Shown here: positions 1 through 64,000 of the stretch, piece by piece
How positions within the stretch are numbered: position 1 is the stretch's first letter
Layout: each line of letters begins with the position of its first letter
IMG/VR virus record: IMGVR_UViG_3300035703_000047
Location: 24,986 to 88,985 of that record
From: a virus
Reading direction: 5' to 3' (one strand)
DNA length: 64,000 nucleotides
Made by a program: the position numbers and the translations under genes
Notes under the pieces: generated by a model
The model's input: only the letters and a program-made list of their open reading frames with translations
Database searches by the model: none
What the model was told of the DNA's origin: nothing

Positions 1-197
1 TCTTCAAGTTGCTTGAGAATTTTATCTTCGTTATATTTCCAAAAACCGTTTTTGTTTGTATCTTCAGTCATGTTCAAATTAAAAGTAATAGTATCGGGAG
101 AAGAATAAGGATTTCCAGTCAAACTAATCCCATCATAATTCCAGAAGTCTTGAGTTGGAATAGAACTTTCATACGTGCTTTCAAAGTTTTCAGGCAT
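1..197 (-). CDS. Hypothetical protein, N-terminal 65 residues (runs off left edge)
   Basis: An open frame begins at an ATG at 197 on the minus strand and has no stop before the window edge. The product starts MPENFESTYESS and contains DFWNYDGI and GFWKYNEDKI, hydrophilic stretches with regularly spaced aromatic residues, which look like real coding sequence. The gene follows the cobS-like gene and its terminator, so it is probably transcribed separately or by read-through. I do not recognise the family, and no catalytic motif is visible in this fragment. The ATG has only a weak upstream ribosome-binding sequence. Confidence 0.6.
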   Translation of the reverse strand, partial: MPENFESTYESSIPTQDFWNYDGISLTGNPYSSPDTITFNLNMTEDTNKNGFWKYNEDKILKQLE

Positions 198-210
198 TTT
201 CAATCATAGT

Positions 211-245
211 AAAAGAACAAAGAGAGGAGGCACATTTACCTCTCC
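211..245 (-). terminator. Probable intrinsic terminator of the cobS-like gene
   Basis: Read on the minus strand, GAGAGG (239-244) pairs with CCTCTC (222-227) across an 11-nt loop and is followed by a T-rich stretch (TTTGTTCTTTT). It lies just after the cobS-like stop codon at 254. Confidence 0.6.
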
Positions 246-253
246 CAATTATA

Positions 254-1384
254 TCAGAAAGGAGCGGGTTGGTCAACGTATTCTACGGTCAGTTCAGGAC
301 CAGTAGAAGGCATTTGGAAATCAGCATCCACTTTATCATACAGTTCCAGGAAGGACTGTTTGGTCTCATCGTCGAAACGATTCACACACACTTGGATTGC
401 CTTTGCCTTGTCTTGGAAGATGCTGTAAGCACGGATGATATGAACCAGACGGCGAGTGCTGATGATTTCCTCAATACCACCATCATAGAAGGTCTTGCGG
501 ATGATGTCTGCCCAATCAGCAAGACGTTTGCAGAAATCAGTCTCACTAATGTTCAAAGATTCAGTAACCTTTTCAAGAATCTTAACTTCATTGGAAACTG
601 AAGGATATTCCTGTTCAAGAGTCACCGGAAAACGTTCTAGGAACGCCTCGTTGAGCACGTTGGTGCCGATGAACCTACCGTCATCAGAACCCTTGCCTTT
701 AGTGTTTGCGGTGGCAATCACGTTGAATCCCGCAGCAGGTTTTACGAACTTACCGATCTTTTTCAGGAAGACACCTTTACCTTCTAACACGGATTGTAGG
801 CAAAGGATTTTGTTGGAGGCAAGGTCAATCTCGTCAAGGAGCAGGATCGCTCCACGCTGGAGTGCTTCAATCACAGGACCATTATGCCAAACAGTAGCAC
901 CATCCACAAGACGGAAACCACCGATAAGATCGTCTTCATCAGTTTCAATAGTAATGTTTACGCGGATTAGTTCACGCTTAAGTTGAGCACACGCTTGCTC
1001 CACAGAGAACGTTTTACCATTACCCGAAAGACCCGTAATGAACGTAGGATAAAAGAGACGGGACTGAATAATGCGTTTAATGTCTTTAAAATTACCAAAC
1101 TGGACGAAGGTATCATCTTTATCGGGAATAAGATTTTGTTCAGCAGCAGGAAGAACGGCAGGAGCACTAAAAGAACGTTCAATCTCCTCAACACGTTCTT
1201 GAGTCACTTCTAGATTCCAACGACCACGAGCAGTCTTGAAGTTTTCCAAACGACGAGTAACAGTAGGATATGAAAGATTATTCATTGCACAATAGGCTTT
1301 GATATCACCGGAAGTGATTTCAATTCCATAAGCAGATTTAAGGCCTTCAAGAACTTGATCGTCAGTCATTTTGGTACGAGACAT
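254..1384 (-). CDS. cobS: CobS-like / MoxR-family AAA+ ATPase
   Basis: 376-residue AAA+ ATPase. Walker A GLSGNGKT is at about 118-125, Walker B ILLLDE at 160-165, a sensor-1 region NVIATAN at 221-227, and an arginine-finger-like NEAFLERF near 235-242. The first 60 residues look like a small helical DNA-binding-type or leader domain (KAYCAMNNLSYPTVTRRLENF). The family includes CobS, the ATPase subunit of aerobic cobaltochelatase, and MoxR chaperones that act with VWA proteins. Cyanophages commonly carry a gene annotated cobS. A CobT-like VWA protein is encoded 4 kb upstream (5415-7646), so the two probably work together. Whether the target is cobalt insertion or remodelling of another protein cannot be read from the sequence. 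The gene has no late-promoter octamer; a TATTAT element lies about 40 nt upstream. Confidence 0.9.
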   Translation of the reverse strand: MSRTKMTDDQVLEGLKSAYGIEITSGDIKAYCAMNNLSYPTVTRRLENFKTARGRWNLEVTQERVEEIERSFSAPAVLPAAEQNLIPDKDDTFVQFGNFKDIKRIIQSRLFYPTFITGLSGNGKTFSVEQACAQLKRELIRVNITIETDEDDLIGGFRLVDGATVWHNGPVIEALQRGAILLLDEIDLASNKILCLQSVLEGKGVFLKKIGKFVKPAAGFNVIATANTKGKGSDDGRFIGTNVLNEAFLERFPVTLEQEYPSVSNEVKILEKVTESLNISETDFCKRLADWADIIRKTFYDGGIEEIISTRRLVHIIRAYSIFQDKAKAIQVCVNRFDDETKQSFLELYDKVDADFQMPSTGPELTVEYVDQPAPF

Positions 1385-1469
1385 TTGGTGGTGTGTTTCT
1401 CAACTGAAGCTATAATACCACCATACAAGGGGGGTGGACGGAGGGGTGTGCCACTTTTCAAACTGGACA

Positions 1470-3482
1470 CTAGAGTATTTCTTTTACTTTACCAATTAAA
1501 GTTCTGCCCCAAAAGTCAAAAATAGAAATTTCTATTTCAGGATCTACAACATATAAAGACGCTAAACATCTCTGTTGTGAAGTTTGAACTTCAATATGTC
1601 CATATAAAAATGTTGTGGCATCAGTGGAAAAAATATTTGATAGATTAACAAATTTTTTCCCAGTTCCAACAAAAATATTAGCAAACTTTTCCGCATCTTT
1701 ATATAGATCAGCCATAACAAATTTAACCTGAGTTCTTTTAAAAAGTTTCCAATATCTAATAAAATTACCAACCCCACCAAAATGATCCATCAGTTCTTTA
1801 TATAGATTTGAAAAAGATTCGTCTTCAGAATACTCGCAATCAATTTTCCCTATCCAAGTAAAATAATCTCTTTCGGAGAAACTTCTAATACAATCAATTA
1901 GATCGTCATTCTTCCAACTGTGTAAATGTTTATACCATCGTAAACTTTTTACATTAAAATCATAGACTATAACTTTTCCATCTTTATTTAATTTTTTATT
2001 TTTAAAAATATCAAATAATTTAAATCCACTTGCAGTATTAACAACCAAGTCAAAGTTACCCTTATTGGATATATGCATTGTTTCACTATTAAATAACCAA
2101 ATTTGGTCCTTTATCAATTTTACATCAGATATAATTTTAGATTGATTCCAATTCTGACCTTCATATGGAGTTAAGGCTTTAATACTATCCTCAAACTTAT
2201 CTGTTTCATGTTCAGGATAATAATAAAATTTATTAAACCTCAATTTTTCACTCAAAGTTATTACTGGCCAATTATTCAAAAACATAGCCTTTAAAAGATT
2301 CCAACCTCTTCCAGCCTCAGACTGCATGGCTTGTTTATTTGAGTACTTAACCCACAAAGGAGTATAATCATCATGAAAGTTTTCCACACTTCTTTCCACA
2401 ACAGGTAAAAGTTGTTTTCCAGAGTACCACTCTCCAAACTTTGGACAACCCACTTTCTTCCATGCTAAAACATTAACTATAAAAAATTGTGGGTGCAATT
2501 CCAACCACTTTCCAGGCCAAGCCAAAATATGTCCAGCTACTCCAAAATTATTATTCTCTTTTATAAACTCTCTTATTTCTCTATCATACTCAAAACTTTT
2601 TAAAGTACAACCTGCAGATTGAATAACACAATACTGATATCCCTTAGTTAATGATTCATTTAATATTTCATGCACTTCATCTCCACATATTATCTCAGCC
2701 CCATTCCTAGGCCTATTGAGATAAAATAAAGTTGCACCTTTGGCTCTAAGATACATTGGGAAACTACTAATAGAGTTTCTCTGATTATAAACTCCATAAC
2801 AAATTTTACTTTCTTTCATATCAAGTTGTTTGAATGCGGTTTGAATTAAATTATCATTAATATGTCCATGGACAATAAAGTGATATCTTGGTTCATTACT
2901 ATCGTTATAAACTGCATGAATATTACCTATATCTAAAAAGAATCCTGTCCCCTGTTTAAATGGAACTCTACCCCAATCTTTAAAATAAAAATTACATCCT
3001 TCAGGATTATTAATTGCTATATTTAAAGGTCCAAAAATTCTACCTTCTCCGTCAGAATGAGGCATGATATATCCACCAGGAGAGAGTCTCATAATCCGGA
3101 CTCTATCATAATTTTTGTACCCCAATCTTCTTAAGAACTTAGTACAAGTAGGAAAATATTTACATACTTCAGTCCATTTGTAATTTGCTTCAGATAATCC
3201 ATACTGATCAAAATGTTCAGTGACATCCGGTCTAATTCCGTGAAGAGTTAAAGCTGCCCATCCCTCATGAGAATAACTCAAGTGTTTGTCTTTCTGTCTG
3301 TGACCAACAAAAAGATGATCATTCTCAATACATTCCTGATGCATTTTTTCAAAATCATCTTTGAAGTCTATTTGTAAAAAAGGCCAGTCAGACTCAAATA
3401 CATCAAAATGTTTTGAAACCTCAGTTGGATGCCATTGATTATCTAATGAAGATTTTATAAATTCATCAAGTATTTCAACCAT
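1470..3482 (-). CDS. Aspartyl/asparaginyl beta-hydroxylase-like (2OG-Fe) domain fused to a long unknown region
   Basis: 670 residues from the ATG at 3482; a longer frame from a TTG at 3491 is less likely because the ATG gives a compact overlap with the upstream stop. Residues about 115-210 have the cupin/2-oxoglutarate oxygenase pattern: H142-x-D144 (MPHSDGE), distal H189 (GNIHAVYN) and R199 (EPRYHF), closest to the AspH family. Such enzymes hydroxylate Asp/Asn side chains or small substrates using Fe(II), O2 and 2-oxoglutarate. The remaining roughly 460 residues are not recognised. They contain NTASGFKLFDIF and GKVIVYDFNVKSL, which could be part of a Rossmann-type fold. It is co-transcribed with the 320-aa gene upstream (8-nt overlap) from a CTAAATA late promoter, so it is probably made late. 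The substrate is unknown. Confidence 0.72.
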   Translation of the reverse strand: MVEILDEFIKSSLDNQWHPTEVSKHFDVFESDWPFLQIDFKDDFEKMHQECIENDHLFVGHRQKDKHLSYSHEGWAALTLHGIRPDVTEHFDQYGLSEANYKWTEVCKYFPTCTKFLRRLGYKNYDRVRIMRLSPGGYIMPHSDGEGRIFGPLNIAINNPEGCNFYFKDWGRVPFKQGTGFFLDIGNIHAVYNDSNEPRYHFIVHGHINDNLIQTAFKQLDMKESKICYGVYNQRNSISSFPMYLRAKGATLFYLNRPRNGAEIICGDEVHEILNESLTKGYQYCVIQSAGCTLKSFEYDREIREFIKENNNFGVAGHILAWPGKWLELHPQFFIVNVLAWKKVGCPKFGEWYSGKQLLPVVERSVENFHDDYTPLWVKYSNKQAMQSEAGRGWNLLKAMFLNNWPVITLSEKLRFNKFYYYPEHETDKFEDSIKALTPYEGQNWNQSKIISDVKLIKDQIWLFNSETMHISNKGNFDLVVNTASGFKLFDIFKNKKLNKDGKVIVYDFNVKSLRWYKHLHSWKNDDLIDCIRSFSERDYFTWIGKIDCEYSEDESFSNLYKELMDHFGGVGNFIRYWKLFKRTQVKFVMADLYKDAEKFANIFVGTGKKFVNLSNIFSTDATTFLYGHIEVQTSQQRCLASLYVVDPEIEISIFDFWGRTLIGKVKEIL

Positions 3483-4437
3483 AAACTTCAATTTTTTTTA
3501 CATCTTTTACTTTTGAAAAAACTTCATTATTCCATCTTTTTTGCAAATCTGCATCATTATACCAATCTTTTTCAATTCGATGAAATTTCAAAAGATCATT
3601 ATTGACAACAATTGAGCCAAGATAATATCTACCTAATGCTAATTTACTTAAATCATCTAAAGGAATTTTATCTTTCGTATCTTGATTTAAATTTTTATAC
3701 CAAGTATGGAATTGAGATTCAAGTTCCTTCAAAAAATGCGGTCTTTGATGAAAACAAAGCCATGCTTCCGAACTATACATGCTTTGTATTTTTACTTGTT
3801 CGTTATCAACAACCCTAACATCATTATCATATGCGGCACTCATAAAATCTTTACCCAAGGTATTATATCCAAGATAAAGATGACCCCAAGAAAACTCTGT
3901 GGTTAAAAATATTTTATCCTCTTCTTCTAATTTTTTACCTGGATATGGAGGAAAAACCGTGACTAAACAACTATAGTTTGGAAATTCCCCTTTTCTCGTC
4001 TGCAATGCATTCTCGGTTATATGAATATAATCATTAAGATTCAACCAAGCAGTATGAATTTTTTGACCACGAGCCCATGGGCCGTTACCAAAATCAGACT
4101 TCTCACCATATTCTTCAAATTTTTCATGTAGATTATTCAGATTAACTCTAGTCAAATCCCCAAGTCCCTTTAAAGGAATTAGAGGTTTATGTTCATATGC
4201 AAAATTAATAATATCAATTAAAGAATTAAGTTTTTCATACAATTCACGCAGATTTGTATAGTTTTTATTTGATATATCAAGATTAGGATAGGAGTTTTTA
4301 GTCTTTGAATAACTCTTAACTTCTTGTATCCATCTATCAGTTAAACTACTATTTTGAAGATTATAAAGTAATTGAAGTAATTTTCCATTTTCCAATTCAA
4401 AGGTATACCTTACACTTTTTCTTCCTGATAAAAACAT
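3475..4437 (-). CDS. Conserved-looking hypothetical protein (320 aa)
   Basis: 320 residues, soluble, with no signal peptide or membrane segment. The N-terminal half is helical and lysine-rich. The centre contains PFPPYPGKK-like and TEFSWGHLYLGYNTLGKDF segments, followed by an aromatic-rich stretch with several Trp and His residues (EAWLCFHQRPHF). I do not recognise the family. The stop overlaps the start of the AspH-like gene by 8 nt, so the pair is almost certainly translationally coupled and probably acts on the same substrate. A CTAAATA late-promoter element lies 33 nt upstream. No RBS stronger than an A-rich leader is visible. Confidence 0.75.
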   Translation of the reverse strand: MFLSGRKSVRYTFELENGKLLQLLYNLQNSSLTDRWIQEVKSYSKTKNSYPNLDISNKNYTNLRELYEKLNSLIDIINFAYEHKPLIPLKGLGDLTRVNLNNLHEKFEEYGEKSDFGNGPWARGQKIHTAWLNLNDYIHITENALQTRKGEFPNYSCLVTVFPPYPGKKLEEEDKIFLTTEFSWGHLYLGYNTLGKDFMSAAYDNDVRVVDNEQVKIQSMYSSEAWLCFHQRPHFLKELESQFHTWYKNLNQDTKDKIPLDDLSKLALGRYYLGSIVVNNDLLKFHRIEKDWYNDADLQKRWNNEVFSKVKDVKKIEVYG

Positions 4438-4469
4438 TTTAATAAAAAATCAAAATAATAACGATAATT

Positions 4470-4476
4470 TATTTAG
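4470..4476 (-). promoter_or_regulatory. Late promoter element (CTAAATA)
   Basis: CTAAATA on the minus strand, 33 nt upstream of the 320-aa gene start at 4437. It matches the cyanophage variant of the T4 late octamer. Confidence 0.6.
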
Positions 4477-4478
4477 TT

Positions 4479-4775
4479 TCAATCGAATCGGGAACTCTGC
4501 ATCTCATCACTACGTTTTTTGTCCGCACGACGCTTTGCAACCTTCTGTGCTGGAGATGCAGGTGCGCCATATTGACCAGCAGTAGGTGGTTTTTTACCAG
4601 GAACTTTTTTACGTTGTCCAGCAGGAGTTCCCTCCATACCACGAATCATTTTTTTAACATGGGTGTATGCCTTATCAGTCGATCCACCGGACTTGACTTC
4701 TTTACCAGTCTTATAATCCTTACCAGTTTCTTTTTCGTAGCGATTGAGTTCGCCAATCAGGACTTTCCCAGGCAA
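4479..4775 (-). CDS. Basic protein in the -1 frame, probably the C-terminal extension of the 201-aa ORF
   Basis: This frame encodes GELNRYEKETGKDYKTGK and then a Lys/Pro-rich region ending SPAQKVAKRRADKKRSDEMQSSRFD. It has no ATG near its start. The first possible initiator is a TTG at 4775, inside the end of the 201-aa ORF. Upstream in the same frame a TGA occurs soon after, so independent translation would need that TTG. GGAGGA lies only 3-4 nt before the TTG. I prefer the reading in which ribosomes slip -1 at GGGAAAG (4763-4769) and continue into this frame, adding 94 residues (from VLIGELN) to 200 residues of the upstream ORF to give about 294 aa. A real indel or a sequencing error is the alternative. 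Function is not recognised; the product is strongly basic and low in hydrophobics. Confidence 0.75.
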   Translation of the reverse strand: MPGKVLIGELNRYEKETGKDYKTGKEVKSGGSTDKAYTHVKKMIRGMEGTPAGQRKKVPGKKPPTAGQYGAPASPAQKVAKRRADKKRSDEMQSSRFD

Positions 4776-5362
4776 ACATCCTCCATGATTGATTCAAACC
4801 AGGACTCACTCATGTTGAGAATAATTTTATCTGCAGCATCTTCGGTTGACGCAAATCCTTCGTCAAGAAGATAGGATAAAACTAATTCATATGTATTGAT
4901 ACTTTCACCAATCTCACCCATTGCCTTTTGCTTACGCAGTTTCTTGGGATTCTTGGTTACTGTGCCAGAACCATGTTTGTGTCCGCCAGAAGTATACTCA
5001 ACGGCACTATCTCTTGCATAATCTCTAGTATCTTGATCTAGTTTTCCTCTACCAGATTTACCCGCAAAACCAGAGTATCTAGGTTTAGTGGATTTCTTAC
5101 CACGATCCCCAGCATCAGGTCCATTATCAATTCTACGAGTGTGTTTTTCAATTTCTCTTACTTTCTTGGTCTTTTCACCTTTCTGCGAATACTCACTTGC
5201 TGGTTTCTCACGTCTAGCAATAGCAACTTTTCCCATTGCCGCTCTTGCCTTTGGAGTTTTGCCATAAGAACCTTCTGCCTCAAGAATTTCTTCAACTTCT
5301 TCTTGAAAGACATTAACTTGTCGATAGGCTTCCATTAGGCTTTGCAGATCTTTAATGTCCAT
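4757..5362 (-). CDS. Basic hydrophilic hypothetical protein (201 aa), zero-frame product
   Basis: 201 residues. The N-terminus is acidic and helical (LMEAYRQVNVFQEEVEEILEAE), followed by a long Lys/Arg/Gly-rich, probably disordered middle. The C-terminal helical segment is YLLDEGFASTEDAADKII, then NMSESWFESIMED, a type of ending I associate with small marine myovirus proteins. It begins 23 nt after a perfect TATAAATA late promoter, so it is expected to be a late, possibly virion-associated protein. The stop TGA (4757-4759) follows a canonical -1 slippery heptamer by 3 nt, and the next gene continues in the -1 frame. The short 201-aa and extended roughly 294-aa forms may both be made. Confidence 0.8.
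   Translation of the reverse strand: MDIKDLQSLMEAYRQVNVFQEEVEEILEAEGSYGKTPKARAAMGKVAIARREKPASEYSQKGEKTKKVREIEKHTRRIDNGPDAGDRGKKSTKPRYSGFAGKSGRGKLDQDTRDYARDSAVEYTSGGHKHGSGTVTKNPKKLRKQKAMGEIGESINTYELVLSYLLDEGFASTEDAADKIILNMSESWFESIMEDVCLGKS
4763..4784 (-). promoter_or_regulatory. Putative programmed -1 ribosomal frameshift site
   Basis: On the minus strand the sequence is GGAGG (4780-4784), 10 nt of spacer, then GGGAAAG (4763-4769), which is in the zero-frame register G GGA AAG required by the X XXY YYZ rule. The zero-frame stop TGA follows after one codon. GGGAAAG is the heptamer known from phage lambda gpG/gpGT. An internal Shine-Dalgarno about 10 nt upstream is the stimulator known from E. 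coli dnaX. I saw no strong hairpin downstream by eye. Confidence 0.65.
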
Positions 5363-5384
5363 GTTTTTACAAATACTTTTTAGT

Positions 5385-5392
5385 TATTTATA
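5385..5392 (-). promoter_or_regulatory. Late promoter (TATAAATA)
   Basis: Perfect T4 late consensus TATAAATA on the minus strand, 23 nt upstream of the 201-aa ORF start. It directly abuts the T-tract of the preceding terminator. Confidence 0.8.
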
Positions 5393-5415
5393 AAAAAAGA
5401 AGGGTTTTCCCTTCT
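5392..5415 (-). terminator. Intrinsic terminator of the CobT-like gene
   Basis: On the minus strand AGAAGGG and CCCTTCT form a perfect 7-bp stem with an AAAA loop, followed by a run of T. The first stem base lies in the CobT-like stop codon (5415-5417), and the T-tract runs into TATAAATA. Confidence 0.9.
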
Positions 5416-7646
5416 CATGCAACAAAGTCAATAAACTCACCAAGAACTTTCTTATTCATTTTTTTACTCTTCAGGGACTTGACAAACGCAGATCGAATCT
5501 GAGTTTTACTTGCATCATCAGAAACTTCAAACTCTGCATCATTAGAAAGAGCAGAGCCAGAAAGACCAAAGTATACATGATATCCAGATTTTTTAATTGA
5601 AAAGGATTTATGTTTCTTCCAATCATTCATGATCTCATTGTATTCCTTATTCTCCGAATAATACCCAGAAGAATAATCAGAAGTTTCATAATAACGACGA
5701 ACAAAACTTCCTGCATCACGACCTTCCAGGACCCGAATACCAATAAAATTTACATCTGTAAAACGATCACGAAGATTGCGAAGAAGAACATCAGTAAAAC
5801 TAGTAAAATCTCCTTCCAAGTTGTAGGAGAACCCGATTTTACGATCTCGTAGAATAGTATTCACTCCAATAGAATTCAAACCAATATACACTTCTTCGGA
5901 GTCATAATTAAAACGACCTTTAAATTCTTTGTGAAATTTAAGAGGTGCAGCTTCACCATCAGTCAAAACCACACACTGAACTTTCTGAAGTTTATTTTCC
6001 TGTTGAAACTGAGGAAGAATTTGATGAAGTGCAACCAAGCTTTCATTCAAAGGAGTTCCAGAAAGAGAAAGACGATATGGATGAGTATACTCTGGTGCAT
6101 CATTATAGGAGTACTTGAACTCTTTTGCCAACCTAAAGATGTTAATCATTTGTTCTTCAAGAACACGATTATTCACTTTACTGGTAAACAAGTTCATAAG
6201 TGAGAAAGATTCATCAACATGAATCAACCCATGTTTTTTCTCATAATGAGGTTTAATAGGTTGTGGATAATTATTTTCATCCCGATCTGGGCGGCGCCAC
6301 TCATTAGTAAATGCATAAACCTCAAATGGAATAGATACTTTCTTACAGAACCAAATCAAATTATAAAGTTGTTTGATAGTATCCATCATAACATTAGACA
6401 TTGAGCCGGACCAATCAAGAATAAAGACCAAACCATGATTCTTACCATTAGCAAGAGTAGTGACTTTCTTGAACAGGTCTTCGTTGTATTTGTAAGTATG
6501 AAGTTTAGAACAGTCCAGAACACCAGTACGGGCAGTAGTAGCACGAGCGTAAGAATCTGCTGCCTTACGACACTCAAACTCTTTGACCAGATAATTGACT
6601 TCCTTCTGTGCAGAACGTTTAAATTCAATATATTCTCTATCTACTTTTCCAAAAAGATGATTTTTAGCGAAATTATAATGTTGTTCCTCAAACTTTTGAA
6701 TTGTTTTTGACCACCAATCATTAATTTCTCCATGAACATCAGAATTAGATGCAATGACTGTATCAAGATTCAATTTGGGAATCTGCAAGTAAATATTTTC
6801 TGAAGAATTTGTATTCACAAGATCCCGAATTGCTTCTTCAAGATTATCTACAGTTTTAACTTCAGGTTCAGAAGTATCACCCCCAATATTCGAAGTTTTA
6901 TCTGAAGGAATATCGGTTTTTTCGTCGGACTGACCATCAGAAGGGGACTGGTTACCTTGACCGGAAGTTTCTAGATCATCCTTATCCGAAGACTCCTGAG
7001 ACATGTCCTCGGACTGATTACTGGGAGTAGATTGAAGATTATCAAAAGAATCAATCTTAGTTTTTTCTAGATCTTTTCTCTTACAATACTCATAAAGTTT
7101 TACAGCAGCTGCAATCGCATCATCAAAAGTTTCTGCATCTGCAACCATATTCAGGATCTCAGTTTCTTCACCCCGTTCAATAGGAACCTGAGTAAATCCA
7201 CCGATCTTAAACCACAGATTTACACGATCAGCTAAATTGTAAGTAGAAATATCATCATCCTTAATCTGGAAAAAATCATCCTCATGCAGTTCCTTATATC
7301 CCGCAAAGAAAGATTTATTGAGACCGGCATAACGACGCTTCATCATCTTTTCGATGCGAGCGTCCTCAGTTACATTCACGAATTGTTGGGGAATGGTAAA
7401 CTTCTTACTCCAATCCTCATTAGGAGTATAAAGTGCGTGACCCACTTCATGTCCAACAAGCATATCGTATATAGAGTTAGAAGCCTTCTCCCACATGGGG
7501 AGAGTCAACACACGAGTATCCACATTGAAACATGCAGTAGGAACATGTTTGTGTTCCACCACAAGGTCTTCCGTTGCGAGAAGACGAGCGAGTTGACCTT
7601 TGACTTCGTGATTAACAGGCATGAACTTTGTTTCGTATGCAGCCAT
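5415..7646 (-). CDS. CobT-like protein: zinc metallopeptidase-type domain plus VWA domain
   Basis: About 743 residues from the ATG at 7646 (MAAYETKF). A start at 7667 would add seven residues encoded within the overlapping 59-aa ORF. The N-terminal domain has HEVGH at 66-70 and, about 24 residues on, NVTEDARIEK, a gluzincin-like zinc-site arrangement. Residues about 205-265 are a Ser/Asp/Glu/Gln-rich linker like that of CobT. A von Willebrand A domain follows, with its MIDAS: DWSGS near 408-412, a Thr in SGTPLNES near 528, and Asp in LTDGEA near 557. VWA proteins of this kind are partners of MoxR/CobS ATPases, and the cobS-like gene is nearby. The HEVGH motif argues for a protease or a structural zinc role rather than a plain cobaltochelatase subunit. 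The gene is last in the gp55-gp47-gp46 transcription unit and is followed by a strong terminator. Confidence 0.85.
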   Translation of the reverse strand: MAAYETKFMPVNHEVKGQLARLLATEDLVVEHKHVPTACFNVDTRVLTLPMWEKASNSIYDMLVGHEVGHALYTPNEDWSKKFTIPQQFVNVTEDARIEKMMKRRYAGLNKSFFAGYKELHEDDFFQIKDDDISTYNLADRVNLWFKIGGFTQVPIERGEETEILNMVADAETFDDAIAAAVKLYEYCKRKDLEKTKIDSFDNLQSTPSNQSEDMSQESSDKDDLETSGQGNQSPSDGQSDEKTDIPSDKTSNIGGDTSEPEVKTVDNLEEAIRDLVNTNSSENIYLQIPKLNLDTVIASNSDVHGEINDWWSKTIQKFEEQHYNFAKNHLFGKVDREYIEFKRSAQKEVNYLVKEFECRKAADSYARATTARTGVLDCSKLHTYKYNEDLFKKVTTLANGKNHGLVFILDWSGSMSNVMMDTIKQLYNLIWFCKKVSIPFEVYAFTNEWRRPDRDENNYPQPIKPHYEKKHGLIHVDESFSLMNLFTSKVNNRVLEEQMINIFRLAKEFKYSYNDAPEYTHPYRLSLSGTPLNESLVALHQILPQFQQENKLQKVQCVVLTDGEAAPLKFHKEFKGRFNYDSEEVYIGLNSIGVNTILRDRKIGFSYNLEGDFTSFTDVLLRNLRDRFTDVNFIGIRVLEGRDAGSFVRRYYETSDYSSGYYSENKEYNEIMNDWKKHKSFSIKKSGYHVYFGLSGSALSNDAEFEVSDDASKTQIRSAFVKSLKSKKMNKKVLGEFIDFVA

Positions 7647-7791
7647 AATACGACGAAACCGCCCCATTGGAGCGGTTCATGTGACGCTTTTTGAACTGGG
7701 CCAGTCGTGCTTTCGCCTGGCGCAGTGCTTGTGGTTTAAGTTTTCGTTTCTGGGGTTTTCCAGAGTTGTGTTGCCAGTTTGGTGTGGTCAT
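7612..7791 (-). CDS. Small basic ORF (59 aa) coupled to gp46
   Basis: The start ATG at 7791 overlaps the gp46 stop as ATGA, and the TAA is at 7612-7614, giving 59 residues beginning MTTPNWQHNSGKPQKRKLKP. It is very basic, with a helical KPQALRQAKARLAQFKK segment. It overlaps the beginning of the CobT-like gene by about 35 nt in another frame. ATGA coupling is used elsewhere in this cluster (gp55/gp47, uvsW/135-aa, gp16/gp15), which supports it. The family is unknown; a nucleic-acid-binding accessory to gp46/47 would fit but is a guess. Its local GC content is higher than its neighbours. Confidence 0.55.
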   Translation of the reverse strand: MTTPNWQHNSGKPQKRKLKPQALRQAKARLAQFKKRHMNRSNGAVSSYYGCIRNKVHAC

Positions 7792-9506
7792 GACACTAGT
7801 TTACTGAATCCCTTTACTTTATCAAATTTCATCACCCTGTCAAATTTGTCCATGAGATCGTCGGTCTTGTGTGAGATAACGAACACATGAGCGTCCTGGA
7901 TGACGTAACGAATAATATTTGTGAAGAAATCTGTACCTGCACCATCCAAAGAACTATCAAAGATTTCGTCTAGGATAAGAAGATTTGTACTGGCCGAGTT
8001 TCTAAGTTTGGCAATGTCCCGCCAAGTAAACAAGAGAGAAAGGTCAATACGCATCTTCTCACCTTCACTAAACGACTCATAACTAAAATCTTCATGAACC
8101 GGTGACTTTATAACCTCCTTAAACTCTTCATCCAGTGTGAAATTGATGTAGAAGTCCATCATCTGCAAATATTTGTTTATCTGCTGATTCATAAGAGGCA
8201 GATACTTTTTGATGATCTTGGACTTTACTCCACCATCTTTCATCAATGAATGAGCGAACTCGTAATAATGAACTTGTTCCTTTTCCTTGGATCTTTCTTT
8301 TTCTAATGTTTCGAGATCCGATATTAAGTTTTCAAGGGCTTTGCGTTCAGAATTTCTATTTTGAACTTGTTCGGCAATTTCTTGAATTTCGTTTCGTAAA
8401 TTTTTGATTTGTCGGTTAAGCCCAGTAATTTTAACATTGTTGTGTGAAATGTCATTGTTGAGTTTGTTGATCTCCGTAGAATAAGATAAAAATTGTTGAT
8501 CTTTTTCTAGTTCTACATTGATTGCATCCTCCAACTCTTGGTATCCTTCATTGAGTTCTTTAGATTTCTCCTCAATATCTACAATCTTATCTAGGCGAAA
8601 TCTTTCCTCAATGCTTTGGGTACATGTAGGGCATACCGAATTTTCCTGAAAGAACTTATGTTCCGATACTAGTGTTTGAATTTTTTGTTCTAGTTTTGCC
8701 TTAATTTGATTGAGTTTTTTTAGAGTTGAATTTGTACTAGTTAATTCTTCCAACTTTGGTTGAAGATCTCTTTCAATCATTATCAAAGTAGATTCATTAT
8801 CAGTAGTCAATTCATCAATTTCATTCTCAATTATTTGAATATTTTCTTCCTTCCTCTTGATACGATCTTTTCCACTTTTATCAAGATCTTTGATGAAATT
8901 TTCTTGCATCTCAATCTTATCTTCAATCATCTCCTTTTTTAGTGAATACTCACGAATGAGTTCATTAGTACGTCTCATTCTTTCTTTAAGAAGATTATTC
9001 ATTGTAGAGAAAATCTTAATATCAAGAAGGTCTTCAACAATTTCTCTACGATTTGCAGAGGTTAATTGCATGAATGGGACAAAAGTTGCAGATCCAAGAA
9101 TAACAGTTTGAGTAAAAGATTTGTAATTAAGTTTTAAAATACCTTCTTCAAGTTTTTTCTGTTGATCTTGTGCCGCAGAGTCTTGATCTTGGACTTTTCC
9201 ATCTATCCAAATTTCAAAAATATTTGGTTTTATTCCTCTAACAACTTTATATTCTTTATTTCCAATTGCAAATTCTATTTCTACAACACAATCTTTTTCA
9301 TTTACCGAATTGATGAGTTGTGGTTTATTAATTTTTCTGAATGGTTTGTTATACAAAACAAAAGTAAGAGCATCTAAAATAGTACTCTTTCCGGATCCAT
9401 TAGTTCCTACAATTAAGTTTGTTTTGAAGTCTTGAAAATTTACTTCAGTAAATTGATTTCCAGTGGAAAGGAAGTTGCGCCATTTAATCGTTTTGAATAA
9501 AATCAT
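7788..9506 (-). CDS. gp46: Recombination endonuclease subunit gp46 (Rad50/SbcC-like)
   Basis: 572-residue SMC-type ATPase. Walker A GTNGSGKST is at 34-42. A long coiled coil is interrupted by a zinc hook CPTC at 292-295. The ABC signature SFSEGEK is at 478-484 and Walker B NLLILDE at 508-514, with the aspartate-rich DSSLD after it. With gp47 (Mre11-like) it forms the T4 exonuclease/endonuclease that resects DNA ends for recombination-dependent replication and host DNA breakdown. The length is close to T4 gp46 (560). The start overlaps the DUF3110-like gene by 23 nt. Confidence 0.97.
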   Translation of the reverse strand: MILFKTIKWRNFLSTGNQFTEVNFQDFKTNLIVGTNGSGKSTILDALTFVLYNKPFRKINKPQLINSVNEKDCVVEIEFAIGNKEYKVVRGIKPNIFEIWIDGKVQDQDSAAQDQQKKLEEGILKLNYKSFTQTVILGSATFVPFMQLTSANRREIVEDLLDIKIFSTMNNLLKERMRRTNELIREYSLKKEMIEDKIEMQENFIKDLDKSGKDRIKRKEENIQIIENEIDELTTDNESTLIMIERDLQPKLEELTSTNSTLKKLNQIKAKLEQKIQTLVSEHKFFQENSVCPTCTQSIEERFRLDKIVDIEEKSKELNEGYQELEDAINVELEKDQQFLSYSTEINKLNNDISHNNVKITGLNRQIKNLRNEIQEIAEQVQNRNSERKALENLISDLETLEKERSKEKEQVHYYEFAHSLMKDGGVKSKIIKKYLPLMNQQINKYLQMMDFYINFTLDEEFKEVIKSPVHEDFSYESFSEGEKMRIDLSLLFTWRDIAKLRNSASTNLLILDEIFDSSLDGAGTDFFTNIIRYVIQDAHVFVISHKTDDLMDKFDRVMKFDKVKGFSKLVS

Positions 9507-9759
9507 ATTTTCTTGGGGGAATCACAAAATCATCAGGAGATATAATTGCATATCTATAATTATACTCGTGGCAAGTCTTTATTGCAAGTTGTGGATCAAC
9601 TTCTACAACTTCCATTTCAGGATAATCATCAGCCTCTAAAAGACCAGCAAATCTCTCTGCATCATCTTCATCTTGAAAAAAGTATAGTGTCTTTTCACCA
9701 TTAGAATCAGATACAGCGTATGCGCCGTCTTCGTCTCCATATGGTGTGATCATGTACAT
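9484..9759 (-). CDS. DUF3110-like small protein
   Basis: 91 residues. The sequence follows the pattern of DUF3110, a family known from cyanobacteria and plastid-bearing organisms: GEKTLYFFQDEDDAERFAGLL, then EMEVVEVDP, then CHEYNYRY and a terminal VIPPRKYDF. No catalytic residues are evident, and no function is known for the family. It sits between gp47 (1 nt after its stop) and gp46 (overlapping by 23 nt), a position I associate with cyanophages. It is one of the best hints that the host is a cyanobacterium. It could also start at the second Met (9753). Confidence 0.75.
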   Translation of the reverse strand: MYMITPYGDEDGAYAVSDSNGEKTLYFFQDEDDAERFAGLLEADDYPEMEVVEVDPQLAIKTCHEYNYRYAIISPDDFVIPPRKYDFIQND

Positions 9760-9760
9760 A

Positions 9761-10807
9761 TTATTCTATTTCGCAGGCTTCTTGATAGACCTCTCTCAAT
9801 AGTGTTTTGACCTTTTCTTTGTCTAGGTCAAAATCAGAGTCCTCTACATATTTATTTAAAATAGTAATAGTGTCCTCTATTTTTTCCTGGTCAAAATCTA
9901 CATTATCATCATTAACTTCAAAATTTTCAACAATTTTAATGTCAACAACTCCGGTCTTGTATATCTTATCTACAAACTTTTCAAAAAGAAGTTGATCTGA
10001 TTTTTTGCGAACAATAATCTTAACAATCTTATCTTTACAAGAAGTTGTATTAAATAATTTTGAATTTTGATCCTCGTAATAAATTCTCTCAAACATATTA
10101 TAAGGATTTTGAACGAACTCCAATTCAAAAGTTTCGGTATCAAAAAAGTTAAATCCTCTTTTATCATCCACATCATTCCAATAAAGTTGATAAGGATTTC
10201 CGAGGTAAAAAATCTTTCCATTATTAGAACGAGTATGATAGTGTCCAGAACACACAATTCTGAAGTTATCAAAAACATTCACTTCCATTCCATGTTGTTG
10301 AACATTTCCTGGATACACGCTGAATCCATTTAGTTCAAGATGTCCAAATGCAGCTTTTGATTTAGTTTTAGAAAGCTTTTCCAAGGTTTCTTCACGATTC
10401 TCCGGAGAAATCCAAGGAATCATAAATGTTTTTAATCCAGCAACTTCGTATTCGTCCGGACTAGAAATAGGAACAATGTTGTCATACTCCCTTAACAGAG
10501 ACTCAATAGAGTTGACTTCATTTGTATTTTTATAGTAAGCATCATGATTTCCTACAATTTGATATACTTTGATACCAAGATCTCGAAAACGATCATAAAC
10601 ATTTTCCTTCGCCCAATTTAGAGCCCAAAAATCAACACTTTTACGATTATCAAAAGCATCTCCAAGGTGAATACAATGTTTTATTTTTCTTTTTTCTAGT
10701 TCTGGAAAAAAGACATCATCATAAAACTTTTTAAAATAATCATGAAAGGTTTTACTACCTTTTCTGGCCCCATAATGGGTATCAGTCACACAAGCAATTA
10801 ATGTCAT
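9761..10807 (-). CDS. gp47: Recombination endonuclease subunit gp47 (Mre11/SbcD-like)
   Basis: 348-residue metallophosphoesterase. Motifs in order: D9-x-H11 (TDTHYG), GDAFDNR near 49-55 (D50), GNHDA at 86-90, FGHLELNGF near 180, and CSGHYHTRS near 212-220. These are the metal ligands of Mre11-type nucleases. It works with gp46 in resecting DNA ends during recombination-dependent replication. The length is close to T4 gp47 (339). The ATG overlaps the gp55 stop as ATGA, so the two are translationally coupled. Confidence 0.97.
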   Translation of the reverse strand: MTLIACVTDTHYGARKGSKTFHDYFKKFYDDVFFPELEKRKIKHCIHLGDAFDNRKSVDFWALNWAKENVYDRFRDLGIKVYQIVGNHDAYYKNTNEVNSIESLLREYDNIVPISSPDEYEVAGLKTFMIPWISPENREETLEKLSKTKSKAAFGHLELNGFSVYPGNVQQHGMEVNVFDNFRIVCSGHYHTRSNNGKIFYLGNPYQLYWNDVDDKRGFNFFDTETFELEFVQNPYNMFERIYYEDQNSKLFNTTSCKDKIVKIIVRKKSDQLLFEKFVDKIYKTGVVDIKIVENFEVNDDNVDFDQEKIEDTITILNKYVEDSDFDLDKEKVKTLLREVYQEACEIE

Positions 10808-11283
10808 TGATACATTTTTGTTTGAATTGAATCTTTAATACTATTATAGTCAGAAGAATTGCCGTAATCATTATCTACTGTAAATACTTCGTCATATCCA
10901 GATCTTTCAATAATTTTCGATCTAATCTCCATTTGTTTCTTTTCTTTTTGAATTCTCCTCAGAAAAGCATAGTGAATAATCTGAGTAAAATAAGCAAATG
11001 GATTGGAAGACTTTTCTGGATTGAAATTATGAATGTATTGAACACAGTTTTCAATTCCATCGCAGATCATGTCTTCTCGGAACATATAGTTAACAAAGTT
11101 TGGTTTGTAAGATAAATGAGTAGCTATCTTAAGAAAACACTCTCCCAAGTAATTGGTGATACGAGGTTTTGGTTGGTCATTTTCTGCAGCTACCTTAACT
11201 TTTCTTTTATACTCAACTATAGCTTCTAAAAATTCTTTATTGTTTACATAATGTTCGGATCTTTTTCTTTTTGGTGCCTGCAT
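10804..11283 (-). CDS. gp55: Late-transcription sigma factor gp55
   Basis: 159 residues, compared with 185 in T4. The segment LGECFLKIATHLSYKPNFVNY, then EDMICDGIENCVQYIHNFNPEK and NPFAYFTQIIHYAFLRRIQKEKK corresponds to the sigma region-2-like core of gp55, including the aromatic cluster that contacts the late-promoter octamer. It directs host RNA polymerase to TATAAATA-type promoters, many of which are visible in this window. Unlike its targets, the gene itself has a sigma-70-type promoter, as expected for an early/middle gene. A GGGA sequence lies about 9 nt before the ATG. Confidence 0.95.
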   Translation of the reverse strand: MQAPKRKRSEHYVNNKEFLEAIVEYKRKVKVAAENDQPKPRITNYLGECFLKIATHLSYKPNFVNYMFREDMICDGIENCVQYIHNFNPEKSSNPFAYFTQIIHYAFLRRIQKEKKQMEIRSKIIERSGYDEVFTVDNDYGNSSDYNSIKDSIQTKMYQ

Positions 11284-11315
11284 TTCATGAGTCCCTGTTT
11301 ATATTAAGTGTTCTT

Positions 11316-11344
11316 ATTATAACAGAATATTTGGCTATTGACAA
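11316..11344 (-). promoter_or_regulatory. Sigma-70-type promoter for gp55 unit
   Basis: On the minus strand TTGTCA (11339-11344) and TATAAT (11316-11321) are separated by exactly 17 nt, about 33 nt before the gp55 start. It lies in the intergenic gap between the 135-aa gene and gp55. Confidence 0.85.
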
Positions 11345-11388
11345 TGGCTTGGAAAAGTTGGTACAATTACTCTGTGGAGTTTCAAAGA

Positions 11389-11796
11389 TTAGTTATCTTT
11401 AATATCTTGATTTCTATAGAGCTTTTCAAGCTTTTTTCTTGCTTCATGAACTGATGAAAGATATCCCATTTCTGGAGTAAGAGGGTTTTTTATATTTTTA
11501 TCTTCTTTTTGTATTAAAAACTTATGGTACATTTCAATAATTTCTGTATCACGAACTTCACTAATTGTGAGGACTTTTTCCATATCAAGTAAAAATGTAT
11601 CATCATCAGCAAATTTAAGCCATGGATCTATTTTATATCCTTGCATTCCAATTTGTTTCATTACAATAATCTCAATAGTAACCGGATTATGTAATATTAA
11701 CATGGTTCTACCGTCTTCTTCAGAAGGGCAAACAATAGAAAATATTTCTTCTCCAGAAATTAATTTAATAACCGCATAGAAATCTTCTTCCATCAT
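11389..11796 (-). CDS. Small acidic hypothetical protein (135 aa)
   Basis: 135 residues. The first 65 residues have alternating hydrophobic strands (FYAVIKLISGEEIFSIVCP, then MLILHNPVTIEIIVMK), resembling a small beta-barrel of the Sm-like type; this is a visual guess only. The C-terminal half is charged and helical (SVHEARKKLEKLYRN). It starts in an ATGA-type overlap with the uvsW stop and ends just before the gp55 promoter, so it is co-expressed with uvsY/uvsW. The start could be the second Met (11793). No function is known to me. Confidence 0.75.
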   Translation of the reverse strand: MMEEDFYAVIKLISGEEIFSIVCPSEEDGRTMLILHNPVTIEIIVMKQIGMQGYKIDPWLKFADDDTFLLDMEKVLTISEVRDTEIIEMYHKFLIQKEDKNIKNPLTPEMGYLSSVHEARKKLEKLYRNQDIKDN

Positions 11797-13256
11797 TCTT
11801 TTAAATTTACTTGTATAAACTCGTAATTAAAATGTTCTTCATTATAGATTTTAACTCTTTCTATTAAATGATTTAAAGTATAATTTTTTCTAGACTTATA
11901 AGTACAATCATCTGCAATATCATAAAGAACTGCTTGAGTTTTATTATCTCCCTTTCTTAATACTCTCCCAATTGATTGTAAATTACGGATTCTAGATTTC
12001 GAAGGTGAAGCAAAAATAACATTATGTAAATTTTTAATGTTAATTCCTGTAGAAAACGTTCCATACGAAGCAACAATAATTGCATTTTGTTCTCTCTCAG
12101 TAATTTCTCTAACTAATTCTCTTTCTTCCGCATCTACACCACCATGAACATAAAAAACTTTACGTCCTTCTTTGACTGAATTATTTATTAATTCGTAAAG
12201 AGGTTGTCCATGACTTTCAACCCTAGAAAAAAGAATAAGAGTATTTCCTTTTAAATCTAAAGCTAAATTTTTAATAAAGTTATTTCTCTTTTGATGTCCA
12301 ATAATAAACTGAACTTCATCTTCGAAGGTTTCAAATTGTTGTGGATTATGTTTAAGAATAATAATTTTAATTTGAAGTTTGGAAAGATGTCCTTTATCAA
12401 TTAACTCTTTAGTTTGTGTTACTTTATATGATGGACCAAATAGACCTTCTAATACCCATTTGTGTGTTTGAGTTCCATCAAGAGTACCAGTAAAACCAAA
12501 CCTATATTTGGTATTATCCATTTTGGTCATAATATTGACCAATGATTTCGATTTAAATTGATGAGCCTCATCACCAATCACTACGTCAAATGAATCATAA
12601 AACGTTCTAGGTAGTTTATAAATGGACTGCCAAGTAGTAATGACTACAGGAAATTCATTTGTCTTTTCACGACCACTGTAAATGCGATGGCAAAAATCTT
12701 CGGCATTCCATCCATAATCTTGAAAGTCTTTAAACATTTGTTCAACCAAAGACGTTGTAGGAACAACCAAAAGAATCTTTTGATTTTTCTCTGCAAAATA
12801 TCTAACAATAGAGTAAATCATTAATGACTTACCAGATGCAGTTGGAGAAATTAAAAGCTTACGATTATATCTAAGAGCATCATAAACTGCATCTATTTGA
12901 TAATCTCTTGGTTTATGTTTAGAAATACGAGTCATGTAATCTTTGACTCCTTCATGAGAGATCATTTCATTCTCTTCTAAAGGAGTTCCGTAGAATTTAT
13001 TATTTTTAAATTCTACTCTATAGTCCCATTTCTTTGCCCAAGATACTACTTTATCAAGTAGACCGACATAAATTTCGCCAGTATGTGTTGAAAAAAGACG
13101 AATTTTTCCGTCCCAGTATTTACTTCTATATTGAGGCATAAATTTAGCACCAGGAACGTCAAAGGTAAAGTGTTCTGATAGTTCTTGGTAAATATGTGGT
13201 TCTGCTTCAATTTTTAAGAAAACTTCGTTCTTCTTTGCAATTATAATATCAGTCAT
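11793..13256 (-). CDS. uvsW: UvsW helicase
   Basis: 487 residues from the ATG at 13256 (MTDIIIAKK). A frame extension to 13283 would need a TTG start and is not needed. An N-terminal domain (about 1-95) with YWDGKIRLF matches the UvsW N-domain. The SF2 core follows: Walker A SPTASGKS near 137-144, DEAH near 219-222, motif III GFTGTLDG, and motif VI QSIGRVLRKGD. T4 UvsW is the RNA/DNA and branch-migrating helicase that unwinds R-loops and recombination intermediates, switching replication from origin to recombination mode. The start overlaps the uvsY stop by 8 nt, and GAGG lies just upstream. Confidence 0.95.
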   Translation of the reverse strand: MTDIIIAKKNEVFLKIEAEPHIYQELSEHFTFDVPGAKFMPQYRSKYWDGKIRLFSTHTGEIYVGLLDKVVSWAKKWDYRVEFKNNKFYGTPLEENEMISHEGVKDYMTRISKHKPRDYQIDAVYDALRYNRKLLISPTASGKSLMIYSIVRYFAEKNQKILLVVPTTSLVEQMFKDFQDYGWNAEDFCHRIYSGREKTNEFPVVITTWQSIYKLPRTFYDSFDVVIGDEAHQFKSKSLVNIMTKMDNTKYRFGFTGTLDGTQTHKWVLEGLFGPSYKVTQTKELIDKGHLSKLQIKIIILKHNPQQFETFEDEVQFIIGHQKRNNFIKNLALDLKGNTLILFSRVESHGQPLYELINNSVKEGRKVFYVHGGVDAEERELVREITEREQNAIIVASYGTFSTGINIKNLHNVIFASPSKSRIRNLQSIGRVLRKGDNKTQAVLYDIADDCTYKSRKNYTLNHLIERVKIYNEEHFNYEFIQVNLKE

Positions 13257-13677
13257 ATCCTCTAATAAATTTTTGCCATTCAATGGCGTTTTTCAACTGG
13301 TATGTTCTATTTAATATAGTTTTAATAATACTTTCTAGATAATTTAACATCATCTGATAGTATTCTATTTTAGTTTGGCATTTAATTATATCTTCATCTG
13401 CATCAAGATATTTGTCCAAATCATTTTTTAAAACTCGGTGATCAAATGGTTTTTCCACATATACGTCTGGCTCTGCTTTACCAGTATAATATTGCCACTT
13501 TTCTTTTTTTAAAATTTTGTATTTATTTTCTTGAGCTTTTTTTAGAGTTAATACATTGTTAAAAATTTTATAATATTTTGCATGAAGACTGGCAATCTTT
13601 ACAGATTCTGTATGCAAGTTATCCTCATCAATTTTTGAGTCTTCTTCCCAAAGTTTTTGAATTTCATCCAGGTTCAT
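13249..13677 (-). CDS. uvsY: UvsY recombination mediator
   Basis: 142 residues (T4 UvsY 137). Helical and charged, beginning MNLDEIQKLWEEDSKID, with KILKKEKWQYYTGKA and a C-terminal KTILNRTYQLKNAIEWQKF helix typical of UvsY. It loads UvsX recombinase onto gp32-coated single strands. The start overlaps the preceding tail gene stop by 14 nt, and it leads the uvsY-uvsW-135 aa block. Its position next to the gp23 region is the arrangement found in cyanophages. Confidence 0.93.
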   Translation of the reverse strand: MNLDEIQKLWEEDSKIDEDNLHTESVKIASLHAKYYKIFNNVLTLKKAQENKYKILKKEKWQYYTGKAEPDVYVEKPFDHRVLKNDLDKYLDADEDIIKCQTKIEYYQMMLNYLESIIKTILNRTYQLKNAIEWQKFIRGYD

Positions 13678-14203
13678 ATTTAAAGATTTTATAAAGAGTA
13701 TACTTAAAGGTTACCGTAGCCACTGCATACTGAATATCTTGACTAGTGGCGTCAAAATCAATTTCAGAAAGAGATGTTGGAAACATTCCTTGAAATTTTA
13801 CAAAAGTTGATGGTTGAAAATTACTGTTATAGACTAATAGGGTTCCATCAGATACATTCGGATCTTGATTGGGATTGTATGGGTCACTTTGTTTCCATTC
13901 AGTATATTCGTAAATACTTTCTGGATATCCTAGTCCCCGCATCCAATTTTGAATAATGTTATAGTTTTCTAAATTTTCGTCAATATTAAAAGTTAATTTA
14001 AAATCATCAAAAATTAATTTGTCACCAGGAATTGGGATATCTTTCAAATAAGTTGGTTGGATTGCTACTCCAAGATTAATTCCTGGAATATTTGCCGATT
14101 TTGAAAAAAAATCTACTTTTGGTGATCTTGTAAGATTAAATTTAAATCCTAGAGAACTTAAAAAATTTCTATTTGAAATTTGATTATCAAAAGCACTTGA
14201 CAT
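13664..14203 (-). CDS. Tail-tube-fold protein, probably tail completion protein gp3
   Basis: 179 residues, near T4 gp3 (176). The pattern is that of T4-type tube-fold proteins: FKFNLTRSPKVDFFSKSANIPGI, then IPGDKLIFDDFKLTFNIDENLENY, and near the end GMFPTSLSEIDFDATSQDIQYAVATVTFKYTLY. It resembles gp19 (19951-20643) in the same segments, so it is a tube paralogue. Candidates are gp3, which caps the head-proximal tube end, or gp54-like. Size and its place between gp23 and uvsY favour gp3. It has its own AATAAATA late promoter after the gp23 terminator. Confidence 0.75.
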   Translation of the reverse strand: MSSAFDNQISNRNFLSSLGFKFNLTRSPKVDFFSKSANIPGINLGVAIQPTYLKDIPIPGDKLIFDDFKLTFNIDENLENYNIIQNWMRGLGYPESIYEYTEWKQSDPYNPNQDPNVSDGTLLVYNSNFQPSTFVKFQGMFPTSLSEIDFDATSQDIQYAVATVTFKYTLYKIFKYEPG

Positions 14204-14215
14204 CGTTTTTACTTT

Positions 14216-14223
14216 TATTTATT
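14216..14223 (-). promoter_or_regulatory. Late promoter (AATAAATA)
   Basis: AATAAATA on the minus strand, 13 nt before the gp3-like start, and a few bases downstream of the gp23 terminator T-tract. Confidence 0.65.
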
Positions 14224-14228
14224 TGCAA

Positions 14229-14252
14229 TAAAAAAGGGTCCTTTCGGACCCT
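14229..14252 (-). terminator. Intrinsic terminator after gp23
   Basis: On the minus strand GGGTCC-GAAA-GGACCC forms a perfect 6-bp stem with a GNRA-type tetraloop, followed by TTTTTT. It lies 25 nt after the gp23 stop. Confidence 0.93.
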
Positions 14253-14276
14253 GAATCTGAAGAGTTGTGAAATGAA

Positions 14277-15686
14277 TCACATAAGGTTGGCAACCTTGAC
14301 TCTTCTATAGTAACGGTTTGCATTGAGGCGGAGTCTTCCGAGTCCCTGATCGGTTCCTTCTGCAAATGGGTTGGCAACAATACCATAACGGGTCTTGAAG
14401 CCAATTTTTGGTTGGAAGGTATCCTGACCGACGGCACGAACCATCTGGAGAGGAACATATGGGCAGTAGAAGATACCAGCGTCATATGCGCTAGAACCCT
14501 TGTAACCTACAACGTAGTACTGGTCAGCACCAGTTCCACCGCCATTGTAACCAGCAGCATATGGGTCAATGTAGACTCTATACTTGCCTTGGAGAACACC
14601 AGCGAAGGTGTTACCAGTGTCATCAACGTTAAGATTAGCGTTGAGTGCAGGAGTGTAGTCAAGTACACCAGCCATAGTTAGAGCAGAAGCAACGTCTGCA
14701 GAACAGATGATGGTGTTGCCCTTTCCTCTACGAGTTCTTTGTGCGATTGCGTTAGCATCACGCTCGATTTGGAAGAGTAGACCCTTGAACTTCTCAACGG
14801 ACCAACGACCGTTTGAATCAACGTCAAGGTCAAATACACCCTGAGTTGCGGTATTTGCAGTAGCACCTTGCTCGGCAACCTTGTAGATAGTTCTGATGAC
14901 TTCTCTGTTGATCTCAGCGAGGATCTCAGTAGAAAGAAGGTTAGCAAGTTCTGCTTCTGCATTTAGACCGTGGATCGCCTTGAGGTCTTGAGCAAGCTCT
15001 AGGGAATACTCAGCCTTGAGGGCGCGTGACTTAGCAGTTACGGTGACTTTCTCGATTGAGAATGCCATCTCGTTGAAGAAGTTACCAGCAGAATCTCCGA
15101 GAGCCTCGGAATCGCCAGTGGTCATACCCTGACCAACGTTATATGGTGATGGGTTGGTGGTAGCGGTTCCAACTGGGTTGAGAAGACCTGGATTGCTTCC
15201 ATCCTGATTAGTTGTACCGAAACCAACTAGACCATCGGAGAAACCGTTGGAAAGGTTACGGCTGTTGTTCTGACCAGAGAAAGTGGTATCTACTTCATTG
15301 AAGAAGGTCTCATCTCCACTCTGACCGTTGTAACGGGAACGCATTGCGAAGATGAGTCCAGTAGGGCCAGACATTGGTTGAACGCCACAGATGTCATAAG
15401 CAATGAGGTTAGGCATTGCACGACGAATGAGGCTGATTAGAACTGGGTCGAAACCAGCAACTGGACCACCAGCAGCAGCGGAACCAGAGAATCCACCAGT
15501 ACCAGCAGAGTTGGTTGGGGAAGCTTCGCCAAGGAACTCAGCAGACTCGCGGAGTTCTCTCTCTTGGTTCTCTAGAAGTTGTGCAGTAACTGCACGTCTG
15601 TGGGAATCTTTGATATTGCCTAGACCATCAAAGTCTAGAACTGGAGCCCACTTCTCCATTAAATGTTGTGAATTAATTCCGTCCAT
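14277..15686 (-). CDS. gp23: Major capsid protein gp23
   Basis: 469 residues. The N-terminal region is helical (LLENQERELRESAEFLGE) and ends in LGE at 52-54, matching the L/I-x-E prohead protease cleavage rule; mature protein would start at Ala55. Then come IRRAMPNLIAYDICGVQPMSGPTG and the HK97-type capsid core, ending with IGFKTRYGIVANPF. It forms the hexamers of the prolate head after cleavage by gp21. No separate vertex protein gp24 is seen in the window. A GAGG sequence lies 13 nt before the start. A perfect terminator follows, but the 59-nt leader lacks a canonical late octamer. Confidence 0.97.
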   Translation of the reverse strand: MDGINSQHLMEKWAPVLDFDGLGNIKDSHRRAVTAQLLENQERELRESAEFLGEASPTNSAGTGGFSGSAAAGGPVAGFDPVLISLIRRAMPNLIAYDICGVQPMSGPTGLIFAMRSRYNGQSGDETFFNEVDTTFSGQNNSRNLSNGFSDGLVGFGTTNQDGSNPGLLNPVGTATTNPSPYNVGQGMTTGDSEALGDSAGNFFNEMAFSIEKVTVTAKSRALKAEYSLELAQDLKAIHGLNAEAELANLLSTEILAEINREVIRTIYKVAEQGATANTATQGVFDLDVDSNGRWSVEKFKGLLFQIERDANAIAQRTRRGKGNTIICSADVASALTMAGVLDYTPALNANLNVDDTGNTFAGVLQGKYRVYIDPYAAGYNGGGTGADQYYVVGYKGSSAYDAGIFYCPYVPLQMVRAVGQDTFQPKIGFKTRYGIVANPFAEGTDQGLGRLRLNANRYYRRVKVANLM

Positions 15687-15745
15687 TTTAGTTTGATACC
15701 TCGTTTTAAGTGTTGTTAAACTGCGGTTTGAGTATTATCTAGAAA

Positions 15746-16954
15746 TCACTTTTTAGCAACGTTGGAAAGTGCTCTTAAATAAGCATCCATAGAAGGTGAA
15801 TGAATCACTTCTTGGAAATTAGCTTCTTCCTTTAGGTTTTCCGTTTCGTCAGCTGGAGCACTAGCGTGTTCTGGGAAGTAAGACTTCCTTAGAGTTACTA
15901 GTTTCTCACGATAGTTCGCTTCACTCTCAAACTCAACACTTTCTGCAAGGCTTGCAAACTTATCCTTTTGGGATAGTGCGAGACCTTCTGCAACTTCGCC
16001 AAAAATTCTGTCAGCAGAACTTTCGGAGAGCTTTTGATTAAGAGCAATATTGCGCTCAATCTGCTCGTTGAGTTTTGTCTCCATATCATCAAGTTTTTGT
16101 ACCATGCTCTCTAGTACATCATATTTCTCTTCAGGCATTGATACATAATGTTCTTCAAAAAGACCCTTCATTCCAACAATGAAGGATTCCGTGATCTCAG
16201 TCTTAAGACCACTTTCAATGGCAAGAGCATTCTCTTCTAACCACTCGGAAGCAACATACTCTAGGTATGAGTCAACACGTTCGGTTAGTTCTAGTTTGAT
16301 TTCTTCAACCTCTTCTGCAAGAGCTTCAGCATAATTTTCTTCCAAAATAGATTGAATTTCCTTTGTTTTCGAGTGTAAAGCAGCTTCGAATACAAGCTTC
16401 GCTTTCTCTTTGAATTCCTCGGAGAGATCATCTTCACCAGAGAGAAGAGCATTAACGTCTTCATCAATAATAGAATCTACGTCTTCTTCAACGACTTCTT
16501 CCTCTTCAGACTCTTCTACTTCAATTTCCTCGCCTTCAGACTCCTCACCTTCTTCTGCAACGATTTCTTCATACTCTTCTTCTTCAACTTCCTCTTTCAT
16601 ACCACCACCTTGACCTGGGGTAGAAACAGAAGTTGCTGAAGTCTCAGCACCTTGAGCTGCAGCAGCTTTAGCATTTACAACATCCTTAACTTGCTTAAGA
16701 GTTGCACCAGGAGTCTTTAGCGTATTGCTATTATCATCTGGTCTGCTATTTTCTGGTGTAGGGCCTCCAAGATCTTCCCAACCACCAGTTTGACCTGGAG
16801 TTGCAACAGGGGTTGCACTTTTTTCTGGGGAAGCCGGTGCAGATGCGTTAGCATTTACAGCGGTTTTGGATTGTGAAGTGCCGCTTCCTGCGCCACCGCC
16901 CTGGCCGGGGGTAGCAACAGATTCCATTTCTTGTAAATTGTTACCACGGGACAT
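15746..16954 (-). CDS. gp22: Prohead core scaffolding protein gp22
   Basis: 402 residues, longer than T4 gp22 (269). The N-terminal about 120 residues are Gly/Ala/Ser/Pro-rich with three copies of a (V)(A/S)TPGQxGG motif. A highly acidic block (EEVEEEEYEEIVAEEGEESE) comes next, then long amphipathic helices (SKTKEIQSILEENYAEALAEE). The C-terminus ends with PSMDAYLRALSNVAKK. Acidic coiled-coil scaffolds of this type fill the prohead and are degraded by gp21. The repeat-bearing N-terminal extension is not in T4 as far as I recall. TATAAATA promoter and GGAGAG ribosome-binding site are upstream. Confidence 0.92.
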   Translation of the reverse strand: MSRGNNLQEMESVATPGQGGGAGSGTSQSKTAVNANASAPASPEKSATPVATPGQTGGWEDLGGPTPENSRPDDNSNTLKTPGATLKQVKDVVNAKAAAAQGAETSATSVSTPGQGGGMKEEVEEEEYEEIVAEEGEESEGEEIEVEESEEEEVVEEDVDSIIDEDVNALLSGEDDLSEEFKEKAKLVFEAALHSKTKEIQSILEENYAEALAEEVEEIKLELTERVDSYLEYVASEWLEENALAIESGLKTEITESFIVGMKGLFEEHYVSMPEEKYDVLESMVQKLDDMETKLNEQIERNIALNQKLSESSADRIFGEVAEGLALSQKDKFASLAESVEFESEANYREKLVTLRKSYFPEHASAPADETENLKEEANFQEVIHSPSMDAYLRALSNVAKK

Positions 16955-16989
16955 TTTTACTCTCCGATTACCTTAGTATAATCTGTATT

Positions 16990-16997
16990 TATTTATA
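16990..16997 (-). promoter_or_regulatory. Late promoter of gp22 (TATAAATA)
   Basis: Perfect TATAAATA on the minus strand, 36 nt upstream of the gp22 ATG and just after the gp21 stop codon. Confidence 0.8.
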
Positions 16998-16999
16998 AA

Positions 17000-17650
17000 T
17001 TATAGATTTGACAGAAACTCTTGGAACAGATTTAACTTCTGTTCATCAAGTCTTCTCTGGTCTATAAGTGTATTTATTCTTTTTTGGGTTCTTTCTGCAA
17101 GTTGTTCACGAAGGATTCCTCCATCCCAAACCCACTCTTTGCCTTCCATAATTCCAGAAACAAAAGCATCTGGAGCGGAAGGATCAGCAACGATATCAGC
17201 TGCAGTAGCAAGCATGAAATCTTCACCGACAATTTTGTGTCCTTCACTAGTTGTTTGTAGAGAACCTACACCACGAGAAGAAACACCAAGCATTACGCCC
17301 TCATCCAAAAGGGAGGATGCAATCTTACCCATAGGAGTATTAAGAATTTGTGCTTTACCTTTGAAGTTATTACCTTCCTGAACTAGTGAAGTAATCTTAT
17401 GCGAAACGCGATCAAGATTTACTGTTGGGCCATCTGGATGGCCAAGTTCTCCAAGAGCACGACCTTTTTGAACAAACTGCTCATTGTAACGATCTACTTC
17501 ACGGGAAAGAACATTAATTGGATACATTCTTCCATTGCGATTTTTAATTTCTCCTTGGAGAAATACGCCTTCAATATAGAGTTTTTTATTAACACCTTTT
17601 CCTTCGGTGATAATCTTTACATTCGTTACTTCTTCGGTAATTAGTTTCAT
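17000..17650 (-). CDS. gp21: Prohead core protease gp21
   Basis: 216 residues (T4 gp21 212). S77/U35-type protease: His in GELGHPDG (H71) and Ser in GVSSRGVG (124-125), with an intervening IASSLLDEGVMLG segment. It cleaves gp22, gp23, gp67 and itself at L/I-x-E sites during head maturation. It starts 5 nt after the stop of the 89-aa gene. Confidence 0.95.
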   Translation of the reverse strand: MKLITEEVTNVKIITEGKGVNKKLYIEGVFLQGEIKNRNGRMYPINVLSREVDRYNEQFVQKGRALGELGHPDGPTVNLDRVSHKITSLVQEGNNFKGKAQILNTPMGKIASSLLDEGVMLGVSSRGVGSLQTTSEGHKIVGEDFMLATAADIVADPSAPDAFVSGIMEGKEWVWDGGILREQLAERTQKRINTLIDQRRLDEQKLNLFQEFLSNL

Positions 17651-17655
17651 AGTTC

Positions 17656-17925
17656 TTAGTTGGTGAGTCCTACTTTAGCTGCTTTAACTGATGCAGAAGA
17701 TGCAAAGATTACATCAGTTGAATATTTTTCAAGAAATTCAACTGATCCAGTAGCCATTGTAAATGTACTAGTAGTTGCGGATCCAACAGAAGGTGAAATA
17801 CTTACTGTAGCCGCAGCACCAGATCCATTATACAATCTTACACAGGTAGCTTCACTAATGCTGGAAGCTGTACCTGATGTAGTTGGCATCGCAACTTCTG
17901 TTGCAATTATTTTTGTTCTTTGCAT
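17656..17925 (-). CDS. Small beta-rich hypothetical protein in the head cluster (89 aa)
   Basis: 89 residues, Ser/Thr/Ala-rich. It has alternating strands (ATCVRLYNGSGAAATVSISP), then TMATGSVEFLEKYSTDVIFAS, a pattern suggesting a small beta-sandwich. It occupies the place of T4 gp68 between gp67 and gp21 but does not look like it. With its own late promoter and position in the capsid block, it is probably a head-associated or decoration-type protein, but I do not recognise the family. Confidence 0.75.
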   Translation of the reverse strand: MQRTKIIATEVAMPTTSGTASSISEATCVRLYNGSGAAATVSISPSVGSATTSTFTMATGSVEFLEKYSTDVIFASSASVKAAKVGLTN

Positions 17926-17950
17926 TGTTATAATAAAGTTCTATAATAAC

Positions 17951-17958
17951 TATTTATT
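17951..17958 (-). promoter_or_regulatory. Late promoter (AATAAATA)
   Basis: AATAAATA on the minus strand, 26 nt upstream of the 89-aa gene and overlapping the stop codon of the gp67-like gene. Confidence 0.7.
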
Positions 17959-18172
17959 ATTCTGCGTCTTCTTCGTAGTCTTCAGACTCTTCTGGCGCAT
18001 CTTCATGTTCGATTTCACCAGATTCTTCCTCGTCACCAAACATTGAAGCAGCTACAACAGGTCTAATAATTTCAATATTTTCTGCAGATTTTTGCATTAA
18101 AATTTCTTTAATTCGGTCACTAATGTCTGCGGGAGATTCATTAGAAACCATCATATTAATAAGGTCATCCAT
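17957..18172 (-). CDS. Prohead core protein gp67-like
   Basis: 71 residues. The helical N-terminus (MDDLINMMVSNESPADISD) precedes an extremely acidic tail (DEEESGEIEHEDAPEESEDYEEDAE). T4 gp67 has the same design and lies at the same place between gp20 and gp21. It is a scaffold-core component cut up by gp21 during maturation. Assignment is by position, size and composition rather than clear residue identity. It has its own late promoter. Confidence 0.75.
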   Translation of the reverse strand: MDDLINMMVSNESPADISDRIKEILMQKSAENIEIIRPVVAASMFGDEEESGEIEHEDAPEESEDYEEDAE

Positions 18173-18199
18173 TTTAAAAATTCAGTGTTTACTTAAGGG

Positions 18200-18207
18200 T
18201 ATTTATT
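18200..18207 (-). promoter_or_regulatory. Late promoter (AATAAATA)
   Basis: AATAAATA on the minus strand, 28 nt upstream of the gp67-like start and overlapping the gp20 stop codon. Confidence 0.7.
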
Positions 18208-19921
18208 AAATTCTGCCACCTTTTGGCATTGTAACTTTTGGAGATTCTGGAGATGGAGGCATTTCTGCAACCGAAGCATTAGTTTCAGGATTCATCGGAA
18301 CTTCTCCCATCGCAGGTTGTTCAGTTGATGGTTGTTCTTGTCCAAAAGGCAACCCTGTTGTAGGATCAACATCTGGAGGAATTATACCAGCCTCTTTTTC
18401 TACGATAATTTGTTGATCGATCTCTACAATTTCCGAATCCGTTTGTTTTAGAACATTTCTTCTGATGTAGTCCACAGAGAAATACTTACCAACATAAGGT
18501 TCTGCAACTGCAAGAACATTCAATCTATTTTGAATTAGTTCTGCTTCTTTGAGTTCTGCAAAATGATTGTCATAAACATAATCAAACTGAATATGGTCCG
18601 AAAGAACCTTCCAATCTTCTGGAGTAACGATATTTTTTAAGATAAGTTGAGTCCTCAACATATCCATGAATAAATGAGAAAATCTTTTTCTCATTCTTCC
18701 CACGAATTTGGTAAACTTAATTTCATCTCTAAGAATTTCGGAAGAACGACCTAGATTGAAACCACCTTCTCCGCCTAAACGAGATTCTGGAACACCAAGA
18801 GCTCGGAAAAGTTTCTTTTGGAAATAATTAACATCTGTAAGTTCACCAAGATTTTGTCCACCAGGAAGAGTTGTGATTTCTGTACCACGACCCCCTTCCC
18901 TTCTTGGAAGCCAAAAATCTTCTAACATTGACATCATTCTCTTATCGTCACGAATCTCACCAGTATTCGCATCATAAACTAACTTATTACGATAACGAGT
19001 CATGACATCGCGGAGATATTGTTCCGCTTTAATTTTTGGAAGATTGCCTACATCAATGTAGAAAATTCTACGCTCTGGAGCACGGGATAATCTATAGATA
19101 ACAAGAGAATCCTCAATCATACGAAGTTGATTGAGTGCTTTGATTGCTTTATGTAAATAAGAAAGAATTACCTGTTTATTTCTATCTACTAAACCGGAAT
19201 GTACAAAAGTTATTGCATCTTTAGAAATTCTTGCTGACCCACCAATAGCGGTTTTAAAGTTACTAGTTGATTGTCCAGCCCCTGTTCCTCTAATATTTGG
19301 GTCATATTCATAAAACTCCTCTACTTCAGGAGTTGACATATTTCCATTCGGAGATTTTCCAGATGTAACAGAGAATGATGGATTTAAAACATGTTTTCCA
19401 TCTTTTTTGATCTTTCTAACAAGTTTGATTTTCATCGGATCAATATATCTGACCTCTTTGATTCCTTCTTGTGGTTTTTCTAAATCAATAACTTTATGGT
19501 AGTAAATTCTTCCATCTACATACCAATTTCTCATGATCTCATGACATCTTTTATCAAAATCTAAAATTTCTTTGATATATTTAAATTCTTGTCTAATAAT
19601 ATCTTTTAATTTGTCCGAGGCAGGAACGTTTTGCAAATCAATCTGAACTGGAGAATCATTTTGATCAGAAACAATTGCTTCATTAATAATATCTTCAATG
19701 GCTCCATCAACTTCTGGATGAATTGCCATTTCACGATATCTTTTAATTAAATCATACTCTGATTTATAAACTCCTTCAATATCAACATATTGTCCGTAAA
19801 AACCACTAGACACATAAAAGTCCGAAGAATCTTCTTGATTCTCCGGAATAGGAGAGACGATAGATTTTTTTGATCTATCGTCTTCCGAGTCTTGGATTTT
19901 AAAACCAAATAATTTAGGCAT
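18206..19921 (-). CDS. gp20: Portal vertex protein gp20
   Basis: 571 residues (T4 gp20 524). Characteristic segments: EVDGAIEDIINEAIV near 75-90, DGRIYYHKVID, VRYIDPMKIKLVRK, AFYR-type RLSRAPERRIFYIDVGNLPK, then NLGRSSEILRDEIKFTKFVGRMRKRFSHLF. It forms the dodecameric portal for head assembly initiation and DNA entry and exit. The C-terminal about 50 residues are Pro/Glu-rich and variable. A TATAAATA late promoter lies 27 nt upstream. Confidence 0.97.
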   Translation of the reverse strand: MPKLFGFKIQDSEDDRSKKSIVSPIPENQEDSSDFYVSSGFYGQYVDIEGVYKSEYDLIKRYREMAIHPEVDGAIEDIINEAIVSDQNDSPVQIDLQNVPASDKLKDIIRQEFKYIKEILDFDKRCHEIMRNWYVDGRIYYHKVIDLEKPQEGIKEVRYIDPMKIKLVRKIKKDGKHVLNPSFSVTSGKSPNGNMSTPEVEEFYEYDPNIRGTGAGQSTSNFKTAIGGSARISKDAITFVHSGLVDRNKQVILSYLHKAIKALNQLRMIEDSLVIYRLSRAPERRIFYIDVGNLPKIKAEQYLRDVMTRYRNKLVYDANTGEIRDDKRMMSMLEDFWLPRREGGRGTEITTLPGGQNLGELTDVNYFQKKLFRALGVPESRLGGEGGFNLGRSSEILRDEIKFTKFVGRMRKRFSHLFMDMLRTQLILKNIVTPEDWKVLSDHIQFDYVYDNHFAELKEAELIQNRLNVLAVAEPYVGKYFSVDYIRRNVLKQTDSEIVEIDQQIIVEKEAGIIPPDVDPTTGLPFGQEQPSTEQPAMGEVPMNPETNASVAEMPPSPESPKVTMPKGGRI

Positions 19922-19947
19922 TACTCAAATATAAACTCTATTTCTAT

Positions 19948-19955
19948 TATTTATA
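19948..19955 (-). promoter_or_regulatory. Late promoter of gp20 (TATAAATA)
   Basis: Perfect TATAAATA on the minus strand, 27 nt before the gp20 ATG, overlapping the gp19 stop. Confidence 0.8.
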
Positions 19956-20643
19956 GGGGGTTTAAAATCTGAGGATCAGTACCTAATTGAGTAGAACCAT
20001 TTGAGTCAAGAGCATCCCACCACTGCACTTGAAGATCTACGGTAAATTCTTCAATAGTATCTGAAGAATCATATGATAAATCGATAGAACTAACGGCAGT
20101 TGGAAATATCCCATAAAACTTATATGCTTTTAAAACTGGAATGGAATCTCCAGCTTTAGTAGTAACAGGAGAAATAATATTAGATTGTGCAGATGCAACC
20201 GATGTTCTACCAAACTGTTTTACAACAGCGTCTCTTTGATATTGAGCTGGATTGATCAATCCAGTATTATCGTCATGTTTATTGATGGCGTTCATCCATT
20301 TTTCAAAAGCGGTTCTAATTGTAAAATCAATATCATTGATAATTGTAATTGTCCAAACATCAAAAGTTCTATCTCCTGCAATTTTTAGAGTTCTTCCTCT
20401 AAAAGGAACTTCAATAACACCAACATTTGATGCAGGTAAATTTGCAGCTTTAATCATAAATCTAGAAAGTTCACTTACAGATCTGGCTTGATTATTGGAT
20501 GAATTTGCAGTTGAATCGGTTGCAAATGATGGAAAATTTAATTCAACTTCAAAAAGATTTGGGCGAGCTGCTCCACCTATCAATCTTGATTTAAAATCTT
20601 CTAAAGTTCTAGATCCAAAATTTGGAGTATTTGAAAATGACAT
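19951..20643 (-). CDS. gp19: Tail tube protein gp19
   Basis: 230 residues, longer than T4 gp19 (163). The tube-fold pattern is NLFEVELNFPS, then FMIKAANLPASNVGVIEVPFRGR, FDVWTITIINDIDFTIRTAFEKW, and FPTAVSSIDLSYDSSDTIEEFTVDLQVQWW. It polymerises into the inner tail tube within the gp18 sheath. The extra length is mainly in the middle (about 120-170) and C-terminus. An AGAGG ribosome-binding site lies 9 nt upstream. No late octamer lies in the 37-nt gap, so it is probably read through from gp18. Confidence 0.93.
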   Translation of the reverse strand: MSFSNTPNFGSRTLEDFKSRLIGGAARPNLFEVELNFPSFATDSTANSSNNQARSVSELSRFMIKAANLPASNVGVIEVPFRGRTLKIAGDRTFDVWTITIINDIDFTIRTAFEKWMNAINKHDDNTGLINPAQYQRDAVVKQFGRTSVASAQSNIISPVTTKAGDSIPVLKAYKFYGIFPTAVSSIDLSYDSSDTIEEFTVDLQVQWWDALDSNGSTQLGTDPQILNPL

Positions 20644-20680
20644 TTTTTTACCTCTGTAGGGATTGGTGTTTTAAAAAGAA

Positions 20681-23089
20681 TTAAACGGTTCCAACAACCT
20701 CTTCAAAACTAATACCAGTTCTGTTAGCAACAAAAGTTAGACCAATGAAATTGATTGATCTTGCAGGTTTTATAAAAATATCAGCCCTAAATTGATTTGA
20801 GTCAATTACATCTGGTGTATTATTTGATTCGTCACAAACAACTAGGAAATCTGTAATTCCTCTCTTTGACTTAACATCACGAAGATATGGTTCAACGATA
20901 TTATTGAAGTTGGATCTTGTAATAACATCATTGAATTCGAAGAGTTGAGCCTTTGCCGCTCTTTGAATTGTATCCTCAATAGTTAAGAATAAACGACGAA
21001 CATTGATTCTATCAAATGCGCTTGCATAAGATAATGCAGTTTTATCACCGAAAAGAAGTATTCCAGATCCTGGTGAGAATATCACAGGATTGATTCTCTT
21101 AGGATAAAGTAAATCTCTTTGAGCTTGAGATGGATTATATGCAAGTTTAACAGCATTATTAATTGTACCTCTCGAAGATCCAGCAGGAGAGAACCACGGA
21201 TAGTTATTGATAGATGTTCTTGCCATCAATCCAGCAATATCTGCATTTAGTGGAATATATCTAAACTGATTATTAAATCTATCATACATGTACTTATATC
21301 CAGAATCAAATACTGCATATGATGAAGAATTTATAGAATCAAAGAACTTAATGACATTATCTGTCTGAACATCACTATTTGCAATATTGACAATTCCAGA
21401 TTTTGCTGGTGAAATACACGCAATACAATCTTTTCTATTCTCTACAATATCAATCAATCTATTTGCTTTTGCTTGTGATTCGATTAAACTAATACCACCA
21501 TCAGGACCTGCGATTAAGAAATTAATTTCATATTCTGTAGGATTTCTAAAAATTTCATAAGAACTAATAATATCACCTAATGTGGCTGCCATTCCTCCAT
21601 TCGCAGAAGAATAATCATAACCATTAGATAGTCTATAAGACTTATTTCCAAAACATCCAAAATTAACTCCAGAAGATTCTTGTGAAGGAGCTATAGTTCC
21701 ACCACTAGCCTGAACATAACCATTGATATTAGTGAACTTGACTCCAGTAACTGCATCACTACTGCCAGCAAAAATATAAGAAGATGCATTTGACAGATAA
21801 GTTTTAACGTAAATATTTTCTGATGGAGAAATTCTACCGTCTGTTGCTTTAGATAAGTTTGTAAATTTCTCTAAAATATTACCAGATGTCCCACTTATTG
21901 AACCATTTTCATCTACAACAACAACATGAACCTCGTCATTTTTTCCACCCCTTTCCGATGCATACTGAGATGTCCCTGGTTTTGGTGCAATCGACTTCCA
22001 ATAAACAGTTGAATTTGATAATCCTAAAGTTTGTTGGTCATACCAATCAACTGAAGTGTTTGAAGATTGTGTAAGTAACCCTTCACCAAATCCAGTTGTT
22101 CCATCAGTAACATTTCTACTATAGGTTACAATTAAACTAGTCGATGCATATGATACTGGAGATGCAGAATCTATTACGATTGCACCAGTACTAATAGCAA
22201 CAATTCTTGCAGATAAAGCTCCATTTTCACTTCTAATCAAATCACCGACACTAAGAATTGATGTAGTGTCAATTGGAGTTTGGTCTGATGGATATGTAAT
22301 TGTTGTAGATCCTATGCCAATAGTCGCTGTATTTCTAAATCTATACTTTTCTAGTGATGTCGCAGTACCAACACTATTGAAAACTTGATAATAGTTTCCT
22401 GCACCATCTGGAATTTTATTTAATCCAGAAGATGTGTATGATACTTCAGTTGCAACTCCCGTTACTTCATTGTGCAAACTTACAATTTTGACATCAATAT
22501 TATCCCTGTTTACTTTAGTAACAATTCCCTTCACATATCCAGAAAATAACTCAACTGTTCCTGAAGGAGTAGCATAAGTAGTTGAAAATCCACAAGTAAT
22601 AGCAAATCCGGCAGAAATACCAAAAGTTCCAATCGCTATTCTTTGATCTGCAAGAGCATCGATAACGCAAACTTTTAACCCATTGCCCCATGATCCAGGA
22701 TTTTTAGCTGCAAAAATCCAATCGTTATCAGTGAAGTGATTATTAGAAAAATCTTCTTGACCAGTGATTTTGAGGTCAATAGGCGCGGATACAGGATAAT
22801 TTGCATTTTTTAAATTATCAGAATCCGTTCTAACTACTCTTAAAGTTCCTCCATAGGAAAGATATGAAGAAGCGGATAACCAGTATTCATATTGACTATC
22901 TGAATTTGATGGTTTACCGAAAGTGTTCAATAAATCCTGTTCAGTTTCTATAAGTACTGGTTCACCTACCGGACCTTTTACAAATGGACCAGCAAAAGCC
23001 CCTACTTGATCATTTACTGCATCAATTCTACCTACAGTAAGATCAACCTCTCGAACTTTTATTCCAGGTGATACTAAGTTTAGCGACAT
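20681..23089 (-). CDS. gp18: Contractile tail sheath protein gp18
   Basis: 802 residues (T4 gp18 659). The start SPGIKVREVDLTVGRIDAVNDQVGAFAGPFVKGPVGEP is the sheath N-terminal signature. The C-terminus (TIQRAAKAQLFEFNDVITRSNFNNIVEPYLRDV, then DIFIKPARSINFIGLTFVANRTGISFEEVVG) is the conserved sheath core. The extra residues lie in the variable surface domains in the first half. It contracts around gp19 to drive the tube into the cell. GAGGGG is 7 nt from the ATG, with an AATAAATA promoter upstream. Confidence 0.96.
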   Translation of the reverse strand: MSLNLVSPGIKVREVDLTVGRIDAVNDQVGAFAGPFVKGPVGEPVLIETEQDLLNTFGKPSNSDSQYEYWLSASSYLSYGGTLRVVRTDSDNLKNANYPVSAPIDLKITGQEDFSNNHFTDNDWIFAAKNPGSWGNGLKVCVIDALADQRIAIGTFGISAGFAITCGFSTTYATPSGTVELFSGYVKGIVTKVNRDNIDVKIVSLHNEVTGVATEVSYTSSGLNKIPDGAGNYYQVFNSVGTATSLEKYRFRNTATIGIGSTTITYPSDQTPIDTTSILSVGDLIRSENGALSARIVAISTGAIVIDSASPVSYASTSLIVTYSRNVTDGTTGFGEGLLTQSSNTSVDWYDQQTLGLSNSTVYWKSIAPKPGTSQYASERGGKNDEVHVVVVDENGSISGTSGNILEKFTNLSKATDGRISPSENIYVKTYLSNASSYIFAGSSDAVTGVKFTNINGYVQASGGTIAPSQESSGVNFGCFGNKSYRLSNGYDYSSANGGMAATLGDIISSYEIFRNPTEYEINFLIAGPDGGISLIESQAKANRLIDIVENRKDCIACISPAKSGIVNIANSDVQTDNVIKFFDSINSSSYAVFDSGYKYMYDRFNNQFRYIPLNADIAGLMARTSINNYPWFSPAGSSRGTINNAVKLAYNPSQAQRDLLYPKRINPVIFSPGSGILLFGDKTALSYASAFDRINVRRLFLTIEDTIQRAAKAQLFEFNDVITRSNFNNIVEPYLRDVKSKRGITDFLVVCDESNNTPDVIDSNQFRADIFIKPARSINFIGLTFVANRTGISFEEVVGTV

Positions 23090-23126
23090 GTCTTTCCCCT
23101 CTGAAGAAGTTCAACTTAACTACAAA

Positions 23127-23134
23127 TATTTATT
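23127..23134 (-). promoter_or_regulatory. Late promoter of gp18 (AATAAATA)
   Basis: AATAAATA on the minus strand, 38 nt upstream of the gp18 ATG, in the 83-nt gap after the zinc-finger-type gene. Confidence 0.7.
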
Positions 23135-23172
23135 ATTTGATAACTTTATATTGGGGAAATCGCTAATGAACA

Positions 23173-23403
23173 TTACCAATCTGGATATTGCCAGTACAAA
23201 TTTGTAGATTTTTGTTTTCTATTACTAATAATTCTTCTTTTTGTACACTCTTTACATTCGTATGAATATGCTGAAGGTATGTCACCCCTACCTTTGCGTG
23301 TCAAATAAAATCCATCTATAAGATCTTTAATTTCTGCACAAACTCTACATTTTCGTTCAGTGAGAAATAGATGTTCTAATTCAAACTGATCTTCTATATT
23401 CAT
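23173..23403 (-). CDS. Small zinc-binding-type protein (76 aa)
   Basis: 76 residues with two CxxC pairs (C19-x2-C22 and C50-x2-C53), separated by 27 residues containing DLIDGFYLTRKGRGD, a pattern of small zinc ribbons often near HNH-type proteins in marine phages. No HNH catalytic residues are present, so it is either a stand-alone zinc finger or a remnant. It begins in an overlap with the gp17 stop, so it is coupled to the terminase. Confidence 0.7.
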   Translation of the reverse strand: MNIEDQFELEHLFLTERKCRVCAEIKDLIDGFYLTRKGRGDIPSAYSYECKECTKRRIISNRKQKSTNLYWQYPDW

Positions 23404-25052
23404 TATCTATAGTCCCACATATATTGACTATCTCCATATTCATCAACATGCCATCTATTACCATCTTCATCCACAAAACTCTCACCACCTTCCAGTCCAT
23501 CAGTAATAAATCCGAATGGTGCCATATCTTGTTCAATTTGATTCTTTTGTTCTTCATATAATCTTTTACGAACATCATTATCGGTCATCTCTTTGAAATA
23601 TGGTTGCATAATCAACCATGAAAAAATAACTAAACACATTGCGAGATCATCATTACAACCATCTTCTGCTTCAAAGGAGTTTGACTTTTGAATAAAAGTT
23701 GTCAATTCACTTATAGTGTCATAGTCCTTTATAAGAAGTTTATCGGATTCAATTAATGCCTTAAGATTCATACATCCAATCTTTTTAACATTCTTTGACA
23801 TTTTAACTCCCATTTGAGATTTCTTTCCAGAAAATCCCTGCCCAACTAATTGTCCGGCTCGACCTCTCATCGTACACATTAAGACATTATCGTACTCCAA
23901 GTCCATGTGGAGGATTTGTCCTACTTGTTCTCCAACATCATTTACTTCTACAAGAATATATGCTTTATTATAAGCAACAGCAAGATCTTTTATGATACTT
24001 GGAAACAACATCGGTTTAATTTGATTGTTTCTATATTTTGCTACAAGTCTATATGGAAATGTCGTTGTATCACAAACAGTGAATGCGGAGTAATCTTTTT
24101 CTACACCACGAGCTACATCTACAGTTAAAACATAATTGTGATCTTTTTGTGGTTCCTCATAAATGTCCAATCCTGCATTAGATTTAATTGGATCTTCATA
24201 CACTAAAGATCTGAGTTTTGCTGCAGATACAAGTGTATCCGAAGATCCCAAGAAATCACATTCAAACTCTTGTTGGAATTGTTCTTTTGAAGTGTTGGCT
24301 ATCGTCTGGGCTTTCCACTTATCGTCTCTGCCTGGAACTTCAGACCAATGTACATCCGTGGGTATATATTCATTTCTACCCCTTTCGGCGTCATGCCACA
24401 TGCGGTAAAAGTGATTCATACCCTTGGGGGTAGAAACTATGATAACTTTTGTGCTTTGTCCAGACGATATAGTAGGATAAACAGAGGCAAAGAATTCATC
24501 AGCAATGTGATTCGGTATGAAAGCGAACTCGTCCAAAAAGATGATATTATATGATCCGCCTCGGACAGCAGATGCAGAAGTAGATGCGGCGATAATTTTG
24601 GAACCATTTTCCAGTTCTAAAGATCGTTTATTCCATGATACAATACCTTGTTGCATCCACTTCGGCAGTTTCTCGTATGCAAATTGTAACCTACTAAGTA
24701 AATCCTGTGCAGTAGACGCTTTGTTGGCTAGAATAGCTATATTAACATTATCATTAAATACAGCATAATGTAACAAATATGAAACACAAGTAGTAGATTT
24801 ACCCGTCTGACGAGGCATTCTACAAATATTAAATCTATTTTCATGGAAGTTGGTGATCAACTTTTCCTGAAAAGGATACATCTTAAACGGTATTTCACCA
24901 TAATCAAGGGAAACAATTTTAATATAATTTTTAGCAAAATACACAGGATCATTCTTGCACTTGATAAACTCAAGAATTTGTTCCTGTGTAAATTCTACGG
25001 CTACATTAGCCTTTTTGAGATTGGGATTACCAAGATATACCTGATCACTCAT
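23403..25052 (-). CDS. gp17: Terminase large subunit gp17
   Basis: 549 residues (T4 gp17 610). ATPase domain: Walker A RMPRQTGKST near 78-87, Walker B IIFLDE near 170-175, and coupling motif VSTPKGMNHFYRMWH near 207-220. The RNase-H-like nuclease domain begins with Asp312 in LTVDVARGVEKDYSAF and continues with EVNDVGEQVG and an acidic DGCNDDLAMCLVIF. It packages DNA through the gp20 portal and cuts headful lengths. It starts 3 nt after the stop of the 58-aa ORF. Confidence 0.97.
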   Translation of the reverse strand: MSDQVYLGNPNLKKANVAVEFTQEQILEFIKCKNDPVYFAKNYIKIVSLDYGEIPFKMYPFQEKLITNFHENRFNICRMPRQTGKSTTCVSYLLHYAVFNDNVNIAILANKASTAQDLLSRLQFAYEKLPKWMQQGIVSWNKRSLELENGSKIIAASTSASAVRGGSYNIIFLDEFAFIPNHIADEFFASVYPTISSGQSTKVIIVSTPKGMNHFYRMWHDAERGRNEYIPTDVHWSEVPGRDDKWKAQTIANTSKEQFQQEFECDFLGSSDTLVSAAKLRSLVYEDPIKSNAGLDIYEEPQKDHNYVLTVDVARGVEKDYSAFTVCDTTTFPYRLVAKYRNNQIKPMLFPSIIKDLAVAYNKAYILVEVNDVGEQVGQILHMDLEYDNVLMCTMRGRAGQLVGQGFSGKKSQMGVKMSKNVKKIGCMNLKALIESDKLLIKDYDTISELTTFIQKSNSFEAEDGCNDDLAMCLVIFSWLIMQPYFKEMTDNDVRKRLYEEQKNQIEQDMAPFGFITDGLEGGESFVDEDGNRWHVDEYGDSQYMWDYR

Positions 25053-25055
25053 AAA

Positions 25056-25232
25056 TTACGACTTCGCTAAATTCGCTACTACTTCCTGTTGTTTGAGATA
25101 AAGTTTAAAATAAGCCTTTGCAAACTCTATTGCTTCTTCTTTATCTAATTTATCTATAACCCTTGATTGTTGTTCATAAATCAACATTTTATTAATATCT
25201 TCAAGCACAATTTTAGAAGGGTCTATATTCAT
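25056..25232 (-). CDS. Small helical protein (58 aa) between the 547-aa gene and gp17
   Basis: ATG at 25232 and TAA at 25056-25058. The product begins MNIDPSKIVLEDINKMLIYEQ and continues as a charged helix (KLDKEEAIEFAKAYFKLYLKQQE). It exactly fills the gap between the 547-aa gene (stop 1 nt upstream) and gp17 (start 3 nt downstream), as expected for a real gene in a tightly packed operon. No motif is recognised. It could be a packaging accessory; gp16 is present separately, so it is not simply the small terminase. Confidence 0.75.
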   Translation of the reverse strand: MNIDPSKIVLEDINKMLIYEQQSRVIDKLDKEEAIEFAKAYFKLYLKQQEVVANLAKS

Positions 25233-25233
25233 T

Positions 25234-26877
25234 TTATTTACCTTGAATAACTACGATTGGTTTGGATGGATCAGTAGGACTTGGATACCACTGCAGTATA
25301 ACTGCACCCGGATAGAACTTCTCAATTTCCGTTTTTACTTCATCTTTAGAAGGTCTCTTCATATTTGGGAAGAAGAGTTGAAGATTCATCATTGGTCTAC
25401 CTCTCCAAGAGAAGAGTATAGTATAAACATTACCAGTAGATTGTATCCGTTGATAGTCCTCGTTTGTTAATTGTCCAGGTTGAATTACAGAATCTGCAAG
25501 AGGTAAAGAGGGGCCAGAAAGTTTTTTAAGTGCGGCGTTCTTTTCATTTGGATTAGTATTACCAGTTGCAAGATTTCTGATTTTTGCTTGCCTTTGTGCC
25601 TGTCTATGTCCAGAACCAATTTCAAAACTCACATTCTCATTTGCTGGATGAATATCATTTGGATCATATGGATCTGGAGCTAGAGAAGCTGGAAGTGAAA
25701 ACATTCTCCAATAACCTTCACCATATCTACACTCTTTCATTGTTTCGTTCTTTTTACACTTAGGGCAATATCTCTGAACTTCCCCCATTTCCTGAAGTTC
25801 AAAAGATTCCTTCTTGGTCTTATTGCCCCAATTCTTTGCGCCCACTTTACGACACTTAACGAGAGCACCAGATGCATATGCAGATGGCCAAACCTTATAA
25901 CGAGACTTTACCTTTGAATAACATGCATCTTTTTCTTCAGTCGCAACCATCTTTGCCTTACCCTTTCTATCGGGATTGGGGTCTTCTTGATTCTTACGAC
26001 GGAATGCACTCTCCTCTTCCTTATCGGAAAGATCTGCTTTCATTTTACTTGAACCGCACTTTGGTTTGGTTGTTTGTCCTGGTTGTTTTGCACAGGGTTT
26101 TCCCGAGTATTTACCACCCAATTGAACCCAACCAGGGGTGCCATCAGAAGCGCGACTCTTAGTAAACCAGTCACGCAAAGAATAATCACCACTCTTGTTT
26201 TCATTAATAAAATCCTCCTTCACACAATTAGGAACTACTTTCTTCCCCTTCTTCTTCATTCCAAGTTGTTTATATCCATCCCAACATTTCTCAAATACTG
26301 GTTCACTAAAGCTCTTAAATTTATAATCACTACCCTTAATAATATCAACAACGTGTGCAAAAGTATTGCCATTTGCATCGTGAAGTTCTGTCCACTCTTC
26401 CTTTACTTTTTCCATCTTTTTGAGTTTGGAGTAGTAATTAGGAATTTCATCTAGATGTTGCAATGCAATATCCATTGCTTCATTATTATCTGTAGTATGT
26501 TCATGTTCAACTTTTATCCCCATCTCAAGTTGTTTTTGGATGGTTGATGGGGATACTTTATGCTTTTTTGCGATTTCTTCTACTGACTTATGACCTTTGA
26601 ATCCTTCTTTGACTTCTTTCTTTCTTTCAGTATCATCTTCTCCGTGAGAAAGATGATCAGCTACCGTATCAAGATACTCTGCAGCCTTTGTAATTTTTGA
26701 TTGAACCCAAGCTTCTAAATCGCCTTCACCTTTAAGTTTAGTCATTAATCTGGTGATAGCAGCCTGTGCAGTTTTAAGTTCTCCACGAGCCATGGAAAAC
26801 TCAAAGTCTTCCCCAAGAGGTGTAATAACTTCTAGATCTGCAAGAATAGACCACTCTTTAAATGTGAGTTTATCCAT
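25234..26877 (-). CDS. Domain-mosaic protein with DUF5661- and DUF5872-like modules (547 aa)
   Basis: Several modules are visible. Residues about 30-75 are helical with LEAWVQSKITKAAEYLDTVADHL, a segment recurring in marine T4-like structural proteins. Residues 92-157 resemble DUF5661 (HKSVEEIAKKHKVSP, then IKVEHEHTTDNNEAMDIALQHL). Residues 198-219 have CWDGYKQLGMKKKGKKVVPNC. Residues 230-310 resemble DUF5872 (LRDWFTKSRASDGTPGWVQL). Residues 317-352 (CYSKVKSRYKVWPSAYASGALVKC) are found in algal-virus-like proteins. Residues 371-383 have a CPKC...C zinc-ribbon-like motif. The C-terminal 90 residues include VYTILFSWRGRPMMNLQLFFPN. It sits between gp16 and gp17, which are adjacent in T4. It is probably a virion or packaging protein. 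A CTAAATA promoter is 25 nt upstream. Confidence 0.8.
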   Translation of the reverse strand: MDKLTFKEWSILADLEVITPLGEDFEFSMARGELKTAQAAITRLMTKLKGEGDLEAWVQSKITKAAEYLDTVADHLSHGEDDTERKKEVKEGFKGHKSVEEIAKKHKVSPSTIQKQLEMGIKVEHEHTTDNNEAMDIALQHLDEIPNYYSKLKKMEKVKEEWTELHDANGNTFAHVVDIIKGSDYKFKSFSEPVFEKCWDGYKQLGMKKKGKKVVPNCVKEDFINENKSGDYSLRDWFTKSRASDGTPGWVQLGGKYSGKPCAKQPGQTTKPKCGSSKMKADLSDKEEESAFRRKNQEDPNPDRKGKAKMVATEEKDACYSKVKSRYKVWPSAYASGALVKCRKVGAKNWGNKTKKESFELQEMGEVQRYCPKCKKNETMKECRYGEGYWRMFSLPASLAPDPYDPNDIHPANENVSFEIGSGHRQAQRQAKIRNLATGNTNPNEKNAALKKLSGPSLPLADSVIQPGQLTNEDYQRIQSTGNVYTILFSWRGRPMMNLQLFFPNMKRPSKDEVKTEIEKFYPGAVILQWYPSPTDPSKPIVVIQGK

Positions 26878-26900
26878 TTATTTTTATAAGTTTCCTATTT

Positions 26901-27332
26901 TTATTTAGATTGATTCTGATTCACTGAACTCTTTAAAAACTTTTGAAGTTCTGCAGTAGATCCTAAGAATACCGCATTATTTGTAACGTTTGTTGGTATG
27001 GATCCTTTTTGTTCCTGATTAATATCTTTCATCTTCTTTTGAAGATCTATGAGTTTATCAGTAACATCTCCAACGTTTTTAATTAATTGTCCAGCAACTT
27101 CATATGCTCTTGGAGAATCAGATTCTTGTGCGAGTTCTAGAATACCATTAATCGCTTCTTGACCTTTTTCAATAATTGAATAGAGTTGACCTCTAGAATA
27201 CTCATAATCTTTTTGAAGTTGATCTGAAGAGTCTGTAGGGTTCTTTATTGCAGTGGGTTCAGCCTTAACAATCTCCGATTGAATCAGAGTTGTTTCAATA
27301 TCTAAAGCCTTATCGATATCTTCAAAACTCAT
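26901..27332 (-). CDS. gp16: Terminase small subunit gp16
   Basis: 143 residues (T4 gp16 164). The helical core QLQKDYEYSRGQLYSIIEKGQEAINGILELAQESDSPRAYEVAGQLIKNVGDVTDKLIDLQKKMKDI matches the central helical hairpin of T4 gp16. It regulates gp17 and recognises DNA for packaging. It starts in an ATGA-type overlap with the gp15 stop and is separated from gp17 by two extra genes. Confidence 0.88.
   Translation of the reverse strand: MSFEDIDKALDIETTLIQSEIVKAEPTAIKNPTDSSDQLQKDYEYSRGQLYSIIEKGQEAINGILELAQESDSPRAYEVAGQLIKNVGDVTDKLIDLQKKMKDINQEQKGSIPTNVTNNAVFLGSTAELQKFLKSSVNQNQSK
26902..26908 (-). promoter_or_regulatory. Late promoter element (CTAAATA)
   Basis: CTAAATA on the minus strand overlapping the gp16 stop codon, 25 nt before the 547-aa gene. 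Confidence 0.55.
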
Positions 27333-28378
27333 ACATCAATTCCTTTGGTGGTACTATAAATTTTTCCATCTGCAAAATCATAACGGGACTCACTAAATCC
27401 AAAATCATCATCGAGATTGATTAATTCATCATCCGAATCATCAATTACATTGAGTCCTGTTCCAGCAACATGCGTAACAATACTAGTATTATCTTGACCT
27501 CTATTTACTAGTAGAGTATTACCACTAATTTTTCGAATGTACATAGACTCAGAATCAATCATAATATATGATTTTTCTACTAAAACTGATCCATCAACAA
27601 CATCAAATTCTGTCACTTCTGCAGAAATATCCTCTGCAATTTGTGTAATTTCATCATTATTATAATCTTGTAATGCTCTAACTTTTGCCATATACCTTAA
27701 CTGTCTAGAAGCATTGACTCTATTTGTATTGGTATAATAATCAACTTGAACTTGTTTGATTAGAGCCTCATTTGGAGTTCCAACTGGACCAAAGAGATAA
27801 GTCTTAGCGACAAAATCTAAAGTATAAACCAAAACTCTTCTTGTAGTATAATCACCTTCATATTGATCGTCCATCGAAATTCTTTCAAGAATCATTGGAA
27901 TATCTCTTTTCTCTCCAATGTCTGATACTAAATCTACAGTCAGATTAAAATGTGGTTGAAAGTAAGGCAATATCTGTTCCACTACTTGCAAAGCATCTTC
28001 ATTCAATTTAGACATTATCGAAAGTCTGAAATTCACATTATATGGGACAGGCATATAAACTTTTGTCAATTCGTTATTTGACTTATCTAACGCTTTAAAA
28101 GTTTGCATGGTAGAAGATTTTCTAGCAGCATCATAAGAAATTCCGGTCATCTCAAAGGACATTCTGGGAAGAGTAATTGCCACTCTCTTTTTTAAGTCTG
28201 GAACTTGTTCAATTCTAGCTAAAAACTTTTGAACAGGACCATATGCAATAGGTACTGTAATAATACTAAAATCATCACCTGCATTATCTTTATGTTTAAT
28301 TTGAATATTATTAAAAAGTGTCCCGAAAGCAACTATAGTCTTTCTCAATATTTCATGGTAAAAATAATTTGAGATCAT
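27329..28378 (-). CDS. gp15: Tail terminator / sheath stabiliser gp15
   Basis: 349 residues (T4 gp15 272). The start MISNYFYHEILRKTIVAFGTLFNNIQIKHKD, then VPIAYGPVQKFLARI and ITLPRMSFEMTGI, is diagnostic. It forms the hexameric ring that ends the tail and joins it to gp13/gp14. The extra length is C-terminal, with an EYMYIRKISGNTL-like segment (EVTEFDVVDGSVLVEKSYIM, then NTLLVNRGQDNT) of a type also seen in the large baseplate proteins. A CTAAATA promoter is upstream. Confidence 0.93.
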   Translation of the reverse strand: MISNYFYHEILRKTIVAFGTLFNNIQIKHKDNAGDDFSIITVPIAYGPVQKFLARIEQVPDLKKRVAITLPRMSFEMTGISYDAARKSSTMQTFKALDKSNNELTKVYMPVPYNVNFRLSIMSKLNEDALQVVEQILPYFQPHFNLTVDLVSDIGEKRDIPMILERISMDDQYEGDYTTRRVLVYTLDFVAKTYLFGPVGTPNEALIKQVQVDYYTNTNRVNASRQLRYMAKVRALQDYNNDEITQIAEDISAEVTEFDVVDGSVLVEKSYIMIDSESMYIRKISGNTLLVNRGQDNTSIVTHVAGTGLNVIDDSDDELINLDDDFGFSESRYDFADGKIYSTTKGIDV

Positions 28379-28402
28379 TATAACTAACTGTAGAGTAATA
28401 AT

Positions 28403-28409
28403 TATTTAG
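28403..28409 (-). promoter_or_regulatory. Late promoter of gp15 (CTAAATA)
   Basis: CTAAATA on the minus strand, 25 nt before the gp15 ATG and overlapping the gp14 stop codon. Confidence 0.6.
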
Positions 28410-29836
28410 TATTCACCAAATGGATTCTTTTGACTAAAATCTAGAATATTGTCGGCAGCAATTTCAATTTCTATATTTTCAGCATACGCATCTAGAAAAT
28501 CATTTGTTTGGACAGTTGATATTTTATAACTTGCACCAACACCTATTATAGCTTCACCTTTAGCAAAATTGCCATCAACAATAGAAACTTTAAGAATCCT
28601 ATTTAAGGAATCCCAACTTCTAACATATCCCGTAGTACCGGTTTTGGATCCGGTGACAACTTCATTGTAGTCATAATCTCCAAATGTAATTGCAGTAGGA
28701 TCCGTAAAAGATATTGATGGTATAGTTGTATATCCAGCTCCAGCATTAGAGTATCGAACTGAAACCACTTCTCCACGAGAATTAAGAAGTGCCTCAGCTT
28801 GTGCATTTCTGATGTTAGAAGAAATGCCTGTACTTGTAGGAATAAAGGTTCTATCAATTATGACTTGTGGAGTTGTAGTATATCCAACTCCACCAGAAGA
28901 AATTCCAATTATTCCAAGAACTCTCGTGTTTATGACTGCAGTAGCAATTCCACCACTTCCACCACCTCCAGAAATACTTATAATTGGTGGTTCAGTATAC
29001 CCAAATCCTGGATTTGTAATGAGAATTCTATCAATTGCAAGTTTTTGATTTGGAGATCTACTTGTCATAATTGCAACTGCGGTTGCAGTCTGTCCACCAG
29101 TTGGTGCGGTAGATATAGAAACTGTAGGAGCAAAAGTATATCCAAATCCATCATTAATTAGATCAATATACTGAACAGATTTAGAGTTAGGATTAGTTGT
29201 TGCAAATCCAACTGTTGCTACAGCCGTAGTTGCACTGGTTCCCACCATTTGAATGGTGTATATATTTCCAAGATCTTTAATAGACTCATTTATCTCTATT
29301 CCTGCAGAATCAATTTCTGGAACATCGATAATTTCATCCTCATACTCAAATCTTTCACATCTTAATTCATAGACATATAAGTTATTAAGTTGATAAAAAG
29401 GTTTTTTGCCTTCAACATATTTAATTTCAAATAAAGATTCATCCAATGGAAACCATATCAAATCACCCTCTTGTGGCCTATATGCAATCTTTCTTTCATC
29501 TTTTGGCCATAGTTTTAATAGTGGAGAAATAAAATCATCATATCTTTCTTTTGAAATTATAAGATTTATTTCATCATTACTTCTTACTCCAAATTTACTC
29601 AATAAATCTCCATTCCCACCAAACCCATCAAAATTCATTAGATAAGCCTCAATGCGAAAACTATCATCAAATTTTGATGCTACTACTTCTTTAATAACCG
29701 TATTTTCACCAATAATTCTTCTGGGCATGTATAGAATATCTTGTCCATACATTTTAAGTTGTTCATTAATTAAATCTTGAATGAGTCTTTGCTCACTCGG
29801 AGATCCTTGTAAAAAGTAAGAATTGAGTGGTGACAT
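28406..29836 (-). CDS. gp14: Neck protein gp14 with repeat insertion
   Basis: 476 residues, nearly twice T4 gp14 (256). The first about 190 residues are gp14-like (SPSEQRLIQDLINEQLKMYGQDILYMPRR). From about 200 to 400 there are four repeats of a Gly-x-Gly-Tyr module (INDGFGYTFAPTVSIS; TNPGFGYTEPPIISISGGGG; SSGGVGYTTTPQVIID; SNAGAGYTTIPSISF). The C-terminus returns to gp14 with a terminal FSQKNPFGEY. gp13, gp14 and gp15 join head to tail. The inserted repeats also occur in the large baseplate proteins here and are likely to project outward. It ends 1 nt before gp13 in the transcript order. Confidence 0.9.
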   Translation of the reverse strand: MSPLNSYFLQGSPSEQRLIQDLINEQLKMYGQDILYMPRRIIGENTVIKEVVASKFDDSFRIEAYLMNFDGFGGNGDLLSKFGVRSNDEINLIISKERYDDFISPLLKLWPKDERKIAYRPQEGDLIWFPLDESLFEIKYVEGKKPFYQLNNLYVYELRCERFEYEDEIIDVPEIDSAGIEINESIKDLGNIYTIQMVGTSATTAVATVGFATTNPNSKSVQYIDLINDGFGYTFAPTVSISTAPTGGQTATAVAIMTSRSPNQKLAIDRILITNPGFGYTEPPIISISGGGGSGGIATAVINTRVLGIIGISSGGVGYTTTPQVIIDRTFIPTSTGISSNIRNAQAEALLNSRGEVVSVRYSNAGAGYTTIPSISFTDPTAITFGDYDYNEVVTGSKTGTTGYVRSWDSLNRILKVSIVDGNFAKGEAIIGVGASYKISTVQTNDFLDAYAENIEIEIAADNILDFSQKNPFGEY

Positions 29837-29837
29837 A

Positions 29838-30668
29838 TCAACCTATAAGATCGAGTGGTGGTAATTCATATTCATCCTTCAACTGTTGTTCCAATTTTTC
29901 TATTTCTGCAACTCCATCATCATATATTTGTCTACCATTAAGTTGAACTCCACCTGGGAGAAGAACCCCATTAAATTTAATCATATTTTGACCCCACTGT
30001 TTTTTAATTAAAGCTGTCAAATATTTTTTCAACCACCAATCATTATAAAGTTTTGGTGCGTCTGAAGGATCGACAATTCTATAACAGTCAATGATTACAT
30101 ACTCATTTTCACCAACTTCCGACCAATCAATATCAAGATATAGTTTATGATTTTTCTTATTAAAACGGATCTGTGCATGGGGATTTAAAAGAAAATCCAA
30201 ATCTTCAAGATACCTTTTAACCATTGCATAATTTAAAAGATCTAATGCACCATAATAATAAACATCGTTCAAAAATAATTGATATTTAATGTTAAAAAGT
30301 CCATCAGAGACCGTACTTGAGTTTATTTTAAGAATATTATTAACGCCAATAATTGAATCTGGAAGTGGAAGGTAATTCACCCCTTCGACGTAAGTAAGAG
30401 AGGTTAATCCGGCTCCAACAACAGCTCCAGAAGTTGTGGAAGTACCTATAGGACCAGATTGCGAAAGAGTTCCTTTAGTTGCTGGAGTAAGTTTGTGCTT
30501 TAAAAACACACGATCAATACCATCATAGTGACGTTCATGATAGTATTGAATTGCATCATCAATTAAATTATCAATTTGATCATCATCTACATTTATTTCT
30601 AAAACCGGTTTTCCTAATTGTTTGAGACAGTATTCTTTCAACTCCGCTCTACTAGATGGCTGCGCCAT
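29838..30668 (-). CDS. gp13: Neck protein gp13
   Basis: 276 residues (T4 gp13 309). The N-terminus SRAELKEYCLKQLGKPVLEINVDDDQIDNLIDDAIQYYHERHYDG is the gp13 signature, and LIKKQWGQNMIKFNGVLLPGGVQLNGRQIYDDG ends the family core. It forms the connector layer between the portal and gp14/gp15. An AATAAATA promoter lies 28 nt upstream. Confidence 0.95.
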   Translation of the reverse strand: MAQPSSRAELKEYCLKQLGKPVLEINVDDDQIDNLIDDAIQYYHERHYDGIDRVFLKHKLTPATKGTLSQSGPIGTSTTSGAVVGAGLTSLTYVEGVNYLPLPDSIIGVNNILKINSSTVSDGLFNIKYQLFLNDVYYYGALDLLNYAMVKRYLEDLDFLLNPHAQIRFNKKNHKLYLDIDWSEVGENEYVIIDCYRIVDPSDAPKLYNDWWLKKYLTALIKKQWGQNMIKFNGVLLPGGVQLNGRQIYDDGVAEIEKLEQQLKDEYELPPLDLIG

Positions 30669-30678
30669 AAAAAAATAC

Positions 30679-30694
30679 CCCTAGTCTTCTAGAG
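30679..30694 (-). other. Hairpin between late promoter and gp13 start
   Basis: On the minus strand CTCTAG-AAGA-CTAGGG pairs with one G-T wobble and is followed by GTATTTTTTT and then the gp13 ATG. It lies downstream of the octamer, so it may be a terminator for the 565-aa gene or a leader structure of the gp13 mRNA. Confidence 0.5.
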
Positions 30695-30695
30695 A

Positions 30696-30703
30696 TATTT
30701 ATT
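30696..30703 (-). promoter_or_regulatory. Late promoter of gp13 (AATAAATA)
   Basis: AATAAATA on the minus strand, 28 nt upstream of the gp13 ATG, immediately after the stop of the 565-aa gene. Confidence 0.7.
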
Positions 30704-30705
30704 AA

Positions 30706-32403
30706 TTAAATAATAGAAACATACGTTCTTGGAATTTGATATGGATTATTAATAGTTGGAGAACTTATTTCCTGAACATAAATTGATCCAATTCCAACAT
30801 AAGAAGATTTTGAAAACGATTCCAAACCAAAACAAATACTAAACAACGTACCAAAAGTTTCTGTATATACTCTAGTAATGGACTCTTCAGAATGTCCAGA
30901 AATATTAATAAATCCTCCTGTAATAGTAGACGGTAAGAATCTGACATTAGGATGATTTAATTCTCCATATAAATTAAAATCTACAAAACCAACATTGGAG
31001 TAAACTGATAATTTTCTAGTGTTTCCATGACCTTCTATATTAATTAATCCATTTTGATTAAACGAATACTCAAATTCAATTTTTGATGGACTATAACCGG
31101 ATATAGTATATAAAATACCAGAAGAAGGTGGTAATTTTGTAATTGATGACTGTGATGAACCTAAAATGTTTAATGTAGCAACCTTTCCAACATAATCTTT
31201 GGTATTAACTCCATTATAAGATGTTAGAGAAGATAGTGTTCCATTTCCAACACTTGAATAACCGAATTTTAATCCACTATAAGATCCCGATAATTGGTGA
31301 TTGCCAAATGCATCATAAGAATATGTGGAATTAATTTGAGTATTAGATGTACCATCAAACGCAAATAGTGCAACTCTCTGTGAAGGATTAAAACTAACTT
31401 TAGATATAGCTGAGTATTGATCATCACATTTAATTTCTTCGTTATCGCAAGTGTCATATGTATTATCTACATCATGTCTTGTAAACTTAAATAGAACCGT
31501 GGAAACATTGTTACGTGCATAAGTACTTGTAGACGATCCATTTATTAAAATTTGAGCAAGACTTACATTAACATAACCAACTTCAACTGAAGAATATCCA
31601 GAAATACTATAAATTGATGTATTCGTTACAGTCTGCCTACTAAAATTATTCAGACTGGAATTTGAGAAAGTAAATAACTGTGTATTACTTCTGGAATCTA
31701 CTGAAGTGGATTCTGAAGATGTTCCGGATATAGAAATATTTCCATCACCATTATATGCATAAGATTTTTTCGAAACACTAGTTACTACAGAGAATAATAT
31801 ACCCGAACCGGAATAAGACTTACTTTGACTTTCTTTAGTTGTAAGTGTTTGTTGAGAAATTTCAATTGATCCAGAAGTTGAAAATTCTCCAGAATCACCA
31901 TAGTAACCATAAACAGAAATTTTTCTATTTAAAGAATCTCCATAAACATTCAATGATCCAGTGGCAATATATGGAGTAGGTACAAAAGCCGGTCCACCGA
32001 TTCCTGAAACAACAAATGCACCCGATGCGTTATATGGGGATCTAAATCCTTGGGTGTTTGTTAATTTTTTATCATCATTAAGACTAATTAACCCTTTGCC
32101 TTTATATTTAAAATCGTAATTCCTTGAAAAAATATCTATAAATATAGTTCCAATTCCAGGATAACTTCTTGGAACTTCTACATTACTTTGACCAGAAAAA
32201 CTAAAAAGAGTTGGTTTGCCAGGATAAGAAGGTGTGTAGTCAGTTAGAGCTTTTGACCTATCTACTAATATCTGTCTACCAAAAGTTATTATATCTTCAT
32301 CAATATTAAAGGTTATAGTTTTTGACGCAAAGGTGTTAGTATTTGGCCCAACAATAACACCAAGTCTTAACTTACCTTTAATACTGTCAAATGTATAGTT
32401 CAT
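30706..32403 (-). CDS. Repetitive probable tail-fibre / virion structural protein (565 aa)
   Basis: 565 residues made of loosely repeated 45-70-residue units with the pattern G-x-I/F-x-I-S-G-x-S and Tyr-x-G-x-G (for example GTLFSICFGLESFSKS, GILYTISGYSPSKIEF, GFINISGHSEESITRV). It is Ser/Gly/Tyr-rich and beta-rich, with few charged residues, which is typical of phage fibres or surface decorations. It stands in the place of T4 fibritin (wac) or gp12 upstream of gp13, but I see no trimeric coiled coil. An alternative is a neck-attached adhesin. It follows a terminator-like hairpin at 32432-32469, and no late octamer was found in its leader. Confidence 0.75.
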   Translation of the reverse strand: MNYTFDSIKGKLRLGVIVGPNTNTFASKTITFNIDEDIITFGRQILVDRSKALTDYTPSYPGKPTLFSFSGQSNVEVPRSYPGIGTIFIDIFSRNYDFKYKGKGLISLNDDKKLTNTQGFRSPYNASGAFVVSGIGGPAFVPTPYIATGSLNVYGDSLNRKISVYGYYGDSGEFSTSGSIEISQQTLTTKESQSKSYSGSGILFSVVTSVSKKSYAYNGDGNISISGTSSESTSVDSRSNTQLFTFSNSSLNNFSRQTVTNTSIYSISGYSSVEVGYVNVSLAQILINGSSTSTYARNNVSTVLFKFTRHDVDNTYDTCDNEEIKCDDQYSAISKVSFNPSQRVALFAFDGTSNTQINSTYSYDAFGNHQLSGSYSGLKFGYSSVGNGTLSSLTSYNGVNTKDYVGKVATLNILGSSQSSITKLPPSSGILYTISGYSPSKIEFEYSFNQNGLINIEGHGNTRKLSVYSNVGFVDFNLYGELNHPNVRFLPSTITGGFINISGHSEESITRVYTETFGTLFSICFGLESFSKSSYVGIGSIYVQEISSPTINNPYQIPRTYVSII

Positions 32404-32431
32404 TGATACTAATTTGTAACAACTATTTTAG

Positions 32432-32469
32432 AAAAAAATAGGAGGATGCCATAAAAAAGCGATCCTCCA
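32432..32469 (-). terminator. Intrinsic terminator after the 335-aa gene
   Basis: On the minus strand GGAGGAT (32462-32468) and ATCCTCC (32441-32447) form a 7-bp stem with a 14-nt loop, followed by TATTTTTTT. It lies 37 nt downstream of the 335-aa stop. Confidence 0.8.
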
Positions 32470-32505
32470 CCGAAATTATTAATATTTAAATTGTATTTTA
32501 ATTTA

Positions 32506-33513
32506 TTACTCAAGAGCAACATTAAGAGTAATTTTAATTTGGTCACCCGGATTACTTACAGTGTATGGTCCATTTGTAAATCTTTCTGCATACATAATGG
32601 AACTATAAAGAGTTGCACTACCCAATCCAACAGGATTATTAAGAGTTGGGTTCAAAGCAGGGGTAGTATAAAATTCATCACCATTAGGAACAGCAAACAC
32701 CGTATATGTTCCAGAGGATAAAGTAGTATTACCAGTTCCAGCGGCAACATAAAGAATATCACCAGGTATTAATTGATGATTAACTGCTCGAATTTTTCCA
32801 AAATTAAACTCTACACTAGGATCAGTAGCAACTTGAATATTTTCTATTAATGCTTTATCTAAATAAACAACTTTTAACGCCCTATCAATACCTATGACTT
32901 TAGTTCCCGTTTGAATTCCTGCGTTTCCACCAACAACCATTCCTAGAGTCAAATCATCTACAGTTAAATCAGAATCAATTGTAATGTAAAAATTACCGAC
33001 GATTCCAATCACTGGATCGCTATTACTTCCTTTAGTAACTGTAGTACCAATACCAACAGAAGCATAATGATTCACGCCTTGAACTGTAACAGGCATGTTA
33101 TTTGCCCTGGTTACATAATATCCAAAAATATCTCCAGCTTCTGACGAAAAGGTAAAAGTTTGTTCGGGATATGTAGCAGTTGTGCCTGAACCTACTTGAT
33201 TTATTCTCCAACGAGATCCATTTAATAAAATACCGGTCTGTGAAGTATAATTTTGATCTGATCTATTGTTTACGCAAAAAGGATATCCAGTAGAAGGAGT
33301 TGATCCATATCCAACAGACCCAGAAGCATCATACGGTTCATAGTATGCTAATTGTGAAGGAACATCAGTTTCTGAAGGAGCCGTGTTACTTGAAAAAAGT
33401 TTTAAAACTAAATTTCTTGGAGACTGATCGGCTAAACTTGCAGTAAAATTATTTTGAGCAATCAAATATCGAAGGGACTCAAGTTCTCCAATGTTTGGAA
33501 CTAATAGTGCCAT
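32506..33513 (-). CDS. Probable virion structural / fibre-associated protein (335 aa)
   Basis: 335 residues. It begins MALLVPNIGELESLRYLI, and NLVLKLFSSNTAPSETD follows, an N-terminal pattern I associate with marine T4-like tail or fibre proteins. The remainder is Gly/Thr/Ser-rich beta sequence (SGSVGYGSTPSTGYPF; NGSRWRINQVGSG; IKITLNVALE). There is no membrane segment and no enzymatic motif. It has its own TATAAATA promoter and a strong terminator, so it is expressed as a separate late transcript or as the end of a longer one. The exact place in the virion is unknown. Confidence 0.75.
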   Translation of the reverse strand: MALLVPNIGELESLRYLIAQNNFTASLADQSPRNLVLKLFSSNTAPSETDVPSQLAYYEPYDASGSVGYGSTPSTGYPFCVNNRSDQNYTSQTGILLNGSRWRINQVGSGTTATYPEQTFTFSSEAGDIFGYYVTRANNMPVTVQGVNHYASVGIGTTVTKGSNSDPVIGIVGNFYITIDSDLTVDDLTLGMVVGGNAGIQTGTKVIGIDRALKVVYLDKALIENIQVATDPSVEFNFGKIRAVNHQLIPGDILYVAAGTGNTTLSSGTYTVFAVPNGDEFYTTPALNPTLNNPVGLGSATLYSSIMYAERFTNGPYTVSNPGDQIKITLNVALE

Positions 33514-33554
33514 TTAAACAACTCCGTACAAACTATAATGTTTCTTGATATCTC

Positions 33555-33562
33555 TATTTATA
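33555..33562 (-). promoter_or_regulatory. Late promoter (TATAAATA)
   Basis: Perfect TATAAATA on the minus strand, 42 nt upstream of the 335-aa gene, overlapping the end of the 225-aa gene. Confidence 0.75.
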
Positions 33563-34235
33563 ATTTTAATTTTAAAGAGATCAAAAATCTATTGATATTA
33601 TTCACTGCGATAACATCAAACGATAAAATATCGCCGGCTACTATATTTTTTGTCCAATTGGTCAAGTCATCATCACGGACTTTCCTATCATTAGACATTT
33701 GTGGATAAACTCCACCAACTATTGAAGTAAAAGTTGGAAATGTTGAATAATTTGATTTTTTTATATCTATTGTTAAATCACCTTGTTGATCTGATAAAAT
33801 TACCAAAGAATCCAATATACCACTTACATCTAAAGTTATGGAGCCTTTATTTCCAGGTAACATGTTGATAGAACCACTATCAACAATATAATTAATTGTC
33901 CTAGTTAAATCTGCCGTTGTCGCAAGAGCAATAATAAAAACTTCATCTCCAGGATTAGGAGCTACTGTGAAAATAATATTACTTGTTGATGTGGTATAAT
34001 CTTCAACTGGAGACATTACCAAATGATTTTTAACAACAATTAATTGTTGATCATTAATAGGAACGTATGCAGTTGCGGATGAAGTTAATCCAAAAGTATG
34101 TGCTGTTCCTGTAAATTGTGAATTTATGTTATCAAGAATAATATTTCCATATTGAATTGATTTGGTTGGGATTTCATAATCAACTCCAATTCTATATGGA
34201 CCCGGTTCATCCAGTGTTACTAAGTACTCGGACAT
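33558..34235 (-). CDS. Probable fibre-tip / receptor-module protein (225 aa)
   Basis: 225 residues with two visible modules. Residues about 30-105 (LIVVKNHLVMSPVEDYTTS, then IIFTVAPNPGDEVFIIAL) are the 'named extension' type seen in phage fibre proteins. Residues about 145-225 (QGDLTIDIKKSNYSTFPTF, then DRKVRDDDLTNWTKNIVAGDILSFDVIAV) match a jelly-roll-like module common at the ends of phage fibres. A receptor- or glycan-binding role is inferred from that. It starts within the stop of the 110-aa gene (TAATG), so it is coupled. Confidence 0.7.
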   Translation of the reverse strand: MSEYLVTLDEPGPYRIGVDYEIPTKSIQYGNIILDNINSQFTGTAHTFGLTSSATAYVPINDQQLIVVKNHLVMSPVEDYTTSTSNIIFTVAPNPGDEVFIIALATTADLTRTINYIVDSGSINMLPGNKGSITLDVSGILDSLVILSDQQGDLTIDIKKSNYSTFPTFTSIVGGVYPQMSNDRKVRDDDLTNWTKNIVAGDILSFDVIAVNNINRFLISLKLKL

Positions 34236-34567
34236 TATGATACTCCTGGAGTTACCAAAACATTTCCTTGAACAGCTCGGGTTCTGTAAGAATTAGGAGA
34301 AATAAGAATAACATCGTAAACATAACGACCACTTTCAATTGAGTCAGTTGCAGTATAACCCATAGAGACCGTAATTTTTCCATTAATTCTATCCGGAAAA
34401 CTTAAAGTTAGTGGATAAGAAACTGAAGACGTTGGGTGTTTTCTAATACAAGAAATACCCGTATATCCAGTTAAATTTAATGGTGAGTTAGTAGTATTCC
34501 TGATCGTAAAGGTGGCTTGAAAGTCAACCCCTTGTTCAAGAACTAAGTTTACGTTCCTTGCCGCCAT
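34235..34567 (-). CDS. Small Ig/BppU-like beta-sandwich structural protein (110 aa)
   Basis: 110 residues with the pattern VLEQGVDFQATFTIRNTTNSPLNLTGY, then IRKHP, GKITVSMGYTATDSIESGRYVYDVIL and a final VQGNVLVTPGVS. This is the layout of small beta-sandwich domains found at the start of phage baseplate-upper or fibre proteins. It probably serves as an adaptor in the tail periphery. It has a CATAAATA promoter 20 nt upstream and is coupled to the 225-aa gene. Confidence 0.72.
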   Translation of the reverse strand: MAARNVNLVLEQGVDFQATFTIRNTTNSPLNLTGYTGISCIRKHPTSSVSYPLTLSFPDRINGKITVSMGYTATDSIESGRYVYDVILISPNSYRTRAVQGNVLVTPGVS

Positions 34568-34586
34568 TATTAGAATCCGTTTTAAG

Positions 34587-34594
34587 TATTTATG
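34587..34594 (-). promoter_or_regulatory. Late promoter (CATAAATA)
   Basis: CATAAATA on the minus strand, 20 nt upstream of the 110-aa gene and overlapping the end of the 80-aa gene. Confidence 0.65.
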
Positions 34595-34832
34595 ATAAAG
34601 AGTCTAATTTAGACATAATTAATTTCATCATATCTTTTATTTCATTCACATCGGACTTTAATTGATCTATCTCATCAATTTTTGAATCTATTTTGTTTAG
34701 TTTATTAACTTCTTGTATTTTTGAATTTTTTAATTCCAAATATTTTATATAATCAGAATCGGAACAATTTAAAATTGCTCCAGACTGTTCATCTCTAAAC
34801 AAACTACGATTTCCTTCTACTGGTATTAACAT
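34590..34832 (-). CDS. Small coiled-coil protein (80 aa)
   Basis: 80 residues from the ATG at 34832 (MLIPVEGNRSLFRDEQSG). A longer frame starts at a TTG inside the previous gene and is not needed. The first about 35 residues include FRDEQSGAILNCSDSDYIKYLEL. The rest is a heptad-like coiled coil (KIDSKIDEIDQLKSDVNEIKDMM), likely oligomeric. It starts 4 nt after the stop of the 2500-aa gene. Possibly a small chaperone or linker for the fibre proteins; no family is recognised with confidence. Confidence 0.7.
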   Translation of the reverse strand: MLIPVEGNRSLFRDEQSGAILNCSDSDYIKYLELKNSKIQEVNKLNKIDSKIDEIDQLKSDVNEIKDMMKLIMSKLDSLS

Positions 34833-34836
34833 ACTT

Positions 34837-37800
34837 TTAGATGCTTGCAATTGCTCTAAAATCCTTAATCTTTGGTACAAATGATGAATTAGTACCTGAC
34901 ATAATGATTTTTATTTGGAATCCATTAAATTGGGGCAAATTCGAAGCAGTAAACTCATACTGATTGAAATTATTTTCAGAAGTTGAATTTGCAACCATTT
35001 TATCGGGTCTTCCATTATTATTGGAAGGATTAATAACTTGTCCATTTGAGTCCAAATTATCATATCCAGGGAATAATTGCCAAAGTTGAGATGATGTTGG
35101 GGAATCTGATCTAAAAATTCGATAACATACTCTAATATCATTTGTCGAATGTTTGAAAGCATCAAAGAATACTTTTAAGTTATCTGAAGGTTTATCCAAA
35201 ATAACTATATTACTCAAATAAGTCGCTGCTGAAGGATCATCCGATAAAGAATTAACTCTGAAATCTGTAGCATAATTTGTAATTTTGGAATTAATTCTGT
35301 TAGCAATAGTAATTACATTTATCCTATCCAAATCAATCATTGGAGAAACATTTTCATCTTTAGTACTTAAAGTTAGTTCCATAGTAAATGATTTTTTACC
35401 GGGGAAATTTGATAAAAATGTCTCTTCATTTATTCCAGAACAAATAATCCTTGGAGTATTGAATTGATTATTTGAATTTAAAGATATCTCAGAAAATCCT
35501 TGATCCAAGAATGGTATCAAATCACTATCTGGTGTAGATCCACTAAATGTTCTTACTTTTGCCGATATAGATGTTCTTTGTGGCAATAATGTTTCAATAT
35601 TTGGTCTGATAAAATTAAAAGGAATGTTTTGTGATGCTTTTGGTCCTTTTGGAGATGACATCAATGGAACTGTATCATAGGATCCACATGATTTATTATC
35701 ATTAAAATATAAAGCAGGAAGTCCTAAAACATTTCCAGGAGTCCTATCAATACCTCTACTACTCATTCCAACTTTAATATAATAATGGTCTAAATCTGTG
35801 GGATAATTTTGCAGATCAGTATCTGATAAATTGTGAGTTTTATTTATTCTTCTCAGTGAGACTCCATTTAACTCATATTTAAATACAGAAGAGTCAATAT
35901 TATATGATGATGAAACTGTATCATCGATATTTCTAGTTATCCCAGTCAAACTACTAGTTGATGTGACAACTCCAGTATATCTTATGACTTCACTATTGAT
36001 TAAAATATACCCCGGATTTACTGAAGAAACGGGAACATTTTCAAAACTTGTAAATACTCCAACAGAACTTACAACAATATTATCAGTGGAAGTTGAATTG
36101 TATGAATTTTTTAAACTTTCTGGTTTTTGATCGGATTCTAAACCAGATAACGTTACTTTATCAACTGCAGAATACATTCCATGATTGTTATGACTAACTT
36201 TAAAATGTAAGCCATCCGATAAATCATTTATAGTGTTTACAAATGCCCCAGAGAGAGGAGAAGTTCCTGCAGAACCAACATAATATAAAGTATCAGTAAC
36301 GTTTTTGTTGATGGTTCCTTGTACTTTATTTACAATTAATGAATTGAAAGCAGAGATTATTCCTACGTTGTTTGGAATCGTAAGAATTAAATTATCACCG
36401 AGACCATCAGTTTGAGAATAATTAACTTCTAAAGAGTCCCCATAAGCATATCCTGTTCCACCTACAGAAACTGTAGCCGCAATAGCAACTCCATTTTGTA
36501 CACTTAAATTAACTTTTGCACCAAAACCAAAACCAGTTAAAGAAATTAAATCTACATTGGAGTAAGTTTTAAACGAAGATGTAAATCCAATTCCTGTTGA
36601 AGTTACTATTAATGTACTTCCTATTCCAACTGAACCCACTATTCTATCTAAATTTGATCTAAATGTTATATTATTATTTTGTAGTATTGGTGTTCCTGAT
36701 GTTAAATTTGTAACTTCAGTTGAAGTTAAACTTTTTCCTAATCCAATTAAAGTTGATTTAGAGATGCAGTCTAATGGATTTGGTCTCAAAGTTACAATTT
36801 GATTATTTCCAATATCTAATTTTGGATTGTAGAATCTTACAGTGGATGGAGTAGTAACAAACTTTGCATTATAAAGAACTAACTTTAAATCTTCTAATTG
36901 ACTTGGATCCCAAGTTGCTCCATTTTGGGATTTAAATAATGACCCCAATAAAGGTTGTTGTGATACAACAATTTTTTGAGATTCTGGCAACTGTAATGTA
37001 GTTATATCTTCCTCACCCATTCTTGAAATCCACACCGTATATTCATTTGATGCTGAAAGTAGTACCACGCAATAATCTCTACCACTTTCTAGATAAACTG
37101 GAGAGGAAAATGTAAACGTTGTTGCACTTTTGGCATCTTCAGATATAGTTACCTGACTTGGATCCAAAACAACTTCACCAAAAGGAACAATAGTTGTTGT
37201 TGGAAGACCAGTTTGCATAGTTCTTATTTGTAAAGTAACTGGCAAATTGTTGGTATCTTTTGTTCTGAAAAATATATCACATTTTGTGATGAAAACACCA
37301 TTTTCCTCAGGAACTTCAAAAGACTGTGCAAGAGGATCTGACCATCTTACCTGTGTTACTGTACGAACACTCCTGTCTATGAAAGAAGTTCCTCCTATTA
37401 ATGTAGTATCTCTAGTGGTTGAACTTCTAGTTTCCGTTCTACTAACTCTCTCAATAGTAGAATTTCTTGTTCTTAGAGTAACATCTTCAGTATTATTAAG
37501 AGTTCCAGAAGATGCAAATCGTGCATCAGCACTACTGTCACTAGATCCAGCGATTGTTGTATTAGTTTGACTGGTTGTAAGAGTAAAAGTCTTTGTCCCA
37601 GTTTCGAATGATGGGGTTGATTTTAACCTAGAGTCGGGAATAAATAACGATCCAATCAAAGTTCCACTAATATCCGTAATCAATCTCACATTTGTTATAT
37701 TTGCTATAGCTTTAGAAGTTTGGCCAACCAATTTCATATCTTTAACAATATGTCCATAAAATCCTGATTCAGATTGCAGTTCTAAAGAAGCTGTATCAAC

Positions 37801-40800
37801 ATTTAATATAGTAGAAGTTGTTGAATATGAAGAAGGTATAAATTGAGAAGGTATGTATGGATTTTCAACAAACACTTGTTCCGGATTATTGTATGGCCCA
37901 TACTTATGATTTGGAGTTGCTAATCTAAATTTAATAGAAGTTGTTCCCAATGTACCAATAACAGTTTCTCCAATAGTAAAACTACCACTTTCTACTTGTA
38001 CTTCAATAAGTTTTGGTACAACGTACTTATTCATGTCAACATTATCAAAAAATGCATACATTAATGTTTGTGGTTTCAATCTTCTTGCTACAAATTCAAT
38101 ATTTCTAGATCTCATTGTATGAATAATATCTGTAGATATTACAGATGTTCCTAAATTGACAGTATCAAATTTTTCACCAATTTTATACTGAATCCCTTGT
38201 CTAGATTCATTTGTAGTAGTTAAAGTGGTAACGTTTTGGAAAGTTACCGTTGTGTCTCTAAAGCTGGTATCTGTTATTATTGCATTTCCACTCCAGAAAC
38301 TATTAGATCCGGTTTGAACAGTTTGTGTATTACTGAATAAATTTTGTCTACCAATTTCTTGTACTCCTGTCCAAGTAGTTTCCCAACCACCCCAATCTAT
38401 AGGAGTTAATCCAGTATTGGTGTCAGCGCCAAATTGTTGTATTGCAGCCGAATAATTTCCCTCTTGTTCTATTGTTCTCGTAGTTCCTCTTGTTTCAACC
38501 CATGTATCTGTTGCAGGGTTCATTTCAATAGTTCCAATCCAATTAACAACATTAAAGGGATTGACATTTTCAGATCTAGTTGCAAAATTGTTTTTGAGGT
38601 ATACTTGTTCGTCATATTTCAAACAAACAATGTCTCCAACTTTAACAATATTTGGATTGCCCAAATCTTTTACAAATCTTAAATCCGCATCAGGATTTGA
38701 AATATTAGATGTTCCTATTACTGATTCTGAACCTAAAAGAAGATCGAAAGATGTTGTATAATGTTGAGGTCTAAGTAATCCTTCAGTGGTGTCTATACTA
38801 CATTTATGTTGGGGATTACCCAAAGATCCCGAATTTACAGATTTGAAATTATCTACAAGGAAACCACACTTAAATCTATCCAATTGTGTTTGAGAATCTC
38901 TAAGGGTTAAATTTTTAGTATCAGTTTCTAAAAGAGATAAAGATGTATAATACTCAATATTTCGTATTCTATCTTCGAGTTTGGAAATATCTTGCATTCT
39001 ATAACGTTTATGTGAAGATATTTCTACAGTCACATCTTCAGGAGTATAAACGTATGGTTTCATTTTAATTAAAGCTATTTCTAAAGCATTTTCAATAGTA
39101 TTTGGTGAAATTGGATTTAATGAAGGAACTCCTTTTGAAACAAAAAATTCTCCATACTTGTTTAAGTATAACCTATCAACTCTTCCAACGTAATACGAAT
39201 ATGATAAAAGTAAATTGCGATCCTTAACAAAATTATACGGCGACGAATTTGTAGAAGATGCGAGCTTTCTGGAATCAAATTCAAATGGAGAATATGGTGT
39301 TATTACACTATTGTAAGGAGTAACTCTTGGTCTAAAATCAAGTATATCACTTGCTCTATGAAATGGTATATCCGGCATTTCACTGGAATATCTTTGACGT
39401 TCATAAGAATCTACCGTCACAAAATCTCCATCATCATTTGCGTCTATGTAGTAATAATTATATACTATTTTCAACCTTTTTGTTGGCGGTGTTACTCCAG
39501 ATTTTCTCTTTAATGATGAATAATCTGCAATCTCTAAAGTTTGTCCACTATCAAATATAAAGTCCGATACAATATTTCTATCTCCCTCTATGATGGAATC
39601 TATTTCCGCAGTGACGTTTGACTCACTGAAAATAATTTTTTCTCCCTTGATAAAAGCATTTTCATTAATATATACAAATTCCAATTGATTTGTTCCGTTA
39701 GTGGAAACAAATAATGCCATTGCATTACTTCTTTCCCCATAAATTATTTCACCTTTAATGCCATTTAAAATATTAGCGTTTAAATTAACGACTTCCAGTT
39801 TTGGTAATTCCGCATCTTGAGAATTTGAAGATTCGAAGATTCCTGAAACATAAATTACATCTGGAACATTCAGTGATATCTTATCATCTTGTACTCTAGT
39901 TCCATAATATGGGTTATATGTTAGGCCATCATTAAGTGTAGTACTGCCTATTCCGGATGAACGACTGCTAGAATTTCTAACGTCAAGAATGGCACATCTA
40001 TTATAAATTTTCTTTCTAGACTTTAATTTCCTCTTTCTTAAAGTAACACTTAATGTAGCAGAACCATTTTTACTTAAGTTTACCAACGTTAGAGTTCTTC
40101 CGGAAGTAATACTGAACTGATTAGAAGTCAATTTTTCAATAGTACCATCACTAAACACTAGTGAATAATCTTCTTCATCGAAGGGCTCTAGAGTAATATT
40201 AGTGTCAGTTTCTAAAGTTGCTGTCAGTCCGTTAGATGAAACAGTTACTGGATAAGATTTTCTATAAACTATTTCACCTTCAGATACATCAACACTCTCA
40301 ACATTTGTATTTTGCAGTTCGGTGAACAAAAATGATTGTTTATTATTAGTTAATGCGGAGACTCCTTTTAATAAATCATTCGAAACTAATGTACTGGTAG
40401 GTAGAGCTCCACTACTAACCCCTGTAACATTTGTAGTTGCTTGAATGGATATTGATTTTAATGAAGTGCTAACAGAAGTTACTCTGTTATAAGTAGGCAA
40501 TGTCTGGCCAGATTTTGTATAAACAAAAATATCTCCAGTATTAATCCCTACACCAAAAGTGGATGATGATGATGTTACTGTACTTATTCCACCAGAACCA
40601 GCAGAAATAGTAAAACTAGTGCCTTGCGGAGCAAGAGGAATTCCCACAGATATTACAGTATCCGCAGTAAAAGATACGGTGGCTCCGACATATCCAACTA
40701 ATTGTTTTATATCAGATAAATCATAATCTCTAACACTGACGATTGTTCTTGATATATCTTGACCATCAACTTTCAACTGTTCTCCAACAACAAAATTACC

Positions 40801-42339
40801 AGAAACTTGGTATAGAATTACTTGATTACTATTTGTAACACTTGATACTAAATATCCAGAGGCTGAACTATTCTTGCCTTGAACAAATGATGGTTTAGAT
40901 AAACTTATAGTAGTATTTAATGTCAAGTATGTATAAGTTTGTAAATCATATAATGATGTCTCAAATATTGTAGAAGAATTTACATATTCGGAACTTTTTA
41001 ATTTTAAATCATAAACTCTACCTACTCCTATTGGGATTCCTGAGACAACGCCTGGTGTTTGAGTTCTTTGTGAATATAAGGTTATTGTACTAGTCGAATT
41101 GAATCCAACAGGAATAGTTCCATACACATTATTAATTTCTATCTGATTACCCAAACTAAATGGAACGGTTATATTTTTAACGGTTTCTGTAGTTCTTGGT
41201 TTTTCTAGATCTGCATTTATTGTCAATAAAGTTTCTACTTCATAACCCTTGACGTATGCTTTTCCAGGAGAAATTTGTAGGGTTAGGAGATCATCCGAAG
41301 GAATATTTCCTTGTTTTGTAAGTTGGTTTGGATTATATAGACCATTATTTCCTATTTTATTATTTAATGATTCTTTAGCAACAACTTTAAATGGGTTTAC
41401 ATAATAATCACCAGATTCGTCATTAGTTCTTCTAGCTAATTCATCTTCTATTAATGAAGAAATATTTTCTTTCCTATTAATTTTTTTAATAATCCCATTT
41501 TCAACTCTTAATAACTCTACAAAATTTTCATCATTGAAATCATCTAAAGATTTTTTTATTAAAGTTGAAACTATTCTAAGTCTATCTGCTCCTGGAGCAG
41601 CAAAGTTTGAAAATCCTCTAGCATTATCGAACAAATCAGGATTAGCTTGAGATGGAACAGCTATGTCCTCAAAAATAGATAGTCCTATTCTATAAGAAGG
41701 AAGATTTGAATATTGATCTAAAATTACTGTTTGTGGAAAAACATCTACAAAAAATCCTCTTATAAAGTAAACGCCTTCACCTATTTTTACTGCGGACCCT
41801 ATAGCAGTAGAATTTGATATAATGGTAGTTGCAAATGAAGATTCGGATCTTATAACCCCTAACCCATAATCAATATTTTCCAAAACAATAAGATTTTCTC
41901 CATCAACAAAAGTAGTACTTGTGAAATCCGTTTCACTAGAACTTTGATACTTTATATACAACGTATAAGTATTATTTTCCGACTCCTCACTGGTAATATA
42001 ATTTTCAATTTTAGCATCTACTCCACTAGTTTCACCTCTTATTCTTTTCCCAACCAAATATGGTAAATAAACAATTACAGGAATACTTAAATGTGTAGGA
42101 TCAATCTGGACACAAGTATATTCTGAGTCATATGCAATATTTCCAGGAATTACTACAGACCCTTCTTTGAAAAAATGTTTGCCAAATTTTTCAACTTGAT
42201 TTTGTAAAATAGATTGGAGTGTGGTTAATTCTCTGGCTTGAATTGGAGTTCCGGGTTTAAATAAAACCCTTTGATAATTTTTCTGAGGATCAAAATCATC
42301 AAAATATGGAGATGTATTTAAATTAGTATTCTGTGACAT
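34837..42339 (-). CDS. Giant DUF4815-type baseplate/tail structural protein (2500 aa)
   Basis: 2500 residues. The N-terminus matches the DUF4815 pattern: SPYFDDFDPQKNYQRVLFKPGTPIQARELTTLQSILQNQVEKFGKHFFKEGSVV. The central part has beta-rich repeats and gp10-like SGSFTIGETVIGTLG. Residues about 1700-1850 include DPLAQSFEVPEENGVFITKCDIFF and a RDYCVVLLSASNEYTVWISRMGE motif, common in marine myovirus structural proteins. The C-terminus (NGFQIKIIMSGTNSSFVPKIKDFRAIA) is another recurrent ending. It is immediately downstream of gp8, in the position of T4 gp9/gp10, so it is likely to be a baseplate wedge pin or fibre-attachment protein. No transmembrane segments or enzymatic motifs were seen. It probably reads through from gp8 (5-nt gap). 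Confidence 0.85.
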   Translation of the reverse strand: MSQNTNLNTSPYFDDFDPQKNYQRVLFKPGTPIQARELTTLQSILQNQVEKFGKHFFKEGSVVIPGNIAYDSEYTCVQIDPTHLSIPVIVYLPYLVGKRIRGETSGVDAKIENYITSEESENNTYTLYIKYQSSSETDFTSTTFVDGENLIVLENIDYGLGVIRSESSFATTIISNSTAIGSAVKIGEGVYFIRGFFVDVFPQTVILDQYSNLPSYRIGLSIFEDIAVPSQANPDLFDNARGFSNFAAPGADRLRIVSTLIKKSLDDFNDENFVELLRVENGIIKKINRKENISSLIEDELARRTNDESGDYYVNPFKVVAKESLNNKIGNNGLYNPNQLTKQGNIPSDDLLTLQISPGKAYVKGYEVETLLTINADLEKPRTTETVKNITVPFSLGNQIEINNVYGTIPVGFNSTSTITLYSQRTQTPGVVSGIPIGVGRVYDLKLKSSEYVNSSTIFETSLYDLQTYTYLTLNTTISLSKPSFVQGKNSSASGYLVSSVTNSNQVILYQVSGNFVVGEQLKVDGQDISRTIVSVRDYDLSDIKQLVGYVGATVSFTADTVISVGIPLAPQGTSFTISAGSGGISTVTSSSSTFGVGINTGDIFVYTKSGQTLPTYNRVTSVSTSLKSISIQATTNVTGVSSGALPTSTLVSNDLLKGVSALTNNKQSFLFTELQNTNVESVDVSEGEIVYRKSYPVTVSSNGLTATLETDTNITLEPFDEEDYSLVFSDGTIEKLTSNQFSITSGRTLTLVNLSKNGSATLSVTLRKRKLKSRKKIYNRCAILDVRNSSSRSSGIGSTTLNDGLTYNPYYGTRVQDDKISLNVPDVIYVSGIFESSNSQDAELPKLEVVNLNANILNGIKGEIIYGERSNAMALFVSTNGTNQLEFVYINENAFIKGEKIIFSESNVTAEIDSIIEGDRNIVSDFIFDSGQTLEIADYSSLKRKSGVTPPTKRLKIVYNYYYIDANDDGDFVTVDSYERQRYSSEMPDIPFHRASDILDFRPRVTPYNSVITPYSPFEFDSRKLASSTNSSPYNFVKDRNLLLSYSYYVGRVDRLYLNKYGEFFVSKGVPSLNPISPNTIENALEIALIKMKPYVYTPEDVTVEISSHKRYRMQDISKLEDRIRNIEYYTSLSLLETDTKNLTLRDSQTQLDRFKCGFLVDNFKSVNSGSLGNPQHKCSIDTTEGLLRPQHYTTSFDLLLGSESVIGTSNISNPDADLRFVKDLGNPNIVKVGDIVCLKYDEQVYLKNNFATRSENVNPFNVVNWIGTIEMNPATDTWVETRGTTRTIEQEGNYSAAIQQFGADTNTGLTPIDWGGWETTWTGVQEIGRQNLFSNTQTVQTGSNSFWSGNAIITDTSFRDTTVTFQNVTTLTTTNESRQGIQYKIGEKFDTVNLGTSVISTDIIHTMRSRNIEFVARRLKPQTLMYAFFDNVDMNKYVVPKLIEVQVESGSFTIGETVIGTLGTTSIKFRLATPNHKYGPYNNPEQVFVENPYIPSQFIPSSYSTTSTILNVDTASLELQSESGFYGHIVKDMKLVGQTSKAIANITNVRLITDISGTLIGSLFIPDSRLKSTPSFETGTKTFTLTTSQTNTTIAGSSDSSADARFASSGTLNNTEDVTLRTRNSTIERVSRTETRSSTTRDTTLIGGTSFIDRSVRTVTQVRWSDPLAQSFEVPEENGVFITKCDIFFRTKDTNNLPVTLQIRTMQTGLPTTTIVPFGEVVLDPSQVTISEDAKSATTFTFSSPVYLESGRDYCVVLLSASNEYTVWISRMGEEDITTLQLPESQKIVVSQQPLLGSLFKSQNGATWDPSQLEDLKLVLYNAKFVTTPSTVRFYNPKLDIGNNQIVTLRPNPLDCISKSTLIGLGKSLTSTEVTNLTSGTPILQNNNITFRSNLDRIVGSVGIGSTLIVTSTGIGFTSSFKTYSNVDLISLTGFGFGAKVNLSVQNGVAIAATVSVGGTGYAYGDSLEVNYSQTDGLGDNLILTIPNNVGIISAFNSLIVNKVQGTINKNVTDTLYYVGSAGTSPLSGAFVNTINDLSDGLHFKVSHNNHGMYSAVDKVTLSGLESDQKPESLKNSYNSTSTDNIVVSSVGVFTSFENVPVSSVNPGYILINSEVIRYTGVVTSTSSLTGITRNIDDTVSSSYNIDSSVFKYELNGVSLRRINKTHNLSDTDLQNYPTDLDHYYIKVGMSSRGIDRTPGNVLGLPALYFNDNKSCGSYDTVPLMSSPKGPKASQNIPFNFIRPNIETLLPQRTSISAKVRTFSGSTPDSDLIPFLDQGFSEISLNSNNQFNTPRIICSGINEETFLSNFPGKKSFTMELTLSTKDENVSPMIDLDRINVITIANRINSKITNYATDFRVNSLSDDPSAATYLSNIVILDKPSDNLKVFFDAFKHSTNDIRVCYRIFRSDSPTSSQLWQLFPGYDNLDSNGQVINPSNNNGRPDKMVANSTSENNFNQYEFTASNLPQFNGFQIKIIMSGTNSSFVPKIKDFRAIASI

Positions 42340-42344
42340 GTTTA

Positions 42345-43940
42345 TTAGAACTCCAATACAATTTTGATGTCTTCTTTTTGATTAACAGACCTTGGAATTG
42401 GTTGACGGTTATCCAAGTAAATAATATCACCAGATTTTTTATTATATTCAGCAGAGGAAATACCGGCTATAAACTCTTGTCCTAACTGATATATTCTATT
42501 ATTTATTGTAGTAGTTATACCACTAAAACTTGAATTAATTGATAATGTTGGTCCAATTATTGAAGAGCAATTGATAGTCAATCCATATCCAACATCCGGA
42601 TTAGAAGTAAATGGAATAATTTTAAATCCCGTTTCACTTGAAGCTAGTCCTGTTGGTTGATAATACTTCAAAACTCCAGTTATAGGATCCCATGAAGCTA
42701 CAAATCCAATAGCAGTTGATCCTAAACCTACTGTTTGTTTTATAACAGAATCAATTGCATATGTAGTATTAGTAGTCACCCCAGATAATTTAAGCGCATT
42801 TAATCCACTAACCAAAGATGAATCTAATTGTTGTATATTACTTCCAACTATCGTTGGATTTTTAATTACACCTATTCTTGCAAAATCATTTCCAAGAATA
42901 ATATCTGGATTACTCTCTAAGGTTTCATATCTGGAGTATAATAAAACTCGATATGCACCCAACTCTCTATAAATGTCATATCCATGACCTCCTTTAGGTG
43001 GAATAATAACATTAAAAGAGGCTATAGAAGTAGTACCTATTCCAGTATTACTCAATTGGCGCAATGGACCAGTTACTTCCGATCCTGGTGCTCCAGGATA
43101 AAACTCAATTGTCCCATAAGTATAATCCTTTCCGCCATCAGTAACAAATACCTCAGATACTTTACCGAAAGAATCGATCGTAATTGTGGCTTTACCTCCA
43201 GATCCATCACCCAATATCGGAACATTTGAAAATGATGTTGAAATTGGTTGATAGTTGGAACCCCTATCATTTATGATTACTACTTCTATTTTACCATCAA
43301 TAGCATTATTTTTTGTAGATATAGATTCTCCTGTATTTCCCCAATCTTCTGGTACTGGAATAAATTCTATAGAATCAAATTTGACAATTTCCGAAGGTTT
43401 AATTGTGTACAAATATTTCCAAATATATCCATCTCCGCTGGCTCCTGCAGCCCTGGGTTCTAAATCAATAAAAGTAGGTTGATCAAAAGATGGTCTTCCT
43501 TTAGGATTTTCCGGATCTGTTCCATTCTGTAAACAAATATAAACTCTCAGATCCTCATTTATTACATAAAAATTTGATTCATATAAACTTGTTTGACTAG
43601 TAACTGAGGTAACGTTATATACATTATAATCATGTCTATACATTTCATAAGTATTTCCGGCAACCCAATTCACTTTTCTTACAAGTCTTCTTACATCCTG
43701 ACTTGTTATCTGTTTTAAAGATATAATACTTTCTTTAACTTGACTTTCTTCTTTAAAACCATCTAGTGGAGAAGGGGTATTAGAAATCCACGTAGGCGAT
43801 CCGCCAGAAGCTGGATTTGTGCAGTTAGGTAATCCTATAAAAGTATAATATTTATTTGATGTGTCACCTACACCAGAAACACTTTTTATAAAGTTATCTG
43901 CATTTAGAATTCTAAATTGATCTGATATTATGGCGGGCAT
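42345..43940 (-). CDS. gp8: Baseplate wedge protein gp8
   Basis: 531 residues (T4 gp8 334). The N-terminus (SDQFRILNADNFIKSVSG), the middle GDGYIWKYLYTIKPSEIVKF and the C-terminal GDIIYLDNRQPIPRSVNQKEDIKIVLEF match T4 gp8, including its ending. The insertion between them carries one Gly-Ser/Tyr beta module of the type seen in gp14 and the 4261-aa protein (NDRGSNYQPIST; TDGGKDYTYGTIEFYPGAPG). gp8 binds gp7 and gp10 in the wedge. A CTAAATA promoter lies 20 nt upstream. Confidence 0.93.
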   Translation of the reverse strand: MPAIISDQFRILNADNFIKSVSGVGDTSNKYYTFIGLPNCTNPASGGSPTWISNTPSPLDGFKEESQVKESIISLKQITSQDVRRLVRKVNWVAGNTYEMYRHDYNVYNVTSVTSQTSLYESNFYVINEDLRVYICLQNGTDPENPKGRPSFDQPTFIDLEPRAAGASGDGYIWKYLYTIKPSEIVKFDSIEFIPVPEDWGNTGESISTKNNAIDGKIEVVIINDRGSNYQPISTSFSNVPILGDGSGGKATITIDSFGKVSEVFVTDGGKDYTYGTIEFYPGAPGSEVTGPLRQLSNTGIGTTSIASFNVIIPPKGGHGYDIYRELGAYRVLLYSRYETLESNPDIILGNDFARIGVIKNPTIVGSNIQQLDSSLVSGLNALKLSGVTTNTTYAIDSVIKQTVGLGSTAIGFVASWDPITGVLKYYQPTGLASSETGFKIIPFTSNPDVGYGLTINCSSIIGPTLSINSSFSGITTTINNRIYQLGQEFIAGISSAEYNKKSGDIIYLDNRQPIPRSVNQKEDIKIVLEF

Positions 43941-43959
43941 TTTAGAACATACTTTTTTT

Positions 43960-43966
43960 TATTTAG
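43960..43966 (-). promoter_or_regulatory. Late promoter of gp8 (CTAAATA)
   Basis: CTAAATA on the minus strand, 20 nt upstream of the gp8 ATG. Confidence 0.6.
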
Positions 43967-43973
43967 TTACATT

Positions 43974-46900
43974 TTACTTACTTATTATACTTCTGGTTCT
44001 CATAATTTTGGGAGAAGATGAAATACCAGAGATTCCATTGTCATTAAAAACTTCGAAAGATTTTGGATTACCTAAAATTCTATTCTGATAATCGTAAATT
44101 TTAGCCCAACTATATCTACCATAATAACCATTTGTACCTATTCCATTATTATTAGATCCCTTAGAATATACTTTAACATAATTATCCACCATAGGAGCAA
44201 AATTACAAGTAACAGTGACAATACCAAGAGAAGGTGGTGTTATATCTTCCACAATGTAAACTCCATCAATAAAAGATTTAGCTGTGCCAATCTTGGAATT
44301 TGGATAATTACTCATTCCGCCAAGAAGTGTTGTGATTCCTACCAAATCCCCACCGGTTTCAACATTGCTATCAGTAATAACAAAATAATCTCCTTTAGAC
44401 AACTGACTATTAAGAATTCCAAAATTGTTTAATGCAGAGTATCCAATTCCCAAAGTGCTGTTATCATATTGTTCAGATTGTAATGTAAATGAAATTTTTG
44501 GAGAGGTTGTTCCAATACCAGGAGTTCCTGTAATATAAGTAGTGACACCAATAATTATTCCATGGTCTCCAGTAACTTTAAATGATCTAATAACTTCAGT
44601 ATCAAAACTATCCGGCTCCACTATTACTGGAGGAGGATTATTAAAATCATATCCAAATCCAGGGTTTATTATTTCTATAGAACTAATACTTCCAGAAGTT
44701 ATACTAGAAATCGCAGTAGCTCTATTATAAACTGGTTCTGCATATATTGCAGTAGCTCCAGATCCTATAGCAACATATCTACCGTCAACACCAACATTAT
44801 CGACAAATATTAAATCATTAATAAAGTTTAATTGCGATGTTGATCTATAAATCCAATTACTTAAATCAAATGAATAATATAAATTTCCTGAAGATGTGGT
44901 AATTACATAGAAACCATAACTGTAATTAATGTTTATTAAGTTTTCAATTCCGATATTATTTGGTATAATTCGATATGAATTTTTATCAATTGATTGAATT
45001 ATTACTCCATAATCTCCAACTGCAATGAAAGTTCCCTCTGCATAGATTACTTTATTTAAATTTGTATTTACTGGAGAGTTTACAAATTCCCAAACATCTC
45101 CATTATTAGAATTTCTAATTACTCCATCATCACCAACAACAACAAAATATTCAGAACCAAAAACTACACTGTTTAGATCAGATAAAGTTTCTGAAAATCT
45201 ATTAACAAATGAATCTGTACCTACTCCAGTTCCAACAAATATGGACCCACCTGCACCGACTGTAACCCAGGAATCCGTAACTTGAGAATATACAATTTCA
45301 TTGAATGTTCCTGTATAACTACTACCAACTCTATCAATTATTCCAAATCCCAAAATAGAAACTTCTTCAACTAAAGGAACCTGGTCCCATGTTGATATTA
45401 CATTTCCATAATCAGTGGCTTTTATTACTTGTCCCAAATTTCCGACAGAAATTACAAAGTTGCTGGATCCAACTCCAACAGATTCAACTGAGTTGAAATT
45501 GGAATTTTGGCCAAATCCAACTGTAGAAACTTGCCAATTTATTCCATCAAAACTTATGGCATATACGGAACTATTTCCAACTGAAATGAATTTATCTTTA
45601 TACTTAATAGATTTTAAGTGATATGAAGTTGATAATCCAACACCACCTTTCCAGTTAAAAATGGGATCTTTTTTAGTAATTAAAGATTGTGAAATTATTA
45701 CTTTAGGTGATTGAGTATTAGCATATCCTACACCTTGATCTATAACAGTAATGGAAGAAATGGTTGAGGCTGTAGAAACTACAGATTCAACTAAAGGTTC
45801 TTCAATTACTCTATCTTCGAGTATCAACACATCTCGTATATCTTCAGGCATAGAATCTAAATCTGAAAATAGTGGATATGCATTATCAACATATATTACA
45901 TCGTCAGTAGGTTCAATTTTTTTAATCACCGTTGCAAAAGGACCAATTTTACTTTGTAAGTTTGGTCTAGATTTGGAAAGTAACGACCCATTGATAATGG
46001 TATCATTATTTTGTTTTTTCCAAGTAAGAGGTCTGATTCTTGTCGGATCTGTAATAATACCAACAGAATAATAATTAAATGTTTCTATCTGATCTGAGGA
46101 TGTAATTTTTTTAACGACTCTATCAAATTGAGAAATGTCATATGGATCTGTAGGATTTTCTTGTATTTTTACAGAATCTCCAGGTTTAATTGTTTTAGGT
46201 GGATCAACTAATAAAACATCAACGGAAGAACCTCTGTAATATAAAATAGTACATTTAGATCCACTTCTAGGTGGCTCAGTAAATGTTACTCTACTTCCCG
46301 AAAACTTATATGATACATTAGGAACTTGTAAAATATCATTTATGTATATAAAAATGTTATTAGTTATGTCCAAATCTGTTCCGGTAAGGACTTTCAAACC
46401 TATGACTTGTTTCACGCCATTTAAAGTAGTTGAAAGTGTAAATTTCTTTCTAAATCCATTGAATGATTCGGAAATGTCGTCAAATTGAATGAATTGTCCA
46501 GGATAAAAACCACAAAAACTATCTCTTTCCACCTCTTCGACTGTTAAAACAAAAGGTTCAAAAGTTAGTGATGGATTAGTAACTATACCAATGGGCGTAA
46601 GTTTATCTCCAATTCTATATCCTATTCCCGGTTCATCAAACTTATATGATATAATACTTGATCCCATACCAACTTCAACTGTAATTTTTGCCTTTTGGCC
46701 AACACCAGAAGTTCCTCCAGTATAACCTAAGCTAAGATTACTGTATCCAGTTGGTATCCCAATTACAACTTCTGGAAGTGAAGTTGTCGTGTATCCAGAT
46801 CCAGCATTTACAATTACAAATCCAGAAATAGTTCCCGCTGCACTAACAATTGCAGTAATACTTGCACCAGTTCCAATAGTGGACGCGATACTGACAAAAG

Positions 46901-49900
46901 GTGAAGATCTATAACCAGATCCGTTTCCAGTTACCCGTACACTACTAATAGTTCCTGTAGCTGAAATAACTGCAGTAGCAGCTGCTCCAATTCTAGGAAC
47001 ATATCCATAACTAGTTGATATTGATACTTTGGATATTTTTCCAGCACTTGGAGTACCGGATAAAAATTTGATGGTATTTGATATACTTCCATCAACTGTA
47101 TAATCACTTGTTGGATTTTGGAAAACATTATTAATTAAAACTATTGGATTATTATTAATATCAATAGAACTATTAACATTATTAAAAATCGTATTTGTGT
47201 ATTGTCCACCAGACTTTAAGACAAATTCTGTAGCTGCAATTCCAGTAAATGATAAAGATATGTCATCAAGGATTATATTTTTATCTTCAGGTGTATCTGG
47301 ATTAAATTGTCTACTAAAAGCTCTGCCACCAAATATTGATCCAGTTTCTAGACCAACTGGGCCCAGATTTCCAATAGGAGCCTGATCAAAATATATCACA
47401 TCTCCAACGATATTAAAACTACCGTTTAAAACAGTTGCAGAAACACCAACCGTATGTGCGGTTGCGACTGTACCAAAGTATCCACGTATGACTTCTATCT
47501 GGTTTGGAGAGGTTACTCCAATACTTTTAACAGAAACATATTCATTATCCAAATTAATAATATCTCTATAAGATATGGATGATATTCCAGAAGAAATACT
47601 TATTATAGTTGTTGATGCTGAAGAAACACTAGAAGCAAGAGAAACATTTAATGACTTTCTAGATAATGGTTTTTGTACTATTCCATCTAAGGTAATAATT
47701 ACGCTAGAATTAGGTTCTTTATATGCAAGAAAATGTGTACCAGTACCGACATTAGTTATGTTAAAAAACACACTTGTTGATAGTCCAGAAAGTTTAAATT
47801 CATTATCATTTAACTTATACACAAATACTGAAGTTGGTAAAACTCTAGTACCCAATTCTAATGGACTAAACGATAGATTATCTTTATTTCCAGTTCCACC
47901 AATGTAAGTACCTGCTATTGAAATTATTGAATTAGGATTATATCCGTCTCCACCATTTAAGACTTTTACGTAACTAATCTCTCCAACATCATCTCGGAAA
48001 ACATCAAAAGTAGCTCCAGATAAATCACTGGATGGTACAGATTGATAACTTTGATTGGATTCTGATTGAATTACCGTTGGTCCCGTTTTAGAAATAGTAA
48101 ATCTTAAATCATTAGTAGGACTTGTTCCTCCAAAATTAGTTCCCGCTATAGAAACTTGTTCACCCACATAATAATTACTACCACCCTTCTTTAATATTAT
48201 AGATGTACCTATTGGAATTCCAGATCCATTATATGAAATCAAAACATTAAATGTTGCATCAGTTCCAAGTCCTGTTCCATTTACACCTATCACTTGAGTA
48301 TATTGTGTATTGGTTGAAGGTGTTCCATTTGGAACTGTTCCGGAAATACTTGTAGTTATTCCAACATCATATCCATTTTCAAATATTGCAGTCCCATCAA
48401 AATTATAGACATTCAATAAACTATCTTTAATTCCTGTAGTATATGAAGTAGTGGCAATTCCAATAGGAGTACCATTAGAATATGTGTATATTAACTCTTG
48501 ACCTGACTGGAAGTTGTGATTGGGAATTATAATCTTATCATTAGACACGTCAATATTATTACCAGAAAATACATGTTTAAACAAAGAGGTTCCATTATTT
48601 GTCAACTTAAATGTAGTTAATCCAACTACCGAACCTCCCCTAGTCAAAGAAGGATATATTATTGAATCGGGTTTTGCAGTAGTTCCAATTCCAACTATAG
48701 AAGTAATTATTCCTACATAATTTTCTATTACACTAAAAACATCTGCATAACAATTTAAATTATATGTTGAACTGCAATCCGAATCTATTGGAACAGTATA
48801 GTCAAAAATTTGAGTTTTAGATGTATTATAAATTGTCTGGACAGGAACATTATTAATAATATATTTTGAAAGATCTACGATATACTCAAAACCCGCAATA
48901 GTTTCTGTTGATATTCCAGATAAGTAAGTAGTACCCAGTCCATCCCAGTAATTTAACCCAACTTCGACAGACTTATTATTTGAAGAATATTTAACATCAT
49001 GAGAAAGTGCATCTAAAACATATCCAACTTCTGATTTGAATACCGATTGATTCCAACTTGGATTTGTATTAAGTGAAGGATAAACAGAAGTTATAAATCC
49101 TACAACCTCTTCTTGAATAAATTCTTTATTATAATCTAATAAATCAGATCCATTGACATATCTATCTGATAAAAGTTGTTCTGTTGTGCCATCAAATTGA
49201 CTACTTATATCATCAATTTCAATAACCTTATTTGTTTTATTGAGAATATATGCAGATAAATCAATTCCTTCATCCAAAAATATATCTTGTGTTGACCCAT
49301 CAGGCAATAATTCTTCCTCATAAACTCTTGCAAAATTAGATCTGGTACTCAAAGGGGTTATTTCGTCAATATTTACAAATGTAAATGTATCTGTAGCAAC
49401 CAATCTTGGTTTCATATCGGAAGATTTGACAATACCAACATTAACTTCATTTAAGGTCGGTTTAGTTAAAATTTCCAGATCAGAAAATTCTTTAAATCCG
49501 GATGGATGTAGAATTGATCGTACTGATTCTCTCCAAGTACTGTAAGGAATATTTCCTTTAATAGAGTATGAGAATTTTTGATAGTAAAAATTATCAGATA
49601 TTCTTTGGAGATAATCATTTAAAATACCGGAAGAGGATTCTATAGTGGAAGTTTTATCTCTAGAAACTCCCAAAGTAGAGTATAGATTAAATACATCAAC
49701 ATATTCTACTGTACCATTAATTTTAGATATTTCTCCTAAAATTTTATCTCCAACATTTATTGTACCAAAAATATTCTTCAACCTCATTTGGTTCAGTTTA
49801 TTGTCCCATCCATTATCCATAACTATGCCAGAAAATGTTTCTGACAATACTTTTTCATTTGAAATATAACTAACATCATCTTTTAATACCATACGAAATT

Positions 49901-52900
49901 CAGGAATATCATTTTTATTGACAACAATTCCCAAATTCAGTTCATCATTATATGTACCAAAGGAACCAGTAGAAATCCCCGACATGTCATAAGTTACTGT
50001 ATTATTATTAATATCGACATCAACTACATCAAAGAAAGTATAATTATATGAAGATGAATTGAAATTGGCCTTATCGGATGTTGAATTAGTCAATCTACAA
50101 TTTTCAATAAAAATCTTATCTCCGATTTTAAACGGATAGACAAAATCGGTTTTACCAAATCCAGAATTTATGAAAGGATTAAACACTGCGTCATTAGATA
50201 ATTCTAATGTGACTAAATTTTCATTGGTAGTTATGAAATCAATTTCATAACCATTTGAATTATATATTGGAATAATCTCTAAAGGAGATGACAATGAAGT
50301 GGAATTTTTAATAACATTTACGGAAGTTATCGATCCTCCTGATACGCCGCAATCAAGTTCAATTCCAAACTCATTATCTTTTACTATTAATTTGGGTATA
50401 GTATTATATCTTCTACCTCCACTAATAATTTCAATATAGTCTATGGTTCTTATATTTTTTATTCCAATAATAGAAGGTACGCTTAAAGATGGTGAAAGAG
50501 TTGGATCAGTTGGGTAATCAAATCCATCTTTAATCCTACTAAAAGTTTCAACTTTTCCAATTTCTGAAGATATTAATTTTACTATTGCATTTTTGCCTAA
50601 TTCACTATTAACTCCCCTGACACTGGGCAACTTTTTGTACCCTCTACCTGGAAAATTAATCTTAAATTTAGATATTGGTCCTAATGCAGTAGTAGAGGTA
50701 GTTTTATATGCAATTTTAGTTTCTGGCTGACCTATGATATTTTTTTCTATTTTGTTTAATTTTTTAGTATTAAAGAAAGAAAATGTCTTATCAGAAGCAG
50801 TCTCAATTTTAAATCTACTATTAAGTTGGTGATCTATTACAGAAAGTTTATTGTAAGATTTTACACTAATATCAGAAGAAATCTCATTCTTACTCTTATC
50901 TGAAGATCCCTTGGAAAATAAATTATAATATATCGGGAAAACTTGATTAGAAAGATCTAAAATAATTTTTGCTCCATCAGTACCTATAATGCCGGTTCTA
51001 CTTATAAAAAAGTCACTTTTTTCATTGATTTTTTGAGTAAAAATAGGATCAAAATAAAATTGCAAATCAAGATCGATCAAACTACTATCAGATAAATCAA
51101 ATTCTATTTTTGTAGTTCTTATAGTTGAAATTTGAGGATTAATAAAATATAAATTATGTGTAGAACCACCTGTTGATGAAAGATCGATAAACTTAGACTC
51201 AAAGATATCACTTTCATACTCACAAAGTTTTATAAAATTAAAACTAGTTTTTGATACATAATAAACTCCATAATTATCCAAACCACTTATAGGAGAACTG
51301 GAAATATAAACTACTTTATCACCAGTATTAATTTCTCCTGTATACGAAGAAATATCTATAGAATTTTCTTCCAATATAATATCAGTATCTGAAAACTGAA
51401 TTTCCCTCATTAAAACTTTTCTATTTACTGGGTCAAAAATAACTTTAACAACATCATTATAATCTGTAGTTAAATTTAGAGATATTATATCACCCACACT
51501 TAAATTATGATTTGATGCGGTAGTTACTATACCCAATATTTTAGTTATAGTTCCTGTGACTTTGGGATTTAATGTAGTTAAAGAATGAGCGGCTCCAATC
51601 ACACCGTATGAAGAAGTTTGATCCCAAAATTCCAAAGAATTTAAATTAGTTCCAATACCAGTAGAACTTGTAAATCCAATTGTAGATAATCCTACATAAT
51701 TTTTTCCTATATTTACCGCATAAACTATCGGAAAATCAGATAATTTAAATGATACAGCAGATCCAACATTGTTAACATATAAAGTAGTACCAGCGAATCC
51801 GGCGTTATAAACAAGAGGTTGCCCAGTATAAAACTTGTGTGATGGTAAGTATATGCTTCTGGTAGGTATAGATCTATTTTCGAAAGATGTAGTTCCAAAC
51901 CCAACAACAACACGATCTGTCGTATTTGTACCAATACCTACAGAGAATTTTGGATCAAAGAATGTGGTGTAATTTTCAAATGTCAAATCGGTAATATTAC
52001 CAGTTGGTATTCTGAATTCTCTAGGTAATAAAGTTACTTTATCAATTCCAGCAGTATGTATCCCAGTGTTTTGAAGTCTATTTACATAGAATCCCGACCT
52101 CTTACTATCTACATCTGTAATTAGTAAAACTTCAGTTCCTATACCTATGAAATCATTAATTCCAAATCCATTAATATCTTTTAATTTTATGAAGGTAGAT
52201 ACTCCGGTAAAGACATCCGATTGAATATCCTCCAATAACTCAGACTCTTTTTCTAAAACTCTAACATACTTTATACCTTCAAAATCTGATGCCGTTATTG
52301 TTGATATTCCACTTATTAGAATTGGTTGGCCATTTTTAATTTTATGTGGAGAACTTGTCTTTACTATAGTTTCTGGGTATGTTATAAAGAACTCTGCATC
52401 TTGAATCACATCTTCAGGTAAACTAATAGATTGTATTTCCCTACCGTCTAATTCACTTACGACTATATTTGACTGTATTCCCTCAGTCTCCGACACATCG
52501 ATATCTATTTGATCATTTACTTTATAGTCATCTCCGGGTGAAAATATAGAAACTCCATCTATTTTGCCTGAATTTACAGAAGTTACATAAAATTCTTGTT
52601 TATATTCATCTAGTACTTTATCAATTAGATCATAATATGAATTAGATCTATTTAAGTAATATGGTCCAACATTTCTAGTTAAATTTTTAGTAAAGACATT
52701 TATATCTTGATTGAACGATGGTAAAAAGTTTTCACCAATTGGGTTATTATAAAAATGTGGTCCTACAGCATATGGATATCTAGGACTAGCCTCATTTGAA
52801 GCATTAACATCAATAGTACAAAAATATGCATAAGTTCCATTTGGATACTCTGGAGTGATGCAAAATCTTCCATTATGTTGATCAAGATCTCCAGAACCAT

Positions 52901-55900
52901 CGTAGATATAGTCATCTATAAAAAATCCAGGTTCAAAAGAAGGAGGTCTTATTCCAGAATCGAAATCAGTATTTAGTGTATAACTAGAATTCATTCTTCT
53001 TATAAATCCACCATTTATTGTATTATATGCATATGCTCCATAAATTGGATTTCCATCATATGCATAACCTAAAATTGGTGAATGATTTAGAGATCCTGTA
53101 CTTTCTTTATTGGATTCTGTAAAATTATCCGATAATTGATATCTCAGTTTTTTGGGGACATAAAAATTAGTAAACCGCAATCCCAAACTTGGATTTTTAC
53201 TTGGTACAATCAACCCATCATCGAGATTAGAAATTGTATTTTTATATTTTACGACTTGATTTATCTTCCATTCTTTTACATGTGCCAAGAATTTAGCATC
53301 TTTACCTCTATTTTTCAAAGTAAGTACGGTATTTTTTGAATTATATCCTACACCACCAAAAACAATATTGATATTTGACAATTTACCTTCTTTTACGATT
53401 GGTTCTATTTGAGCATACTTTCCTTCACCGGAAACTATTATTTCAGAATTTTCCCTAAATCCTCTACCTCTATTAATAATTTGAACATCTACAATTGATC
53501 CATCAATAATAATTGGTTTTAAAATTGCTTCTGCAGTTATACTTGCAACCCCAACATTAGGTCTTCTATGATAATTGATGATAGATGTGCATCCATATCC
53601 AGTTCCACCATCTTCAATAAAAACATCTTCAATTGATCCAAGTACAATCGGTTTAAGTTCTATGCCAGTTATTGTTGATCCTATTCCGGATTTAGATTCT
53701 ACATGTATTTCAATTGGAGGATAAGCAATAATATGAGTTCCAATTCCAAGAGAATTGAATTTAACAAATTTATTTTTTATATAATTTTCATTACTTAAAT
53801 TTCCATTATTTTCAGCTTCATATAATCTAAATTTATTAACATCAATAATTTTAACATAATAACCCATAGATGTAGACATTCCACCAATAGCCGAACCTTC
53901 ACAAGAATATTTCACAAAATCAAAATTATTAAATCCATGATTTTTTGCAAAAATATATGAATCAAATGTATTAATTCCAGAACTTCTATTATCTGCAGAA
54001 AGTATAGATGGAATTCTTATTTTTCTATTAGAATATCCTTGTCCAGGATTTTTAACATAAATTTTAGTAAAAGTATTTTTATTTTTTAACGTTGTTATGA
54101 AATGAAATCCAGAAGAAACGCCAACAATATCAATTTCATTTGTTTTCTGAAGTGCATCAACTCTGTTATTATAAAGTTTTATTTTATTATCCGTCAAAAT
54201 ACCTACAAAATACATAGAACCATTAACAATTCCAGGTATATTTGTATTTTTATTAGAATCATAAACAATTTCTTCTCCATCTTCAAAAGGAATGTTATTA
54301 ATAAACTTTATAGTATTATCTACCGTGTTTACATTCAGATCCGCTTTAAATCCAGATGAGATTCTAGATTTAACAAAATTTGATTCTAATAAACATCCAG
54401 TACCATTTCCTCCAGTTATTGTAATTTTTGGTTTTTCTTGATAACCATATCCAGAATTTAATATCTTAATCTCTCTAACTGTGCCCGAAACATTTAAATG
54501 GGCTTTTACTCCAGTTCCGGTTTCGTCTTTTATTTCTAATGGAGGGACATCAATTACATCATAATCTTTTCCGTTATTTGTAACATCAATTGATATTATA
54601 TCTCCATAGTAAATATTTTCATCAGATAAATTTGGAGATAGTAATTCAACACCATTTACTAATAATCCAACTTCCCTATTAAATGTAGTCCTTAAATTTA
54701 AGTCATCGAAAGCTTCTCTATTTGCATTAGGATTAAAAGGAAACTTTTTAAGAATTTTTTGATGTTCTAGTGTTTTATCCTGATTACCTAGTGGATATAT
54801 AAATCCATTGGTGATTGGAGATGTGGTTTGTATATATTTTTTTGAAAAAATATCTGATTTACTATATGATAATTTTATTTTATTATTATCAACTCTTGTA
54901 ACATAATAAGATCCTGTTAGTAAATCCGAAGATGTTGATGGCGATTTATAATGAATTAATTCTCCACTTAGATAATTATGATTCTGAACATTAAATGTAT
55001 CAGTTTTAGAAATTCCCACTTCAGTGGATAATGTTTTTTTATTTTCCGTGGAAAAAATAGTATAATTTGGTAATCCAGAAGATGTGACGTAAAAATATTT
55101 TTCTTCAGAATCAATATAAGTATTTTGGACTCCTGTAGGTATATTTTTTATATTTTCAAAATAGTTACTATAATGATTTGACTTATATATTTTTTTTCTT
55201 ATAGTTTTTGCATCTAAAATTGCAAAAGACGCAGAATTTAATACTTGAACTAAAATTCTATTACTATATTTTTTGATCAAATCTGATGTGGAGTATTCGA
55301 CATCTAAAATCTCCACCTCCACATTATTTCCTATACTATCTACAAGTAAAATCTTCTCATCTTGATAAAAATAAACTTTATCAAATAAATTGACTCTATA
55401 TTTCGTCGAGTCAATTTGTGATATATTTTGTATTACATGATTGGTAGGAATATTATAAATCCAACTGTTAAATTCATACTTGTCATATAAATCCTTCCCA
55501 AATCCAGATAGAGAAATATTATCCCCCACTCTCAAATTTGAGGTTTTTGAAAAATCTATGTTATCAATTACATTAACAACTCTAAACTCTACTTTTGATG
55601 TGTTTCCCACTCCAACATAACTAAAAGCAAATTTTTCTTCTATTAAATCAAGTCCAGAATCCAAATACTTAGTTACATTAGTAACTCCAGTAAATTGATT
55701 AATGGTTTTTCCAGTATAATCAATTTGAATAAAATCTGAATTTTTTGGTTTTACTAAAAGAGTTCCAGAATTAGCAAAACCTATCGTAGAGTCAACCAAT
55801 ATAGTATCACTATTTACTTCGACATCTTCCAATATTCTAGTTTTACCAGAAACTTCAAAATTGCCACTAAATGAAGTACTATCTAAGGAAATTTCGTATA

Positions 55901-56759
55901 AATCTTTATTATCTACTGGTCTATACTCTACATTAAAAATAGAGGCACTAACTGTACCAATTTCCGGTAAAGTTTGAAATAAAAAATTACCTTTAATATC
56001 TATAGGATTTCCGCCAGAAATTTTTTCTACCAATATATTCTTAGTAATAAAATAAGAATTAGAAGATGGGGAAATAGTATATTCTTGTGGTTTTATGATT
56101 TCAATATCCGAACCGTATAGAATTTTAAATAATAACTTATAAGACAGATCTGTTCCTTTAGATTTATATAAATCCTTAATTTTATAAGCTACATTCTCAA
56201 TAGAAATATCTTGATAAAAATCTCTAGATTCAAATCCTGGTAAAAATTCATATTTAAAGTTCTCAAAGAATTTAATTAAAAATAAATTACTTAGATTTTG
56301 AACGATATTTCCCGCAGAATGTTCAGAAGCTTCAGTTGATGAGAAAACTAAAAATTCTGGATTATTTAAAGATTGTAATTTTTCAATTCCACTAAATCCT
56401 CGAATACAATTTTGAAACGAAGTTTCAGTCTTTGAAAGGTAAGTAATAATTTCGTCGTTTATTTTCAACAATCCATAAGAATCAGGCCAACCATCAGTTG
56501 ACTGTACAGTTATAGTATCATCAAAAGATAAAACGTTTGAAGTTAGAGTAGTCTGTTCTTTTAATTCCTGGTTATTGAATTGTTTAGAATTCTTATATTT
56601 TGAAATATTTGAAACAATATCAATAGAACCGGACTGATGTTCCATTGAATGGTAATATTGTTTAAGAAAATCCAGGAAAAGAGGGGATTCTGCAGATAGA
56701 AATTCTGGAATCTGCGTGTCAATAATTGAACTGATTTTTACTCTTTTAATTTCCGTCAT
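43974..56759 (-). CDS. Giant baseplate protein in gp7 position (4261 aa) with YHYH and beta-propeller-like domains
   Basis: 4261 residues in one uninterrupted frame. It lies between gp6 and gp8, the place of T4 gp7 (1032 aa), the wedge initiator. The N-terminus (VKISSIIDTQIPEFLSAESPLFLDFLKQYYHSME, then FYQDISIENVAYKIKDLYKSKGTDLSYKLLF) looks like the conserved wedge part. Other visible parts are: many Gly-x-Gly-Tyr beta modules; a YHYH-type domain near 1225-1340 (GYAYDGNPIYGAYAY, HNGRFCITPEYPNGTYAYFCT); a helical module near 2560-2660 (YPSLNTNPSWNQSVFKSEVGYVLDALSHD); and a BNR/Ycf48-like propeller near 3705-4010 with FDGINWQVS, NNGDVWEFV, FDLSNWIYR repeats. It likely acts in the baseplate rim, possibly binding the host surface. 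It starts 1 nt after gp6 ends, so it is read from the gp25 promoter. Confidence 0.85.
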   Translation of the reverse strand: MTEIKRVKISSIIDTQIPEFLSAESPLFLDFLKQYYHSMEHQSGSIDIVSNISKYKNSKQFNNQELKEQTTLTSNVLSFDDTITVQSTDGWPDSYGLLKINDEIITYLSKTETSFQNCIRGFSGIEKLQSLNNPEFLVFSSTEASEHSAGNIVQNLSNLFLIKFFENFKYEFLPGFESRDFYQDISIENVAYKIKDLYKSKGTDLSYKLLFKILYGSDIEIIKPQEYTISPSSNSYFITKNILVEKISGGNPIDIKGNFLFQTLPEIGTVSASIFNVEYRPVDNKDLYEISLDSTSFSGNFEVSGKTRILEDVEVNSDTILVDSTIGFANSGTLLVKPKNSDFIQIDYTGKTINQFTGVTNVTKYLDSGLDLIEEKFAFSYVGVGNTSKVEFRVVNVIDNIDFSKTSNLRVGDNISLSGFGKDLYDKYEFNSWIYNIPTNHVIQNISQIDSTKYRVNLFDKVYFYQDEKILLVDSIGNNVEVEILDVEYSTSDLIKKYSNRILVQVLNSASFAILDAKTIRKKIYKSNHYSNYFENIKNIPTGVQNTYIDSEEKYFYVTSSGLPNYTIFSTENKKTLSTEVGISKTDTFNVQNHNYLSGELIHYKSPSTSSDLLTGSYYVTRVDNNKIKLSYSKSDIFSKKYIQTTSPITNGFIYPLGNQDKTLEHQKILKKFPFNPNANREAFDDLNLRTTFNREVGLLVNGVELLSPNLSDENIYYGDIISIDVTNNGKDYDVIDVPPLEIKDETGTGVKAHLNVSGTVREIKILNSGYGYQEKPKITITGGNGTGCLLESNFVKSRISSGFKADLNVNTVDNTIKFINNIPFEDGEEIVYDSNKNTNIPGIVNGSMYFVGILTDNKIKLYNNRVDALQKTNEIDIVGVSSGFHFITTLKNKNTFTKIYVKNPGQGYSNRKIRIPSILSADNRSSGINTFDSYIFAKNHGFNNFDFVKYSCEGSAIGGMSTSMGYYVKIIDVNKFRLYEAENNGNLSNENYIKNKFVKFNSLGIGTHIIAYPPIEIHVESKSGIGSTITGIELKPIVLGSIEDVFIEDGGTGYGCTSIINYHRRPNVGVASITAEAILKPIIIDGSIVDVQIINRGRGFRENSEIIVSGEGKYAQIEPIVKEGKLSNINIVFGGVGYNSKNTVLTLKNRGKDAKFLAHVKEWKINQVVKYKNTISNLDDGLIVPSKNPSLGLRFTNFYVPKKLRYQLSDNFTESNKESTGSLNHSPILGYAYDGNPIYGAYAYNTINGGFIRRMNSSYTLNTDFDSGIRPPSFEPGFFIDDYIYDGSGDLDQHNGRFCITPEYPNGTYAYFCTIDVNASNEASPRYPYAVGPHFYNNPIGENFLPSFNQDINVFTKNLTRNVGPYYLNRSNSYYDLIDKVLDEYKQEFYVTSVNSGKIDGVSIFSPGDDYKVNDQIDIDVSETEGIQSNIVVSELDGREIQSISLPEDVIQDAEFFITYPETIVKTSSPHKIKNGQPILISGISTITASDFEGIKYVRVLEKESELLEDIQSDVFTGVSTFIKLKDINGFGINDFIGIGTEVLLITDVDSKRSGFYVNRLQNTGIHTAGIDKVTLLPREFRIPTGNITDLTFENYTTFFDPKFSVGIGTNTTDRVVVGFGTTSFENRSIPTRSIYLPSHKFYTGQPLVYNAGFAGTTLYVNNVGSAVSFKLSDFPIVYAVNIGKNYVGLSTIGFTSSTGIGTNLNSLEFWDQTSSYGVIGAAHSLTTLNPKVTGTITKILGIVTTASNHNLSVGDIISLNLTTDYNDVVKVIFDPVNRKVLMREIQFSDTDIILEENSIDISSYTGEINTGDKVVYISSSPISGLDNYGVYYVSKTSFNFIKLCEYESDIFESKFIDLSSTGGSTHNLYFINPQISTIRTTKIEFDLSDSSLIDLDLQFYFDPIFTQKINEKSDFFISRTGIIGTDGAKIILDLSNQVFPIYYNLFSKGSSDKSKNEISSDISVKSYNKLSVIDHQLNSRFKIETASDKTFSFFNTKKLNKIEKNIIGQPETKIAYKTTSTTALGPISKFKINFPGRGYKKLPSVRGVNSELGKNAIVKLISSEIGKVETFSRIKDGFDYPTDPTLSPSLSVPSIIGIKNIRTIDYIEIISGGRRYNTIPKLIVKDNEFGIELDCGVSGGSITSVNVIKNSTSLSSPLEIIPIYNSNGYEIDFITTNENLVTLELSNDAVFNPFINSGFGKTDFVYPFKIGDKIFIENCRLTNSTSDKANFNSSSYNYTFFDVVDVDINNNTVTYDMSGISTGSFGTYNDELNLGIVVNKNDIPEFRMVLKDDVSYISNEKVLSETFSGIVMDNGWDNKLNQMRLKNIFGTINVGDKILGEISKINGTVEYVDVFNLYSTLGVSRDKTSTIESSSGILNDYLQRISDNFYYQKFSYSIKGNIPYSTWRESVRSILHPSGFKEFSDLEILTKPTLNEVNVGIVKSSDMKPRLVATDTFTFVNIDEITPLSTRSNFARVYEEELLPDGSTQDIFLDEGIDLSAYILNKTNKVIEIDDISSQFDGTTEQLLSDRYVNGSDLLDYNKEFIQEEVVGFITSVYPSLNTNPSWNQSVFKSEVGYVLDALSHDVKYSSNNKSVEVGLNYWDGLGTTYLSGISTETIAGFEYIVDLSKYIINNVPVQTIYNTSKTQIFDYTVPIDSDCSSTYNLNCYADVFSVIENYVGIITSIVGIGTTAKPDSIIYPSLTRGGSVVGLTTFKLTNNGTSLFKHVFSGNNIDVSNDKIIIPNHNFQSGQELIYTYSNGTPIGIATTSYTTGIKDSLLNVYNFDGTAIFENGYDVGITTSISGTVPNGTPSTNTQYTQVIGVNGTGLGTDATFNVLISYNGSGIPIGTSIILKKGGSNYYVGEQVSIAGTNFGGTSPTNDLRFTISKTGPTVIQSESNQSYQSVPSSDLSGATFDVFRDDVGEISYVKVLNGGDGYNPNSIISIAGTYIGGTGNKDNLSFSPLELGTRVLPTSVFVYKLNDNEFKLSGLSTSVFFNITNVGTGTHFLAYKEPNSSVIITLDGIVQKPLSRKSLNVSLASSVSSASTTIISISSGISSISYRDIINLDNEYVSVKSIGVTSPNQIEVIRGYFGTVATAHTVGVSATVLNGSFNIVGDVIYFDQAPIGNLGPVGLETGSIFGGRAFSRQFNPDTPEDKNIILDDISLSFTGIAATEFVLKSGGQYTNTIFNNVNSSIDINNNPIVLINNVFQNPTSDYTVDGSISNTIKFLSGTPSAGKISKVSISTSYGYVPRIGAAATAVISATGTISSVRVTGNGSGYRSSPFVSIASTIGTGASITAIVSAAGTISGFVIVNAGSGYTTTSLPEVVIGIPTGYSNLSLGYTGGTSGVGQKAKITVEVGMGSSIISYKFDEPGIGYRIGDKLTPIGIVTNPSLTFEPFVLTVEEVERDSFCGFYPGQFIQFDDISESFNGFRKKFTLSTTLNGVKQVIGLKVLTGTDLDITNNIFIYINDILQVPNVSYKFSGSRVTFTEPPRSGSKCTILYYRGSSVDVLLVDPPKTIKPGDSVKIQENPTDPYDISQFDRVVKKITSSDQIETFNYYSVGIITDPTRIRPLTWKKQNNDTIINGSLLSKSRPNLQSKIGPFATVIKKIEPTDDVIYVDNAYPLFSDLDSMPEDIRDVLILEDRVIEEPLVESVVSTASTISSITVIDQGVGYANTQSPKVIISQSLITKKDPIFNWKGGVGLSTSYHLKSIKYKDKFISVGNSSVYAISFDGINWQVSTVGFGQNSNFNSVESVGVGSSNFVISVGNLGQVIKATDYGNVISTWDQVPLVEEVSILGFGIIDRVGSSYTGTFNEIVYSQVTDSWVTVGAGGSIFVGTGVGTDSFVNRFSETLSDLNSVVFGSEYFVVVGDDGVIRNSNNGDVWEFVNSPVNTNLNKVIYAEGTFIAVGDYGVIIQSIDKNSYRIIPNNIGIENLININYSYGFYVITTSSGNLYYSFDLSNWIYRSTSQLNFINDLIFVDNVGVDGRYVAIGSGATAIYAEPVYNRATAISSITSGSISSIEIINPGFGYDFNNPPPVIVEPDSFDTEVIRSFKVTGDHGIIIGVTTYITGTPGIGTTSPKISFTLQSEQYDNSTLGIGYSALNNFGILNSQLSKGDYFVITDSNVETGGDLVGITTLLGGMSNYPNSKIGTAKSFIDGVYIVEDITPPSLGIVTVTCNFAPMVDNYVKVYSKGSNNNGIGTNGYYGRYSWAKIYDYQNRILGNPKSFEVFNDNGISGISSSPKIMRTRSIISK

Positions 56760-56760
56760 T

Positions 56761-58635
56761 TTATCTTGTGTATTTTCCGTTTAAATAACTTGATGTACTT
56801 ATGTACTGAGTTGCAGAAGAATTTTCACCAGAACTTACAACATCTTCTACAATATTTACCATAGATTTTTGAACGTCCAATTGTAAATATAGATCTTTCA
56901 GTCCAATAATATCATTTGATTCTGGAATGGCCTGAACTTCTATAAATCCATTCGCTAACACGGATGAAGTTATAATTACACCATCCAAAAGAATTTCACC
57001 TCGTTTATAATTTATTTTCCCAGCATTGTTTTTTACAATACTGGGAACATTATTTTCCAATTTGAAGAAAAATATATTTCCAGAATCTTTATCAGTAGAA
57101 GATGCAATATCTGCCATATAAACAATATCACTTATTCCATTAATAAAAAATCCTGTAGATTTTATAGAATATCCACCGGTTTTTATATGTATCTGATTTC
57201 CAAAACACAACTCATAAGTAGCAAGAGAATTTAATTCTGGATTTAAATCCCTTCTCATTTTAACTTTTGTTATGTTAGAAGTAATAGATTTATCACAATC
57301 ATCTATAAGACTAACAACTTTACTATATTTAAATCTACCTCCAAAACTATTAACATCTTTTGAGTTAGAATAAGAAGTTAAAGTATCAACTACTTTTGTT
57401 TTTACTATTTCTGGGTTACTTAATTGATTTTTATTATAATAAACTGAAGCATCCAATTCTACATACAAATAAGATAAATCAACTATCTCGGGTTTAATAC
57501 CGGCAATCGAATATTTTTTAATGGTGCTTAAAATATTTTGTTTGGTAATCTGTGATAAAAATGTTCCGTTTCTTGGTTTTATGGATATGAAAACTTTTCC
57601 ATATTCTGGGGGATCCAATTCATCACCACCATAAGAATTTACAGATTCTATGTTTGGATAGATATATGGAATGAGGGATTTATAATCATTTGCAGTTACT
57701 GCTCTATATTGAGATGCATAAACTTTTGGAGCAAAATATTTAATAGAATCCATAGATTCTATATCATCACCATTTTCTGACTTTGATTGTGTTAATAATA
57801 GTGATATTCCAGTAGTAATGTCAAATAAATTATTATCTTTCAATCTCCCAGAAAATGTAAAATTACTAGCTCCATTACCAGAAGATCCATTTGTAACAAT
57901 ATAACTAATTTCTATTCTGCTTCCATTGATAGGTTTTTTTCCGATAATATTATCACCGAATCTAATTTCATATTTTGTATCGGAAACTTCTTGAATTAAG
58001 AAAATTCTAGAATCCCCTCCGATATTCAATAAAGTATCATACTGATTGTATATTTCCGTAACTTCATTAATAACTTTAACTCTAATTGTAGTTGTATCTA
58101 TTCCAATATTTGGTAAAATAAATCTTTGATTTGGTTGAGATTCATCCATTATAAATGTACTCGTTACATATACACCTTCATAAACCTGTAAATTATCAAA
58201 AAAAGCAACTCCATCGTTACTTACTGGTGTAGTAATATCTTCTGGTATTGAAAAAATATAATTTCCGTCAGTTACTGCTCCAAGAGCCACTTGTCCCGCA
58301 AGTAATTTAACACTTTTAGCGTTTGTTTGACTCATATCAACGCTAAAATTTATTAATGCTCTTGAAGCTCTTTTAGATCTAGGCAAATAACCAATATTTC
58401 TAGATAAAGAAACTACATTTTCTCTAAGAGTAGCACTTTCTAAAAAGACTTCATTAACTGCCATATTTGAATTATAAGCAGTTATATAACTATTATATGC
58501 TAGTAAATCAATTAAAACTGAAAAGTTTGATCCATCAAAATCAAAATCAGTAAATTCGGAATTTGCACGTAAATAGTCCTTGATCTGAGTCTTGAGATCA
58601 CCGAAATCTAAATTTGTAAATTGATTGAATGACAT
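56761..58635 (-). CDS. gp6: Baseplate wedge protein gp6
   Basis: 624 residues (T4 gp6 660). The N-terminus has the J-like baseplate pattern: NLDFGDLKTQIKDYLRANSEFTDFDFDGSNFSVLIDLLAYNSYITAYNSNMAVNEVFLESATLRENVVSLSRNIGYLPRSKRASRA. Later segments include IYDVTAVTANDYKSLIPYIYPNIESVNSYGGDELDPPEYGKVFISIKP-type sequence. It dimerises to form the inner baseplate ring. Its ATG overlaps the gp25 stop (TAATG), so the two are coupled. Confidence 0.97.
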   Translation of the reverse strand: MSFNQFTNLDFGDLKTQIKDYLRANSEFTDFDFDGSNFSVLIDLLAYNSYITAYNSNMAVNEVFLESATLRENVVSLSRNIGYLPRSKRASRALINFSVDMSQTNAKSVKLLAGQVALGAVTDGNYIFSIPEDITTPVSNDGVAFFDNLQVYEGVYVTSTFIMDESQPNQRFILPNIGIDTTTIRVKVINEVTEIYNQYDTLLNIGGDSRIFLIQEVSDTKYEIRFGDNIIGKKPINGSRIEISYIVTNGSSGNGASNFTFSGRLKDNNLFDITTGISLLLTQSKSENGDDIESMDSIKYFAPKVYASQYRAVTANDYKSLIPYIYPNIESVNSYGGDELDPPEYGKVFISIKPRNGTFLSQITKQNILSTIKKYSIAGIKPEIVDLSYLYVELDASVYYNKNQLSNPEIVKTKVVDTLTSYSNSKDVNSFGGRFKYSKVVSLIDDCDKSITSNITKVKMRRDLNPELNSLATYELCFGNQIHIKTGGYSIKSTGFFINGISDIVYMADIASSTDKDSGNIFFFKLENNVPSIVKNNAGKINYKRGEILLDGVIITSSVLANGFIEVQAIPESNDIIGLKDLYLQLDVQKSMVNIVEDVVSSGENSSATQYISTSSYLNGKYTR

Positions 58636-59033
58636 TAGACTCTAGTGGGTTGTAGTAAAAACTCTACTGTTTGAGTTGGAAGAGGAATACCAACTATATC
58701 ATAAGATATTCTTATATTAATTTCATTAGAATCACTTGGATATGTAACTAATACTGAAGATAAAGAAATTCTTTTTTCAAAATTTTTTAGTAATGTAGTA
58801 ATTCCTAATTCTAAAGAGTACGCTCTTTCCGGAGTTTGAAGATCAAACATTGAATTTTCAACTTCAGATCCCAATAAAGAATTGTAGAATCTTTCACCTG
58901 TTCTGGTTCTAACTAAATTAATAACAGATTTTTTAATAGCATCGGCATTATTAATTGAAAGAATATCATTGGTCACGGGATTTCTCACAAATGAGAGACT
59001 TATATCTTTAAATTTGCGAGAAATCCTAGTCAT
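58635..59033 (-). CDS. gp25: Baseplate wedge protein gp25
   Basis: 132 residues, exactly the length of T4 gp25. Motifs include FKDISLSFVRNPVTNDILSINNADAIKKSVINLVRTRTGERFYNSLLGS, the lysozyme-like fold signature of gp25/TssE proteins, and NFEKRI near the middle. It links the wedge inner ring to the sheath. An AATAAATA promoter lies 16 nt upstream. Confidence 0.97.
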   Translation of the reverse strand: MTRISRKFKDISLSFVRNPVTNDILSINNADAIKKSVINLVRTRTGERFYNSLLGSEVENSMFDLQTPERAYSLELGITTLLKNFEKRISLSSVLVTYPSDSNEINIRISYDIVGIPLPTQTVEFLLQPTRV

Positions 59034-59048
59034 TACTCAAACTAAGGG

Positions 59049-59056
59049 TATTTATT
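59049..59056 (-). promoter_or_regulatory. Late promoter of gp25-gp6 unit (AATAAATA)
   Basis: AATAAATA on the minus strand, 16 nt upstream of the gp25 ATG. It probably drives gp25, gp6 and the 4261-aa gene. Confidence 0.7.
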
Positions 59057-59072
59057 ATATGTATAAGACATT

Positions 59073-59312
59073 TTACCACTTTTTACCATAATTTGGTTCA
59101 GTACCATACTCCCAATCATCATAATCTTCATCATTACGAATTATTTCATGAAGGTCTGTTTGTTTTTTTAAATCATGTTGATGACCAAGATCATATAATA
59201 TTTCTTGCAAAACTCTCTTTTTTGTTGTTGGTTCATAATCTGTGATCAATTTAGTGGTTCCCCACATTTCTTTCATATAATTTTGGTCTCTATCTACGGG
59301 TAAATTTGACAT
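59073..59312 (-). CDS. Small hypothetical protein (79 aa)
   Basis: 79 residues, acidic C-terminal half (RNDEDYDDWEYGTEPNYGKKW). The N-terminal half has MWGTTKLITDYEPTTKKRVLQEILYD. No recognised family. It is just upstream of gp25 in the transcript, with a good AGGAG ribosome-binding site 6 nt from the ATG, preceded by a small hairpin (59321-59336). Confidence 0.75.
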   Translation of the reverse strand: MSNLPVDRDQNYMKEMWGTTKLITDYEPTTKKRVLQEILYDLGHQHDLKKQTDLHEIIRNDEDYDDWEYGTEPNYGKKW

Positions 59313-59320
59313 TTTTGCTC

Positions 59321-59336
59321 CTGATTGTAAAATCAG
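59321..59336 (-). other. Hairpin adjoining the RBS of the 79-aa gene
   Basis: On the minus strand CTGATT-TTAC-AATCAG forms a 6-bp stem whose 3' end runs straight into GGAGC, part of the ribosome-binding site AGGAG. No T-tract follows. Confidence 0.5.
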
Positions 59337-59353
59337 AACTTTTTACGGGGTTT

Positions 59354-59821
59354 CTATCCCGAAATGTCATCTGAATTAATAATTTCTATGTCTTCACCCA
59401 ATATTTCTTCCAAATATTCTTCAGTCCAAAAAGTATAATAGTCAGTTTTTGCTAATTTTTTACGAACAGCACTTAATTTTTTCTTAGATTGACATAAGAT
59501 AAGATTAAATTTATCATTATTTGTTTTAACTCCACCCACAAAGGTGTCTCTTGAGGATAAATCTTCAAAAAATTTATAATATGTAAACTTTTTATTATAA
59601 TGTTTGACCCATTTTACAACCTGATCTTCTCTCCAAAAATCTTCTATAATAAAAATGATAACATCATACCCTGGTTGGGGTACAATGTTATCAATAGAAG
59701 TTTCTACAATTAAAGTTTTAGAACCAGAAGCGTATGGGCAAACTGGAAACCCATTCAATTCATCTTTTGGTGTGGATATTTGTGAAATCCACTCTTGAAT
59801 ATATGACTCTTTTTCAGTCAT
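59354..59821 (-). CDS. Hypothetical protein (155 aa)
   Basis: 155 residues, alpha/beta pattern. It has GFPVCPYASGSKTLIVET near 25-41, then GYDVIIFIIEDFW and KFNLILCQSKKKLSAVRKKL. The PVCPYA segment recalls DUF1415-type proteins but I would not assign it. There is no signal peptide. It starts 1 nt after the 48-aa ORF ends, so they are probably one unit. Function unknown. Confidence 0.72.
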   Translation of the reverse strand: MTEKESYIQEWISQISTPKDELNGFPVCPYASGSKTLIVETSIDNIVPQPGYDVIIFIIEDFWREDQVVKWVKHYNKKFTYYKFFEDLSSRDTFVGGVKTNNDKFNLILCQSKKKLSAVRKKLAKTDYYTFWTEEYLEEILGEDIEIINSDDISG

Positions 59822-59822
59822 A

Positions 59823-59969
59823 TTAACCTGCTGCTAATGGTGAGGAGGGATTTGGTTTTTGTGGAGATGGTATTTTAGACTGAGAGGATACATCATACGA
59901 AAATACATTTGCATCCTTTTCTGCAACTGGTTCGGAATTTGGAGATAGTCTAGGATCTGAATCTGCCAT
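59823..59969 (-). CDS. Very small Ser/Pro-rich ORF (48 aa)
   Basis: ATG at 59969, TAA at 59823-59825. The product begins MADSDPRLSPNSEPVAEKDANV and ends PQKPNPSSPLAAG. It fits tightly before the 155-aa gene (1 nt gap), and a CTAAATA element lies 26 nt upstream, the spacing seen for other genes here. The lack of a clear ribosome-binding site lowers confidence. Confidence 0.55.
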   Translation of the reverse strand: MADSDPRLSPNSEPVAEKDANVFSYDVSSQSKIPSPQKPNPSSPLAAG

Positions 59970-59994
59970 CGATATAAGGTTAATAATTTAAAAT

Positions 59995-60001
59995 TATTTA
60001 G
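59995..60001 (-). promoter_or_regulatory. Late promoter element (CTAAATA)
   Basis: CTAAATA on the minus strand, 26 nt upstream of the 48-aa ORF. Confidence 0.5.
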
Positions 60002-60039
60002 ACTTATATCTTTTTTTTTATTTTACTAAATTTAAAAGG

Positions 60040-60192
60040 TTATTTACCTTGACCTCTATAAGGCTTACGAGCTTTGTTACGGCTAGTTGCAGCATACTTA
60101 GTACCATTACCTTTTCCTTGTAAAGTCAGCTTTGGTTTTCCCGGCATATAACCAGTATTTTTATTCACTCCACCCTTTGATTTTACAGCCAT
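60040..60192 (-). CDS. Small basic protein (50 aa)
   Basis: ATG at 60192, TAA at 60040-60042. The sequence begins MAVKSKGGVNKNTGYMPGKP and ends NKARKPYRGQGK. It is highly basic and Gly/Lys-rich, a type of small protein I associate with marine T4-like phages. A GAGG ribosome-binding site lies 9 nt upstream of the ATG. Probably a nucleic-acid or virion-associated protein, but the role is unknown. Confidence 0.72.
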   Translation of the reverse strand: MAVKSKGGVNKNTGYMPGKPKLTLQGKGNGTKYAATSRNKARKPYRGQGK

Positions 60193-60262
60193 TTTAATAC
60201 CTCATAGTTAGTTTTATTTGTTATTAGAACACGTCTAAAAACGCGCCGAAGATAAGTATTCT

Positions 60263-60282
60263 GGGGGTTTACTATAACCCCC
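60263..60282 (-). terminator. Terminator-like hairpin after the glycosyltransferase gene
   Basis: GGGGGTT and AACCCCC form a 7-bp stem with a 6-nt loop, 8 nt after the glycosyltransferase stop codon. The following minus-strand sequence is AGAATACTTATC, without a proper T-run, so it may be an imperfect terminator or a processing/stability hairpin. Confidence 0.6.
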
Positions 60283-60289
60283 TCAGAAA

Positions 60290-61042
60290 TCAAATAATAC
60301 GAGTCTTCTCGTGTCCTACACGAATCTTAGGATCACACCAGATTTCAAAACCGGCTTCTTTTGCATCAAGACAGAAGGATACATCTTCTCCACACATATC
60401 TTGAACTTCACCAGAATCAAATACTTGCATCTTAGGAGCAAACCATGGATACTCAAGAGATTCAAAGACACCGTGTTTAATCAGAACCCAACCAAACCCA
60501 GTATAATCAACTGTGAATGGTTTACGACGCTTACTCATGGTCTCACCGGTTTCATGGTTCATAACTCCACCATTGTTCTTAAAGTCATCCTCTTCAAGCC
60601 AATGAGCCACAGAAGTGGTTTGTCCATCCTCAGTCATATACCAACCAGCTGCAATATCTTTATCCATTGCAACGAGACGATAAAACTTTTCAGTGTCAAA
60701 AACGATATCATTATCAATCCATAGTTGATAATCATATTTGAGTTTTCCATCCCAGGGAATTTGTTTTGGTCCACGCAAAACATTCGCTCCAAGAACCTTG
60801 CATCGTGCAAAGTTCACCATAGAAGAATAATCCTGTGAAATTTGAATACTTGCACCATTCTGGACAAGATCAAAACACAATTGAACGAAATTCTTCAAGA
60901 AAATATAAGAACATCCTCTACCAGGAAGACAAAAGATAATTGATTTACCGCGAATCATTTCCTTTGCGGCTTCAATATCAAAATCTTCTTCGTTTTTTCT
61001 TGGTGTTGGTGCTGTAGCTTTAATTGTAAATCCTTTAGACAT
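60290..61042 (-). CDS. GT-A fold glycosyltransferase (family 2-like)
   Basis: 250 residues. N-terminal strands SIIFCLPGRGCSYIFLKNFVQL, then NFARCKVLGANVL, a DxD motif at D110-N-D112 (LWIDNDIVF), and a C-terminal GEDVSFCLDAKEAGFEIWCDPKIRVGHEKT, the acceptor/catalytic acidic motif with terminal His seen in GT-A enzymes. It transfers a sugar from a nucleotide-sugar donor; the acceptor is unknown. It lies near a NeuD-like acyltransferase and other tailoring enzymes. There is no late octamer in its leader. Confidence 0.85.
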   Translation of the reverse strand: MSKGFTIKATAPTPRKNEEDFDIEAAKEMIRGKSIIFCLPGRGCSYIFLKNFVQLCFDLVQNGASIQISQDYSSMVNFARCKVLGANVLRGPKQIPWDGKLKYDYQLWIDNDIVFDTEKFYRLVAMDKDIAAGWYMTEDGQTTSVAHWLEEDDFKNNGGVMNHETGETMSKRRKPFTVDYTGFGWVLIKHGVFESLEYPWFAPKMQVFDSGEVQDMCGEDVSFCLDAKEAGFEIWCDPKIRVGHEKTRII

Positions 61043-61122
61043 AAAATTAGAATTGCAACGTTATTATTCTACCACCACAAGTCAATTCATGCAATGGTCT
61101 CTGGGTTATTTAGAAGAAAATT

Positions 61123-61272
61123 TCAAACACATTCATCTTCAATTTTAGCTAATAAATCTTCAATTTCGTTTTTAAGTGATTGATTAATGACTAGAATTTT
61201 ATCGGTATCTAATCGATATTGAATGCAATCAATTAATAGATCCTTTTCTTGATAATCCATGTTAATTTCCAT
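61123..61272 (-). CDS. Small acidic helical ORF (49 aa)
   Basis: TGA at 61123-61125. The start could be 61260, 61272 or 61290, giving 45, 49 or 55 residues; I use the middle one (MEINMDYQEKD). The rest (LLIDCIQYRLDTDKI, then LKNEIEDLLAKIED) is a charged helical pattern typical of small phage proteins. It sits in the gap between the glycosyltransferase and the acyltransferase. No strong ribosome-binding site is visible. Confidence 0.5.
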   Translation of the reverse strand: MEINMDYQEKDLLIDCIQYRLDTDKILVINQSLKNEIEDLLAKIEDECV

Positions 61273-61316
61273 ACATTTTTTTATATTCATTTTCAAACAT
61301 TATATATCATTTTTAA

Positions 61317-61916
61317 TTATTCCCCAACATACCTAGCGATAGATCCCACATATCTACCAGGATTAATAATATTTTTTGTCACATTACTAAATGCACCTAC
61401 AGTAACATGATCGATAATACTTACGTTATTAATAGTGGAGGATTTAAATCCAAACGTACAATATTCTCCGATAAATGTTCTTCCAGCAAGTAATGTTCCA
61501 CCATGTATTACAGATCCTTTACCAATTTCACCATGATGAGGAAGTAAACAATAACACTCTATCCAACAATGATCTTTAACTTCAGAATGATATGCAGTAG
61601 TACTAAACGCGCCGATAAAGACTCCCTTACCTATCTTACAAGTATCAAAGAGTACACACGAGTCATGAACATACGTTACACAATCTAACTCTAAACGATC
61701 TACCTCATCACAGATTCTTTTTCTTAAATTCATATCCAAAGAGAATCCAACGAAATACTGGTAATCAGATTTATTTTTCAGATTCAAGAATGTCTCTGGA
61801 GTAATGATTTCAATTTGATTTTTAGTTTCGAGTAAAAACCACCTCAAAGCTCCATCAGTTAACGAAGATTCCGGATATCCAATAATTCGAATTGGTTTAT
61901 TATTTTCAATAATCAT
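61317..61916 (-). CDS. NeuD-like left-handed beta-helix acyltransferase
   Basis: 199 residues. An N-terminal Rossmann-like part (PIRIIGYPESSLTDGALRWFL) is followed from about 85 by hexapeptide repeats of the left-handed beta-helix (CKIGKGVFIGAF; GEIGKGSVIHGGTLLAGRTFIGEYCTFG; VSIIDHVTVGAFSNV), with a probable catalytic His in PHHGEIG or TAYHSE. This is the layout of NeuD/PglD-type sugar O- or N-acyltransferases. It probably acetylates a sugar made or transferred by the neighbouring enzymes. It ends the 63.6-61.3 kb unit. Confidence 0.85.
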   Translation of the reverse strand: MIIENNKPIRIIGYPESSLTDGALRWFLLETKNQIEIITPETFLNLKNKSDYQYFVGFSLDMNLRKRICDEVDRLELDCVTYVHDSCVLFDTCKIGKGVFIGAFSTTAYHSEVKDHCWIECYCLLPHHGEIGKGSVIHGGTLLAGRTFIGEYCTFGFKSSTINNVSIIDHVTVGAFSNVTKNIINPGRYVGSIARYVGE

Positions 61917-61919
61917 AAA

Positions 61920-63059
61920 TTATTTTTCAGTAAAAGTCACATTGAAATGATTTAAAGCTTCTCTAATTCTTTGACGATTAAAAAGTCTTTGATACTCACC
62001 ATCATGAACAATATTGTCCATTTTAACACAGTTATCTTCAAATCTCTTTTGATTATCATACCACAGTTCTCTAATATTTGTCGAACCGTTTAATAGATGT
62101 TGATTTCTATCGAACGCTGCTGCAAGTCTCTCAAAGTGATCTTCAATTTCATCATAACTATGATCAACAACATCTTCAAAAACATCCACGCCAAAAAAGT
62201 TTTTCATCTCTCTCGCCATTCCAACTCCGTTTATGTAAATTGGAAAATTTTTACCATAAACGGATTGCATTTCCTTTTCACTCAGAACGGGAGTTCCTTC
62301 AAAGAACGTTGTTCCGGTGATAATTTCAAGACCAATTCTTTCATAAATGGGTAATAAATTTGTATTGTAATTATATGTTACTCTTAAATCTTCTTGATTA
62401 AACTTAGGAAGTTTTAACTTATTAAAATCTTTTGATTTAAATTTTACAAGACCTCTTGCAAGATCACTTTTTAATTGATAACTAGGTGGTTTATCGATAT
62501 TTTTATATTGTTCATGTGTTACAAATATTGGACTATTCATATCAAAAGTAATTGCACCATTCTGATGGTAATCTTTTGATAACAGATAACAAACTGCCAA
62601 TACTCGATGTAATTTTGTACTTGAATTAAATGATACCCATCGATTCGTTAAATTTTTCTTTTCACAATGAATCCATTTTTCTTCAATACTTGTAGGAGCT
62701 AAATTCGTTAGATATAAATTCGGAATATCTAATCCTCTTTTATTCAATTCTCTTTGAAGATTAAAATGCGGTGAGGAAATTATAAAATTTTGTTCCGGAT
62801 GATTCTCACAAAATTCTGTTAAACCAACAATATCAGTATTATCTTCAATATCAATAATCGTATCAATAAGATTTAAAATTACAACTCGACTTTGGAAATT
62901 AATTTCATTCAAATCCTCAAAACTTGTTCCATAACCATAAGGACAAAAAACAAGTTGATAACATTCAATATCTTCGTCTACTTCATGTTCATCAAAAAAT
63001 ATTTCAAGCATCTGATTGAAAGATATGCCCGGAATTGAGGATAAGGTTTTAATTTCCAT
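61920..63059 (-). CDS. Probable glycosyltransferase-like protein (379 aa)
   Basis: 379 residues. The C-terminal part has GTTFFEGTPVLSEKEMQSVYGKNFPIYINGVGMAREMKNFFGVDVFEDVVDHSYDEIEDHFERLAAAF, a pattern common in a marine-phage protein group often called glycosyltransferase-like (TEK...P.I..G.......GF..F....D.SYD.I.D...R). The N-terminal half (SRVVILNLIDTIIDI, NFIISSPHFNLQREL) looks like a nucleotide-binding alpha/beta domain. It is 3 nt from the acyltransferase and 1 nt from the oxygenase-like gene, forming one unit. No experimentally defined function is known to me. Confidence 0.65.
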   Translation of the reverse strand: MEIKTLSSIPGISFNQMLEIFFDEHEVDEDIECYQLVFCPYGYGTSFEDLNEINFQSRVVILNLIDTIIDIEDNTDIVGLTEFCENHPEQNFIISSPHFNLQRELNKRGLDIPNLYLTNLAPTSIEEKWIHCEKKNLTNRWVSFNSSTKLHRVLAVCYLLSKDYHQNGAITFDMNSPIFVTHEQYKNIDKPPSYQLKSDLARGLVKFKSKDFNKLKLPKFNQEDLRVTYNYNTNLLPIYERIGLEIITGTTFFEGTPVLSEKEMQSVYGKNFPIYINGVGMAREMKNFFGVDVFEDVVDHSYDEIEDHFERLAAAFDRNQHLLNGSTNIRELWYDNQKRFEDNCVKMDNIVHDGEYQRLFNRQRIREALNHFNVTFTEK

Positions 63060-63060
63060 C

Positions 63061-63651
63061 TTAGTTAAAATACTTTTGGTAAATTTCTTCTTCGTTTGAT
63101 AATCTCATTGTAAGTAAAATTCTTGGTAACTTATCACTTATCACATCAACACCATGAATCTCTTTTACACTATTTAATGTTGGAACATCCAAAACATATC
63201 GATCAACTTCATAGACATCATTCGGATCATACTGATGACCATTTACACCAGACTTAAATGAATGATGTACTGATTCTATATTTTCTCTTTTTGATTTATA
63301 ATAAACAGTCTCTGCACTTGTCTCATTTAATATAGGCCAATGCAATCGAATTCTCCTTTTAATTGAATTATCACCATCTGTATGAAGTGCAATTGCTCTA
63401 ACTTCATCAATGTATACAAAAGACATGTAAGGTACTTCACTTCCAAGTTCTTTTTGAATACATTCAAATAACTCAGGAATATCTTCTTTGAATTTTTTCA
63501 GATCCTCATCAGATATAAAGTTAAAAGAAACTTTCTCAGAAAATTTTTCCTCAGAAGCCCTTACATCTTCAGTTACAAATTTTGTAATGTAAGGAACTAC
63601 TTTTTGTTGTACTTTTTTAAAATCATCAATATCAAGTTTCTTATAATACAT
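63061..63651 (-). CDS. 2OG-Fe(II) oxygenase-like protein (196 aa)
   Basis: 196 residues. The pattern ALHTDGD (H-x-D) near 93-99 is followed by RRIRLHWPILN, and a distal IHGV with PRILLTMRL near 165-183, in keeping with a small cupin-type 2-oxoglutarate/Fe(II) oxygenase with H-x-D...H and a 2OG-binding Arg. It leads the sugar-tailoring unit from a CATAAATA promoter 20 nt upstream. The substrate is unknown. This would be the second oxygenase of the window, unrelated in length and context to the one at 1470-3482. Confidence 0.65.
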   Translation of the reverse strand: MYYKKLDIDDFKKVQQKVVPYITKFVTEDVRASEEKFSEKVSFNFISDEDLKKFKEDIPELFECIQKELGSEVPYMSFVYIDEVRAIALHTDGDNSIKRRIRLHWPILNETSAETVYYKSKRENIESVHHSFKSGVNGHQYDPNDVYEVDRYVLDVPTLNSVKEIHGVDVISDKLPRILLTMRLSNEEEIYQKYFN

Positions 63652-63670
63652 TTCAATCGACTTAAAAAAG

Positions 63671-63678
63671 TATTTATG
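63671..63678 (-). promoter_or_regulatory. Late promoter (CATAAATA)
   Basis: CATAAATA on the minus strand, 20 nt upstream of the 196-aa gene. Confidence 0.65.
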
Positions 63679-63916
63679 GCCATCAAAAAAATTTTTGAGT
63701 GTGGAAGGCTTTTCGAGCGCTTTTTGGGGTCGTTATAGATTAGGGTAGTGAGCGTTTTTTCTTTTAGGGGGCCACCGCGCCCCCGCGCTATACATAAGAC
63801 CGCACATATAACTGCTCAAACTGTCATAAGACCACGAACACCGCTGCTCTTTGAATTCGTATTCGTGTCCCCTCCAATGACACATAAGCCTTCAGAGGGG
63901 ACACACACCGAACACC
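63679..63916. other. GC-richer spacer with hairpins and short repeats
   Basis: No convincing gene. It contains a GGGGGC/GCCCCC hairpin (63767-63784), a perfect 10-bp inverted repeat GTGTCCCCTC/GAGGGGACAC (63865-63904, 20-nt loop), and three copies of CATAAG(A)CC (63793, 63825, 63883). It is visibly richer in G+C than the rest of the window. Confidence 0.5.
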
Positions 63917-64000
63917 TCAGCCACTGGTCTTGAAATACGCAGCGGCATTGCCCTCGATCACAGCGTTCTGTGCATGTGTGGCATGTCCGCTGTAGGACTG
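63917..64000 (-). CDS. C-terminal end of an unidentified gene (partial, right edge)
   Basis: An open frame enters from the right edge and ends at TGA (63917-63919). The last 27 residues read QSYSGHATHAQNAVIEGNAA and finish YFKTSG. It is G+C-richer than the neighbours. Too short to name; no motif is recognised. Confidence 0.5.
   Translation of the reverse strand, partial: QSYSGHATHAQNAVIEGNAAAYFKTSG

Follow-up and report, generated by a model that had tools for sequence, protein, structure and literature searches.

A probable frame-breaking 32-nt insertion resembling a −1 frameshift signal in a modular gene of a T4-like cyanophage

Introduction

The heptamer G_GGA_AAG is documented as shift-prone in Escherichia coli (PMC5009743), and frameshifting in dnaX of E. 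coli is stimulated by an internal Shine–Dalgarno (SD) sequence upstream of the slippery site (PMC5600365). The heptamer G GGA AAG is also that of the gpG/gpGT genes of phage lambda. A different kind of recoding is represented by gene 60 of phage T4, where extra nucleotides within the coding sequence are bypassed by the ribosome. A literature search combining frameshift with cyanophage gave no match. The locus described here lies in a 64,000-nt stretch of viral DNA, referred to as the window, which is part of an 88,985-base record derived from a metagenome. It shares features with each of these systems, and it is compared here with its relatives in T4-like cyanophages (Kyanoviridae).

Results

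Organization of the locus

Two reading frames on the minus strand, encoding the modules designated A and B, meet at the site under study, with the following features.

4757..5362, minus strand: 0-frame ORF of 201 aa, comprising an N-terminal part and module A (...LLDEGFASTEDAADKIILNMSESWFESIM), then the insert-encoded EDVCLGKS and a stop
4479..4775, minus strand: −1 frame ORF, module B (ELNRYEKETGK...SSRFD), 98 codons from the TTG at 4775, 94 of them after the heptamer
4752..4783, minus strand: 32-nt stretch GAGGATGTTTGCCTGGGAAAGTCCTGATTGGC, delimited by alignment with eight relatives; it supplies the stop, the heptamer and GGAGG minus its first G
4780..4784, minus strand: GGAGG, SD-like, with the heptamer 10 nt and the TTG at 4775 4 nt downstream
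4763..4769, minus strand: slippery heptamer G GGA AAG in 0-frame register (GGA in frame)
4757..4759, minus strand: TGA, the 0-frame stop

The junction reads ATG GAG GAT GTT TGC CTG GGA AAG TCC TGA on the minus strand, and the 201-aa ORF ends in ...SIMEDVCLGKS. From the heptamer to 4479 the −1 frame reads VLIGELNRYEKETGK...SSRFD. A preliminary description had located GGAGG (4784-4780), the 10-nt spacer, GGGAAAG in register (4769-4763), TGA (4759-4757) and the −1 frame down to 4479, all of them correctly; it omitted the TTG codon at 4775-4773, which opens the 98-aa ORF in the −1 frame 4 nt past GGAGG.

The A gene directly follows a CobT-like gene (5415-7667, minus strand, phrog_459), and downstream of A/B come a gene for a 320-aa protein and then an Asp-hydroxylase-like gene. 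On a wider scale (254-7667, minus strand), a CobS-like AAA ATPase and the CobT-like protein enclose an island that differs in content from relative to relative; in the window it holds the A::B gene, the 320-aa gene and a 673-aa Asp/Asn-hydroxylase-like protein. Two further features precede the A gene.

5385..5392, minus strand: TATAAATA, 22 nt upstream of the A-gene ATG
5414-5392, minus strand: intrinsic-terminator-like hairpin GAAGGG-AAAA-CCCTTC-T7, right after the CobT-like gene and overlapping TATAAATA

The octamer at 5385..5392 (minus strand) is identical to the consensus of T4 late promoters. The hairpin and this element ahead of the A-gene ATG suggest that the A::B gene may start a late transcript. 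In one relative (L110), another ATG is preceded by a nearly identical TATAAATAACTAAAAAGTATTTGTAAAAA stretch.

Single-ORF relatives and the modular family

Both frames are part of a modular protein family found in T4-like cyanophages. In phage DSL-LC02 (Kyanoviridae), A and B are joined in one 370-aa protein (WJZ48229.1, ...KIMENMGESWAQEIITELNRLEREQGK...MQSSRYD), whose C-terminal part is homologous to module B of the window (73%), and g291 of S-CRM01 is a single fused protein too. Further one-ORF A::B proteins were found in IMG/VR (L066, L090, L168, L204-L223), and module A has homologues in L066, L065, L072, L087, L088-L090 and L104, among others. The view of the preliminary description that both frames belong to one protein is thereby upheld, as relatives make both modules as a single polypeptide. 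Neither frame matched a family in searches of PHROGs and Pfam, and nothing was found in a scan of GTDB genomes.

Synteny extends the comparison to the very position of the gene. In relatives whose CobT-like protein is 80-91% identical to that of the window (L153, L154-L156, L162, L168, L170, L198), an uninterrupted A::B ORF stands where the window has two frames. The 320-aa and Asp-hydroxylase-like genes also come next in L153-L156 and L168, as in the window, while a CobS-like gene directly follows A::B in L170 and L198. A pattern scan with the 320-aa neighbour yielded no confirmed relatives; its syntenic homologues, however, appeared beside the A::B gene.

In IMG/VR scans that used B, the A protein or an A-module alignment as query, adjacent A and B were always in one frame in records other than that of the window. 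The scans gave 29 A-module loci, 23 of which were counted as distinct; a many-times-broken contig (L231) and a distant member (L232) were set aside. All of the remaining 21 read on without a frame change directly past 'IME' or the corresponding residues; B follows in nine, and different C-terminal modules follow in the rest. Domains are therefore shuffled at the junction after 'ME'.

The larger family to which these proteins belong (L204-L230; L001-L005; L088-L146) is unnamed, and its N- and C-terminal modules are shuffled, examples being EGSYGKTPKA..., LLDEGFAST...NMSE.W...IME and ELNRYEKETGK.... Whichever module comes last, these proteins often end in a similar SSRFD, HSRYD or SPRD tail. A second member is present in the same record outside the window (L007, G000:C1:8195-8449); it is at least 943 aa long and very rich in K, E and R, in a frame that stays open over 1,110 codons.

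Modules A and B also occur alone in relatives, as A-only genes (L102, L110, L114) and as ATG-started B-only genes (L050-L053); a split therefore need not be lethal, and the fusion may be dispensable. These genes are also in keeping with a true gene split, by which A and B would be separate proteins and B would start at the TTG at 4775 (MPGKVLIGELNR...), in frame 4 nt past GGAGG, by translational coupling to A. However, the 4-nt spacing and the TTG start are poor and the B-only relatives have a proper ATG, which makes this explanation improbable.

The 32-nt insertion

Nucleotide alignment with eight relatives leaves no ambiguity: it is gapless in both flanks up to ...AT(C/T)ATG and resumes at GAACTCAATCG; between these points the 32 nt are present only in the window. 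The insert lies at the exact meeting point of A (...NMSESWFESIM) and B (ELNRYEKETGK...SSRFD). The relatives thus encode one uninterrupted protein, from which the window differs by 32 nt, a length not divisible by three. The preliminary description had taken uninterrupted homologues with no slippery site as evidence against recoding, and these are what the alignment revealed. A programmed frameshift conserved in the gene family is not supported, the insertion that carries the arrangement being seen solely in the window, and the prediction of two products in a fixed ratio is left without comparative support, as the arrangement is confined to this insertion.

No related record came up in pattern scans with the insert itself, with spacers of 6-36 nt at the A/B junction or with GKVLIGELNR under every codon choice, although records very near the window may lie outside the set scanned, so that close siblings may share the insert. 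The insert occurs only once in the window and in the whole 88,985-base record. As a possible origin, a 19-nt exact match antisense to a probable phage tail-sheath gene, identical in four contigs (L148-L151), was judged to be due to chance, since, by our estimate, a collection this large should contain about one such match, and the window has nothing else that resembles it. The edges of the insert show a GA identity and share TCAATC, both of them too short for interpretation.

In this record, both the frame break and the 32 additional nt are genuine. The assembled sequence could nonetheless depart from that of the replicating phage, in which the 32-nt stretch, or the loss of one base within it, would be absent; one more base in a run of the heptamer would turn the insert into an in-frame 33-nt linker within a single open frame. 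The insert is known from a single metagenome-derived record, a homopolymer length error of one base would give exactly the picture observed, and frame breaks abound in another contig of the family (L194/L231). Against such an artefact, the rest of the window holds long intact ORFs and a 32-nt stretch would be an unusual assembly error, so that this explanation appears decidedly improbable. The contig in question (IMGVR_UViG_3300049043_000117) has the same locus broken by many frame changes, probably as an error-rich assembly, and its A-B junction (...IMELNRFEKE...) is devoid of the 32-nt insert.

The edges of the insert also bear on a programmed translational bypass like that of T4 gene 60, in which the ribosome would take off at the GAG codon that opens the insert, pass over 32 nt and resume at GAA to give ...SIME joined to LNRYEK. 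The Glu codons GAG and GAA match at both edges, the exact protein of the relatives would result, and a hairpin can form within the insert. This hairpin, however, is no better than those of shuffled sequences (z −0.30), the GA shared by the two edges may be coincidental, and the take-off codon GAG is followed by GAT rather than directly by a stop, which departs from the gene 60 type; a bypass is hardly conceivable here.

The putative frameshift signal and RNA folding

The heptamer G GGA AAG at 4769-4763 conforms to the pattern X XXY YYZ, in 0-frame register and ahead of the 0-frame stop. A functional, recently acquired −1 programmed frameshift is the main competitor of a plain disruption, re-initiation after a split, an assembly artefact and a gene 60-like bypass being less likely. 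By this explanation the internal GGAGG would pair with 16S rRNA, the ribosome would pause and slip from GGA AAG to GGG AAA, and a 294-aa A::B fusion (...EDVCLGK joined to VLIGELNR...) would be made beside the 201-aa A protein, restoring the protein made by relatives. The heptamer, its register, the SD-like element and the spacing are as in known cases, G_GGA_AAG itself being prone to shift (PMC5009743).

The frequency of such a signal by chance was estimated from random 32-nt inserts placed at the site, with an early stop and an overlap. A canonical in-register heptamer occurs in 2.9% of these, and the heptamer together with an SD-like tetramer 8-14 nt upstream in 0.1%. The latter value is a real argument for function, weakened by the fact that the slippery site had been picked by eye from the whole window and by the 94 canonical in-register heptamers inside its intact long genes (13,615 codons), eight of which have an SD-like element. 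The heptamer is not diagnostic; the match is notable yet does not establish function. As for stimulators, GGAGG is present 10 nt upstream, but the RNA downstream of the heptamer folds no better than shuffled sequences do (z −0.75 and +0.44), and no downstream stimulatory structure was found by this comparison.

Selection on module B

Comparison of module B with that of L008 gave a dN/dS of about 0.14, with 7/7/29 changes by codon position. With L013 as outgroup, six amino-acid changes are specific to the window, all of them in the last 13 residues, and 15 synonymous codons are window-specific. Module B still evolves like coding sequence and displays no visible decay, a point in favour of a functional frameshift; the insertion may be too recent for decay to show. 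As the insertion is perhaps much younger than the divergence from L008, selection on B cannot separate 'still translated' from 'recently broken'.

Discussion

The observations are probably best explained by a lineage-specific, frame-breaking 32-nt insertion, or an out-of-frame recombination junction, that split a modular gene of a T4-like cyanophage. Comparison with the relatives establishes the split and the descent from a single ORF, and the levels of the products are predictions. In the lineage, or in the assembled variant, the insertion or recombination at the A/B junction would have divided the gene; as 32 cannot be divided by three, reading in the 0 frame stops at the TGA at 4757 and B falls in the −1 frame. 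Since the modules of the family are freely shuffled after 'ME', an out-of-frame junction would be a natural accident. Translation would then give chiefly the A protein, 201 aa long and ending in a short foreign tail. Module B may be lost or silent, or made at a low level via unprogrammed −1 slippage at G GGA AAG, and adventitious slippage of this kind could still yield some fused protein; alternatively, B may be made by weak initiation at the TTG at 4775.

Against a disruption stand the in-register heptamer and well-spaced SD-like element within the insert, the undecayed module B, and the clean remainder of the contig, with intact ORFs of 2,500 and 4,261 aa. A functional frameshift nevertheless has only a small, if real, chance of being correct: neither the two-frame arrangement nor the slippery site is conserved, every relative seen having one ORF and no insert, and intact genes, too, contain canonical heptamers accompanied by SD-like elements. 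A slightly smaller chance is given to the insert having brought a complete −1 signal (SD-like element, heptamer and stop) by which a fusion once made constitutively became two products in a controlled ratio, a cassette caught early. The programmed frameshift that was claimed is thus probably not a real feature, the conservation test having failed and the sequence match being the sole positive evidence.

If slippage were functional, this would be a rare programmed frameshift with its pre-frameshift ancestor known in syntenic relatives, and its origin would be traceable. On present evidence, the disruption indicates that a module-shuffling family can yield frame-broken variants which mimic frameshift signals in a single genome, and homologues should be compared before recoding is called.

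Comparison with known systems

The lambda gpG/gpGT genes share the heptamer with this locus, but their arrangement is conserved with measured product ratios, whereas here the relatives have one ORF; moreover, nothing in the window gene suggests a tail-assembly chaperone. The likeness to E. coli dnaX lies in an SD-like element placed some 10 nt ahead of the heptamer. In dnaX, however, the heptamer is A AAA AAG and a downstream stimulatory structure is present, as compared to G GGA AAG and no notable structure in the window. With the bypass of T4 gene 60 the locus shares extra nucleotides within a T4-like phage coding sequence that is continuous elsewhere; it differs in having no take-off codon directly before a stop and no evident conserved hairpin or nascent-peptide signal. 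The closest counterparts are the one-ORF A::B proteins of cyanophages, which have the same modules in the same order and, for several, in the same position after the CobT-like gene; these are uninterrupted and free of the 32-nt stretch, whereas the gene of the window is interrupted by it.
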